A DNA stretch of 52,084 bases from Prevotella sp. (GTDB lineage Bacteria; Bacteroidota; Bacteroidia; Bacteroidales; Bacteroidaceae), in contig JAEEPF010000003.1 of NCBI GenBank assembly GCA_016284635.1, positions 1 to 52,084 on the forward strand, in the 5' to 3' direction. Each line of letters begins with the position of its first letter. Within the stretch, counting starts at the first letter, position 1. Below, one piece after another: positions 1-52,084 of the stretch. Position numbers and translations under genes: made by a program. Under the pieces are notes generated by a model, which saw nothing but the letters and a program-made list of their open reading frames with translations, did no database searches and was not told the DNA's origin.

Positions 1-2029
1 AGAAACCCCAGCGCTTGCCGTCGGTGAAGATACTTGAACCATCATAACGCATGGTAACGGTAGCCATATAGGTCTCGTTCCAGTCCCAAGTCAAACGACC
101 GAACCAAGAAGCGAGATACTCTTCATCATTGGGCTTACCAGTTATGGTTACATCGGGAGCATTGACCACTTTGATGTTTGACAGCCATGCAGAATCCCAA
201 CCCTTCAGTGTTGCGAGCTGCTCGCCCCAGTTAACCTTATTGGATCCACCGATGTTAAAGCTCCAAGCAGTGCTCTGGAATGTCTGACCGACCATGGCGC
301 TGATCTTGTGACCGCTGAATACGGGAAGATCGTAGGTAAGTGTGTTTTCTTCTGACCAGTTGGTATTCAACCAAGCGCTCTGGTTAACACTGTAAACAGT
401 TGAAGTGGCATTTCCGTAACCAGAAGATTTCGGCTCACCATAGTTACGATATGCACCGGAACCCCAGTTGTAGTTGAACTGAGAACGCCATCTCAGGCCC
501 TTGATGGGTTGGACGGTCATGAAAGCTGTTGCACTGGAGTTAGTGTTGCGGCTCTCTGCCAGAGAGTTGAAGCCACCATGAACGAGATTCTCCCATGGAT
601 TGCTGAACAGAGAAGCGTTCCAACCCTGACCGTATGCCATTGTACCATCAAAATTCTGATAGCGATAAATATCGCCATTGTCTGCATACTGTGGTACGAG
701 CGGACAAGTCTGGAGCAGGCTGTGGATATAGCTCCAGTACATACCATCCTCAGCGAGGTCGTGGCTCTTGGTGTAACCGATAGAGATGTTCTCACCGATG
801 GTGATGACGTCCAAGTCCTTAATCTTCAACAGCACGTGGTCGCTATTGAGGCGGATAGTGTGACGATTGTAGAAAGAAGCCTGATCTCCACCCATGATAC
901 CCTCGTTACCGGTATAAGTGTAAGACATAGAGAACTTAGAGCGGTCTGTACCACCAGTCAAGGTCACAGAGTGATTGTGCTGTACGGCATTCTTGTTCTC
1001 GAATGCTCCCCACCAGTCAGTGCCTTCCCAGCCTTGAGCAACCTTATTAAGGATGTCCTGAGGAACGAAGCCTGGCCAATCCATTTTCTGACCGGAAGTG
1101 TTGAAGGTGTACTCGTCCATGATGGTCATGTACTGCTGAGCGTTGAGCAGCTGCGGGCGCTTGTAGGCGTTTGACCAACCAATAGCACCATTGTAGCTGA
1201 GCTCAATCTTACCTGCCTTACCCTGCTTGGTTGTAACCAGAATCACACCGTTTGCAGCACGGGCACCGTAGATGGCTGCCGATGCAGCATCCTTCAGCAC
1301 GTCGATGCTCTCGATATCGTTCGGGTTAATGTCATCAAGGCTACCACCTGCTACACCGTCGATCACATACAGCGGTGAAGAGTTACCTGTGGTACCGATA
1401 CCACGGATGTAAACCTTGTAACCCTTACCAGGCTGTGAAGAACTCTGGGTAATCTGTACACCAGGAGTACTTGACTGCATGGCCTCGAGTGCGTTGGTGG
1501 TGTTCAGCTTGGCGATTTCCTCACCCTTCACCTGAACAGTAGCACCGGTCACCAACTTCTTCTTCTGGACACCATAACCCACGACCACCACTTCGTCGAG
1601 CTGGGCATTGTCGTCCTTCATCGTAATGTTAAAGCTGTCCTGATTGCCAACTTTAATTTCCTGAGTCTCATAGCCGATGAACGAGATAACGATCGTAGCA
1701 CCGGGATTCACATTGAGAGAGAAGTTACCGTCGAAATCGGTAACCGTACCATTCGTAGTACCTTTTTCAACTACGCTGGCACCGATAACGGCGCCCTGAG
1801 CATCGACCACAGTACCTGTGATCTTCTTCGTTGCCTGCTGGACGTTCTGTACGTCGCCAGCAGCATAGGCGTTTGACGAATAGCCAAGTCCCAAGAGAGC
1901 CATGGCACCCATCAGCAGCGCTGTCCTCACCGTACCTTTGATTTCGCTCTGAGCCTTTGCTCCCGAGGGGAACGAACAGAGCAGGGACGATGCCTTTAAC
2001 GGCTTTTGCAGTGATTTAAAATTCCACAT
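1..2029 (-). CDS. susC: SusC/RagA-family TonB-dependent receptor, N-terminal part (gene runs off the left edge)
   Basis: Minus-strand translation from ATG at 2029: MWNFKSLQKPLKASS...ALLMGAMALLGLGYSSNAYA..., then carboxypeptidase-regulatory-like domain (KKITGTVVDAQGAVIGASVVEKGTTNGTVTDFDGNFSLNVNPGATIVISFIGYETQEI) and plug domain (DEVVVVGYGVQKKKLVTGA...VYIRGIGTTGNSSPLYVIDGVAGG...ASAAIYGARAANGVILVTTKQGK). Absent from the ORF track because it has no stop within the window. Confidence 0.93.
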   Translation of the reverse strand, partial: MWNFKSLQKPLKASSLLCSFPSGAKAQSEIKGTVRTALLMGAMALLGLGYSSNAYAAGDVQNVQQATKKITGTVVDAQGAVIGASVVEKGTTNGTVTDFDGNFSLNVNPGATIVISFIGYETQEIKVGNQDSFNITMKDDNAQLDEVVVVGYGVQKKKLVTGATVQVKGEEIAKLNTTNALEAMQSSTPGVQITQSSSQPGKGYKVYIRGIGTTGNSSPLYVIDGVAGGSLDDINPNDIESIDVLKDAASAAIYGARAANGVILVTTKQGKAGKIELSYNGAIGWSNAYKRPQLLNAQQYMTIMDEYTFNTSGQKMDWPGFVPQDILNKVAQGWEGTDWWGAFENKNAVQHNHSVTLTGGTDRSKFSMSYTYTGNEGIMGGDQASFYNRHTIRLNSDHVLLKIKDLDVITIGENISIGYTKSHDLAEDGMYWSYIHSLLQTCPLVPQYADNGDIYRYQNFDGTMAYGQGWNASLFSNPWENLVHGGFNSLAESRNTNSSATAFMTVQPIKGLRWRSQFNYNWGSGAYRNYGEPKSSGYGNATSTVYSVNQSAWLNTNWSEENTLTYDLPVFSGHKISAMVGQTFQSTAWSFNIGGSNKVNWGEQLATLKGWDSAWLSNIKVVNAPDVTITGKPNDEEYLASWFGRLTWDWNETYMATVTMRYDGSSIFTDGKRWGF

Positions 2030-2121
2030 AATTTAATTAATTAGTAAGATAATTGTTATTTAAAGAATATTTAACTTTTCATCTTTAAGTATTAAGTATC
2101 CAAGCGTAAGCCCAAATACCA

Positions 2122-2196
2122 TTAGTTTATGCCGGACGAACCACGTATGGGCGCACCCTTCATTCTGTTTGCCTTCAACAGTTGATAATTCCACAT
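2122..2196 (-). CDS. possible 24-aa leader ORF upstream of the left-edge susC (MWNYQLLKANRMKGAPIRGSSGIN)
   Basis: Begins ATGTGGAATTAT, resembling the susC start ATGTGGAATTTT at 2029; short, no other support. Confidence 0.2.
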   Translation of the reverse strand: MWNYQLLKANRMKGAPIRGSSGIN

Positions 2197-2400
2197 ATTT
2201 TATTATTAGTTGGGTAATAACTTTGTTAGTGTTTTGGTTTACTTCACATTTTTGGGTGCAAAGATAATGTAAATAATTTGTAGGCACTTTCTCGTTTGTA
2301 ACAAATACTTTACGAAAAGTAACAATTTTAAAAAATGTTACATAAATTTGTATTTGTGTTACATCTCAAAACGTTTAAAGCATCGCTATTTAGGAGTCTT

Positions 2401-2569
2401 CTAAGCCCCTTTTATCTCCATGATGTCAGACAGACGAAGTTCACGGATGTCAATAAACGATAAACCTGTGAATGCGGAGAACACGAAGATGTCACGTGCA
2501 AAGGATAGAGACTCACTGTTGAAGCGATGAGCCATCAGCCTACCGAGTTCTTCTTCTGTCAGATATTGA
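2401..2569 (-). pseudogene. tyrosine recombinase/integrase remnant (internal fragment)
   Basis: Translation RQYLTEEELGRLMAHRFNSESLSFARDIFVFSAFTGLSFIDIRELRLSDIMEIKGA* matches the start of the catalytic domain of Bacteroidetes phage-type integrases; no N-terminal or catalytic C-terminal part. Confidence 0.75.
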
Positions 2570-2705
2570 CGTGGCCTTCTTTTCCTTCAACGTGCCCGAT
2601 TTCGTCATCGGCCCCACACGCTTCAACGGTCGTGAGGCCAGCCGTATCATCAATGATGAATACCGCAAGGACTTTGGTGTACGCAAAGAAGCCGCATCGG
2701 AATGA
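2569..2705 (+). pseudogene. C-terminal fragment of an unidentified protein
   Basis: Open frame DVAFFSFNVPDFVIGPTRFNGREASRIINDEYRKDFGVRKEAASE* abutting the integrase fragment; no start, reads like coding sequence and is followed by a hairpin. Confidence 0.35.
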
Positions 2706-2714
2706 CGCGGCTTC
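2688..2714. terminator. hairpin terminator between the fragment and GH97
   Basis: gaagccgc-N11-gcggcttc, 8-bp stem at the 3' ends of convergent frames. Confidence 0.5.
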
Positions 2715-2723
2715 TTAGTAAAT

Positions 2724-4580
2724 TTACTTGACGATGTAGACGAATCCTCCGCGAGGTCGGCAAACGACTTTTTCGGGGAGTTCTGACACTTTCGGCAAGA
2801 TCTTCCAGGCTCTGTCTCCTGCATCGAGGAAGGTAGTGATGTGAGGCTGATCAGACCACCCCAGGCCCCTCCTACTCAGGAGGGGAAGAGCCTTCGGCTC
2901 ATCTGTGCCATTGATGCCTGCGATGTACCAAGTGTCACCACTGCGGCGTGCCAGAACGACACTCTCACCAGGATAGCCACTAACGAAACGGGTCTCATCC
3001 CAGACGGCGGGCAGGTGGCTGAAAAAGTCCTGCACCTCATGCGGCTGAGCCAAGTAACTCTCAGGCTTGTCTGCCAGATGCTGCAAGCCACTCTCAAAGA
3101 GCACGGTCAGGGCCAGTTCATGGGCGTGAGTAGTGATATGCGGATGCTGTGAGTCGCTGAAGGCACAGGGCGTGTAGTCCATCGGTCCGATGACATTGCG
3201 TGTGAAGGGCAGGGTAGCGTTGTGTGCAGCGGCCTTTGCCGTGAAGGTGGGCACGTTGTTGTACCACTCGGCACCATAGACACCCTCCGTACTCATCAAG
3301 TTCGGCCATGTGCGCTGCCAGCCTCTGGGGATAGTGGCTCCGTGGAAGTTCACAAGCAGATGATGGCGGGCTGCACTCTCCAACAGATCCAGACAATAGT
3401 CCATATTCATCTGGTTATCGCCTGAGAAGAAGTCTATCTTCACACCAGCGACGCCAAGCTTCTCACACCAGGCGAACTCCTTCTCACGATCCTCGGACTT
3501 GTTCAGACGATACTTGGGCGTTGGGGCACCATCCACCCATCCCACGCTGGAATTATACCAGATCATCGGCTTCACACCCTTCTCTTTGGCGTAAGCGATG
3601 GCATCCTCGATGGTCTTGCCTTCGTTGCTCGCCAGCTGGTCCATCTGATCCCACTCGGCATCGATGAGCACGTATGGCAGATGGAGCGTGGCTGCCATAT
3701 CGACATATTTCTTGATGATGCTATAGTCGTTGGAACCGTGGTTGTAGGCCCAATAAACCCACGACACCACGCCTGGCTGTATCCAACTCGTGTCTGCTAT
3801 CTGACATGGATTGCTGACATCGGTGATAAGCGTTGACTCCACCACGTCGCCCAAACTGCCAATGATCGCCACGCGCCAAGGCGTATTTCGCACAATAGGG
3901 ACTGTCCCTTTTGTGAGATCTGCGGGCACGACCTTGTAGAGTTCCTTGTCATTATAGAGGCACGATGCGCTCTGTCCGTGCTCGATATTAGCCTCGGAGA
4001 GGAGCACGAACAGTCCGTCTTGAGGTTCCAGCAGGGCAGGGTAGCCCCAGCGGTTGTTATAGCCCTCTTCACTCTTCGAGATACCGCTGAACGACGGCAC
4101 GGGCTCCACTTTGTAGGTCGTCGACAGCGGGAAATACCCCTCGTAGGAGTCCGTCCACTGCTGCATCCAGCGGCGTGTGCCCTCTGGAATACGGTAAACG
4201 GTGGGATCGCTGCCCGTCCAAGCCTCGGGATACTCATAGCGGAAGGCGATGCCGTCGTTATAGAGTCGCAGCACCATCTTGACGCCCTCTCCCAGCGCAG
4301 CTATATACTCGTTACCCTCGTTAGAACAAACAAGCCGCTTACCCGTCAACATCCGATAGTCTTCCTTCACGTTGCGAACGAAAGAAAAATCGCTATTGGC
4401 GAAAGGAAGCTCCTCCATCTGCAGGGCCTTCTTCCCTTCATAACTGATGGTCAGTGTCTTGCCTTCCGCCTGAGCAGAGAGCTTTCCATTCGGCGATGTC
4501 ACCCCCTGGGCGGAAGCGGTGAAAATATAAAACAGGCAGGCTGCTGTGCACAGCAGCCTGCTAAAACAATTATTTCCCAT
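2724..4580 (-). CDS. GH97-family glycoside hydrolase (alpha-galactosidase/alpha-glucosidase type)
   Basis: 618 aa with signal peptide; GH97 hallmarks (WVYWAYNHGSNDYSIIKKYVDMAATLHLPYVLIDAEWD, GVKIDFFSGDNQ, NFHGATIPRGWQRTWPNLMSTEGVYGAEW). Confidence 0.92.
   Translation of the reverse strand: MGNNCFSRLLCTAACLFYIFTASAQGVTSPNGKLSAQAEGKTLTISYEGKKALQMEELPFANSDFSFVRNVKEDYRMLTGKRLVCSNEGNEYIAALGEGVKMVLRLYNDGIAFRYEYPEAWTGSDPTVYRIPEGTRRWMQQWTDSYEGYFPLSTTYKVEPVPSFSGISKSEEGYNNRWGYPALLEPQDGLFVLLSEANIEHGQSASCLYNDKELYKVVPADLTKGTVPIVRNTPWRVAIIGSLGDVVESTLITDVSNPCQIADTSWIQPGVVSWVYWAYNHGSNDYSIIKKYVDMAATLHLPYVLIDAEWDQMDQLASNEGKTIEDAIAYAKEKGVKPMIWYNSSVGWVDGAPTPKYRLNKSEDREKEFAWCEKLGVAGVKIDFFSGDNQMNMDYCLDLLESAARHHLLVNFHGATIPRGWQRTWPNLMSTEGVYGAEWYNNVPTFTAKAAAHNATLPFTRNVIGPMDYTPCAFSDSQHPHITTHAHELALTVLFESGLQHLADKPESYLAQPHEVQDFFSHLPAVWDETRFVSGYPGESVVLARRSGDTWYIAGINGTDEPKALPLLSRRGLGWSDQPHITTFLDAGDRAWKILPKVSELPEKVVCRPRGGFVYIVK
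2851..2888. repeat. half copy of GC-rich palindromic repeat (CAGACCACCCC..CCCCTCCTACTCAGGAGGGG) inside GH97 CDS
   Basis: Same sequence at 11249-11287 and in the elements at 12850-12960 and 41171-41283; read as LPLLSRRGLGWSDQ in GH97. Confidence 0.85.
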
Positions 4581-6384
4581 TTGTCTCCAGTGTCCAGTTC
4601 TTACGGTTCTTCAGTTCTCCGTTCTTAAACAGCTTCGCAGCCTCCTTGTCACCCTTCAGCTGCCAGTTCAGCCATGCTAGGGCCACCACGGTGAACTCTC
4701 CACCGTGAGGCTCGCGATAGGTGCCGCCATGTCCAACGGGGAAGTTGGCAGCGTATGCAGGCACATGGGAGATACGGTGGAAGTCATCCATACCGTTTCC
4801 GTATGCGATATCGGTCTCACCGCCTAATATATATATAATAGGTGTATGGATCTCCTTCAGTTTCTCCTTCGGGGGCATGGGCATGCCACCCACAGCTTGA
4901 CCAGCGTTCTCCTGATTGAAGAGTCCACTGTTGCAGATCATCAGCGTCTTAATACGGGGATCGGCACAGTTGAAGAGCGTCTGCAGACCACCACACGACA
5001 TACCGGCTACGCAGATGTTCTTGACGTCGACCTTATTGTAATAAGGTGAAGTGGGGTCGGCGTTCTGCTTGATGATCCAGTCGATGCTCTCAATCTGCTG
5101 CTCTGTGCGTGACATCGGACCCTTGTACCACTCGTCGGTCATGGGAATGATGCCTGTGGCGAGCACGAGGTAGCCCTGTGAGGCGATTTCATTGAGGAAA
5201 TTCATGTGTTCCCAGGGAGAATTGGCGCAGGCGCCGTTACCCCATACGAGCACGGGCAGCAGCTTCTTGCTACCGAAGACAGAGAGATCCTGTGGCACGA
5301 ACACGGTGTGCTCGGGCAGGGTGGCCTCTTCTTTCATGATGGCCTTGTAGGCACCCGTTCCACCGTCTTCGACGATACGCGATTTTCCCTCCTTGCAGCA
5401 TTTGTCCTTGCAACACTTATCCTTGCAGCAGGCACCCTTCTGACGGACGCAGTCCAGGAAGTGTACCATCTTCTGCAGGTTCTCCTCGGTGTACATCTGT
5501 GGCCCGCCGTGACTGCCATCGGCAGGGAATGTAGCCTCCGTCTTCACACCGGCAGCCTTCAGCAGTTCAAAGAACATCTTACCCTGACAGTTAGGCACCA
5601 CTCTGTCCTGATCACCGTGGAAGATGATCACGGGCGGATCGTTGGGATCGACATAGTTGGTGGCGCTCAGGCTGAGATACTTGTCCGGCTCCTTTGCGAG
5701 TTTCGAGTTCAGCAGCACGTCCTCGGGCGAGTTGTCGCCCATCTTCATGCCCTCGCCGCAGTCCATCGCCGTGAGATCCACAGGACCGCTCCAGTCGCAG
5801 GCGGCATTCACGTCACTGCTCTCCTGGAGATAGTTACCCAGATTGCCTTCGAGGTCGATGTCCACGGTGCCCACCTTCGTCTGCTTCGTGCCAGTGGTGG
5901 TGGCTGCTATCGAGGCGAGATGGCCTCCGGAAGAGAAGCCGCTGGTGGCGATGAACGACGTGTCGAACTTATACTTCTTGGCCTCGCCGCGTACGAAGCG
6001 GATGACGGCACGGATGTCGTGGATCTGTGCAGGCCACTTGGCGTCCATGCTTGAACGGTGGTTCGGACATACCACGGCGTAGCCATTCTCCAGCAAGGTC
6101 TTCACGATGGTACCGAGGTCGGCCATACCCTTGCTGCTGTTGCTGAACCACGCACTGCCGTAGATGTGGATCACCACGGGATAGCTCTCTGCCTCCTTTT
6201 TCGGCAGGTAGATGTCACAGGTGTGATAGGCCTGATCGTCACCAGCATAGTTCACATCCTTCCACTCCTGTGAGGTAGGGAGGTCTACTTGAGGCGCCTG
6301 GAATCCTCCGAAGCCGCCTGCGGGCTGTGCCATGAGCCATGAGGCCATGCACAGCATGATGGTTGATAATAATGTTCGTTTCAT
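4570..6384 (-). CDS. tandem two-domain alpha/beta-hydrolase esterase (putative acetylxylan/feruloyl esterase) with Cys-rich linker
   Basis: 604 aa; two serine-hydrolase nucleophile elbows (SGFSSGGHLAS and AGMSCGGLQT) and two partial hydrolase folds joined by GACCKDKCCKDKCCKEGKS; overlaps GH97 start by 11 bp. Confidence 0.85.
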   Translation of the reverse strand: MKRTLLSTIMLCMASWLMAQPAGGFGGFQAPQVDLPTSQEWKDVNYAGDDQAYHTCDIYLPKKEAESYPVVIHIYGSAWFSNSSKGMADLGTIVKTLLENGYAVVCPNHRSSMDAKWPAQIHDIRAVIRFVRGEAKKYKFDTSFIATSGFSSGGHLASIAATTTGTKQTKVGTVDIDLEGNLGNYLQESSDVNAACDWSGPVDLTAMDCGEGMKMGDNSPEDVLLNSKLAKEPDKYLSLSATNYVDPNDPPVIIFHGDQDRVVPNCQGKMFFELLKAAGVKTEATFPADGSHGGPQMYTEENLQKMVHFLDCVRQKGACCKDKCCKDKCCKEGKSRIVEDGGTGAYKAIMKEEATLPEHTVFVPQDLSVFGSKKLLPVLVWGNGACANSPWEHMNFLNEIASQGYLVLATGIIPMTDEWYKGPMSRTEQQIESIDWIIKQNADPTSPYYNKVDVKNICVAGMSCGGLQTLFNCADPRIKTLMICNSGLFNQENAGQAVGGMPMPPKEKLKEIHTPIIYILGGETDIAYGNGMDDFHRISHVPAYAANFPVGHGGTYREPHGGEFTVVALAWLNWQLKGDKEAAKLFKNGELKNRKNWTLETNGK

Positions 6385-6400
6385 ATCTATAAACTGTAAA

Positions 6401-8632
6401 CTACTTCCTGATAATCTTCTTTCCGTTTCTGATCACGATGCCCTTGTAGTTGGCGTCCACCTTCTGTCCGGCGAGATTGTAGGAGTCGCCAGTGGTGTCG
6501 TCGTCTCTCGTCACCTCCATAATACCTGTCTCGGTAGAGACGAGGTTCACCTTGTCGATGTTGCAGCTGCCGCCAGTGACGGTGATGCGCAGTTTCTGCT
6601 GGCCTGTCTTGAGGGGATTCCTGATCTTGCCCGTCTTCACTTCGTAGGTGTCAAGGCTGCCTGTCTGCGGCACGGTGACGGTGCCCAGCGTCTTTTCGGT
6701 GCCGTCGCTCTCTACCATAACCATCGAGAACTTAGAACCCTCCACCACCGACGACACGGTAGCCTCGTAGTTGTACTTGCCTGCCTCGGTGATGTTGATG
6801 GAATACTCTGCCCAGCTGCCTGTGGCGGTATTGCCCAGAGCATAGCCGTCAGCGGTGGGAACGATTGTCATACCCTCGCCAACGAAGTAGTCTTCGGCCT
6901 CGACAGCACCCGGCAGACTGAAGGTGGGCGTGCGCTTGAAGTTCATACTCTTGATGCAGAAGCCGCCTGTGTCAACGAGCAGCGTCAGCACGTGGCGCCC
7001 TGCTGTCAACGGCTCCTTCAGCGGGCAGCGCAAGGTCTTGAACTCCTTAGAGCCACCCGTACTCGGCACCTCAGTGAGATCGGTGTAGAAGGTGAGGTTG
7101 TCAAACCCGTACTCTGCCAGATGCAACATGCCTCCGGCCTTCGTCGAGGCGACCTCCACCTCCATCGTGTAAAGACCGTCTTCCTTCACATCGACCGTAT
7201 ATTCCATCCAGGAGTTGTCCCTGGTGGCGGTGGTGGTGAACTTATCGCGGTCGACGGCGATGTTGCTGTATGCGACACCCGACATACCCTTGTCGTATTC
7301 ATCCGCATTGATGGTGCCAGGCAGTTCGGGAACGGTCTCGTTGTAAGGCGCACGCTTCTCGCCCCTGTTCACCTGTATCTGTGACAGGCGCTCATAGGTG
7401 TTTCCGTCCGTCGTGGTCACCACGGCTTTCAGCGTCTTCTTGCCCGTTGAGGTGGCTGTATATTCCGCGATGTAAGGGTCTTCCGTCATGGTGGCAATCA
7501 GTTCGCCGTCTGCATAGAGGTCGATCTTCTCGATGGTTTTCGTGGCCATCTTGGCGCGCACCTTGATGGGCATCACGTCATTCACGGCCATCTTCAGCGA
7601 GGCGGGACGGATATAGACCGAAGCCTCTTTCTTCGTGCCGGGGAGGGGACTCTTGGCGTTCTTAGCAGCGTCGGTCTGCATATATTCGCGCAGCCACGTC
7701 ATTGCGGGGCGCTCCACACCGTCACGATAGAGTCCCGAATTGGTAACCCAGGTGGCACCAAGGACATAGCCCCACAGGGTGACACCGGCACAGTAGTCGG
7801 CTTCCCACATCAGCGGGAAGATGTTCTCATACTGTTTCTTCTGCTGCTCGTCACTGGCGATATCGATATCCAGCTCCGTGATGAACATCGGCATCTGCAG
7901 GGCGTCCTGCTGCTTCTTCAGGGCGTTCTCCATGTTGCTGACGCTGATGTCGGTCACGTCGTGCGACTGGTTGCCGTAGGCATCAATCGGTGCTCCGGCA
8001 TCGCGCAGGGTGCGTACCAGAGTGATGTAGTTGTCAAGGTCCCACGTGAATGAGTTGTAGTCGTTATAGATGAGGATAGCGTCCGGCCAGCGCTCGTAGG
8101 CCATCTCGAAGGCCTTGATGAGCCAGTCGTAGCCCGTCTTGCCGCCACCGCCCAGACTCTCTTTCATCATGGGATTGCCAGCCTGGTGATTGCCGATGGC
8201 CTCGTTCACCACGTCGATCATGGGCAGGGTGTCGTATTGGTCCTTGGCGTGGTCGAACCAGTTGGTGATGGCATTGAAACGGTCTCTTGCCGACAGCGAC
8301 TCCAGCCATCCCGGGTACTGGGCGCCCCACACCAAGGCGTGGAACTTGTAGGTGAAATCGTGCTGCTGGGCGTAGCTGAAGGCCCTGTCTGCTCCGCTCC
8401 AGTTGAATGCACCACGGGTGCCCTCCACGGAGGCCCATTTCGATTCGTTCTCACACGTGATCTGGTTCCAGAGCTTGTAGTACTGTGGCACGCCGCCTCC
8501 GGCCTCCACGGTGCCTCTGGTGGTGATGTTGCCTAAAAACTTGTTGGGGTTGCTCGAAATCTGTGCGCCTGCTCCCAGCGAGAATATCCACATCCCCGCC
8601 ACCATCAGGCATCCTTTAATAATCTGTGTCAT
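6401..8632 (-). CDS. GH10 endo-1,4-beta-xylanase with C-terminal CBM6-like modules and Prevotella-type C-terminal tail
   Basis: 743 aa; acid/base motif DVVNEAI, nucleophile motif FITELDID, HALVWGAQYPGWL, NEAIGN; C-terminus YNLAGQKVDANYKGIVIRNGKKIIRK. Confidence 0.95.
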   Translation of the reverse strand: MTQIIKGCLMVAGMWIFSLGAGAQISSNPNKFLGNITTRGTVEAGGGVPQYYKLWNQITCENESKWASVEGTRGAFNWSGADRAFSYAQQHDFTYKFHALVWGAQYPGWLESLSARDRFNAITNWFDHAKDQYDTLPMIDVVNEAIGNHQAGNPMMKESLGGGGKTGYDWLIKAFEMAYERWPDAILIYNDYNSFTWDLDNYITLVRTLRDAGAPIDAYGNQSHDVTDISVSNMENALKKQQDALQMPMFITELDIDIASDEQQKKQYENIFPLMWEADYCAGVTLWGYVLGATWVTNSGLYRDGVERPAMTWLREYMQTDAAKNAKSPLPGTKKEASVYIRPASLKMAVNDVMPIKVRAKMATKTIEKIDLYADGELIATMTEDPYIAEYTATSTGKKTLKAVVTTTDGNTYERLSQIQVNRGEKRAPYNETVPELPGTINADEYDKGMSGVAYSNIAVDRDKFTTTATRDNSWMEYTVDVKEDGLYTMEVEVASTKAGGMLHLAEYGFDNLTFYTDLTEVPSTGGSKEFKTLRCPLKEPLTAGRHVLTLLVDTGGFCIKSMNFKRTPTFSLPGAVEAEDYFVGEGMTIVPTADGYALGNTATGSWAEYSINITEAGKYNYEATVSSVVEGSKFSMVMVESDGTEKTLGTVTVPQTGSLDTYEVKTGKIRNPLKTGQQKLRITVTGGSCNIDKVNLVSTETGIMEVTRDDDTTGDSYNLAGQKVDANYKGIVIRNGKKIIRK

Positions 8633-8672
8633 CTGTGTAATCTGTGGTTCTTATTTAATTCGTGAAATCCGT

Positions 8673-10865
8673 TTAATTCGTTGTCCTCTTAAACACTGGG
8701 ATGTATGCTTTATTGACTTTTGTCGTGACATACTGTCCGCCGTCGAAGTGCTCATTCGTGTGGATTTCCGTCCAGCCGCCAGCCTGTTTCGGCAGATACG
8801 TCCTCCACTTCGTGACCCCTGGTTCCGTCACAGGACTTACGAGCAACTCTGGTCCAAACATATATTCGCACGACTGCCGCAGTGCCCTCTCGTCATCCGC
8901 AAAGTCGAACACCAATGGCCGCATCAGCGTATAGCCCTCCTTCGCCACACGCTCTGCACACGCCTCGATATATGGCCTGAGCTGTTCGCGCTCCTTCAGA
9001 CAACTGGCAATGATCTGCTTCGCCTCGTCGCCATAGTTCCACGGCTCCGTATTACTCATATACCCATGCACGCGCATCAGCGGCAGATACACGCTCGTCT
9101 CTATCCAGCGCAGCATCCTTTCGATATAGTCCTGATTGGTGTACTGGTCGTGGGGACGGAAGAATCCGCCTGCGTCGTACGTCCACCAGGGATGACCTGC
9201 CGCCTGCACACCCAGACCTGCCACAATCTGCCTCCTGAACGTATTCCAGTCGTTACCCACGTCTCCGCTCCACAGTGCAGAGCCATACCTTTGTATTCCC
9301 GGGAATCCGCAGCGGGTCAGTATCATCGGCTCCTTGCTCGCATGGACTAACCCCTCATACACCGTCTTATTCACCAGCAGCGGATACACATTCCTCACCT
9401 GCTCACCCGTCCATCGCCCATTATTCACGCGACGGCCTGCAAGATCGTCGTTCTCCGGCTCCGTGGCATCCTGCCACCACGCGTCGATGCCCGTAGGCAC
9501 CAGTCTCTCGTTGAAATTCTTCCAATACGCAGCCGCAGCTTGGGGATTAAAGAAGTCTATCCAGTCCGTTTCGGGGATATAATAGCCGTCGCGCTCCATC
9601 TGCTTACCCACCTCCGAGGTCTTGTCGATCTTCGACCACACGCTGAGCATCAGTCGGATGTCCATCTTGTGCAGGCTGTCCGTCAGCGCCTTGGGGTCGG
9701 GGTAGTTGTCCTCGTCAAACTCCATCGCGTTCCAGCCGTGCTTGCCCCACCACTGCCAGTCCTGCACCAGCATGCTCACGGGCATCTGCTCGGCCTTGAA
9801 GCGGTTGGCGGTCTCGAGGATCTCCTGCGACGAGTGGAACCTTTCGCGGCAGTGGATATAGCCCAGTGCCCACTTCGGCATCTCAGGACACGGCCCCGTC
9901 AAGTCCCTGAACGTGGCGATGATCTCGTCGGGAGAGCCAACAAACACCGTATAATCTACGGCTGTGGCTACTGGCGAACGGAACACCGTCTCGTCCTTGA
10001 TCAGATGATAATACACCGTCGGCTGGTCGTCCTTTGTCAGTTCCGCCGTAAGACGATGGCGCCCTTCGTCCAAGAGCACGATCTTCGAGGCCGTCGGAGG
10101 CAGCCAGAGGTTCTGCATCTCTATCACGGGCACGCCGTCGATGCAGAGGTTATGGCGCCTTGCCATCTTCTGGCCCACATCCAGCAGCAGGGCATACATA
10201 CCTGCCTCCTCGATGTCGATCTCTGCCTCAAATATATGCCGCTCACGTACCTCTTTCTTATTACCCTCCGTCGTCGTCACATCCACGACTTCTTTCTCCG
10301 CCTCCGGTCTATTCTCCTGACTCCTGACTCCTGTCTCCTGACTCCTCTCCAAGCGGACGCTTGTCTCGCTTGGATTAAACTCCGTCATACCATAGTTGTT
10401 CCACAGCACGCCGTAGCCCAGGTTCGACAGCACCATCGGCATCGAGATCTGCGTGTTCACCTGTGTCAGCCTACGGGAGAGCCCACGCACATTGCTATAG
10501 CCGTCCTGGAACTGTCCCAGTCCGAACAGAAACTCATCCTCCGGCGAATCAAAAGCCAGCGTGGCCTGTCCGTCTATGAGTTGATGCTGAGTAGCCTTGA
10601 AGACCGGCTTCCCGTTCTTGTCTTTGATGGTGATTGTCTGCCCTTCCGCATCAATCTGAGTACTGATGTCCTGGCTCTCCACTTCGTCGTGTTTCACATA
10701 CAGCCAGTCCGGCAGGTCGCTTTTCACTTCCGCCTCCATATACTGGATGCGCACGGCATTCCGTGCCACCTTACTCACTTTCAGCCGTCCCTTTCCGAAG
10801 GGCGTCTGCGCCATCATCATCACACCGATGCACAGCAGGATAGTTGATAATATAGTTCTTTTCAT
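8673..10865 (-). CDS. GH31-family alpha-xylosidase/alpha-glucosidase-like enzyme
   Basis: GH31 motifs (MLVQDWQWWGKHGWNAMEFDEDNYPDP, DAWWQDATEPENDD, LWSGDVGNDWNTFRRQIVAGLGVQAAGHPWWTYDAGGF). Start set to MKRTILSTILL (ATG at 10865), downstream of the track start. Confidence 0.93.
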   Translation of the reverse strand: MKRTILSTILLCIGVMMMAQTPFGKGRLKVSKVARNAVRIQYMEAEVKSDLPDWLYVKHDEVESQDISTQIDAEGQTITIKDKNGKPVFKATQHQLIDGQATLAFDSPEDEFLFGLGQFQDGYSNVRGLSRRLTQVNTQISMPMVLSNLGYGVLWNNYGMTEFNPSETSVRLERSQETGVRSQENRPEAEKEVVDVTTTEGNKKEVRERHIFEAEIDIEEAGMYALLLDVGQKMARRHNLCIDGVPVIEMQNLWLPPTASKIVLLDEGRHRLTAELTKDDQPTVYYHLIKDETVFRSPVATAVDYTVFVGSPDEIIATFRDLTGPCPEMPKWALGYIHCRERFHSSQEILETANRFKAEQMPVSMLVQDWQWWGKHGWNAMEFDEDNYPDPKALTDSLHKMDIRLMLSVWSKIDKTSEVGKQMERDGYYIPETDWIDFFNPQAAAAYWKNFNERLVPTGIDAWWQDATEPENDDLAGRRVNNGRWTGEQVRNVYPLLVNKTVYEGLVHASKEPMILTRCGFPGIQRYGSALWSGDVGNDWNTFRRQIVAGLGVQAAGHPWWTYDAGGFFRPHDQYTNQDYIERMLRWIETSVYLPLMRVHGYMSNTEPWNYGDEAKQIIASCLKEREQLRPYIEACAERVAKEGYTLMRPLVFDFADDERALRQSCEYMFGPELLVSPVTEPGVTKWRTYLPKQAGGWTEIHTNEHFDGGQYVTTKVNKAYIPVFKRTTN
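10313..10346. repeat. imperfect heptamer repeat (CTCCTGA) inside GH31 CDS
   Basis: ctcctgactcctgactcctgtctcctgactcctc, read as RSQETGVRSQE. Confidence 0.85.
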
Positions 10866-10884
10866 TATGCTGATTGTTGATTTG

Positions 10885-10905
10885 CGTTGCAAAGGTAGTG
10901 CAAAT
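10885..10905 (-). promoter_or_regulatory. Bacteroidales-type promoter (TAnnTTTG) for the GH31-GH10-esterase-GH97 operon
   Basis: Reverse strand ...TTTGCACTACCTTTGCAACG just upstream of the GH31 start. Confidence 0.55.
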
Positions 10906-11007
10906 CGAACGAAATACCAAAGAAAAAGGCAAAAAAAACAAAGAGAGCCGACAGCTTTGCTGTCAGCCCCCTCATTTTCACCCTTTTACTTTTTCACCTT
11001 TTCACCT

Positions 11008-11118
11008 TTAGAACGGTCCTCTTCCCATACAACTGGTCGTTCCGATCGCCGTCAAGAATGCCGTGAGCGCAGCTACTATCACCTTCACCGCCAGCTCCAC
11101 AATCCTCTGCTTCTTCAT
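11008..11118 (-). CDS. smalltalk-type small protein (36 aa)
   Basis: Not in ORF track. Translation MKKQRIVELAVKVIVAALTAFLTAIGTTSCMGRGPF*, preceded by AGGAGGTAAAGA; adjacent to HU as is typical for smalltalk proteins. Confidence 0.85.
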   Translation of the reverse strand: MKKQRIVELAVKVIVAALTAFLTAIGTTSCMGRGPF

Positions 11119-11153
11119 TCTTTACCTCCTTTCTGTGCTTTGAGTATCTGTTT

Positions 11154-11287
11154 CTCCCCCTAAGTTAGGGGGAGCCAGAGGGGGTCTGCGCTCGGCTTTG
11201 CCGCTTGCTACCGAAGGGACGCAAGAACGCGGGAAACTGTTCGCTTGTTCAGACCACCCCTAACCCCTCCTACTCAGGAGGGGAAGA
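11154..11287. repeat. GC-rich palindromic repeat element between HU and smalltalk
   Basis: Arms CTCCCCCTAAGTTAGGGGGAG...GGGGGTCTG and CAGACCACCCCTAACCCCTCCTACTCAGGAGGGG; interior carries CTCGGCTTTGCCGC. Confidence 0.75.
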
Positions 11288-11289
11288 GA

Positions 11290-11841
11290 TTACCCGTTAC
11301 CACCTCCACCGTTGTTGTCGGCCTCGGGAGCCAGCACGTAGCTGATCGGCGTCTTCTTCTGGAAACGCTTCTGCTTGCCATTGATCGTGCGGATCTCGCT
11401 CTGCACCACATACCCGTACTCGAAGATGCACTGCTCCTTGAATGCCCTGCTGGTGAGCTTCTCACCCTTCGTGTTCTCCGGCGAGAAGTTAATCTTGATG
11501 CCGTTGATCATCGCATCGGCACCAGCTGCCACAGCAGACTCGATGTCATTCTTGCCCAGCTTCTGACCATCGACGCTCGGTGAGAACGTGCCCAGTCCGT
11601 CGAGTTTCACGGGCTGACCCTGTGCGAGCAGCTCGCTCATACACTCAACCACCTGACCCAGTACCAGCACACACATCTGATAGTCGGCGATCTTGCCGTG
11701 ACTGGTCATGTGCTTGGCGAATCCCTTCAGGTTCAGGGGCTCCTTCGAGTCTACTTCTGCGAACCACTTGCCGAATGCGGTGCTGTCGTCGTTCGTGTTC
11801 TGACGCAGGTTAATCACCATTGGAATGTTTGATCTTGCCAT
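11290..11841 (-). CDS. HU family DNA-binding protein (Bacteroidetes HU-like)
   Basis: MARSNIPMVINLRQNTNDDSTAFGKWFAEVDSKEPLNLKGFAKHMTSHGKI...VKLDGLGTFSPSV...GIKINFSPE; Gly-rich tail. Start set to ATG at 11841. Confidence 0.9.
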   Translation of the reverse strand: MARSNIPMVINLRQNTNDDSTAFGKWFAEVDSKEPLNLKGFAKHMTSHGKIADYQMCVLVLGQVVECMSELLAQGQPVKLDGLGTFSPSVDGQKLGKNDIESAVAAGADAMINGIKINFSPENTKGEKLTSRAFKEQCIFEYGYVVQSEIRTINGKQKRFQKKTPISYVLAPEADNNGGGGNG

Positions 11842-11892
11842 TTTTTGTTCCTTTCTCTTTTTAGTTAAACATAAGCTTTGTGAATTCACATT

Positions 11893-11906
11893 GCAAAGGT
11901 ACGAAA
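11893..11906 (-). promoter_or_regulatory. promoter -7 region for HU (TTTCGTACCTTTGC on minus strand)
   Basis: gcaaaggtacgaaa on plus; identical to the opposite-strand copy at 12022-12035. Confidence 0.55.
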
Positions 11907-12021
11907 TTTCCAGATAATATGCAAGTATTTCTATATCTCCAAACGCCTTTTGCTGCCTTATTCCTCCTTATTCTGTATTATACCAAAATATTTGCGCTTT
12001 TTCTTGCATATTTCGCAGGTT

Positions 12022-12035
12022 TTTCGTACCTTTGC
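12022..12035 (+). promoter_or_regulatory. promoter -7 region for DUF4248 gene (TTTCGTACCTTTGC)
   Basis: TAnnTTTG motif about 24 bp before ATG 12059. Confidence 0.55.
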
Positions 12036-12058
12036 ATCATCAAACAACTAAAACCATT

Positions 12059-12262
12059 ATGCAACAAAACAAATGTTTAACTATGGGCCGAACGCAGTTG
12101 GCCCAAATGTATTTCCCTTTCATTCAACCCAAGTCTGCTTGGGAGAAACTAAGAGCGCTTCTCCTTGAAGATCCAGCCCTTGAGCACCTCGCAAAGTTGA
12201 AGCGTCGCACATTTCTTCCACTCGAAGTAAATATTATTTACCAGCACCTCGGGCAGCCATAA
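12059..12262 (+). CDS. DUF4248-like small protein
   Basis: MQQNKCLTMGRTQLAQMYFPFIQPKSAWEKLRALLLEDPALEHLAKLKRRTFLPLEVNIIYQHLGQP; pattern GRTxLAQxYxPxxxPxSAWxKL...F.P.EV..I...LG.P. Confidence 0.75.
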   Translation: MQQNKCLTMGRTQLAQMYFPFIQPKSAWEKLRALLLEDPALEHLAKLKRRTFLPLEVNIIYQHLGQP

Positions 12263-12504
12263 GCTGCCTTTTTCGTGTTTTTCAGGCTCTCAGACTTTCC
12301 ATAGACCAAACTCGGATTTTCATTACTTAAAACTCTGACTTTATAGGCATTAAACTTCTGCTTTGCTTTATCCTAAAAATGACGCCAAAAGAATATTTGT
12401 AATACGTAAACTAATTTCAACTTTTTAAGATGGCGAGGTTAACAATTAACAAACTAACATTTGCTTTTTTCGATAACTAACAACAATTATCTATATATTA
12501 TATT

Positions 12505-12538
12505 AATATTATTATATATTATAATATATAATAATATT
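12505..12538. repeat. perfect 34-bp AT-only palindrome
   Basis: aatattattatatattataatatataataatatt equals its own reverse complement. Confidence 0.9.
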
Positions 12539-12571
12539 ACTTTATTTTTTAATTCCATTCCTCAAATACCA

Positions 12572-12640
12572 ATTGTTAAATTGTTAATTGTTAATGTCCT
12601 GATTGCGAAAGGATGACTTAACAATTAACAATTTAACAAT
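12572..12640. repeat. perfect 23-bp inverted repeat (loop 23 nt) directly upstream of the M15 pseudogene start
   Basis: attgttaaattgttaattgttaa ... ttaacaattaacaatttaacaat. Confidence 0.9.
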
Positions 12641-12643
12641 TCT

Positions 12644-13256
12644 ATGGAAAAAGTAAGTATCAATCCATCTATCCACCTCTCTGAGCACTTTACGCTCGGG
12701 GAGGTTACCAAGAGCAAGCATGCTGAGATATACAACATTCCCAGTCATGTTGCGATCGAGAACTTGAAAAGAGTTTGTGCGTGGGTTAGAAGAACTGCGC
12801 AGACGGTATAACGAGCGATATGTATTTTATAGGAATGGGGAGCGCTCGGTTTCCCCTCCTGAGTTAGGAGGGGTTAGGGGTGGTCTGAAGAAGTGCCAGA
12901 CATTCCCTCGTTCAGACCACCCCACCCATACGGGCACCCCTCCTAACTTAGGAGGGGAAAAAGATACTTCGGAGGCTCCAATTATAATTACGTCAGGGTA
13001 TAGATCGCCGGAGCTGAATAAGAAGGTAGGAGGCTCCCCGACAAGTAATCATCTGACGGGATGCGCTGTGGATATCAAAGTGGCTGTTATTGAGCAGGCG
13101 ATGAGATATGCAGTGATCCTGATGGACTACGCTGACGAGACCAAGCAGGACTATGATGAACTGCTGATTGAGAGGAATCGGAATGGTGGCTACTGGCTGC
13201 ATTTCGCGGTGAGGCCGAAGGACAATCGGAGAAAGACGATGTTCCTGCAAAAGTAA
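12644..13256 (+). pseudogene. M15-family peptidase (D-Ala-D-Ala carboxypeptidase/endolysin-like), frameshifted copy
   Basis: Frame from ATG 12644 (MEKVSINPSIHLSEHFTLGEVTKSKHAEIYNIPSHVAIENLKRVCAW) ends VRRTAQTV*; the rest continues in another frame (LEELRRRYNERYVFYRN...PIIITSGYRSPELNKKVGGSPTSNHLTGCAVDI). The copy at 40878-41489 reads through. Confidence 0.85.
12850..12960. repeat. full-length GC-rich palindromic element inside M15 pseudogene
   Basis: tttcccctcctgagttaggaggggttaggggtggtctgaa ... ttcagaccaccccacccatacgggcacccctcctaacttaggaggggaaa. Confidence 0.9.
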
Positions 13257-13261
13257 AAAAA

Positions 13262-13290
13262 TATCCCCGTTGTTTTTGGCAACGGGGATA
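13262..13290. terminator. bidirectional intrinsic terminator between M15 pseudogene and GH3
   Basis: Perfect 11-bp stem tatccccgttg/caacggggata with flanking A and T runs. Confidence 0.8.
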
Positions 13291-13293
13291 ATT

Positions 13294-15729
13294 TTATAGT
13301 GATACGGTGCTCTCAGAGAAGTAATGATCGCGTAAGGGCTTGGTGACGGAAGAGCCACGGAGGATGAGCTGTTGCTTCAGACGGATGTCGGCAGAGGAGG
13401 CACCCACCTTGATGATGTAAGTGCCAGGCTCAATGTTCCACTGGCGAACGCTGCCCTGATGGCTATAAAAGCCCAACTGCTCCACGTAGAGGCGCGTGGT
13501 GACGGTCTTGGTCTGTCCGGGCTCCAGTGCAATGCGGGCAAAGCCTTGCAGTTGGATGGGACGGATCTGCTGGGTGCTGTCCTTCGGCGAGAGATAGACC
13601 TGTGCAATCTCCGTGGCAGCAACACTACCCGTGTTCTTCACCTGGAAGGTCAGCTCCACAAAGTCGTCGGATGTCTTTGCCTCGCTGTTCACCTGCAGGT
13701 TCTGATAGTCGAAGGTGGTGTAGGTGAGACCGTGTCCGAAGGGCCATTGGACCTTCGAGGTGAGAGGAGTGTCAGAAGACAGGGAGTTGTAGCAGAGGGG
13801 CTCATTGAGTTCGGCGTTTGGGTAGGAGACGGAGAGCTTGGCTGATGGAGAGACTTTGCCGTAGAGGATGTCGGCCACAGCGCGACCACCTTCCTCACCG
13901 GGATACCAGGCCTGGATGACGGCTGCGCACTTCTCGGCGATGCCGGAAATGACTTGGGCACGGCCACCGAAGACCACCAGCACCACGGGCTTGCCGGTCT
14001 GGATGAGTTCCTCGACATACTGTTCCTGCTTGCCAGGCAGACGGAGTCCCTGACGGTCGCGGTTCTCACCGCAGAGCATCACGTTCTCACCTACGGCGGC
14101 AATGATGACGTCGGCATCCTTGGCCATCCTGAGGGCTTCGGCCTTGTCAGCCTTCTCGCCAGAGTCCACCTTACGGTTCAGCAGCGCAAACTCCCAGGCA
14201 CGCTCGTCGCCGGCCTCAGTGTATTTGGTCTCGATGCCCTCCGTCCAGTCACAGCCACGGGAATAGAGCAGGTTCACGCCCTCGGGCTTGCCTGCCTCCA
14301 TGCCTTCGAGCAGCTTCACGATGTGTGGCGTCTCGAAATTGTAGTCTACCATCTTCCAGAAATAGGACATGGCGGGATAGGTATAGTCGCCGCACATGGC
14401 CCAGATGGAGTTGGCGTTAGGACCAGTGAGGAGGATATTCAGAGGTGAGTTGTGAGAGGTAAGAGGTAAGAGATTTCCTTCGTTCTGCAGGAGGACGACG
14501 GACTGGGTGGCGATGTCGTAGGCCGTCTGGCGCTCTTCGGGGGTGTCGAGTTGGATGTCCTCGGTGCTATAAAGATAGGCATCGCTGTCGAAGAGGCCTG
14601 CACGGAACTTATGACGGAGCACGTCCTTCACGGCACGCTCGAACGTCTCGGGCTTCACAAGACCCTTGTCGATGGCTTCCTGCAAGAGTTTGTAGTTGGC
14701 ACCGTGGGGGAAGTCAACATCGTTACCGCCATTGATGGCAGCGGCAGCCTTGAACACAGTTCTAGCCTGCTCACGCTCGGCAGAACTCATGCGAGCCTGG
14801 TCCTGCCCTTGCTCAATCGCAGCCTTTTCCACGGGTGTCTCAAGATTGGGAATCTGGTCGATGGCCGTATAGTCGCTCACCACCATACCATCGAAGCCCA
14901 CATAGCCGCGTAGGATATCCTGCAGGATCTCGCTGTTGGCCACGCACCTGATGCCATGCACATCATGATAGCCGGGCATGACGCATCTGCTGCCTGCCAG
15001 ACGGATCATCGTCTCGTGGGGCAGGAGGATCTCTTCCATCAGTTCCTTCTCGTCGGCGTCACCACCACCGCCGTAGCCGAGGTAGTGCTTTGAACAGGCA
15101 CCCACACCTTTCTTCAGGTCGCCCTGCTGCAGGCCTTCCACGAAGGCCACGCCCATGACGGCAGAGAGATAGCCATCCTCGCCGTAGGACTCCTCCAGAC
15201 GGTTGAACGAGGGGTTGCGGCATACGTCGACCATCGGCGAGAGAGCAAGGATTCCACCCATCTTGCGGAGGGCCGTACTCGTCTGACGTGTCTTCAGCTC
15301 AGCCAACTCCGGATTGAAAGAACAAGCCTGTCCGATCTGCTGGGGATAGATGGTGGAGCCCTTGGTGTTGACACCCGAGAGCACCTCCTCGTGCAGGAGG
15401 GCTGGGATACCGTTAGGCGTGTTGTGCATCAGCCAGTCCTGGATGGCTGCCGCACGGTCGCGGAGTTCGTTGGGATCGCGAGGCTGCTGCATACAGAACT
15501 GTGAGAAGTGTCCGATGCCGTAGGGGATCAGTTCGCGGCATTTCGCCGTGTCGAGCTGTCCCTGTTCGTTGAAGAGCTCGTCCATATACATGCTCCTCAA
15601 TTGGGCGATGCGCTCTTCCTGTGGCATCTTGGCGTAGAGTTCATCCACTTGCTGTTCAATGTCGACGGCTGAATTACAGCCTGCTAATAATGCGGTCATA
15701 CAAATCATTTTAAGTCCCTTCAGTTTCAT
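13294..15729 (-). CDS. GH3-family beta-glucosidase/beta-xylosidase lipoprotein
   Basis: 811 aa, lipobox LLAGCNS; GH3 motifs (MVVSDYTAIDQIPN, KHYLGYGGGGDADE), C-terminal fibronectin III-like domain. Confidence 0.92.
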   Translation of the reverse strand: MKLKGLKMICMTALLAGCNSAVDIEQQVDELYAKMPQEERIAQLRSMYMDELFNEQGQLDTAKCRELIPYGIGHFSQFCMQQPRDPNELRDRAAAIQDWLMHNTPNGIPALLHEEVLSGVNTKGSTIYPQQIGQACSFNPELAELKTRQTSTALRKMGGILALSPMVDVCRNPSFNRLEESYGEDGYLSAVMGVAFVEGLQQGDLKKGVGACSKHYLGYGGGGDADEKELMEEILLPHETMIRLAGSRCVMPGYHDVHGIRCVANSEILQDILRGYVGFDGMVVSDYTAIDQIPNLETPVEKAAIEQGQDQARMSSAEREQARTVFKAAAAINGGNDVDFPHGANYKLLQEAIDKGLVKPETFERAVKDVLRHKFRAGLFDSDAYLYSTEDIQLDTPEERQTAYDIATQSVVLLQNEGNLLPLTSHNSPLNILLTGPNANSIWAMCGDYTYPAMSYFWKMVDYNFETPHIVKLLEGMEAGKPEGVNLLYSRGCDWTEGIETKYTEAGDERAWEFALLNRKVDSGEKADKAEALRMAKDADVIIAAVGENVMLCGENRDRQGLRLPGKQEQYVEELIQTGKPVVLVVFGGRAQVISGIAEKCAAVIQAWYPGEEGGRAVADILYGKVSPSAKLSVSYPNAELNEPLCYNSLSSDTPLTSKVQWPFGHGLTYTTFDYQNLQVNSEAKTSDDFVELTFQVKNTGSVAATEIAQVYLSPKDSTQQIRPIQLQGFARIALEPGQTKTVTTRLYVEQLGFYSHQGSVRQWNIEPGTYIIKVGASSADIRLKQQLILRGSSVTKPLRDHYFSESTVSL

Positions 15730-15765
15730 AATTATTTACTTTTTTACTTTTTTACCTTTTTACCT

Positions 15766-19041
<3,276 letters not shown>

Positions 19042-19074
19042 ATCGTTTTAATGTTATAATGTTATATTTTCGCT

Positions 19075-19100
19075 GCAAAGATACGAATATTTTTGCAGAG
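19075..19100 (-). promoter_or_regulatory. promoter-like element for CE-GH43 gene (TATCTTTGCAGCG on minus)
   Basis: TAnnTTTG motif upstream of start 19041. Confidence 0.45.
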
Positions 19101-19134
19101 TTGGTCTGTCACGGCCTTGTCATTTTATAACAGA

Positions 19135-19158
19135 AACTTTACGAAATGTTACATTTGG
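19135..19158. promoter_or_regulatory. candidate operator aactttacgaaatgttacatttgg in divergent CE-GH43/GH43 intergenic region
   Basis: Resembles actttacgaaaagtaac at 2307-2323 (upstream of susC) and ttgtaacatttggc at 22971-22984 (upstream of susC1). Confidence 0.35.
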
Positions 19159-19246
19159 GCCCTCAAGGGGTGATTTGATTTGGCGGATAGAAGAAAAAGA
19201 ACTATTTTTGCACATCAAAAACTAACAATAACAAATTTTCCAAAAT

Positions 19247-21346
19247 ATGAAGAGATATCTACTTTCATTACTCTTGGGTGTGCCACTCTTGTCGTCGGCA
19301 CAAAACCCCGTCATCCGCGACCAGTTCTCGGCTGACCCTACCGCGCGCGTATTTAATAATAAGGTGTACCTCTATCCCTCGCACGACATCATGCCTCCCG
19401 CAGGACAGCGGCAGGACTGGTTCTGCATGGAGGACTACCACGTGTTCTCATCCGAGAATCTCACCGACTGGACAGACCACGGTGTGATCGTCACCCAGAA
19501 CAAAGTGCCCTGGGTGCGTCCTGACTCTTATTCGATGTGGGCACCCGACTGCGTTGAGCGCAATGGCAAGTACTATTTCTACTTCCCCTCTGCTCCCAAG
19601 GATGGCCGTGGCTTTGGTATCGGTGTTGCCATCGCAGACAGTCCTGAGGGACCGTTCGTTCCTGAACCGGAGAACATCAAGGGCATCAGTGGCATCGACC
19701 CCTGCGTGCTTCAGGCATCCGACGGCAACGCCTACATCTTCTGGGGCAACGGCCGCTGTGCAAAGCTCAAGCCCAATATGAAGGAACTCGCTGACGATAC
19801 TCCCAAAGAAAAGGTGAAGTTTGGCGAACGTGAGTTTGAGGTGTATGGTGTGAACTGCCTCAAAGACCTGCCTAATCGTCAGGCAGAAGGTCCTTTCGCC
19901 TTTGAGTACAACGGCAATTATTACCTGACCTATCCGTATGTAAGAGAGAATACCGAGGTTCTTGGCTATGCCATGAGTAAGAACCCCATGGGACCTTATG
20001 AATACAAGGGCTTGATTATGGCTGAACAGCCAAATGGTTGCTGGACTAACCACCACAGCATCGTCAATTACAAAGGCCAGTGGTATCTGTTCTATCACCA
20101 CAACTATCTCTCACCGCGTGACGACAAGCGTCGTTCGGTCTGCATCGAGGAATTGTATTTCAATCCCGACGGTACCATCCAGGAGGTGACACAGACGATG
20201 CGTGGCGTAGGTATCAACAAGGCTACGGAGAAGATCGAGGTCGACCGTTACAGTGGTGCCAGCAGTGATGTGATGACAGAACTCATCGATACTGTCAATA
20301 CCTTCCGTGGTTACGAGGCCATTCTTCCCAACAAGGGAAGTTGGATCCGTTACAACGACATCGACTTCAGCTGTCTGAACGATGCTTATATTCTCATCAG
20401 CGCCAGGGCCTCAGAGAATACCTCTTTCTATGTCCGCGAGAAAACTGCCGACGGAAAGATCCTGGCAAAGATTGATATGACCGTGAAGCCCGAGACGCCC
20501 GCAGGTGCTCCCGCTATGTTCCGTCGTGACTTCAGTAACCAGTGGCTCACGATGACTTCGCCTTTGGCATTCGTTCCGAAGGGTGTCAGCGACTTGGTGA
20601 TTACCAGTGAGGGAGAGGCTGGCGTCAGCATAGATTGGGTGCAGTTCAAGAACCGTCCCAAGTACTTCTCACCTGTGACCACCGCCTCTGCGCAGCCTGA
20701 CGATGACGGTTTCATCCGTCGCTGGCTCATCCTTGAGCCCCTCGACAAGCCCAATAGCGGCAACACCGTTTTCACCGACAGCTATCTGCGTGAGAATTTT
20801 GCTACCGAGTACTTCAAGGGTCAGCAGACGATTGTTCCGAAGGATGGCCAGAAGGTGAAGGCTGTCTATCAAAAGGTGGAGGTGGCTCCTGGCTTCGGAC
20901 GCAGTTTCGGACAACAGGCCCCAGCAGAACCTAAGGTCACAACCGTGAAGCAGACGCTCACCTGGCACGCCCTCGATAGCGAGAATTACAACGTGAAGCT
21001 CTTCCGCTTCGCTGAGAAGTGGGGTCAGCAGGTCTATGGTGTCCTCTTCTGGACTGTCACGATTATCGACTGTGAGGAGGATATCGAGAACGTACGTCTC
21101 GCCGTCGGCTCCAACTCTGCTTCTATGTGGTGGCTCAATGGCGAGGAGGCGCTCCTGCTCTCCGGTGACCGTCGTATGGTGGAGGACGATGCCATGTCGT
21201 CGCGCCTCACCCTCAAGAAGGGTCGTAACATCCTCCGTGGTGCCATCATCAATGGCCCTGGCATGAGCGACTTCTGTGTCCGCTTCCTCGATGAGAAAGG
21301 AAATCCCGTTAAGAACTTCAAGGTAACAACCTCAGGAAACAAATAG
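19247..21346 (+). CDS. GH43-family enzyme with CBM6-like and extra C-terminal domain
   Basis: 699 aa; RDQFSADPTARVFNNKVYLYPSHD, MWAPDCVERNGKYYFYFPSAP, GISGIDPCVLQASDGNAYIFWG, NRQAEGPFAFEYNGNYYLTY. Confidence 0.92.
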   Translation: MKRYLLSLLLGVPLLSSAQNPVIRDQFSADPTARVFNNKVYLYPSHDIMPPAGQRQDWFCMEDYHVFSSENLTDWTDHGVIVTQNKVPWVRPDSYSMWAPDCVERNGKYYFYFPSAPKDGRGFGIGVAIADSPEGPFVPEPENIKGISGIDPCVLQASDGNAYIFWGNGRCAKLKPNMKELADDTPKEKVKFGEREFEVYGVNCLKDLPNRQAEGPFAFEYNGNYYLTYPYVRENTEVLGYAMSKNPMGPYEYKGLIMAEQPNGCWTNHHSIVNYKGQWYLFYHHNYLSPRDDKRRSVCIEELYFNPDGTIQEVTQTMRGVGINKATEKIEVDRYSGASSDVMTELIDTVNTFRGYEAILPNKGSWIRYNDIDFSCLNDAYILISARASENTSFYVREKTADGKILAKIDMTVKPETPAGAPAMFRRDFSNQWLTMTSPLAFVPKGVSDLVITSEGEAGVSIDWVQFKNRPKYFSPVTTASAQPDDDGFIRRWLILEPLDKPNSGNTVFTDSYLRENFATEYFKGQQTIVPKDGQKVKAVYQKVEVAPGFGRSFGQQAPAEPKVTTVKQTLTWHALDSENYNVKLFRFAEKWGQQVYGVLFWTVTIIDCEEDIENVRLAVGSNSASMWWLNGEEALLLSGDRRMVEDDAMSSRLTLKKGRNILRGAIINGPGMSDFCVRFLDEKGNPVKNFKVTTSGNK

Positions 21347-21360
21347 TAATTTAGAATGAG

Positions 21361-21431
21361 AAAAGAAACGAATTGCCATAATTAATCATAATTTGCCATA
21401 ATAATTACGGGAAATTACGCATTATTACGGG
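21361..21431. repeat. CATAATT-rich intergenic repeat (gaaacgaattgccataattaatcataattt...)
   Basis: Reverse-complement relatives at 45131-45205 and 45683-45765. Confidence 0.7.
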
Positions 21432-21462
21432 AATTAGTTTCCATTAAAAATAGAAGAAGAAT

Positions 21463-22917
21463 ATGAAAAGATATTTGTTAAGTGCAACATTAGCTGTTTC
21501 AGCTCATTTGTTTTGCGTAGCGCAGATTGGCGCACCTTATATCCACGACCCCTCGACACTGGCTGAGTGCGACGGTAAGTATTATACTTTCGGCACTGGC
21601 GGTGGAGGCCTGATCTCTGAAGACGGCTGGAGCTGGAACTCTGGCGCAGATCGTCCTGGTGGCGGTGCTGCCCCCGATGTATTGAAGATCGGTGACCGTT
21701 ACCTCTGCATCTACGGTGCCACCGGCGGTGGCCTCGGCGGTGGTCATGCAGGTCGTATCCTCACGATGTGGAACAAGACCCTCGACCCGAAGTCGCCCGA
21801 CTTCAAGTGGTCTGAAGCTACAGAGGTGTGTTTCTCTGATGGTATGGAGGATCAGGATGCCATCGACCCAGGTTTGCTGTTGGATCCCACCACAGGTCGT
21901 CTTTGGGTGAGCTATGGCACCTACTTCGGCACCATCCGTCTCATCGAGCTCGACCCCAAGACGGGCTTCCGCAAGGCTGGCAACAAGGAGAAGGACATTG
22001 CCATCGATTGTGAGGCCTCCGACCTCATGTATCGCGACGGCTGGTACTATCTGCTCGGCACTCATGGTACCTGTTGCGATGGTGTCAACTCCACCTATAA
22101 TATCGTAGTTGGCCGTTCCAAGAGTGTTGAAGGTCCATATATCGACAACGTAGGCCGTGATATGTTCCATGGTGGTGGTAAGATGGTTATCGCTGCCGAG
22201 AAGCGTGCCTGTGGTGCAGGACACTTCGGACGTTTCATCGTCGATGAGGGTGTCGAGGTGATGTCATTCCACTGGGAGGCAGACTTCGAACTCAGTGGCC
22301 GTTCCACGCTCGCCATCCGTCCTCTGGTATGGAAGAACGGCTGGCCTGTGGCTGGCGACAACTTCAAGGGCGGCAACTTCGCCATCTTGTCTGAGCGCCG
22401 TGGCTATGCCCTCGAACTCACCGTTGACTTTGCCCGCATGCAGCAACAGCGTCAGGGTTGGTTCAACCGCAATCAGATGCAAGAGCCTGCCAAACCCATC
22501 GCCAACCAGACATTGGATGAAGTTAAGGGTAGTTGGCCCGAGGGTGACATTCCTGCCCGTATCGGCGACTATATGTACCGTCCCCACCAGCGCTGGACCA
22601 TTACACCTGTTGATGAGGCTGGTGGCTACCTGAGCAATCCCTATTTCAAGATCACCATAGAAGGTACAGACCGTGCACTCGCCGCTACTGCAGCATGCGA
22701 GGTGACCACCGTTCCTGCCTACACCGGTGCTGACGAACAACTCTGGCGCATCGAGCAACTCACCGACGGTACCTACCGCATCATGCCGAAGGCTATCCCC
22801 GGCATCGAGGGCATAAACACCAAGTACTGCCTCTACTCTGCCGGCGACTCTACCCCGACGCTCGCTGTCTATGACTTTAATAGTGACAACTCCAAGTGGA
22901 ATTTTAGTAACCGTTAA
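21463..22917 (+). CDS. GH43-family enzyme with ricin-like/CBM C-terminal region
   Basis: 484 aa; YIHDPSTLAECDGKYYTFGTGG, GAAPDVLKIGDRYLCIYGA, DQDAIDPGLLLDPTTGRLWVSYGTYFG, CEASDLMYRDGWYYLLGTHG. Confidence 0.88.
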   Translation: MKRYLLSATLAVSAHLFCVAQIGAPYIHDPSTLAECDGKYYTFGTGGGGLISEDGWSWNSGADRPGGGAAPDVLKIGDRYLCIYGATGGGLGGGHAGRILTMWNKTLDPKSPDFKWSEATEVCFSDGMEDQDAIDPGLLLDPTTGRLWVSYGTYFGTIRLIELDPKTGFRKAGNKEKDIAIDCEASDLMYRDGWYYLLGTHGTCCDGVNSTYNIVVGRSKSVEGPYIDNVGRDMFHGGGKMVIAAEKRACGAGHFGRFIVDEGVEVMSFHWEADFELSGRSTLAIRPLVWKNGWPVAGDNFKGGNFAILSERRGYALELTVDFARMQQQRQGWFNRNQMQEPAKPIANQTLDEVKGSWPEGDIPARIGDYMYRPHQRWTITPVDEAGGYLSNPYFKITIEGTDRALAATAACEVTTVPAYTGADEQLWRIEQLTDGTYRIMPKAIPGIEGINTKYCLYSAGDSTPTLAVYDFNSDNSKWNFSNR

Positions 22918-23091
22918 ATAATAAAGGTTTAAAGGCAAAAGTTTTTAAAATATAACAATTGTTTTATCATTTGTAACATTTGGCCGCTACAGATAGCAGG
23001 CATAAACAATATGATACATATTATAAAACTTGTTTAATTAATATTAATTAATTTTGCACCTCGATAATAGTGTTGAATCAAAATCAGCAAG

Positions 23092-26000
23092 ATGAAACAG
23101 TTTAGTATTTTGTTGTTGACGATGTTGTTCTGTACGACGATGTGGGCCCAGAAGGTCGATATCAAGGGAACCGTTGTCGATACAAACGGCGAGGCGCTGA
23201 TAGGTGCCTCAGTCGTCGTCAAGGGAAACACATCGGTCGGTACGATTACCGATTTCGATGGAAACTTCTCTTTGAGTGTTCCTTCTGAGAGCACGGTCAT
23301 CGTTGTCTCTTACGTAGGAATGGATAGCCGCGAACTGAAAGTCGGTAAGCAGCGTAATTTTAACATTTCGCTATCTGACAATACTCAGCTCACGGAAGTG
23401 GTAGTCGTTGGTTTCGGCCAGCAGAAGAAAGCCTCAGTGGTAGGTGCCATTACCCAGACAACTGGTGAAGTTCTTGAACGTTCAGCAGGTATCGGTAGTG
23501 TCAGTGCAGCACTGACGGGTAACGTGCCTGGTGTTGCCACCATCGCTTCTACTGGTCAGCCGGGTGAAGAGGATCCGCGAATTTATATTCGTGGTGCAGC
23601 AGCCTGGAACACGGATGCTCAGCCGCTGATCCTTGTGGATGGTGTCGAGCGTGAGATCAAGTCCGTGGATGTGACATCAGTCGCTACTGTCTCTGTACTG
23701 AAGGATGCTTCCGCTACAGCCGTCTATGGTGTGAAAGGTGCTAACGGCGTTATCCTGATTACCACCAAGCGTGGTGTGGAAGGCAAGGCGAAGATCGATG
23801 TCGGTTTCAACGCCACGTTGAAGGCTGTGTCAAAACTCCCGCGTAAGTATGATTCCTACGATGGCTATATGTACCGCAACCAGGCCATTGAGCATGAGCT
23901 TGCCATCGGTGGTGATGCTTCTTGGGCATACTACCGTCCACAGACATTCATCGAGAACTTCCGCAATCAGGACTATAGAGTCAAGCCTAACTATAGCGCC
24001 GACGGTACCTACCTCGGCGAATACAGCCAGGCAGAGCGCTATGCCAACATTGACTGGCAGGATGAGATGTTCGAATCAACCGCTTTCTCATATAATACAA
24101 ACCTCAATATCTCTGGTGGTACACAGTTCGTGAAGTATTTCGTGGCCTTCGACTTCCAGAACGAAGGTGATATGACGAAGATTTGGGATAACCATCAGGG
24201 GTATACCGGTGGTTATGCCTACAACCGTTTGAATGTTCGTTCAAACCTGGACTTCCAGATTACGAAGACCACTCAGTTCAAGGTGAACCTGGCAGGTTCG
24301 AATGCCCAGCAGAAGACCCCGCGTTATTATTATGGTAATAATGGCGAGTTCTTCCAGCAGCAGAAGTGGGCCGGTGCCTATGGTATGGCGCCCAACCTCT
24401 TCCCCGTTCAGTTCTCTGACGGATCTTGGGGTTACTACCCGTTGGTTTCCAACATTGAGAACTCTCCTGCAAGTGTGGCAACGTCAGGTTATGAGTTGAA
24501 AACCATCACCCGTGTGTTCACTGACTTTGCCCTTGAGCAGAAACTTGATTTCATCACGAAGGGCCTTGTCGCACGTGGTACCATCTCTTGGGACAACCAG
24601 TTCAATGAGAGTGACCGTGGTATCTCCGACTTGCACACCACCAAGAAAGCGTATATGCTTCCTGAGGTAGGTCAGATGCTTTGGGAGAATGAAATCAATG
24701 CTACAACAGGTTTCGATTTCTATGAGAGCCGTGACTGGTCAACAGTTGCAGGTACTGTGAATCAAACATACCGTGCAACGGAAATGTCGCTCCAACTCTT
24801 CTGGGGTCGTCAGTTCGGTGACCATAACGTGACGCTCATGGGTAACTGGAAACGCCGTATCCAGGCAGGTAATGCAGACCTCGAGGATCGTCGTGAGGAC
24901 TGGGTGTTCCGTTCCACATACGACTATAAGAGCAGGTATTTCGCCGAGGTCAACGGTGCTTACAACGGTTCACAGAAATTCTCTCCAGACAACCGCTTCG
25001 TATTCTTCGCTTCAGGAGCCTTAGGATGGATGATCTCGGAAGAGAAATTCATGAAGAAACTGAAGGATAAGAAGATTATAGATATGTTCAAGATCCGTGG
25101 TTCTATCGGTGAGATCGGTGATGACGCCGGTGGTGCACGCTGGGCTTACCTGACCACTTGGGAAGTCACGAACAGTGGTAATGGTTTCAACATGGGTCTT
25201 GACGGTTCTGCAAGCCCGTTCATCGGATATAAGGAAGCGGTGATTGCCAACCCTGACCTCCGTTGGGCAACGGTGGTGAAAAAGAACATCGGTTTCGACT
25301 ATGCGATCCTTGGTGGTATGTTTGCAGGTAGTTTCGACTATTTCCGCGACGACCGTAAAGATATCTTCATCTCGGGAAGCAACCGTTCAGTGCCTTCTTA
25401 CTATGGTGCAGCCACGAACCCTGACATCAACAAGGGTAAGATGAAGAACCACGGTTTCGAGTTTGAAGTCCGTTTCAACAAGGTATTGAACAATGGCATG
25501 CGCTTCTGGGCAAACGCCAACTACACGTACGCGCATAATGAAATTATAGAAAAGGATGACCCCGCTCTGATTCCTGCTTACCGTAAGGCACAGGGCTATT
25601 CTCAGGGCCAGTACATTTCGTTTATTGACAACGGTTTCATTGGTACCTATGATGAACTCTATAGTACGCCTGCACGAGAGAAGGACGATAGCCAGGTACT
25701 CATCGGTGACCATTATATTGTAGACTTCAATGGTGACGGTGTTGTTGATGAAACAAATGACCAGGCTCCTTACGGTTATACCGGTACTCCGGAACACACC
25801 TACAACGCCACGATCGGCTGGGAGTGGAAAGGCTGGAGCTGCTTTGCCCAGTTATATGGAGCAACAGGCGTTACTCGTGACGTAGGCCTCCATTCTTTCA
25901 ATAATAAGCTTCTGACTGTATATGACAATGGTGTTTGGTGGAATCCGGTAGACAGAGGCGGTGAAGTCGTTGTACCACGATTCACCACACAGGTTTCCTA

Positions 26001-26253
26001 CAACGACGGTACACAGTATCTTTATGACGGCTCCTATTTCCGTCTGAAGAACGTGGAGATTGCTTATACATGGACGAAGGGCTGGATCAAGAAGCTTGGT
26101 TTCACAAGTTTGAAGCTTTACGTGAATGGTAACAACCTCTTCCTGATCACAAAGATGCCTGACGACCGTGAGAGTAACTACGGATTCAGTGGTGGCGGTG
26201 GTGCCTACCCGACTGTCAGACGTTATAACTTCGGAATTAAGCTTAACATTTAA
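23092..26253 (+). CDS. susC: SusC/RagA-family TonB-dependent receptor
   Basis: 1053 aa; carboxypeptidase-regulatory-like N-terminus, plug (AVYGVKGANGVILITTKRG), C-terminal beta signal RRYNFGIKLNI. Confidence 0.96.
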   Translation: MKQFSILLLTMLFCTTMWAQKVDIKGTVVDTNGEALIGASVVVKGNTSVGTITDFDGNFSLSVPSESTVIVVSYVGMDSRELKVGKQRNFNISLSDNTQLTEVVVVGFGQQKKASVVGAITQTTGEVLERSAGIGSVSAALTGNVPGVATIASTGQPGEEDPRIYIRGAAAWNTDAQPLILVDGVEREIKSVDVTSVATVSVLKDASATAVYGVKGANGVILITTKRGVEGKAKIDVGFNATLKAVSKLPRKYDSYDGYMYRNQAIEHELAIGGDASWAYYRPQTFIENFRNQDYRVKPNYSADGTYLGEYSQAERYANIDWQDEMFESTAFSYNTNLNISGGTQFVKYFVAFDFQNEGDMTKIWDNHQGYTGGYAYNRLNVRSNLDFQITKTTQFKVNLAGSNAQQKTPRYYYGNNGEFFQQQKWAGAYGMAPNLFPVQFSDGSWGYYPLVSNIENSPASVATSGYELKTITRVFTDFALEQKLDFITKGLVARGTISWDNQFNESDRGISDLHTTKKAYMLPEVGQMLWENEINATTGFDFYESRDWSTVAGTVNQTYRATEMSLQLFWGRQFGDHNVTLMGNWKRRIQAGNADLEDRREDWVFRSTYDYKSRYFAEVNGAYNGSQKFSPDNRFVFFASGALGWMISEEKFMKKLKDKKIIDMFKIRGSIGEIGDDAGGARWAYLTTWEVTNSGNGFNMGLDGSASPFIGYKEAVIANPDLRWATVVKKNIGFDYAILGGMFAGSFDYFRDDRKDIFISGSNRSVPSYYGAATNPDINKGKMKNHGFEFEVRFNKVLNNGMRFWANANYTYAHNEIIEKDDPALIPAYRKAQGYSQGQYISFIDNGFIGTYDELYSTPAREKDDSQVLIGDHYIVDFNGDGVVDETNDQAPYGYTGTPEHTYNATIGWEWKGWSCFAQLYGATGVTRDVGLHSFNNKLLTVYDNGVWWNPVDRGGEVVVPRFTTQVSYNDGTQYLYDGSYFRLKNVEIAYTWTKGWIKKLGFTSLKLYVNGNNLFLITKMPDDRESNYGFSGGGGAYPTVRRYNFGIKLNI

Positions 26254-26267
26254 CGGCGTATACGATT

Positions 26268-28286
26268 ATGAAATATTATAATGACATAAAATCCCTCTTG
26301 TGTGGTTCGCTGCTCCTTGTGGCAGGCGCTTCCATCACTTCCTGCACCGACTGGCTCGACAAGGATCCGGAGTCTATCGTGGCAGAGGATGAGGCCTTCA
26401 AGAACTTCCGCAACTTCCAGGGATATATTGAGGAAATCTATAACCTGATTCCTGATAAGGAGAAGGTTAACTATTGTACCGCATGGAATTTCGGTGATGA
26501 CGCTGTTCACAATCCCGAGGGCTATGCACACATGGATCACCAGGTAGACCTTGGTAACTATCGTAACTGGGTTAGCAACACACAGTGCTGGTTAAAAGGT
26601 GGCACCTATAATGGCAGACGTCAGTCACTCTGGGATAACTCATGGTACTGCATTCGTAAGTGTAACATGGGTATTGAGAACATTAAGTCTCTCGTAGGAA
26701 CTGACGAAGAGCGTGACCTGTTGCTCGGACAGATGTATTTCTTCCGTGCATGGTGGCATTTCGAAGTGATGTGCTATTTCGGCGGCATGCCATACATCGA
26801 CGAGGCTTTTGGTTCAGAAATCCCTGAACTGCCCCGCCTTTCTTTCCAGGAATGTGCAGACCGCTGCGCAGAGGATTTTGAAAGGGCATACGACCTTCTT
26901 CCTTACGACTGGGACGAGACACTGGCTGGTATGCAGACTGCAGGAAAGAACGACCTGCGTGTCAACAAGTTCATGGCACTCTGCTATCTGGGTAAGTGCT
27001 ATCTCTGGGCTGGTTCTCCTCTCATGAAGGAGTTTGAGAAGACCAAGGACGGTGGCGTTGCTCAGCTCTTAGGTGCCAGCAGCAACGGCAAGACCTATGA
27101 TTATGATGTCGCATACTGTAAGAAGGCTGCTGAGACTCTTGGCAAGGCGCTTGATCTGGTAAAGAAAGGAACAGTGAAGTATAAGTTGGCAGAATTCAGG
27201 TATTCCAGCATCTATGATCACGAGCGTGACGAGAATGCAGAGTCCTGCTACTCAGACATCTTCTATACTGTGAAGCAGAGTTGGATGATGCCTGGTTCTA
27301 CGGAGGCCATCTTCCGTGGTGCTTATCCTGGTACGAACTCTGCCAACTGGAACTGCGCCAAGATCTTCGGTCCGAAGGTCGCAGGTCTCGTGGCTCACGA
27401 TAACATCATTCACCACCCGACAGCCAACCTCGTAGATCAGTACGGAATGGCCAATGGACAGCCTATCTATCTGGTTCAGAATGGTCAGTATGTGATTAAC
27501 GAGAAAGCCGGATGGGATCCTGAACATCCCTACAAGGATCGTGACCCGCGCTTATATCACGATATCGTGTTCGATGGTTTCCACTATGTACTCAGTACAG
27601 ATGCCTTGGATGGCGAACAGAAGAAACTTGAGTATTGTGATCTTTTCACCGGCGGTGCCATGCGTGCTGTTGACAATGCAAGTAGTACGGGTTATTTCAT
27701 CCAGAAGCTTGTTCCTCACCAGTGTAACGAAGGTGACAGATGGTACGACTGGGATTATGCCTTCCAGAGCTATCTGCCTTATATGCGCCTGGCTGACATC
27801 TATCTGATGTATGCAGAGGCAAGGGCTGCTATCGCAAATAGTGCCAGTGACCTGAAGGACAGACCTACCTATTGTCCGTCGTATTCTGCTGTTGAGGCCA
27901 TCAACGCACTCCGTGACCGTGTGAACTCTGACGACTATCCTATGGAGCATGTCGTAGCTAACTGTATGGACACCAGGGAGCATTTTCTTGATGAGGTGCG
28001 CCGTGAGCGTGCTGTGGAGCTTGCCTTCGAAGGTTTCCGCTGGTGTGACCTTCAGCGCTGGCTTCTTCTGACAGAGGCTCCTTACACGGTGAAATACTCT
28101 CATGAGTTTGAGCGCCTGGAAGATGCTGCCTGGTTTAAGGATCATGATCCAAAGGACGCAAAGGTTGGAAACTTCCACAAGGAGGAGTTGATCAGCCGTC
28201 GTCTGGAATCAAAGCACTATTGGTTCCCGCTTCCCGACAAGGACATCTATCTTTATGAAGGATTCCCCCAGAACCCGGGATGGTAA
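26268..28286 (+). CDS. susD: SusD/RagB-family starch-binding-like lipoprotein
   Basis: 672 aa; lipobox ASITSCTDWLDKDPES, C-terminal LRDRVNSDDYP...RRERAVELAFEGFRWCDLQRW. Confidence 0.95.
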   Translation: MKYYNDIKSLLCGSLLLVAGASITSCTDWLDKDPESIVAEDEAFKNFRNFQGYIEEIYNLIPDKEKVNYCTAWNFGDDAVHNPEGYAHMDHQVDLGNYRNWVSNTQCWLKGGTYNGRRQSLWDNSWYCIRKCNMGIENIKSLVGTDEERDLLLGQMYFFRAWWHFEVMCYFGGMPYIDEAFGSEIPELPRLSFQECADRCAEDFERAYDLLPYDWDETLAGMQTAGKNDLRVNKFMALCYLGKCYLWAGSPLMKEFEKTKDGGVAQLLGASSNGKTYDYDVAYCKKAAETLGKALDLVKKGTVKYKLAEFRYSSIYDHERDENAESCYSDIFYTVKQSWMMPGSTEAIFRGAYPGTNSANWNCAKIFGPKVAGLVAHDNIIHHPTANLVDQYGMANGQPIYLVQNGQYVINEKAGWDPEHPYKDRDPRLYHDIVFDGFHYVLSTDALDGEQKKLEYCDLFTGGAMRAVDNASSTGYFIQKLVPHQCNEGDRWYDWDYAFQSYLPYMRLADIYLMYAEARAAIANSASDLKDRPTYCPSYSAVEAINALRDRVNSDDYPMEHVVANCMDTREHFLDEVRRERAVELAFEGFRWCDLQRWLLLTEAPYTVKYSHEFERLEDAAWFKDHDPKDAKVGNFHKEELISRRLESKHYWFPLPDKDIYLYEGFPQNPGW

Positions 28287-28294
28287 GACAATGG

Positions 28295-28329
28295 CAATTG
28301 ATAATTGATAATTGAAAATTGACAATTTT
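28295..28329. repeat. AATTGATAATTGA leader repeat before second susC
   Basis: caattgataattgataattgaaaattgacaatttt followed by ATG 28330. Confidence 0.85.
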
Positions 28330-31287
28330 ATGAAACATATTAAAAGAAACATATTTCTCTTTGCCATGTTTACGGTATCGCCGCTGACGGTCAATGCCCA
28401 GACTGCTGACGACGCTGATTCCACTGTGGTGAAAAAGAAAGTCCATGTTGCTTTCCGCGACAAGGATCCCGATCATCTTCTCGGAGGTATTTCCTATGTG
28501 GACATGGAAGAGCTTCAGAAGAAGGATTATATGACGAGTAGCCTTGAGGACATGTATGCGCTTGTTGGCGGATGGAACGGCAACAACCTTTGGGGTATGG
28601 ACAATGACCGTCTTGACAATAATGACAACAGCAACATGCCGCTCGTCATCATCGACGGTGTGAAGCGTCCGTCGAACAATGTGCTTCCTTCTGAAATAGA
28701 GCAGATCACCTTCCTCAAGGGTGCACAGGCTGTTGTGCTCTATGGCTCCAAGGGTGCCAAGGGTGCTATCCTGATTACTACCAAGCGTGGCAAGGTGGAC
28801 GGTCTTCAGATCGAAGCCAATGCCAATACAGGCTTCCATGTGGCGAAGGCATTCCCTGAGTATCTGGGTTCTGCTGAGTACATGACGCTTTACAACGAAG
28901 CCCGTGCCAACGACGGACTCGATCCGAGATATTCCCAGCAGGATATCTACAATCATGCTTCGGGTCTCAATCCTTACCGTTATCCGAACGTGAACTACTA
29001 TTCAGACGAGTATGTCCGCAAGGCGTATAACCGTTCTGAGGCTACGCTGGAGATACAAGGTGGTGGTAAGCGTGCCCACTTCTACACGAACATCAACTAC
29101 TATCGCATTGAGGATCTCCTCAATTTCGGCGATGCAAAGGACAACTACACCGACCGATTCAGTGTTCGTGGTAATGTGGATCTCGTGGTCAACAAGGTCA
29201 TCAAGGGCTTTGCCAACGCCAGCGCTACGTTCTACAACGCCAACAAGAACAAGGGTGAATTCTGGCATGAGGCCGCGGGTGAAGAGCTGACGAATGGCTA
29301 CTGGAGCAATACTGGCAGATATGGTCGTCCCAATTTCCCGGAGAACGCTGCACCGCTGATTCCTATCTACATGGTAGATCCCAATGCCACCAAGGCCATT
29401 GCCCTTCTGAACAAGTCTCTCAACCTTCTCGACGGGACATATTTCCCCGGAGGTACGAAAGCCACTCAGACCAATGCCATAGCAGACTGCTATTTCGGTG
29501 GTAAGACCACAGACGTGAGCCGTCAGTTCCAGTTCGATGCCGGTATCATCTATGACATGAACAACTTCGTGAAGGGCTTGACGTTCAAGACTCTGTTCTC
29601 TATCGACTATGCTGCCAACTACAGCCTTTCATACGATAACAAGTACGCCGTGTTTATTCCTACATGGAGTAATTATAATTCGGAAGACGCTATCGTAGGT
29701 ATTACCCAGCAGAACGATGAGATTGTGACAGGTCACATGGCGATGTCGAATACCAAATACCGCCAGACCATTACTTGGAACGGTCATTTCGACTACGATA
29801 ATACATTTGCTGACAAGCATCATGTGACGGGTATGCTTCTCGCCAATATGTACACGACAACGCGCAGTGGCGAGTATCATCGTTATGCCAATGCCAACTT
29901 AGGCCTTCAGGCTGGTTACGATTATATGGGTCGTTACTTTGCAGAAGCATCATTGGCTGCTGTACATTCTGCCCGTCTTGCCGAAGGTCACCGTGGAGCC
30001 CTTTCTCCTTCGTTCACACTCGGTTGGAACATTGCCAAGGAGAACTTCATGAAGGGGAGCTTTGTCGACGATCTGATGCTCAGCGCCTCATATAGCAATC
30101 TGAGCGAGGATATCGATGTCTATATGAAAAAAAATAACAATGATGTCTATTTCTATCTTTATGATGCTTTGTGGACAACGTCTGGCAGCGGCTTCTCATG
30201 GAATGAAGGATCTTCTACAGACCGTACCAATTCCACAATGGGTAGCAATCCTTCTCTCGACTACATTCATCGTAAGGAATTCTCGATCAGCCTTCGCGGC
30301 TCGTTCTTCAACAAGCTGATCAACGCTGACCTCACATTCTTCAATACGGATATGGATGGCTTTATCGTGCAGAACCTGACCACATTCCCCTCACACTTGC
30401 AGGGTGGTCTTAACAACGGTACATTCATGCCGGCCATCAACAATAACATTCAGAACCGCAAGGGTCTTGACTTCAGCATCTCTGCTCAGAAGCAGTTTGG
30501 TGATGTATACGCTCAGCTTGGTTTCGTTGGAACGTATCTCACGACCAAGAACAAGAAGTACGATGAACTTGTAGAATATGACTATCTGCACAAGGAGGGT
30601 CGTCCCATTGATGCTCTCTGGGGCTATAAGTGCCTTGGATTCTATTCTACCAGCGACTTTACCTACAATGAAGAGACTGGCAAGTACACGCTGAACAGTG
30701 GTCTCCCGACGCCGAAGATCGGTGGTACCATTCAGCCTGGTGACTTGAAGTATGAGGATGTGAATGGTGACGGTGTTCTTGATAGCAAGGACCAGGTCGA
30801 ACTGGGCAAGTCGGGTACGTATGGCTCTCCTTTCACATTCGGTGTGAACCTCACGCTCAAGTATAAGAACTTCACGCTCTTCATATTGGGTAATGGTCAG
30901 TTCGGTGCCTATGGCATGAAGAACAACGGCTACTACTATATGAGTGGTGATGCTAAGTACTCTGTCAATGTGCGTAACCGTTGGACTTCTGATGCGTCCG
31001 CAGCCACTGCTACTCATCCCCGTCTCACCACATCGAGTTCGGCCAACAATAGTGCGGCTTCTACTTTCTGGATGTACAGCACAGACCGCTTCAACCTCCG
31101 TAAGGTGCAGCTGACCTACGACTTCCCAGAGGAAATGTTTAATGGTAAATGGGTAAAGGCACTCTCGGTTTATGTGACAGGAAACGACCTCTTTACGATT
31201 GCTAAGGAACGTAAGTTGATGGAAACAAACGTTGGTTATGCACCACAGACACGTTTCTATAATCTCGGTGTTAAGGTAACCCTCTAA
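28330..31287 (+). CDS. susC: SusC/RagA-family TonB-dependent receptor lacking the usual N-terminal carboxypeptidase-regulatory-like domain
   Basis: Start set to ATG 28330 (MKHIKRNIFLFAMFTVSPLTVNAQ); plug VVLYGSKGAKGAILITTKRGK; C-terminus TRFYNLGVKVTL. Confidence 0.93.
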   Translation: MKHIKRNIFLFAMFTVSPLTVNAQTADDADSTVVKKKVHVAFRDKDPDHLLGGISYVDMEELQKKDYMTSSLEDMYALVGGWNGNNLWGMDNDRLDNNDNSNMPLVIIDGVKRPSNNVLPSEIEQITFLKGAQAVVLYGSKGAKGAILITTKRGKVDGLQIEANANTGFHVAKAFPEYLGSAEYMTLYNEARANDGLDPRYSQQDIYNHASGLNPYRYPNVNYYSDEYVRKAYNRSEATLEIQGGGKRAHFYTNINYYRIEDLLNFGDAKDNYTDRFSVRGNVDLVVNKVIKGFANASATFYNANKNKGEFWHEAAGEELTNGYWSNTGRYGRPNFPENAAPLIPIYMVDPNATKAIALLNKSLNLLDGTYFPGGTKATQTNAIADCYFGGKTTDVSRQFQFDAGIIYDMNNFVKGLTFKTLFSIDYAANYSLSYDNKYAVFIPTWSNYNSEDAIVGITQQNDEIVTGHMAMSNTKYRQTITWNGHFDYDNTFADKHHVTGMLLANMYTTTRSGEYHRYANANLGLQAGYDYMGRYFAEASLAAVHSARLAEGHRGALSPSFTLGWNIAKENFMKGSFVDDLMLSASYSNLSEDIDVYMKKNNNDVYFYLYDALWTTSGSGFSWNEGSSTDRTNSTMGSNPSLDYIHRKEFSISLRGSFFNKLINADLTFFNTDMDGFIVQNLTTFPSHLQGGLNNGTFMPAINNNIQNRKGLDFSISAQKQFGDVYAQLGFVGTYLTTKNKKYDELVEYDYLHKEGRPIDALWGYKCLGFYSTSDFTYNEETGKYTLNSGLPTPKIGGTIQPGDLKYEDVNGDGVLDSKDQVELGKSGTYGSPFTFGVNLTLKYKNFTLFILGNGQFGAYGMKNNGYYYMSGDAKYSVNVRNRWTSDASAATATHPRLTTSSSANNSAASTFWMYSTDRFNLRKVQLTYDFPEEMFNGKWVKALSVYVTGNDLFTIAKERKLMETNVGYAPQTRFYNLGVKVTL

Positions 31288-31288
31288 A

Positions 31289-31321
31289 TAATTGATAATT
31301 GAAAATTGAAAATTGAGAATT
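31289..31321. repeat. AATTGA leader repeat before second susD
   Basis: ataattgataattgaaaattgaaaattgagaatt followed by ATG 31322. Confidence 0.85.
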
Positions 31322-33181
31322 ATGATTACCAGAATATTTAATAAAGTGGCAGTAGGAGCAATCTCCTTCCTCCTTCCTCTTTCCTCCTTCCTCATGACAT
31401 CCTGCGATGACATGTTCGAGCCGGCAGATGAAAACAACCGACAGGAGGATGCCATGTACGAGGAGTCTAAGTATGCGCATGGATTGCAGATATACGGTTA
31501 CGACCGTCTTCCTTATATTACCAATGTAGGGAACCAGTACAACTGGACGGACGTTGCTACAGACGATGCTGTCACCAACCAGAAGAACAATACCTTTCTG
31601 ACCATGACCACAGGTACTTGGGCTTCAGACAACAACCCGATGTCCAGGTGGGATAATTGTAAGGATGGTATCCAGTATATCAACCTCTTCCTCTCAAAAG
31701 TGGATAACGTGAAATGGGCCCCCAGTTCTGCTTCTAAGCAGCAGATGTTCATCGACCGTCTGAAAGGTGAGGCTTTCGGCCTTCGTGCACTCCTCTATAT
31801 GTATCTGCTCCAGGCTCATGGAGGTTATGCTGACGATGGCAAGCTCTATGGCGTGCCATTGCTCACTACGCCTGAAGACGGTAGTTCCGACTACAACCAG
31901 CCGCGCGCTACTTTCGCTGACTGTGTCCAGCAGTGTTTCGCCGACTGTGACAGTGCTATGGCTCTTCTCCCCTTGGATTATGCAGATATAGATAATAATG
32001 AGCAGATTCCTCCCAAGTATATTGCCCTGGGTGCAAACTATTCCAATTACAACCTCGTATTTGGTAACAAGGCCAGAAACCTTTTGTCTGGTAGGATTGC
32101 TGAGGCCATTAAGGCTCAGATTGCCCTCCTCGCAGCCAGTCCTGCATTCCGCGAACAAAGTGGTGTCACTTCTGCTGTGGCAGCTACGCTTTGCGGAAAT
32201 GTTCTCAAGCGTATTGGCGGAGTGGCAGGATTAGACCCCACAGGTAACATCTGGTACAAGAATACGACCAAGCTTGAACCCTCTGGCGGTGAGATGGCAG
32301 AGATCCTCTGGCGTGAAGACCGCCATAAGAACGCAGAACAGGAAAGGGAGAACTTCCCGCCCACACTGTATGGTAACGGCCGCATTAATCCTTCCCAGAA
32401 CCTCGTTGACGCATTCCCCATGCGCAGCGGTCTTCCTATCGCCGATCCGAATTCCGGATACGATCCGAAGAACCCTTATGCAGGCCGTGACCCACGTCTT
32501 GACACCTACATTATCCTCAACGGCACAACGTTCAGGAAGACGGAGATCATCACAGGAACCTATCCTAACAATAAGGGTGAGATTTTTGATAACCTGAACA
32601 ATATCGGAACCTCTACCCGTACAGGCTATTATCTGAAGAAGCTTCTCCGTGAGGATGTCAGCCCGCTGTCAAGTTCGCTCATTGAGCAGCAGCATATCTA
32701 TCCGCGCATCCGTTTCACGGAAATCTTCCTCGCTTATGCGGAAGCTGCCAACGACGCTTGGGGACCAAAGGCTGATCCTACAGGCATCGGCTTCACTGCT
32801 TACGATGTGATCAAGGCCATCCGTGTACGTGCAGGACTTGCAACAAACGAGGTCGGCGCAGATCTTCCTGAAGGCGATGTCTATCTTGAGGAGTGCGCAG
32901 CAGACCAGACTAAGATGACAAACCTGATCCGTAACGAGCGCCGTATCGAGCTTTGCTTTGAGAACAAGCGCTTTTGGGATCTCCGTCGTTGGCAGATGCC
33001 GATCAATGAAGGTGTGAAGGGTGTGCAGATTGACCGCAACGAAGAGACTGGTGCTCTCTCATACACCATCATCAACGTTGAGGACCGTAATTTCACCAGC
33101 CCCTATCAGTGGTATGGACCAGTTCCCAAGAGTGAAATTCTCAAATGGAGCAACCTCATGCAAAATGCTGGATGGCAATAA
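31322..33181 (+). CDS. susD: SusD/RagB-family lipoprotein
   Basis: Lipobox LMTSCDDMFEP; IRNERRIELCFENKRFWDLRRWQMP. Start moved to ATG 31322. Confidence 0.94.
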   Translation: MITRIFNKVAVGAISFLLPLSSFLMTSCDDMFEPADENNRQEDAMYEESKYAHGLQIYGYDRLPYITNVGNQYNWTDVATDDAVTNQKNNTFLTMTTGTWASDNNPMSRWDNCKDGIQYINLFLSKVDNVKWAPSSASKQQMFIDRLKGEAFGLRALLYMYLLQAHGGYADDGKLYGVPLLTTPEDGSSDYNQPRATFADCVQQCFADCDSAMALLPLDYADIDNNEQIPPKYIALGANYSNYNLVFGNKARNLLSGRIAEAIKAQIALLAASPAFREQSGVTSAVAATLCGNVLKRIGGVAGLDPTGNIWYKNTTKLEPSGGEMAEILWREDRHKNAEQERENFPPTLYGNGRINPSQNLVDAFPMRSGLPIADPNSGYDPKNPYAGRDPRLDTYIILNGTTFRKTEIITGTYPNNKGEIFDNLNNIGTSTRTGYYLKKLLREDVSPLSSSLIEQQHIYPRIRFTEIFLAYAEAANDAWGPKADPTGIGFTAYDVIKAIRVRAGLATNEVGADLPEGDVYLEECAADQTKMTNLIRNERRIELCFENKRFWDLRRWQMPINEGVKGVQIDRNEETGALSYTIINVEDRNFTSPYQWYGPVPKSEILKWSNLMQNAGWQ

Positions 33182-33183
33182 TG

Positions 33184-33218
33184 GATAATTGATAATTGAT
33201 AATTGATAATTGAGAATT
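33184..33218. repeat. AATTGA leader repeat before DUF1735-type gene
   Basis: gataattgataattgataattgataattgagaatt then ATG 33219. Confidence 0.85.
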
Positions 33219-34373
33219 ATGATTACTAAGATTAATAAAAGACACCTGACGTCTAAAGTCTATAGTCTGCAGTCTATCGTCTGTCTCTCTATAGTCGCAC
33301 TCTTCACGTCGTGTTATAATGCAGATAAAGAGTTCCCAGACTATGAAGGTGGTACAACCGCCTACTTTGCCTATCAGAACCCAGTGCGTACACTGATACT
33401 TGGTAACGACATTTACGACAATACGCTTGACAACGAGCACAAATGCCGTATTTGGTCTACCATGGGCGGAGCCTATCATGGACGTGACGCCGTTGTGAGC
33501 ATTGTCGTCGACGAGTCTCTCTGCGACAACCTCTATTTCACTGATGAAGGAGGAAATCCAGACGAGCCTGTCCTGCCTATGCCGACAAGTTATTATACGC
33601 TGGCATCCAACTCCATTCCTTACAATGGTGATTCCAGAGGCTATGTGGAGGTACAGTTCACCGATGCCTTCTTCGCCGATGCCAATTCCATCAAAGACTG
33701 CTATGTCATTCCTCTCAGGATGACGGGCGTCACTGGCATTGACCATATTCTCTCGGGCACACCGCGTGAAGGTCTCTCACCCTCTCGCACGAATACGGAA
33801 GACTGGGATGTGCTGGCAAAGGACTATGTGCTCTACTGCGTGAAGTATATGAATCCCTGGACGGGGAAATATATCCGCCGTGGTGTTGACAATGTGGTGG
33901 AAAAAGGCGTTCCCACAACAGTCGTCCGTAGGGATGTGTCACTTGTGAATTCTGACATCGAGCATTACACGTCGAACCCAGTGAACCAGAACGATGAGAT
34001 TTGTGAAATCAAAACCAAGAATATGACGCAGGCTATCTTCCCTGTGTATTTCAAGACCTCTGGTGCTTCCGTACTGTGTAACCTCATCCTCACTTTCAAT
34101 GGTGACCAGTGTACGATTTCCACCGCTGATGAAGGCATCACAGCCACAGGTTCTGGCGAATTCATCACCAAGGGCACAGAGCGGGCAGAATACAAGGAAT
34201 ACCAGTGGGGTAGCAATAACGGACAGCCTGTTCAGCGTGATATCCTCCGTCTGTCTTACAATGTCAACTTTGCCGATAAGGACATTCAGGTATCCACAAA
34301 CGATACGCTCGTTGTTCAGACCCGTGAGTCAAACAAGAGAGAGTTCTACTCACCCAAATACGTAAAGAATTGA
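33219..34373 (+). CDS. DUF1735/BT_3987-like lipoprotein (SusE-position surface glycan-binding candidate)
   Basis: Lipobox ALFTSCYNADKEFPDYEGGTTAYFAYQNPVRTLILGNDIYDNTLDNEHKCRIWSTMGGAY; typical third gene after susCD. Confidence 0.85.
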   Translation: MITKINKRHLTSKVYSLQSIVCLSIVALFTSCYNADKEFPDYEGGTTAYFAYQNPVRTLILGNDIYDNTLDNEHKCRIWSTMGGAYHGRDAVVSIVVDESLCDNLYFTDEGGNPDEPVLPMPTSYYTLASNSIPYNGDSRGYVEVQFTDAFFADANSIKDCYVIPLRMTGVTGIDHILSGTPREGLSPSRTNTEDWDVLAKDYVLYCVKYMNPWTGKYIRRGVDNVVEKGVPTTVVRRDVSLVNSDIEHYTSNPVNQNDEICEIKTKNMTQAIFPVYFKTSGASVLCNLILTFNGDQCTISTADEGITATGSGEFITKGTERAEYKEYQWGSNNGQPVQRDILRLSYNVNFADKDIQVSTNDTLVVQTRESNKREFYSPKYVKN

Positions 34374-34399
34374 GAATTGAGAATTGAAAATTGAGAATT
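34367..34399. repeat. AATTGA leader repeat supplying the stop of the upstream gene and leader of the next
   Basis: gaattgagaattgagaattgaaaattgagaatt then ATG 34400; stop TGA 34371-34373 lies inside the repeat. Confidence 0.85.
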
Positions 34400-36070
34400 A
34401 TGATTACCAAGATTTATAATAAGGTAGCGCTTGGAGTATTCTCCTTCCTCCTTCCTCTTTCCTCCTTCCTCGTGACGTCCTGTGCCGACTATAACGTGAC
34501 AGACGATTTTTACGCAGAACCCGATCCGAGTTATGTGGAGCCGTATAATGATCTGGACCCTGTTAAGCAATACATTAACAGAAGCCAGTACCCCAACATG
34601 ACGCTTGGTGCCACGCTGAAGGTATCAGACTTCAACAAACAGGAACTGGCCCATGCCGCATGTGTCACCAACTGCGACAATGCCTTTTTCGGCACCTCGC
34701 TGATGTCTGGTAACATCGTCAATGCCAAGGGTGTGATGAACTTCCTCGACATGAGCGATCTGCTCACCCATGTGGAAGAAATAGGCTATGAGGTTTACGG
34801 CAGTCCTATCTTCGCCAATACCAACCAGCCTGACGAATGGCTGGCCAACCTCACGGCGCCGATTGAGATTCCTGTTGACTTTGTAGAAGGCAAGACTGCC
34901 AACTACAACGACTCCACTGAATTCCATGGTACTGTCGAGAAGGGAAGTGCGTCCATTGCCAAATATGACGACCAGAACACACTGAAGATCGGTACGGCAG
35001 CTAATGTTCGCATCATCGAAGGTTTTGAAGTGGATCCCCTCGCAAAGTTCACCACGACATTCTGGGTGAAGTCCGATAAGGATGCTTCTTATACCGTCAC
35101 CTTCTCTGGTAACAAGGTTGACGGTTCCGGTGCTGATGGAAAGTGGATTCTCAAAGCCGGCAAGTGGACAAAGGTTACCGTGGAGGCCCAGAGTGCAGAA
35201 GGCGAGACAGACGGTTACTTGAGAATCGAGAACTCCCGTTCTGCCGTCATGTATATCCAGAAGGTTCAGGTAGGTTACTATCCTGACAACCACCGTCCTC
35301 AGACAGAGCAGGAGATGAAAGATACGATCATGTATGCCATCAACACATGGTGCGATGGTCTGATGAAGATCAATGCTGGCCGTATCAGTTTATTCGACCT
35401 CATTGAGGAGGCTATCGATACGAAGACAGTCATGGATAATGGTATGTTCGACCTCAAGCACTCTACCGAAAAGATTTACTGGCAGGATGTTCTGGGCAGT
35501 GAGAACTATGCACCGGTAGTGTCAAAGGTCGCCAGCGACAAGTTCGCAGCGCGTGAGGGCGATCCTTCTCTGTTGAAGTTCTTCATCAGCGAGACAGGTC
35601 TCGAGGATGAACAGACATTTGAGAGTCTCAAATACTGGATCAACACGTGGGATGCCAACGGTGCCAAGATCGACGGTATCAATGCCAAAGTGAGTCTTGC
35701 CTATAGTGAGGACGCTGCGACATTGGCAGCCAACAAGGCGGCGTATGAAAAGCTGCTTGGCAATCTGGCTTCTACAGGCAAACTGATCCGCCTCTCTAAT
35801 TTCGACATCAAGTATAAGGATGCTGAAGGCACAAATGTGTCAGCCAGTGCGATCACGGCAAGTCAGCGCCAGAACCTGGCCGACTTCTATGCATACGCTA
35901 TCAGAAGCTATATGAATACGATTCCTAACGACAAGCAGGCAGGTATCTGTAAGGCCAACCTCTCTGATACGAGTGATCCCGTAGGTCTCTGGGCTATCGA
36001 CACCAAGACCAAGGACTGGGTGCGCACTGCCACCTATAAGGCATTCTGCGATGCTCTAAGCGGAAAATAA
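34400..36070 (+). CDS. GH10-like lipoprotein with inserted CBM, apparently lacking catalytic residues
   Basis: Collinear with GH10: FFGTSLMSGNIV (for TPENxMK), YGSPIFANTNQPDEWL (for HGHTLVWHSQTPxWL), ISLFDLIEEAID (for xAWDVVNEAID), AKIDGINAKVSLAY (for xPIDGIGxQxHL), RLSNFDIKY (for ITELDV), PVGLWAIDTKTKDWV (for WGLxDxxSW). Confidence 0.7.
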   Translation: MITKIYNKVALGVFSFLLPLSSFLVTSCADYNVTDDFYAEPDPSYVEPYNDLDPVKQYINRSQYPNMTLGATLKVSDFNKQELAHAACVTNCDNAFFGTSLMSGNIVNAKGVMNFLDMSDLLTHVEEIGYEVYGSPIFANTNQPDEWLANLTAPIEIPVDFVEGKTANYNDSTEFHGTVEKGSASIAKYDDQNTLKIGTAANVRIIEGFEVDPLAKFTTTFWVKSDKDASYTVTFSGNKVDGSGADGKWILKAGKWTKVTVEAQSAEGETDGYLRIENSRSAVMYIQKVQVGYYPDNHRPQTEQEMKDTIMYAINTWCDGLMKINAGRISLFDLIEEAIDTKTVMDNGMFDLKHSTEKIYWQDVLGSENYAPVVSKVASDKFAAREGDPSLLKFFISETGLEDEQTFESLKYWINTWDANGAKIDGINAKVSLAYSEDAATLAANKAAYEKLLGNLASTGKLIRLSNFDIKYKDAEGTNVSASAITASQRQNLADFYAYAIRSYMNTIPNDKQAGICKANLSDTSDPVGLWAIDTKTKDWVRTATYKAFCDALSGK

Positions 36071-36080
36071 GGAACTATAC

Positions 36081-36125
36081 GGTTGCCAGTGAGGAGAAGG
36101 AAGTATTCTGCTCTTCCTGGCAATC
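36081..36125 (+). terminator. hairpin between GH10-like gene and CBM-rich gene (terminator/attenuator candidate)
   Basis: ggttgccag...ctggcaatc stem plus partially complementary interior. Confidence 0.4.
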
Positions 36126-36192
36126 ATTACTCTGAACGATTATAAATTTTATTTTTTCAATTAACTTGTTTTATTAATTAAATTTTTCATTT

Positions 36193-38376
36193 ATGAAGAA
36201 ACTATTTACTCTTGTTGCTCTTCTGGCATGTGTCCTGGGAGCAAAGGCCGAGTGGGTAGAAGACTACAGTCTCGACTACTCCACCAAATCTGGTTTCCCA
36301 TTCTATGTAATGAGTTATGTACCTGAATGGGTTGACGGCGTCATGACCGACTTTGGCGCCATGTACAATTACAAGGCGGAAGCCGACGTGGCAGAAGGTG
36401 ACAATGTCGTCGCCGACGTGACCACGGACAATGGCACCGTGTACAAGAAGATCGAGCTGGCAGAACCAGGCTGGCATCAGTATTTCATTGCAGACGGTAT
36501 CCCCACAGAGCTTGACGGTGCTTACACTGTGAAAGCATTGGTGAAGGCTTCTGAGGCTTGCACCATCAACGTCAACATGGGCTGGGGCTGGGGTGACGGC
36601 CAGCAGGCCAGCGCTTCAGTGGCTATTCCTACTGATTGGACGGAGGTAGAATGGGAGTACAGCGGTATCGGTGGCACTTCTTGTAACCTCGTTGCACAGC
36701 CTGGTTCAGCAACCGCAACCATCGAATGGAAGTGGGTCGCTGTTTCTCACAACCAGAAGGAGTCAAGACCAGTTGTCTGGCAGGAGTGGCTCACCAATGA
36801 TGGCCAGCCCATCGTCCCCGGCGTAGACCACGAGAACAAGTGGATGGGTGATGCCGAGACTGCTTGGGATGACGCCGAAACAAAATTCAATGACCAGACC
36901 AAGAACTATCTCATCTGCGCATGGTCTAAGGAAAAGGGCAGAAATATGAATGAGAATGATGGCTGGGATCCATTCCCCTCTGATATCGAAGTGGACCCTG
37001 AAAACCCAGAAAATCATATCTTTGTATGTCATGGTCAGCCTGCTACCACAGAGGGTGATGCTTCTGCATGGGACAACCAGTTCTGGATTGAGTCTCCGAA
37101 GAATTGGAAGCCAGGAGATCAGATCAGGATCAAATTCCGCTACAAGGCTTCTCAGACTGTTAAGACCAATACACAGATTCACAAGCAGAATCCCTCTGAT
37201 TACAAGCACTGGGCTGCTATCGGTGACGTCACCTTTACAGAAGAGTGGCAGGAATTTGACAAGACGATCAGCTGGCCTGATGCTGCAGCAGATGAGGGTT
37301 GGTCAGTTGCATTCAACCTGAATCCTGAAGTTAAGGATGCTGTTGACTTCTATTTCGATGATCTCTCTTGGGAGACCATGAAACTCGACGAGGGTTACTT
37401 CGTAGCTTCTTCTAACACCGCTGCCGGTATTGAGTACGACTTCGACAATGCTACTGAGTTTGTGCAGGATCCTGACGACGAGGCTCTGATTATTGCTACA
37501 ATTGGTGAAGTTGGCAAGAAGGACACTTGGGTGAATGAGGCTATGATTTCTACAGTTCGTGGTAACGACGCTGCATTCAAGACCAATACGTTGAAGCCTT
37601 CTGGTAATTATGTCGGTGAGGATAACTGGGGTGAATACACCGCTGGTAGCCTTGCTAAGATTAAGTTCCCCGCTGCTGGTGCATGGAAGATCTCTCTGGA
37701 TACTGAAGGCAAGCAGATCAACATCCTGAAGCTGGATGGTGAAGAGGATCAGCAGCCCGTCGAGATCGTTGCTAACCCGACAGAAATTGTCATCAACGCT
37801 CTGGAGAGAGACAATACTGAAGCTGAACAGGAAGGTGGTACAGGCCAGCCTTGGGACAACCAGTTCTGGATTGTCGCTAACCGCGAACTCTCAACTGGCG
37901 AGGCAACTGTCGTTCAGTTCAAGTATAAGGCTGCCAAGGCCGCTAAGTCTTCTACACAGTGCCACGCTGATCCAGGTGCATATCTCCACTGGGCTGCCAT
38001 CGGTGATGTGAACTTCACAGAGGAATGGCAGGACTTCGAGGCCACTCTCACTGTTGCTGGTGAGGCTAACGGCATGAAGTCTATCGCATTCAATATGGCA
38101 GAAATCAAGGATGCTTGTGATTATTACATCAAGGACGTTATCTGGATGACTGAGGACGGCACAGAGTCTCTGATCAACATGACTGGCGCTGAGAACTTCT
38201 GGGTGAAGGTTGGTGCAGGCACTGCTCCTTATCAGTATGATCCTACAGCCATCAATGGTGTAGTTGTTAATAAGAATACAGGTTCTGCCGCTATCTATAA
38301 CATCGCTGGCCAGCGTGTCTCTAAGAGCTACAAGGGCATCGTTGTTAAGGAAGGCAAGAAATATCTTGTGAAATAA
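36193..38376 (+). CDS. secreted protein with repeated CBM-like domains and Prevotella-type C-terminal tail
   Basis: 727 aa; internal duplicate WDNQFWI....RIKFRYKASQTVKTNTQIHKQNPSDYKHWAAIGDVTFTEEWQEF / WDNQFWI....VVQFKYKAAKAAKSSTQCHADPGAYLHWAAIGDVNFTEEWQDF; C-terminus YNIAGQRVSKSYKGIVVKEGKKYLVK. Confidence 0.8.
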   Translation: MKKLFTLVALLACVLGAKAEWVEDYSLDYSTKSGFPFYVMSYVPEWVDGVMTDFGAMYNYKAEADVAEGDNVVADVTTDNGTVYKKIELAEPGWHQYFIADGIPTELDGAYTVKALVKASEACTINVNMGWGWGDGQQASASVAIPTDWTEVEWEYSGIGGTSCNLVAQPGSATATIEWKWVAVSHNQKESRPVVWQEWLTNDGQPIVPGVDHENKWMGDAETAWDDAETKFNDQTKNYLICAWSKEKGRNMNENDGWDPFPSDIEVDPENPENHIFVCHGQPATTEGDASAWDNQFWIESPKNWKPGDQIRIKFRYKASQTVKTNTQIHKQNPSDYKHWAAIGDVTFTEEWQEFDKTISWPDAAADEGWSVAFNLNPEVKDAVDFYFDDLSWETMKLDEGYFVASSNTAAGIEYDFDNATEFVQDPDDEALIIATIGEVGKKDTWVNEAMISTVRGNDAAFKTNTLKPSGNYVGEDNWGEYTAGSLAKIKFPAAGAWKISLDTEGKQINILKLDGEEDQQPVEIVANPTEIVINALERDNTEAEQEGGTGQPWDNQFWIVANRELSTGEATVVQFKYKAAKAAKSSTQCHADPGAYLHWAAIGDVNFTEEWQDFEATLTVAGEANGMKSIAFNMAEIKDACDYYIKDVIWMTEDGTESLINMTGAENFWVKVGAGTAPYQYDPTAINGVVVNKNTGSAAIYNIAGQRVSKSYKGIVVKEGKKYLVK

Positions 38377-38441
38377 ACAATAGTTTACCCCATTGCCCAT
38401 CATTTGATGGTCAATTTAGGACTTTACATTGTTTTGGTGGG

Positions 38442-38472
38442 GGTCCGGGCTTGCGAAAGTCCGGACCTTTTT
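38442..38472 (+). terminator. intrinsic terminator with GCGA tetraloop
   Basis: ggtccgggctt-gcga-aagtccggacc followed by ttttt. Confidence 0.85.
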
Positions 38473-38545
38473 CGTTGAAAAGCTTGCGTATCTCAAAGAT
38501 TATGCTTAAATTTGCATCCAGATAGACAACTAAACTTATAAGGGT

Positions 38546-40864
38546 ATGCGAAAGTTTCAAGATTTCAGATGGCTGGCCGCTGGTTTGGCACTGGTGGCAC
38601 TGACGGCTTGCGACGGTCAGAAATGGTCGGAGCAGCAAGTGGATTCATTTATGCTGGTCACTCAGAAGGGTGGACCTACGCTCGGTTATTCCCCGCAGTC
38701 GGGAGTCAAGTTGCTCACCGTGGACGGCTTTGCCTTCAAGGACTTGAACCGCAACGACTCGCTCGATACCTATGAAGACTGGCGGCTCCCAGCACAGGAG
38801 CGTGCTGCCGACCTCGCCTCCCAGCTCTCCATCGAGGAGATTGCCGGACTGATGCTCTACAGCAGCCATCAGGCTGTACCGATGATTCCCACGATGGGCT
38901 TCGGTGTCTCTACCTACGACGGGAAGGACTACGAGAAGAGCGGTGCCAAACCCTCCGACCTCAGCGACGATCAGAAGAAGTTCCTCTCCGACGACCATCT
39001 GCGGGCCGTCCTTGTGACGCGTGTGGAGAGTCCTGCCATCGCTGCCGTGTGGAACAACAACATGCAGGCCTTTGTCGAAGGCCTCGACCACGGCATCCCT
39101 GCCAACACCAGTTCCGATCCTCGCCACGAGGCGCGTGCCACCACCGAATACAACGCTGGCGCAGGCGGACAGATCTCCCTCTGGCCGACATCCCTCGGAC
39201 TCGCTGCCACCTTCGATCCCCAGCTCATGTACCGCTTCGGCGAGATTGCCTCCGAGGAATACCGTGCCTTGGGCATCGCTACGGCCCTCTCGCCACAGGT
39301 GGATATCGCCACCGATCCCCGCTGGTCTCGTTTCAGTGGCACCTTCGGCGAGGATCCCGACCTCTCGACGGATATGGCACGTGCTTACTGCGACGCCTTC
39401 CAGACCACGCCTGAGACCAAGGGCTGGGGCATGAAGAGCGTCAATGCGATGGTGAAACACTGGTATGGCTACGGTGCCCAGGAGGGAGGACGCGACTCCC
39501 ACTATGCCTCAGGCAAATATGCCGTCTATCCTGGCAACAATCTCGCCATGCACAAGCAGTCGTTCGTCGAGGGTGCCTTCAAACTCGATGGCGGTACGGA
39601 GATGGCTTCTGCTGTCATGCCCATCTACAGCATCCTCTGGAATCAGGATCCCTCTGGCGAGAATGTCGGTGGCAGCTACAGCAAGTGGCTCATCCAGCAG
39701 CAGCTCCGCGACGAGGCGAAGTTCGAGGGTGTCATCTGCACAGACTGGGGCATCACCCAGGATATGAAGGTGCTCGACAGTCCCCGTGGTGGCAAGCCCT
39801 GGGGCATGGAAGCCTTCAACGAGGCCGAGCGCCACTATAAGATCCTGCAGGCTGGCGTAGATCAGTTCGGCGGCAACAACGCCATTGGTCCCGTCATCGA
39901 GGCCTATCAGATGTGGGTGAAGGATCAGGGCGAGGAGAGTGCCCGTCAGCGTTTCGAGCAGTCCGCACGCCGTCTGTTGCTCAATGTGTTCCGTGTGGGA
40001 CTCTTCGAGAATCCTTACCTCGACCCTGCAGAGACGGAGAAGATCGTGGGCAAGCCGGAATATATGAAGGAGGGCTACGAGGCCCAGCTCAAGTCCATCG
40101 TCATGCTGAAGAACCACGACAATCAGGTACTGCCCGTCAAAGACCGCAAGAAGGTCTTCGTGCCCAAGCGCCACTTCCCTGCCATCCCAGGTGCCTGGGG
40201 CGGCATCTCTGAGGAGAAGACCGTCGAGCCCATCAGCCTCGACCTCGTGAAGAAGTATTTCGATGTAGTGGACACGCCTGCTGAGGCCGACTTCGCCATC
40301 TGTCTCATCGAGGAACCCAGCACCGGCTTCGGCTTTAGCTACGACGACGTGAAGAAGGGTGGCAACGGCTATCTGCCCTTCAGCCTGCAATACGACGACT
40401 ATACCGCCACCTTCGCCCGTCCAGTGAGCGTCGCTGGCGGTGATCCGATGGAGAAGACCACCAACCGTAGCTTCCGTGGTAAAACCGTCAAGGCCTACAA
40501 CCGCGATGATATGCTGCTCGTCGCTGACACCAAGAAGGCGATGGGCGACAAACCTCTTATCGTCATCCTCGAGACGGGCCGTCCTGTGGTGCTTGCGGAG
40601 ATAGAGCCCAATGCCGATGCCATCCTCGTTTCCTTCAACGTGCAGCACCAGGCCCTACTCGACATCATCAGCGGCCAGACGGAACCCTCCGCCCTGCTTC
40701 CCATGCAGATGCCTGCCGACATGAAGACCGTTGAGGAACAGCTCGAAGACGTGCCTCGTGACCTCCGCTGCTACCAGGATGCCGACGGCCACACCTACGA
40801 TTTCGCCTTCGGCCTCAACTGGAGCGGCATCATCGACGACGCCCGCGTCAAGAAATACAAGTAA
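38546..40864 (+). CDS. GH3-family beta-glucosidase/beta-xylosidase-like lipoprotein
   Basis: 772 aa; ALTACDGQ lipobox, SPQVDIATDPRWSRFSGTFGEDPDLSTDMARAYCDAFQ, VKHWYGYGAQEGGRDSHY, GVICTDWGITQDM. Confidence 0.92.
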   Translation: MRKFQDFRWLAAGLALVALTACDGQKWSEQQVDSFMLVTQKGGPTLGYSPQSGVKLLTVDGFAFKDLNRNDSLDTYEDWRLPAQERAADLASQLSIEEIAGLMLYSSHQAVPMIPTMGFGVSTYDGKDYEKSGAKPSDLSDDQKKFLSDDHLRAVLVTRVESPAIAAVWNNNMQAFVEGLDHGIPANTSSDPRHEARATTEYNAGAGGQISLWPTSLGLAATFDPQLMYRFGEIASEEYRALGIATALSPQVDIATDPRWSRFSGTFGEDPDLSTDMARAYCDAFQTTPETKGWGMKSVNAMVKHWYGYGAQEGGRDSHYASGKYAVYPGNNLAMHKQSFVEGAFKLDGGTEMASAVMPIYSILWNQDPSGENVGGSYSKWLIQQQLRDEAKFEGVICTDWGITQDMKVLDSPRGGKPWGMEAFNEAERHYKILQAGVDQFGGNNAIGPVIEAYQMWVKDQGEESARQRFEQSARRLLLNVFRVGLFENPYLDPAETEKIVGKPEYMKEGYEAQLKSIVMLKNHDNQVLPVKDRKKVFVPKRHFPAIPGAWGGISEEKTVEPISLDLVKKYFDVVDTPAEADFAICLIEEPSTGFGFSYDDVKKGGNGYLPFSLQYDDYTATFARPVSVAGGDPMEKTTNRSFRGKTVKAYNRDDMLLVADTKKAMGDKPLIVILETGRPVVLAEIEPNADAILVSFNVQHQALLDIISGQTEPSALLPMQMPADMKTVEEQLEDVPRDLRCYQDADGHTYDFAFGLNWSGIIDDARVKKYK

Positions 40865-40877
40865 GGATGATTTGAAT

Positions 40878-41489
40878 TCATTTTTGTAGAAACATTGTCT
40901 TCCGGCGGTTGTCTTTCGGACGGACGGCGAAGTGGAGCCAAATTGCGCCATAGCGGTTCCTCTCAATCAGGATCTCGTCATAGTCCTGCTTGGTCTCGTC
41001 GGCATAGTCCATCAGGATCACCGCATAACGGAGCGCCTGTTCTATACCAGCAACGCGGATATCCACAGCACAGCCCGTCAGATGATTGCTCGTCGGAGAT
41101 CCTCCCACCTTTTTATTCAGCTCCGGCGATCTATACCCTGACGTAATTATAATTGGAGCCTCCGAAGTATCTTTTTCCCCTCCTAAGTTAGGAGGGGTGC
41201 CCGTATGGGTGGGGTGGTCTGAACGAGGGAATGTCTGGCACTTCTTCAGACCACCCCTAACCCCTCCTAACTCAGGAGGGGAAACCGAGCGCTCCTCATT
41301 CCTATAAAATACATATCGCTCGTTATACCGCCTGCGCAGTTCTTCTAACCACTCGCACACTCTTTTCAGATTCTCGATGGCGACATGACTCGGGATATTA
41401 TACACCTCTGCATGCCTGCTCTTGGTTACCTCTCCGAGCGTAATGTGCTCGGAGAGGTTGATAGATTTGTTGATACTTACTTCGTTCAT
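40878..41489 (-). CDS. M15-family peptidase (intact copy) carrying an in-frame palindromic element
   Basis: MNEVSINKSINLSEHITLGEVTKSRHAEVYNIPSHVAIENLKRVCEWLEELRRRYNERYVFYRNEERSVSPPELGGVRGGLKKCQTFPRSDHPTHTGTPPNLGGEKDTSEAPIIITSGYRSPELNKKVGGSPTSNHLTGCAVDI... Start moved from track start 41600 to ATG 41489. Confidence 0.85.
   Translation of the reverse strand: MNEVSINKSINLSEHITLGEVTKSRHAEVYNIPSHVAIENLKRVCEWLEELRRRYNERYVFYRNEERSVSPPELGGVRGGLKKCQTFPRSDHPTHTGTPPNLGGEKDTSEAPIIITSGYRSPELNKKVGGSPTSNHLTGCAVDIRVAGIEQALRYAVILMDYADETKQDYDEILIERNRYGAIWLHFAVRPKDNRRKTMFLQK
41171..41283. repeat. full-length GC-rich palindromic element inside intact M15 gene
   Basis: Reverse complement of the element at 12850-12960, identical by reading. 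Confidence 0.9.
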
Positions 41490-41596
41490 AATCTCTATAG
41501 TTAAATTTTCACTTTTCAATTTCACAAATGTAATAGTGTAATAGCGTAATAGTGTCACTGCGTTGGTGGGGCCGAAGCCCCAGCCCGCAGTCATAG

Positions 41597-44347
41597 TCAA
41601 ATCATCACTGCCCCAGTCTTCTTGTACTTGGCCTTGGTGGTGCCATTCTCCACAAACTCATCCACCTTCTCTATCAGGCCATCCTTCAGCAGACGGTACA
41701 CCCTGACACGAGCAGAGGCAATTGTCTTCAAGTTGAAGCATTGCATCATATCATCGGTAGAGAATTCCTCTGGCAGACGGTTGAACGCCTCGACAGTCTT
41801 AGCCCTGCGCTGCACATTGGCAGCAGCGTCGCGCGTCTTATCGTCAAAGTACTTCTCGGCCAGTGCTCCGAAGTAATGACGTTGGCAGGCGTACTGGATG
41901 TTCACCAGCAACTCCGTGAGACGCCAGTCCACTTCGTCCGTCTCAAACTCACCGCTCCAGAACTGGCCGTCCTGATGGATATCCGCCCAATGGTGCATCA
42001 CGATAAAAGGAGCCGCGAAGTTCAGCCCATGATAGGCACAGCGCTTCAGGAGCATTTCGTCCGCCTTGGAATCGTTCTCCTTGGCGTCAGCCATACGGCG
42101 TGCCGTCCAGTCATAGAGTTCATCCACGATCTTCTGCACAGAGAGTTCGCCCTTCACGCGATCCAGTTTGAAGGCCCACGTCTTCAATCGCTCATCACTC
42201 TCGAAGTCCACCCTGCTCTCACGCTCCATCATCTCAAAGTTGGTGCCTGGCAGTGGAATACAAGTGAGGCGCGTGGCGAGACCAGAACCAAAATTCTGGG
42301 CATTCACCTTCTTCTTCAGAGCCATAGGCGTGCCTGTATAGATATAGTTCCACGTCACGATGAAGTTCTGAACCACAGAATCCAGATTGGAGTAAGCCTG
42401 ACCGTCCTCCTCATTGTGGAAGGCTTTGAGTTCCATCGACTGCTTATCAATCCACGAACCACCCTTCTGGACGGTCAGCGTATTATCCAGCTCTGTGTCG
42501 AAAGTCAGCATATGAAGCTGCATCTCAGTACCGTCAACCACCTCCACGGCGTTCACCATATCCTGTATGAACTGGGCATTTGAAGTACGAGCCGGATGCA
42601 CCCTGAACAGCGCCTTGGGCTTCTGAGGTTTCTCCTTGTTCGCACCCTTGGTCTTCATCTCCTCCTTGTAGCGGTTGATGGCTGCAATACCATCCTTATC
42701 CGCTGCCACCATAGGAGCCGCCAGGAGCTTGAACAGTCGAGTCGCAAAAGACTTACCAGATGCAGGGTCGCCAATAATCAGCGTCGAGTTATTCAGTCTG
42801 CGCAACTCCTCAGGACGATGATAGAAGCGATACGTGCATCTGGTCATCAGCGTCATCAGCAATCCTCCAGCCACGAACACTGCCGCAGGATACTGGTTCT
42901 TCTTCAGACCCTTGCAGATGTCTCGCAGCAAAGGGAAATTGTCAAAAAGACCTTCTATCTGCTCTCCCCAGTCCCAGAGCCAGCGCTCGATGTCGCTTTC
43001 CGTCACCGCCGCCGACGTCTGCGCCTTCGTGATCTCCTGATACGACTTGCCTGTGGCCTTCTGGATTGCTTCGAGCATCGCCTTGCTGGGAAGACTGCTG
43101 GCATATTTCTTCTCCTTCTGCGCCACGCAGTCAGCAGCACTCGCCACAGTTTGGCTGACATTCTCATCCCTCTCGTCGATGATCTCCTGTACCCACGGCT
43201 GCGCCTCGACGATGCGCTGCACACTGGCCTTGTCGCCATCAAGCATGAGCAACAAGTCTGTTGCGAGTTTAAGACTCTCGTTGTGGCGGTTGCTGTCTGC
43301 TGCACATGGCAGCTTGTCTGCATACCTAGCATCAATAATAGACTGTACATCATAGCCTCTCCATTTTATTGACGACAAATCTGAGTTCTTTTCTGACGAC
43401 AACTTTGACAACTTGGACAACTCTATTTCAGGCAGAACTTCTGCCTGTGGCGACATGTTGTCGCCACTAAATGTTGTCTTAGTTCTTCGCAGAGCGAAGC
43501 GGCAAAGCCGAGCGGTCTCAGTTGTCGTTTTATTACTGGCACTTGTCGTTTTCTCATCCTCAGCACCAAACTGATGAAATAGTGGTTGAGTTCTCTTCTT
43601 GCGGTACTCATCTGTGTACTTCTTGTCAAATTCTTCATTGTAGTAATTGAATAATAGTTCCTCATTAATATAAATAATGTCTTCCTCCTTGGGAGCAAAA
43701 GAGTTTCGTGTGGCATCGATGCAGCTCTGATCGGCTTTGTAGCCAAGCTTTTCAGCAAAAACTATCTGGTTATCGGCCAAATTTCCGTCCTTGATATTCG
43801 CAGTAAAGACGATGCGAATGCCCTTCTTCGAACTGGTGATGTGCGCCAGTGCTGTGCGAGCCATCAGCTCCTGATTGGCTTTCAAGGCCTCGAACACCTC
43901 CATCGGATTCTCCACGTGGTCAATATCCAGCATCACCAAACCATTCAGGTGACAGTCTGCCAACCTGCGATGGCAAAAAGGATTGCCATTGGCAGTAGGC
44001 GTTGCGTCAAATTCATAGCAACTGAAAATGAATGCCACAAGATTATCCTTCAACTCCTGCGCAAAGGCCAGCAACCTCTCCTCGTCGCTCTTCTCAAAGA
44101 ACTTCTGACGAGCACTGAGTTTTTTCAGACCTCTCTTCTTAGCCAGAAACTTCCCAAAGTCCTCATTCTTCAGCCACTTATTAATGACCTCCGAATCGTG
44201 TCGTTCCACAGCCTCTAGGATCTCCCTTCGGCTATCAATCTTCCAGGCAGTAGACGTGTTCCTCACGCTCTCCCAGAACTTCTCTCGGCTGCACCTGACA
44301 GCCTGAGAGAAGTGAGTGTTTTCCTGATAACAGAATCCCTTATTCAT
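41597..44347 (-). CDS. BT4734/BF3469-like primase N-terminal domain fused to DUF3987 helicase (VirE/VapE-like)
   Basis: Approx. 916 aa; N-terminal LVMLDIDHVENPMEVFEALKANQELMARTALAHITSSKKGIRIVFT, Walker A LIIGDPASGKSFATRLFKLL; start set to ATG 44347. Confidence 0.85.
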   Translation of the reverse strand: MNKGFCYQENTHFSQAVRCSREKFWESVRNTSTAWKIDSRREILEAVERHDSEVINKWLKNEDFGKFLAKKRGLKKLSARQKFFEKSDEERLLAFAQELKDNLVAFIFSCYEFDATPTANGNPFCHRRLADCHLNGLVMLDIDHVENPMEVFEALKANQELMARTALAHITSSKKGIRIVFTANIKDGNLADNQIVFAEKLGYKADQSCIDATRNSFAPKEEDIIYINEELLFNYYNEEFDKKYTDEYRKKRTQPLFHQFGAEDEKTTSASNKTTTETARLCRFALRRTKTTFSGDNMSPQAEVLPEIELSKLSKLSSEKNSDLSSIKWRGYDVQSIIDARYADKLPCAADSNRHNESLKLATDLLLMLDGDKASVQRIVEAQPWVQEIIDERDENVSQTVASAADCVAQKEKKYASSLPSKAMLEAIQKATGKSYQEITKAQTSAAVTESDIERWLWDWGEQIEGLFDNFPLLRDICKGLKKNQYPAAVFVAGGLLMTLMTRCTYRFYHRPEELRRLNNSTLIIGDPASGKSFATRLFKLLAAPMVAADKDGIAAINRYKEEMKTKGANKEKPQKPKALFRVHPARTSNAQFIQDMVNAVEVVDGTEMQLHMLTFDTELDNTLTVQKGGSWIDKQSMELKAFHNEEDGQAYSNLDSVVQNFIVTWNYIYTGTPMALKKKVNAQNFGSGLATRLTCIPLPGTNFEMMERESRVDFESDERLKTWAFKLDRVKGELSVQKIVDELYDWTARRMADAKENDSKADEMLLKRCAYHGLNFAAPFIVMHHWADIHQDGQFWSGEFETDEVDWRLTELLVNIQYACQRHYFGALAEKYFDDKTRDAAANVQRRAKTVEAFNRLPEEFSTDDMMQCFNLKTIASARVRVYRLLKDGLIEKVDEFVENGTTKAKYKKTGAVMI
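43380..43530. repeat. low-complexity/repeat-derived linker segment in the DUF3987 gene
   Basis: ttcgcagagcgaagcggcaaagccgagcgg (read ETARLCRFALRRT) plus tandem gacaacttNgacaact (read LSKLSKLSS); short relative ctcggctttgccgc at about 11190. Confidence 0.6.
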
Positions 44348-44376
44348 AATTATCAATTGTCAATTTTCAATTATCA
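44348..44376. repeat. AATTGATAATTG leader repeat before DUF3987 gene
   Basis: Minus strand TAATTGATAATTGAAAATTGACAATTGATAATT then ATG. Confidence 0.85.
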
Positions 44377-44377
44377 A

Positions 44378-44671
44378 TTACAGGGCCTGCAAGTCTGTTA
44401 TGTACAGCGCATTCTCGTGTCGCGTCTGGCCGTTCTGGTCCTGCCACGTGCGATGCTTCCAGAAGCCCTTGGCCACGTACGGCTGGTTCTCGTAGAACTG
44501 CGTGTCGCGCTGCTTAGAGGCATACTCGCCAGTCAGTTCACCATACACCTCGTCGCCACCGTGCTTCAGCACAACGCCACGACTCTTGAAATACTCCGTT
44601 GTACCATCCTGTCTTTGGTACTGGCGCTCAGAGTATGCGCCTACCTCCTTAATTAATACTAATGTTTCCAT
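44378..44671 (-). CDS. 97-aa protein, possible OB-fold/SSB-like accessory of the DUF3987 module
   Basis: METLVLIKEVGAYSERQYQRQDGTTEYFKSRGVVLKHGGDEVYGELTGEYASKQRDTQFYENQPYVAKGFW...; same strand, 31 bp upstream of DUF3987. Confidence 0.55.
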   Translation of the reverse strand: METLVLIKEVGAYSERQYQRQDGTTEYFKSRGVVLKHGGDEVYGELTGEYASKQRDTQFYENQPYVAKGFWKHRTWQDQNGQTRHENALYITDLQAL

Positions 44672-44691
44672 ATACCTAATAGATTAAAAGA

Positions 44692-45015
44692 TTAAACATT
44701 GTCCAGGATCTCCTCTATCTCCAGCGCCTGCATCGCCGTGTTCAGCTCGCGATGCATCACCACGTCCACCAGTCGGCGGCCAAGGCTTTTCTTGACGCTG
44801 TTATAGAACTTGTAACATAGGGGCGACTCCTTCAGCCAACCGTTCTCCAACTGACACACCACGCGTTCTTGCCTGTCGCGAGGCTGGCGGTTGTACGCCT
44901 TGAATGTTAATTTACTTGTGTCCTGATCTATGTACAGAACACCTTCCACTCGCTTGCCTTCCAGCAACTTGGCCATCACGATGATGGCATTCAAAATAAG
45001 AATATATTTTCGCAT
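44692..45015 (-). CDS. hypothetical protein, about 107 aa
   Basis: Intact ORF (MRKYILILNAIIVMAKLLEGKRVEGVLYIDQDTSKLTFKAYNRQPRD...); collinear with neighbours. True start may be the internal Met of MAKLLEGKRVEG. Confidence 0.6.
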   Translation of the reverse strand: MRKYILILNAIIVMAKLLEGKRVEGVLYIDQDTSKLTFKAYNRQPRDRQERVVCQLENGWLKESPLCYKFYNSVKKSLGRRLVDVVMHRELNTAMQALEIEEILDNV

Positions 45016-45130
45016 AATCTAATCGAATTAATGAGCATCGGAATTGCGGGGTTTTAGTTGAGCTCATTTGTCCGGACACATCTCCTCGCTCATCCTCCGA
45101 CTCGGTTATACTTTTTACAGGATACTAATC

Positions 45131-45205
45131 TCCGTAATTTCTCGTAATTGTCCGTTATATTATTATGGTCAATTATGATTAATTATGGTCATTCGTTTCT
45201 TAAAT
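45131..45205. repeat. CATAATT-rich intergenic repeat, copy A
   Basis: tccgtaatttctcgtaattgtccgttatattattatggtcaattatgattaattatggtcattcgtttctt; near-duplicate of 45683-45765. Confidence 0.85.
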
Positions 45206-45643
45206 TCATTCGCTTTCTAGATTCTTCAGAATTTTCTTGAACTCCTTGGCGCCTACTGCGGTGTTCAGGTCAAGAAACATATAGCCGCACTTCTGCTGCT
45301 CATGTTCCTCTGCCTTGATCTCCTCCAGCATCTCCTCTGCTTCCTTAGTGAATCTGGGTGTCAGGATGTCGAACATCGCCATGGCATCGAAGCCCTTATC
45401 CTTGGCAAAGACCTTCAGACATGCCACCATCTGCGACAGGGCATAAGTCCTTACGAAAGTTCCGTAGTAGTCGAAACCATAGCCCATCATGTCTCTGGCC
45501 AACTGCACTCCCAGTTTCTCACCCTCTTCGCACAGCATTGCCAATTCTTCAAATGGCAGCTTCACGCCATCTACAGGGTTCTCATCACGGTCATAAACCA
45601 ACTTGTTCAGACCGTTACCATTCTTAGTCTTTTTCTGTTTCAT
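45206..45643 (-). CDS. hypothetical protein, 145 aa
   Basis: Intact ORF between two repeat copies; MKQKKTKNGNGLNKLVYDRDENPVDGVKLPFEELAMLCEEGEKLG... Confidence 0.6.
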   Translation of the reverse strand: MKQKKTKNGNGLNKLVYDRDENPVDGVKLPFEELAMLCEEGEKLGVQLARDMMGYGFDYYGTFVRTYALSQMVACLKVFAKDKGFDAMAMFDILTPRFTKEAEEMLEEIKAEEHEQQKCGYMFLDLNTAVGAKEFKKILKNLESE

Positions 45644-45682
45644 AAATGCTTAAAAATTAATTTGTTACTATTTGAAACCATT

Positions 45683-45765
45683 TTCCGTAATTTCTCGTAA
45701 TTGTCCGTAATATTATTATGGTCAATTATGGTTTATTATGGCAATTCGTTTCTTAAAATCATTCG
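45683..45765. repeat. CATAATT-rich intergenic repeat, copy B
   Basis: ttccgtaatttctcgtaattgtccgtaatattattatggtcaattatggtttattatggcaattcgtttctt. Confidence 0.85.
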
Positions 45766-45769
45766 TTTT

Positions 45770-46015
45770 TTAATCAATCACTATCTCTGTGGTGCCTTTC
45801 AGGCGCACCACGCCTCCCCCTTTACCAGCATTCTTCATACCGTCGCTCATCTGCCACTGCTTGCACTTGAACTTCTGCTCAACCTTCAGCATCATCGTGG
45901 CGCAAACCCTTGTGCCGTCGCTCTGAATACACTTGTGTTGACAACTGGCGCAACAGCGCTTCACTTTCACACCGTGAGCGTTCCTGACGCTCGTAATTCT
46001 AATCTCCTTTGCCAT
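45770..46015 (-). CDS. small Cys-rich (zinc-ribbon-like) protein, 81 aa
   Basis: MAKEIRITSVRNAHGVKVKRCCASCQHKCIQSDGTRVCATMMLKVEQKFKCKQWQMSDGMKNAGKGGGVVRLKG. Confidence 0.65.
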   Translation of the reverse strand: MAKEIRITSVRNAHGVKVKRCCASCQHKCIQSDGTRVCATMMLKVEQKFKCKQWQMSDGMKNAGKGGGVVRLKGTTEIVID

Positions 46016-46027
46016 AGCTTTATTATC

Positions 46028-46141
46028 CTATATAAAAATTTGTTTCAGTTCTATACTAACCTCTTGCTCATCATCTACATCCGGCTCAAACATCATTGCC
46101 AGATCTATCAATGTTCCTACGCAAATAATTTTTGGTTTCAT
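46028..46141 (-). CDS. possible 37-aa small protein
   Basis: Not in ORF track: MKPKIICVGTLIDLAMMFEPDVDDEQEVSIELKQIFI*, fills the gap between two same-strand ORFs (13 bp and 20 bp spacing). Confidence 0.5.
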   Translation of the reverse strand: MKPKIICVGTLIDLAMMFEPDVDDEQEVSIELKQIFI

Positions 46142-46160
46142 AATCGACAGTATTAATTGG

Positions 46161-46496
46161 TTATGACTCTCTTGAACTCTTCTTCAGACCTCTCAACTCT
46201 GCTTTTACATTTTTCAGTTCCTCCTTCAGTTGAGTGACCTCTTCTTGCAGACGTCTCTCTGCGCTGCCATCCTCAGTCGCACGAAGCAGACTGCGAATCT
46301 CGTCACGAGTCATGAAGTCCTTACGTTCCAGTCCTACGTGGATGCAGAATCCTTCTACCAGGCTCTGCTCGTTGAAGTACATGTAACCTTCGCCCTCAAC
46401 GTCCAACAGATAACCGTTCTTTACTGTTCTCAGCGTGATGTTCAGCTTGGGCTGTCTCACTGATTCAGTAGCTGCTTGCTTTTTTCTTCTAGCCAT
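46161..46496 (-). CDS. hypothetical coiled-coil protein, 111 aa
   Basis: MARRKKQAATESVRQPKLNITLRTVKNGYLLDVEGEGYMYFNEQSLVEGFCIHVGLERKDFM...LQEEVTQLKEELKNVKAELRGLKKSSRES; preceded by a TAnnTTTG-type promoter near 46583. Confidence 0.65.
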   Translation of the reverse strand: MARRKKQAATESVRQPKLNITLRTVKNGYLLDVEGEGYMYFNEQSLVEGFCIHVGLERKDFMTRDEIRSLLRATEDGSAERRLQEEVTQLKEELKNVKAELRGLKKSSRES

Positions 46497-46691
46497 TGCT
46501 TTTACCTTTTTAATTATTTATTTTGTTGTTCTTTATCAGCGCGTCTGGGAGTTCGTTGAGTCCGCTCGCATCTGATTTTCGGTTGCAAAGGTATATGAGC
46601 TACAGAACTGATATAAGCTACAGAAAGTTTGTTTGTTAAAGAGTGTTTAGGCCTTCAAATCGCCTGTATTCAAAGGGCATACAAAGAAAGC

Positions 46692-46722
46692 GGCCAGACT
46701 TCATTATCTGAAATCTGACCGT
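46692..46722 (-). terminator. intrinsic terminator of the 46.7-50.9 kb operon
   Basis: Minus-strand RNA CGGUCAGAUUUCA-gauaa-UGAAGUCUGGCCG, 13 pairs incl. two G-U, followed by CUUUCUUUGU. Confidence 0.65.
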
Positions 46723-46757
46723 CTATTATGTTTTTCAGCTTAGTCTTAGCTCACTTT

Positions 46758-47885
46758 TTATGGCTTCACTCGATACTTGTCAAGCAATGGAAGCACGTTT
46801 TTGAACTTCGCAGGCATCTGTGTACTGGTGATTTTTCCCTTGTCGATGTTTGTGTATTTGTCTACGTCGTTCTTTCCAAAGAACAATTTCTGTAACTGGC
46901 TCGAACCCTTTGACTGAGGCAACAACTCATAAGAATACAGATAGCCCACAATGTTCTGCCAGGTGACGGCGGTAGCATCGCCCTCTCTACTCTCAAACAG
47001 ATCCCAAAGGGCTTTCGAGAGTTCCAGGTCTTGACCCTCTAGCACATAGTCGCCCACATTGAGCACATTTCTTATCATCTGCTTGATATTCTCTTCAGTG
47101 GCAGGCAGCACCCATTCGCCCTTCTCAATAAACGAATCAATGTTCCTCAAAACGATACGCCGTTTATCTGTAAGCGTCTTATTACGCTCATTGTTAAGCT
47201 GCTTTAGCTCTTGCATTCTTTTCTGAATCAGAGCCAGCCTATATACAAATAGGAAGAGAGCACTAATCTTCTCGTCAACACGATTGTCGTCCACAAGTGT
47301 AAAAAACAGACGACCCAGTTTGCTGGTGTTGCCAAGCTTTAGCACGCCTATTTCATATTCGAAGAAGTTTCTCAATGCCGCATAGTTGCGCCATGCTTTT
47401 CTGCATTCAGCCTCTTCATCTAACACGTCAAAGTTTATTTCGCCATCCTTCTTCTCTGTGGCAACCATCTTGCTTACAAGACTATCGAAGATGCCAGAGG
47501 CAAAGAGCTCCAGCAAGATTCTCAGTCTATACTGCTCCAGTTTCTCCAACGTAGGTGCACCAAAACACTCCGTTTCTTTCCATGTCTTGTATTCTTGTTG
47601 AGCTGCTTCTTTTAGTGCCTCATTCTCTTTCTTCTCTTTGTCGAAAATGGCCTTGAAGTCAGCATCTGCTTGTGGTGTACCAAAGTCTTTCTTGGCAACA
47701 GGTACTTCCTGCTGTGCTACTTCTGGAGTTGTCACTTCCTCGTATTCTGCCTCCTCAGCATCGTCCTTGAAGAAATTCCTGATTAAATCGTTCAGTACTC
47801 GCTCTGGCACTTGGCCAATATTTACCTCCTTGTGGTGGTCGTTGTGGATAGCACCCGGCTCATAATGATATTTCTCGCTACTCAT
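46758..47885 (-). CDS. uncharacterized protein, 375 aa, with N-terminal GAIHNDHHKEV motif
   Basis: MSSEKYHYEPGAIHNDHHKEVNIGQVPERVLNDLIRNFFKDDAEEAEYEE...; ATGA-type overlap with upstream gene. Confidence 0.75.
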   Translation of the reverse strand: MSSEKYHYEPGAIHNDHHKEVNIGQVPERVLNDLIRNFFKDDAEEAEYEEVTTPEVAQQEVPVAKKDFGTPQADADFKAIFDKEKKENEALKEAAQQEYKTWKETECFGAPTLEKLEQYRLRILLELFASGIFDSLVSKMVATEKKDGEINFDVLDEEAECRKAWRNYAALRNFFEYEIGVLKLGNTSKLGRLFFTLVDDNRVDEKISALFLFVYRLALIQKRMQELKQLNNERNKTLTDKRRIVLRNIDSFIEKGEWVLPATEENIKQMIRNVLNVGDYVLEGQDLELSKALWDLFESREGDATAVTWQNIVGYLYSYELLPQSKGSSQLQKLFFGKNDVDKYTNIDKGKITSTQMPAKFKNVLPLLDKYRVKP

Positions 47886-49129
47886 TTCTCAGGTAATTTG
47901 GGTAAGTCATCATTTTTATCAATCTCAATGTGGCGACTCTTATCATCATGGTGTGAGCCTGACGCATAGTAGTTGCCTTTTACGATGGTAGGATTGTCGC
48001 GCTTATCTAAAATCTTCTGCTTGATTTCGTTAGCACGTTCCATCCAAGCCTTAGTACCCGTCAGAAGAGAGTTTACTTGTGTGAATACATCGTAACTGGT
48101 ACCAGGCTGTAATCTCAGCAATTCAACCTCAATGTTTTCTACAGGGATTGATGCTTTGATTGCATCTGCCATTCTTTGTGCCATTTGAGCTACTTGTGAA
48201 TTCAAAGAATCAACTTTGGCTTTCATTTCCTGTAGTTCGCTCATTACTTCGTCATAGCTCTTAATGTTGTTCTTGTCGAGGAATTGTCTTAGTTCTTCAG
48301 GGAACAATGTTGTGCAAAGTTCATCTAATGTTTCATTGTCCTGAGGTGTGTCCTTTTGAATCTTTAAGAGTTCTTTCAGATGTCTGTTGATTTTAGATTT
48401 TCCATCCTCAGTATCAGATAAATCATCTATACGTTCTTTCAAGGCTGCATAGAAGATGTAAACGTACTTGTGGTTACTTTTCTGCACCCTCATATTATTT
48501 GCAATGGCAGCGAAGTCTCTGTTTCCATTATCAACAATACGTCGAATCATAACGGAATAGACCAATTTCAAGAAATCCCAGTGTCTTTCCAGCAATTTTA
48601 ACAACTCGTTCTGTTTGTCTAAGTTACTGTCGCCGAAATCTCTTCTTATTCGAATGAAAGCATGAAGCAGTGCCAGATATCCACTTTTTGTTTGATCTCC
48701 GTAGACTTTCAGCTTTCTCAATTCGTCGTTTACACGATTTTCTAATTGTTCCCAGTCTTCATCATCCGACAAACGATCATAAGTGGTCAGTATATCAATA
48801 AATTCATCCAGTCTAACACTCTCATTATTTTTTGCCCACGAAAAAGCCAAATCAACGACATCAAAGGATGGGATAACCTTTCCATGAATATCATCGAAAG
48901 CCACCATTCTATTCATGACTCCTTGAAGCCATACATTTCTCCATTTGCCAAGACAATAGTCGCGGTAAATATCCTTCAAAGAATCCAGCAGATAAATCTG
49001 ATCGTTATCTTCTGTACATGCATTTACAGATCGTTCAATGTTTATTGAATCACCTCCCCTTATTTCTCGATAACCTTCAAAACATTCTTTGATAGGTATT
49101 ATAACGTATTCATCCCAATAGTTCATCAT
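47882..49129 (-). CDS. uncharacterized coiled-coil protein, 415 aa, with C-terminal GSHHDDKSRHI motif
   Basis: ...KGNYYASGSHHDDKSRHIEIDKNDDLPKLPEK; 4-bp overlap with next gene. Confidence 0.75.
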   Translation of the reverse strand: MMNYWDEYVIIPIKECFEGYREIRGGDSINIERSVNACTEDNDQIYLLDSLKDIYRDYCLGKWRNVWLQGVMNRMVAFDDIHGKVIPSFDVVDLAFSWAKNNESVRLDEFIDILTTYDRLSDDEDWEQLENRVNDELRKLKVYGDQTKSGYLALLHAFIRIRRDFGDSNLDKQNELLKLLERHWDFLKLVYSVMIRRIVDNGNRDFAAIANNMRVQKSNHKYVYIFYAALKERIDDLSDTEDGKSKINRHLKELLKIQKDTPQDNETLDELCTTLFPEELRQFLDKNNIKSYDEVMSELQEMKAKVDSLNSQVAQMAQRMADAIKASIPVENIEVELLRLQPGTSYDVFTQVNSLLTGTKAWMERANEIKQKILDKRDNPTIVKGNYYASGSHHDDKSRHIEIDKNDDLPKLPEK

Positions 49130-49131
49130 AA

Positions 49132-49785
49132 TTAGAATTTATCAATTAGTTTTTGAGCCCCATCCTCATCGCTATTCACATTCAGATGTTTGCTGTGGTC
49201 ATTATGTTGAGCCCCATCCTCATATTTGTGTTCAATCTTCACACTTGTTGGTTTCTTCTGAGGTTCAATAAAATCAGTAAGGATTCCTGAAATGGCTTCC
49301 TCATCGCCTTTACTTGGATTACGCACCAACTCACGAAGCATCATCTTAATAGCTTTTGCATCTTGAATGTCACAAGCGTCTTTGGCATAATTAGCAATGA
49401 CAGGTATAGCCAATAGTGAATCTAACGGCATCTCAATGGGCTTACCTTCATCCTCTTCCATTTCTGGAGGCAATGGTGGGTTCTCATAATAGTCAACCAA
49501 AGCCGTCAAATTCTTATTTTTATTAACCAACTCGTCATTGGCCTTTTTCATAATAGACAACTGCGATTCCAGACCCTCAATTTTCTCTTGTAATGATGAG
49601 ATGATGTTATCTTTTTGACGGATAACAGTCTCTTTCATTATCTCCTGAGTCACCTTGATAGCATGGCCAACTTTTTTGTTAGCGTATGCCTCCATCTGGA
49701 GCTTTGGGTCAAGTTCTTGCTTACTTGGCTGCAAGCCTTCTACCTCTTTGCGAAGTATGTCAAAAAACTCTTTGTCAGCTTTCAT
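49132..49785 (-). CDS. uncharacterized coiled-coil protein, 217 aa, with C-terminal GAQHNDHSKHL motif
   Basis: ...VKIEHKYEDGAQHNDHSKHLNVNSDEDGAQKLIDKF. Confidence 0.75.
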   Translation of the reverse strand: MKADKEFFDILRKEVEGLQPSKQELDPKLQMEAYANKKVGHAIKVTQEIMKETVIRQKDNIISSLQEKIEGLESQLSIMKKANDELVNKNKNLTALVDYYENPPLPPEMEEDEGKPIEMPLDSLLAIPVIANYAKDACDIQDAKAIKMMLRELVRNPSKGDEEAISGILTDFIEPQKKPTSVKIEHKYEDGAQHNDHSKHLNVNSDEDGAQKLIDKF

Positions 49786-49799
49786 CTTCCACTTTTCTT

Positions 49800-50471
49800 T
49801 TAAAAGGGTAAACTATCTGGGTCATATTCCAAAAGAACTTGATCAGAACCTATTAGCGTTGCTTGCGGCTCAAATCTTTTCTCTTCGATGACGTCTATCA
49901 GCTTCAATTTCTCTTCCTTTGATGGGAAAAGAGCTAATAACTCGCGTATAGTGTCCTGCTCATAATCTTCTGTAATATCTTTCCAGTCCCAAAGAGTTTG
50001 GGTAAGTTCTGCTACAGGATGGGGATGGGGAATAAGGTCACTATTGTATCTTGCTGTAATAGAATGAGCCATTGCATCAAACGCGCCAAAATAGTCCTCA
50101 CCATAGTCCTGCCCCTCCATTAGTTGAAGCACATAATCAATCTTCTCAGGGCGATCCTCTTGAAGATATAAAATGGCATATACCATCGACATCACAAGAT
50201 TAGCCGCATATCTCCAGCCCATATTGCCTTTTGCTATCCACAGCCATTCTCTGACATTAAGCTCAGGGTGAGGGTCATACATCGCCAACGTGGCAATATA
50301 ATATGCCTCGTTGAAAGCTTTCTCTGCATCGAACTTGAAATAATAAGGCCTATCCTTTACTCGCAGATATACCTTATACAGTTCTTTATTCAAATCGTCG
50401 CTACGCAGAAAGTCATCCAGCGTGCGACGATCAGTATATACAAAATCTCGCGGTAGTTTTTCTATCTTCAT
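49800..50471 (-). CDS. uncharacterized protein, 223 aa
   Basis: Intact ORF in tight operon spacing: MKIEKLPRDFVYTDRRTLDDFLRSDDLNKELYKVYLRVKDRPYYFKFDAEKAFNEAYYIA... Confidence 0.7.
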   Translation of the reverse strand: MKIEKLPRDFVYTDRRTLDDFLRSDDLNKELYKVYLRVKDRPYYFKFDAEKAFNEAYYIATLAMYDPHPELNVREWLWIAKGNMGWRYAANLVMSMVYAILYLQEDRPEKIDYVLQLMEGQDYGEDYFGAFDAMAHSITARYNSDLIPHPHPVAELTQTLWDWKDITEDYEQDTIRELLALFPSKEEKLKLIDVIEEKRFEPQATLIGSDQVLLEYDPDSLPF

Positions 50472-50510
50472 ATTATGCTACCTTGTTGAATTGTTCGTTT
50501 CCGTAAATAA

Positions 50511-50915
50511 TCAATAAAAGTGTCCGTATCTGATTTCAAACACATTTTTGTTGCCGTTCTCGCCAAAGGGTATCTTCGTGCGAGTAACAAATGTTCCAGA
50601 GTGATTGACCCATACGTGTGGTTCAATGAAAGCGATATATCCCCATTCATCCTCATCGTCCTCACGAAACTCATACATGTGAAAACCTTTGGGGCATTCC
50701 TTGTGGTCAAATCTTTGGTCAAGATACCACCCACGAATGCAATGCTTCCTGCCGTCAGCAGTCTCAATGCCGATGTAGTATTTGTCGAAAGATTGGAGGA
50801 ACTTAATCATACTTACATCGCCAATATGGCTCTCAAATTCGTGTCTGTAAACGTGCGCCAAATCATCAACTTGATAGGCTTGTTGTCCTCGAATAGCTGC
50901 TTCAACTATATACAA
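50511..50915 (-). CDS. LPD28-like (large polyvalent protein-associated domain) stand-alone protein, possibly 5'-truncated
   Basis: KHCIRGWYLDQRFDHKECPKGFHMYEFREDDEDEWGYIAFIEPHVWVNHSGTFVTRTKIPF resembles the D/R-x-xxLPxGxxxYDLRxxDDD...VxVNHxGTxxT pattern; only a TTG start, with an in-frame stop just upstream. Confidence 0.45.
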   Translation of the reverse strand: MYIVEAAIRGQQAYQVDDLAHVYRHEFESHIGDVSMIKFLQSFDKYYIGIETADGRKHCIRGWYLDQRFDHKECPKGFHMYEFREDDEDEWGYIAFIEPHVWVNHSGTFVTRTKIPFGENGNKNVFEIRYGHFY

Positions 50916-50956
50916 AAATTATACACTATTTCGGTATTTACTTCTTTTCAGGAATA

Positions 50957-52084
50957 TTGTAAAAACTGGTTCTACAGGATTTAGTGTGAGTTAACTTAAC
51001 GAATTTAACACAAGGAAGTCTTTATGCAACGTCAAGCCTCCATAGAAGAAGAGTACAGCAATGCGGAATCTCTCCACATCGCGATAGCCTCTGCCAACGG
51101 TCTGCAGTTCCTGAATGGAACCGTTCATTCGTTCGGCCTTGCCGTTGTTGCGCCCCATGCAGAGAGCATTGATAATGCCCTTCTGATGACGGTCGAACAT
51201 TTCGATGACCTTGGTTATCTCTGGGATATTGGCAGCCAACGCACGCTGACGCCACATCATGTAAAGCGTAAACGCCTCGGCCCTGTCCAACTTGCCTTTG
51301 ATGATATCACGGAAGTCCTCCTTGATGCGCCATGCACGGGACACCTCGTAGTTTGCATTGACAATAGCGTCAAACTTTATCTGCTGCTTGTCTGTGAGTC
51401 TGGCGGTATCCTTCAGAAAGAGGTATCTCGTCCGCTTGAGGTATTCGTTGGACTTCACTTCACGTCTGCGTACAGCATCAACGGCAGCATTGAGGTGCTT
51501 GACCAGATGAAACTTGTCGTGGCAGATGGCTGCCAACGGCATCAACTCCTTGACTGCATCCCTGAAAGGATCCCACATGTCGATACTTGCGGTAAGCACG
51601 TTTGCTCGTTGGATAGGATTCAAAGCCTTGCAAATCAGTGCCTTCGCATCCTCCTTCTTCCTGCCTCCGACTACTTCAAGCACCGTTCCGTCGTCATCAT
51701 AGAGGATACTGGCGAAGTCACGTCCGTGCACGGACTTCTCATCTATATGTATATGGTTATGCGACTTTATCTTGCTGCGATGCAAAAGGCCAAACTCCAC
51801 GGCGCGTTCCATGACGTGGTGGACCTGGTCGAACGTCAGCAGGAGAAGCCTCGAAGTTGCCCTCTGGCTCTTCGTCTCCAGAAGCGTGTCTATCGTTTTT
51901 TTTCGAGCATGGATGTCAAGCGCTCCCCTGCATCCGCCCAGGGAACATCCAGACTCAGGATCTTCCCATCCACGCGATACCTCGGGATGCGAGCCGTGAT
52001 GTATGTCTGGCACTGCCACAAGTCCAGATGCCGCCATGTGCGCTCCGGACGGAAATCGTATATCGGGAACTTCTTCCCTGCTAC
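50957..52084 (-). mobile_element. ISL3-family insertion sequence (one end outside window; inner boundary approximate)
   Basis: Transposase plus candidate terminal sequence ggttctacaggatttagtgtgagttaactt at about 50967-50996. Confidence 0.6.
50991..52084 (-). CDS. ISL3-family transposase, frame-disrupted at an A8 tract (51896-51903); N-terminus outside window
   Basis: Downstream frame: TIDTLLETKSQ...SHNHIHIDEKSVHGRDFASILYD...ASIDMWDPFRDAVKELMPLAAICHDKFHLVKHLNAAVDAVRR...NGKAERMNGSIQELQTVGRGYRDVERFRIAVLFFYG. Upstream frame: VAGKKFPIYDFRPERTWRHLDLWQCQTYITARIPRYRVDGKILSLDVPWADAGERLTSMLEKKR*. Confidence 0.85.
   Translation of the reverse strand, partial: SREEVPDIRFPSGAHMAASGLVAVPDIHHGSHPEVSRGWEDPESGCSLGGCRGALDIHARKKTIDTLLETKSQRATSRLLLLTFDQVHHVMERAVEFGLLHRSKIKSHNHIHIDEKSVHGRDFASILYDDDGTVLEVVGGRKKEDAKALICKALNPIQRANVLTASIDMWDPFRDAVKELMPLAAICHDKFHLVKHLNAAVDAVRRREVKSNEYLKRTRYLFLKDTARLTDKQQIKFDAIVNANYEVSRAWRIKEDFRDIIKGKLDRAEAFTLYMMWRQRALAANIPEITKVIEMFDRHQKGIINALCMGRNNGKAERMNGSIQELQTVGRGYRDVERFRIAVLFFYGGLTLHKDFLVLNSLS

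Follow-up and report, generated by a model that had tools for sequence, protein, structure and literature searches.

Why do three consecutive proteins of a Prevotella operon, which are otherwise dissimilar, carry a common short motif? The operon lies in the window, by which we mean the whole 52,084-nucleotide stretch of contig JAEEPF010000003.1 that was analysed, and the preliminary description had placed the motif at the N-terminus of one protein (P0001) and at the C-termini of two (P0002 and P0003). We found it at these places (Table 1), and its sharing is far beyond chance: each of the three proteins contains a single match to the pattern Y..G[AS].H[ND]D, and 200,000 rounds of shuffling of P0001–P0003 produced it in any one of the three just 3 times. 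In the monomer models, the tag of P0001 is mostly of low confidence (disordered), and residues 382–415 of P0002, which include the tag, have pLDDT values below 50.

Table 1. Features of the tagged operon and its surroundings; the domain limits of P0001 were drawn from partial matches in other genomes.
Feature	Position	Strand	Description
Terminator-like hairpin	46691..46721	-	3' of operon
B protein P0001 (375 aa)	46758..47885	-	N-terminal tag, acidic linker, middle helical domain (~70-235), C-terminal domain (~235-372)
HxD-class tag of P0001, residues 6-24 (YHYEPGAIHNDHHKEVNIG)	47814..47870	-	tag HMM and pattern match
A protein P0002 (415 aa)	47882..49129	-	all-helical body, long helix 292-325, small helical domain 330-378, C-terminal tag
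HxD-class tag of P0002, residues 386-403 (NYYASGSHHDDKSRHIEI)	47921..47974	-	tag HMM and pattern match
P0003 (217 aa)	49132..49785	-	coiled coil, short helical region, C-terminal tag; putative second half of split A protein
HxD-class tag of P0003, residues 186-203 (HKYEDGAQHNDHSKHLNV)	49177..49230	-	tag HMM and pattern match
P0004 (223 aa)	49800..50471	-	untagged; putative N-terminal half of split A protein
LPD28-domain protein	50511..50915	-	upstream of P0004; TTG start, no tag; operon membership uncertain
919-aa primase-helicase-type protein	41597..44356	-	BT4734-like_N (PF08800) domain; usual downstream neighbour of A/B loci

The genes had been said to overlap or nearly to abut and to end at a single terminator; we found a 4-nt overlap between the P0002 and P0001 genes, gaps of 2 nt between those of P0003 and P0002 and of 14 nt between those of P0004 and P0003, and one terminator-like hairpin. 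Of the five genes originally counted, four (46758–50471) clearly stand together, but the fifth, for the LPD28-domain protein, is untagged and a weak member; a protein resembling it sits upstream of the A protein (see below) in another locus, L156. P0004 matches, over nearly full length, the first half of a protein of locus L076 (8471–9640; 28% identity, E = 7e-25), the second half of which consists of a coiled coil and a C-terminal tag. P0003 and P0004 thus appear to correspond to this one protein, the P0003 half having been judged by eye.

A search of 299 genomes of the genus with an HMM of the tag gave 27 strong hits (E <= 1e-3) in 13 genomes, the next match having an E-value of 0.002. All 27 pair up in adjacent genes, about 100 nt apart (as a triple in the window), and at this threshold there were no orphan tags among them. 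Random occurrence of the motif, or genes that are never neighbours, had been named as outcomes that would speak against a common role, and neither was seen. In addition, tag pairs ranked top in a blind scan of 192 adjacent gene pairs, and a profile of the P0002 family matched 42 of 398 genus genomes.

In these loci, the protein of the upstream gene, which we call A, has an all-helical body, a coiled coil and a C-terminal tag, and that of the downstream gene, B, begins with an N-terminal tag followed by one of about 19 unrelated bodies. The placement that had looked odd in the window is therefore the rule of the system, and the H(N/D)D motif, although real, is merely one of about 13 tag classes, which differ between loci of rumen-type Prevotella and match within a pair. 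In order to measure this matching, we used 36 loci picked by A-body homology and adjacency alone. The end of A and the start of B scored 52.9 within a locus, compared with 27.9 against other pairs, none of 20,000 permutations reached the own-pair match, and a 10 x 10 matrix of classes was perfectly diagonal in every row and column. At the level of sequence, these results show that the C-terminal tag of the upstream A protein and the N-terminal tag of the B protein from the next gene belong to one class. The shared element is about 10–37 residues long, and the tags are enriched in Gly, Asn, His, Val and Ile. In the TMTG class, B holds two copies of the tag and A one, and locus L156 contains an adaptor protein with two different tags, both matched; among the tagged loci, this was the only clear case of a relay beyond A and B. 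A rule that co-resident loci must differ in tag class was true in nine of nine genomes, but was dropped because this is expected by chance (P = 0.27). We also rejected a common origin of all B bodies by divergence of a single domain, as profile comparison joined just one pair of clusters.

The tags change independently of the bodies that carry them. Related A bodies (60–82% identity) bear different tags, as do B bodies up to 93% identical, and 13 tag changes were mapped on the A tree. The body of P0001 is 81% identical to that of its relative in locus L034, in which the tag and the partner differ from those of the window and match each other. Between loci L062 and L176, DNA identity is 85–97% over the A body, falls to about 38% over the junction and returns to 90–100% over the B body, an alignment showing that the tags of A and B are exchanged together as one junction cassette. 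Exchange as a unit might also be expected if the similarity of the tags were that of a DNA-level repeat at gene junctions, which would serve recombination and do nothing in the protein. However, tag DNA within a locus is only 56% identical, and codons at identical tag residues agree with a frequency of 0.408, compared with 0.389 for random synonymous choice. Because the codons agree no more than by chance, the tags must be kept alike by selection on the protein, and we conclude from the codon comparison that matching is upheld at that level, not through DNA identity. A DNA repeat is likewise at odds with the fused or single-ORF relatives that occupy the same genomic slot: class HMMs matched none of 23 fused relatives, which by this measure carry no tag. 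We reject this explanation on the codon test and give it almost no credence.

The preliminary description had also entertained a metal- or nucleic-acid-binding tag, and Tyr, His and Asp are indeed invariant in the HxD-class alignment. The other tag classes, however, hold the same positions with no H-x-D signature, and because they do not conserve the His and Asp residues, we reject binding of this kind as very improbable. The remaining alternative concerns the purpose of the docking, and bears on the genomic neighbourhood. The A/B pair is flanked by restriction and Abi genes upstream, compared with none in 22 control genes (a small set from one genome), and by a primase-helicase gene downstream. 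Such a gene, on the strand of the pair and no more than 7 kb away, was present in 44 of 52 tagged and 18 of 23 fused loci. Most loci that lack it are on truncated contigs. The restriction and Abi genes indirectly suggest defence but, since the primase-helicase gene is an equally constant neighbour, the unit could serve replication of the element instead. The tags would then be static docking peptides, pairing as a heterodimer or by beta-augmentation, with neither amyloid nor signalling, and would assemble a complex that acts on behalf of the primase-helicase mobile element next to it, for example as initiator, loader or regulator. The constancy of the downstream gene, the identification of the BT4734-like family as a primase family (PMC5862659) and the predicted helical, scaffold-like structure of P0002 are consistent with such a role. 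Nevertheless, in the genome from which the window comes, most BT4734-type modules are not accompanied by an A/B pair, about 19 unrelated B clusters would be unusual for a core replication subunit, and restriction and Abi genes are abundant upstream, so that we consider static docking rather unlikely. Instead, we believe it probable that the operon is part of a large modular family in which the tags dock homotypically and join the sensor and effector halves of a probable defence unit.

Searches for known relatives returned little. P0001 was assigned to no family of Pfam, NCBIfam, PHROGs or PADLOC, and the A and B proteins scanned against these collections gave nothing above cut-off except HIRAN in one fused relative; a weak HARE-HTH match was also found among A relatives. 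Foldseek comparison of the P0001 and P0002 monomer models with the PDB gave no match at E <= 0.001. No convincing match to described defence families was obtained from PADLOC for the window proteins, nor any for 32 A/B representatives (best E about 0.001), and nothing was found in Rfam. Among phages, P0002 had one weak partial match and P0001 none; P0002 had no match among plasmids; and in viral contigs there was none to A3 or P0004 and one weak partial match to the B C-domain.

The closest parallels are with amyloid signalling. BASS1-10 are the bacterial amyloid signalling sequences of paired Bell and NLR genes (Dyrka et al. 2020, via PMC7889193 and PMC8086366) and, as the citing papers describe them, they too are short tags (~20–40 aa), C-terminal in one protein and N-terminal in the product of an adjacent or overlapping gene. 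They fall into many sequence classes, the two tags of each pair match, and in some classes one side has the motif more than once. By the same accounts, BASS are known mainly from filamentous actinobacteria and cyanobacteria, whereas the A/B tags are found in Prevotella. Unlike the Bell/NLR signalosome, moreover, the A/B system has no NLR partner or P-loop, there being no NACHT or NB-ARC match and, among 52 A and 59 B proteins, none with a Walker A pattern, and nearly all of its proteins lack a Bell-type membrane helix: a hydrophobic 19-residue window of at least 1.6 was present in just three of the 52 A and one of the 59 B proteins, and in none of P0001–P0004. The fungal NLR partner of HET-S (NWD2 type) has a single copy of its motif. 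HET-s itself has two pseudo-repeats (PMC7889193), an arrangement resembling the two tag copies in one partner and one in the other of the TMTG class, although we saw no sequence relation and no HeLo-type or NLR domain in A or B. Effector-associated domains (EADs) are terminal homotypic adaptors that plug many effectors into the common core of conflict systems (Kaur et al., PMC8195603), as the A/B tags would do. They are, however, small, mostly helical folded domains, whereas the A/B tags span about 20 residues and show disorder in the monomer models, and no small folded adaptor domain was found in the shared element, which has no predicted structure. In modular polyketide synthases, a C-terminal docking element of one protein pairs with an N-terminal one on the product of the following gene, in orthogonal classes, the two elements not being copies of one motif. 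The facing tags of A and B, also in classes, are analogous in layout, but are homotypic and have no biosynthetic genes nearby.

Taken with these parallels, the evidence points to the A/B tags being an undescribed plug-and-socket, possibly prion-like, means of assembling what are probably anti-virus machines. The suggestions of the preliminary description, that the motif is a common assembly or docking tag, that the three proteins form one unit and that the system is undescribed and has defence-type surroundings, have thus gained support. Instead of being covalently fused, A and B would be coupled through the tags so as to work as a single unit; in the window, P0001 would be the one B protein, recruited by two tagged A proteins, P0002 and the split P0004/P0003. 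Before contact the tags are probably disordered, and on contact they would pair as beta-strands, like amyloid-signalling motifs; both amyloid formation and the role in defence are inferred. A is probably the sensing or scaffold half, given its helical body and coiled coil and its relatives with HIRAN or weak HARE-HTH matches, and B probably an interchangeable output half, although it is a guess that A does the sensing and B the acting. For the unit, a role in the defence of a mobile primase-helicase element, or in conflict over one, is probable. With both tags at the same gene junction, one short recombination event could replace the two together, so that new pairs may spread while the match stays intact. 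We tentatively raise, as a possibility that we do not favour, the fuller proposal that these are NLR-free prion-like relays in unicellular Bacteroidota, in which at least 13 tag classes carry a signal from sensors to about 19 kinds of interchangeable output, in one case by way of an adaptor with two tags, and become more diverse as the junction cassette is swapped.

Whether bacteria have signalling amyloids that act outside NLR pathways has been posed as an open question (PMC7889193), which the relay reading, if true, answers with a yes; NLR-independent amyloid signalling in bacteria becomes directly testable. The system is a natural collection of homotypic protein tags, about 13 in number and apparently orthogonal, in many A/B pairs that lend themselves to testing, with the tagless fused forms as built-in controls, and the junction cassette provides a simple genetic account of how partners can change without loss of the match. 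For rumen-type Prevotella, it identifies dozens of proteins not previously characterised as components of a single probable defence module.

The preliminary description had placed a common motif in three neighbouring proteins of the window, and all three tags were confirmed at their positions. Here A denotes an upstream protein with a C-terminal tag (P0002, and the split pair P0004 and P0003, of which P0003 is tagged) and B the product of the downstream gene, with an N-terminal tag (P0001). When the three proteins were shuffled 200,000 times, at least one match to Y..G[AS].H[ND]D was obtained in three shuffles, compared with matches in all three real proteins, so that a chance origin can be dismissed. 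The genes adjoin in the minus-strand order P0004, P0003, P0002, P0001, with one terminator-like hairpin 3′ of them, as had been claimed; of the proposed five-gene operon, four genes stand, while the fifth, encoding an LPD28-domain protein, lacks the tag and is only loosely attached. A similar protein is encoded upstream of the A gene (TMTG tag class) at L156, a locus in another genome, and an IS transposase-like ORF occupies the contig end beside the operon.

Coordinates of features in the window and in loci of other genomes
Feature	Sequence	Positions	Strand
Tagged operon (four genes)	Window	46758-50471	minus
LPD28-domain protein	Window	50511-50915	
IS transposase-like ORF (read by eye)	Window	50991-52037	
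Peptidase M15 gene and 919-aa BT4734-like_N primase-helicase type gene, after operon	Window	40878-44356	
A gene split into two ORFs (tag and B partner intact)	L176	5995-7386	
Putative adaptor gene	L156	6428-6865	
Gene next to putative adaptor	L156	6916-7578	

A 27-position HMM, built from tags of the window's class (HxD) and searched against 299 genomes of the genus, gave 27 matches at E ≤ 1e-3, in 13 genomes. All 27 belonged to sets in neighbouring genes, spaced by about 100 nt, with one tag closing the upstream protein and one opening the downstream protein; the set in the window is a triple. Because the HMM was trained mostly on the loci later matched, the informative result is the absence of orphan tags among these matches in the 299 genomes (next match, E = 0.002); the random scatter that would have counted against the preliminary description was not seen, the motif genes being always neighbours.

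Many further loci came to light through relatives of P0001 and P0002; there, the A end and B start have a tag other than HxD in common (NVNG, QITDK, TYND, LEQNN, GDYV, VFNGP, NYGPN, TMTG, DVIxGG/GDV, KVG, GDK-QAG and SPGN; class names coined here). To avoid circularity, 36 loci were picked by an A-body profile with the tag region removed, B being the next ORF by position alone. The mean A end/B start score was 52.9 for the own B, compared with 27.9 for other B proteins, and none of 20,000 permutations reached the observed own-pair sum. The diagonal of a ten-class matrix was the maximum in every row and column, and when all 192 pairs of adjacent genes in the first loci were scanned blind, tag pairs ranked top. 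It is very probable that the tags pair A with the B of the same locus. The P0002/P0001 score of 33 is among the weaker own-pair scores, and HxD membership of this pair rests more on the class HMM.

The tags change independently of the bodies and in concert with each other. Different tags are found on B bodies 87–93% identical (HxD at L062 and NYGPN at L176; HxD at L069 and NVNG at L145) and on A bodies 60–82% identical. L034, the locus of the closest P0001 relative (81% from residue 42), has NYGPN instead of HxD, also on the partner two genes upstream. Thirteen class changes fall on the A-body tree (38 rows), whose deeper placements are uncertain because of several long branches. Between L062 and L176, identity is mostly 85–97% over the A body, falls through the coiled-coil region to about 38% over the junction, and is 90–100% over the B body; a junction cassette has been swapped. 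The L176 A gene, split into two ORFs by sequencing error or decay, entered the analysis uncorrected. Where A-tag and B-tag residues are identical (47 loci), their codons agree in 41% of instances, compared with 39% expected from codon usage alone, so that the tags have long been separate at the DNA level while remaining alike as proteins. This speaks against a duplication of recent date and against a sequence that merely serves recombination; tag matching is under protein-level selection.

No class HMM found a tag in 23 single-ORF relatives, in which a B C-terminal or middle domain is joined to other N-terminal parts. In 18 of these 23 and in 44 of 52 tagged loci, a primase-helicase gene of the same orientation lies no more than 7 kb downstream, the remainder being mostly contig ends, and this common neighbour places the fused relatives in the same genomic slot. 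Such Rosetta-stone evidence suggests that the tags stand in for a covalent link. A family of single-ORF proteins of about 370–450 aa (L044–L065) occupies this slot; its members have the N-terminal and middle domains in common but differ at their ends. From a reading by eye, RhuM-like, DUF1016-like, AAA and HEPN/MNT-like genes are apparently among their neighbours.

The bodies are diverse: the 59 tagged B proteins fall into about 19 clusters with no relation to one another, and the A bodies into some five to seven families. P0002 is predicted to be all-helical, comprising a long helix and a small helical domain, and P0001 to be mostly helical, the tag being disordered in both; neither model significantly resembled a solved structure. 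Family libraries named no A or B body, apart from a HIRAN domain in one fused relative, a weak HARE-HTH match at L061 and one sub-threshold HIRAN match in a joint scan of 32 representatives, which hint at DNA-related sensing.

TMTG loci carry two tags in B and one in A, a copy asymmetry like that known in HET-S-type systems. At L156, the middle protein has no recognisable body; it opens with two tandem TMTG tags, which match A, and a different tag in its C-terminal part is matched in the N-terminal region of a third protein (score 60; 99% shuffle level 40). From its sequence, it is probably a two-tagged adaptor in a three-protein chain, at this one locus. The tags are enriched in G, N, H, V and I and depleted in W, C, F, R and L. 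Architecture, class diversity, copy-number asymmetry, composition and disorder in the monomer models together lend support to amyloid-like pairing of A and B, a reading that we put forward only tentatively. The working mode resembles that of BASS/Bell-NLR signalosomes (PMC7889193, PMC8086366), but the A/B proteins lack two defining features, the NLR and, in nearly all of them, the Bell-type helix, and are therefore not counted as members. EADs (PMC8195603) follow the same logic, but are folded domains rather than short tags. Within the limited library covered, no paper on this arrangement in Bacteroidota was found.

Relatives occur in 42 of 398 genus genomes, the named ones being mostly rumen Prevotella records (MA2016 and HUN156 among them). 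Beyond the genus, there were weak partial matches alone, in four other genomes of the order; a phylum sample searched with the A4 sequence set gave no other genome, plasmids gave no relatives and phages one weak, partial match. About 14 peptidase M15/primase-helicase modules, like that following the operon, lie on different contigs of the window's genome; this is apparently a mobile module that carries antirepressor and lysin-like genes. Among 51 genes upstream of A were the EcoRI, MvaI/BcnI, Vsr, C5 and N6/N4 methylase, Eco57I, HSDR, ResIII, GmrSD, AbiH and AlbA_2 families, of which the type II restriction genes (EcoRI, MvaI/BcnI and Vsr families) lie directly beside A/B pairs in rumen Prevotella; the 22 genes upstream of A/B-less primase modules in the window's genome, a small and unmatched control, included no member of these families, a zeta toxin being the sole related item. 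On balance, we favour a defence-related role for the A/B unit.
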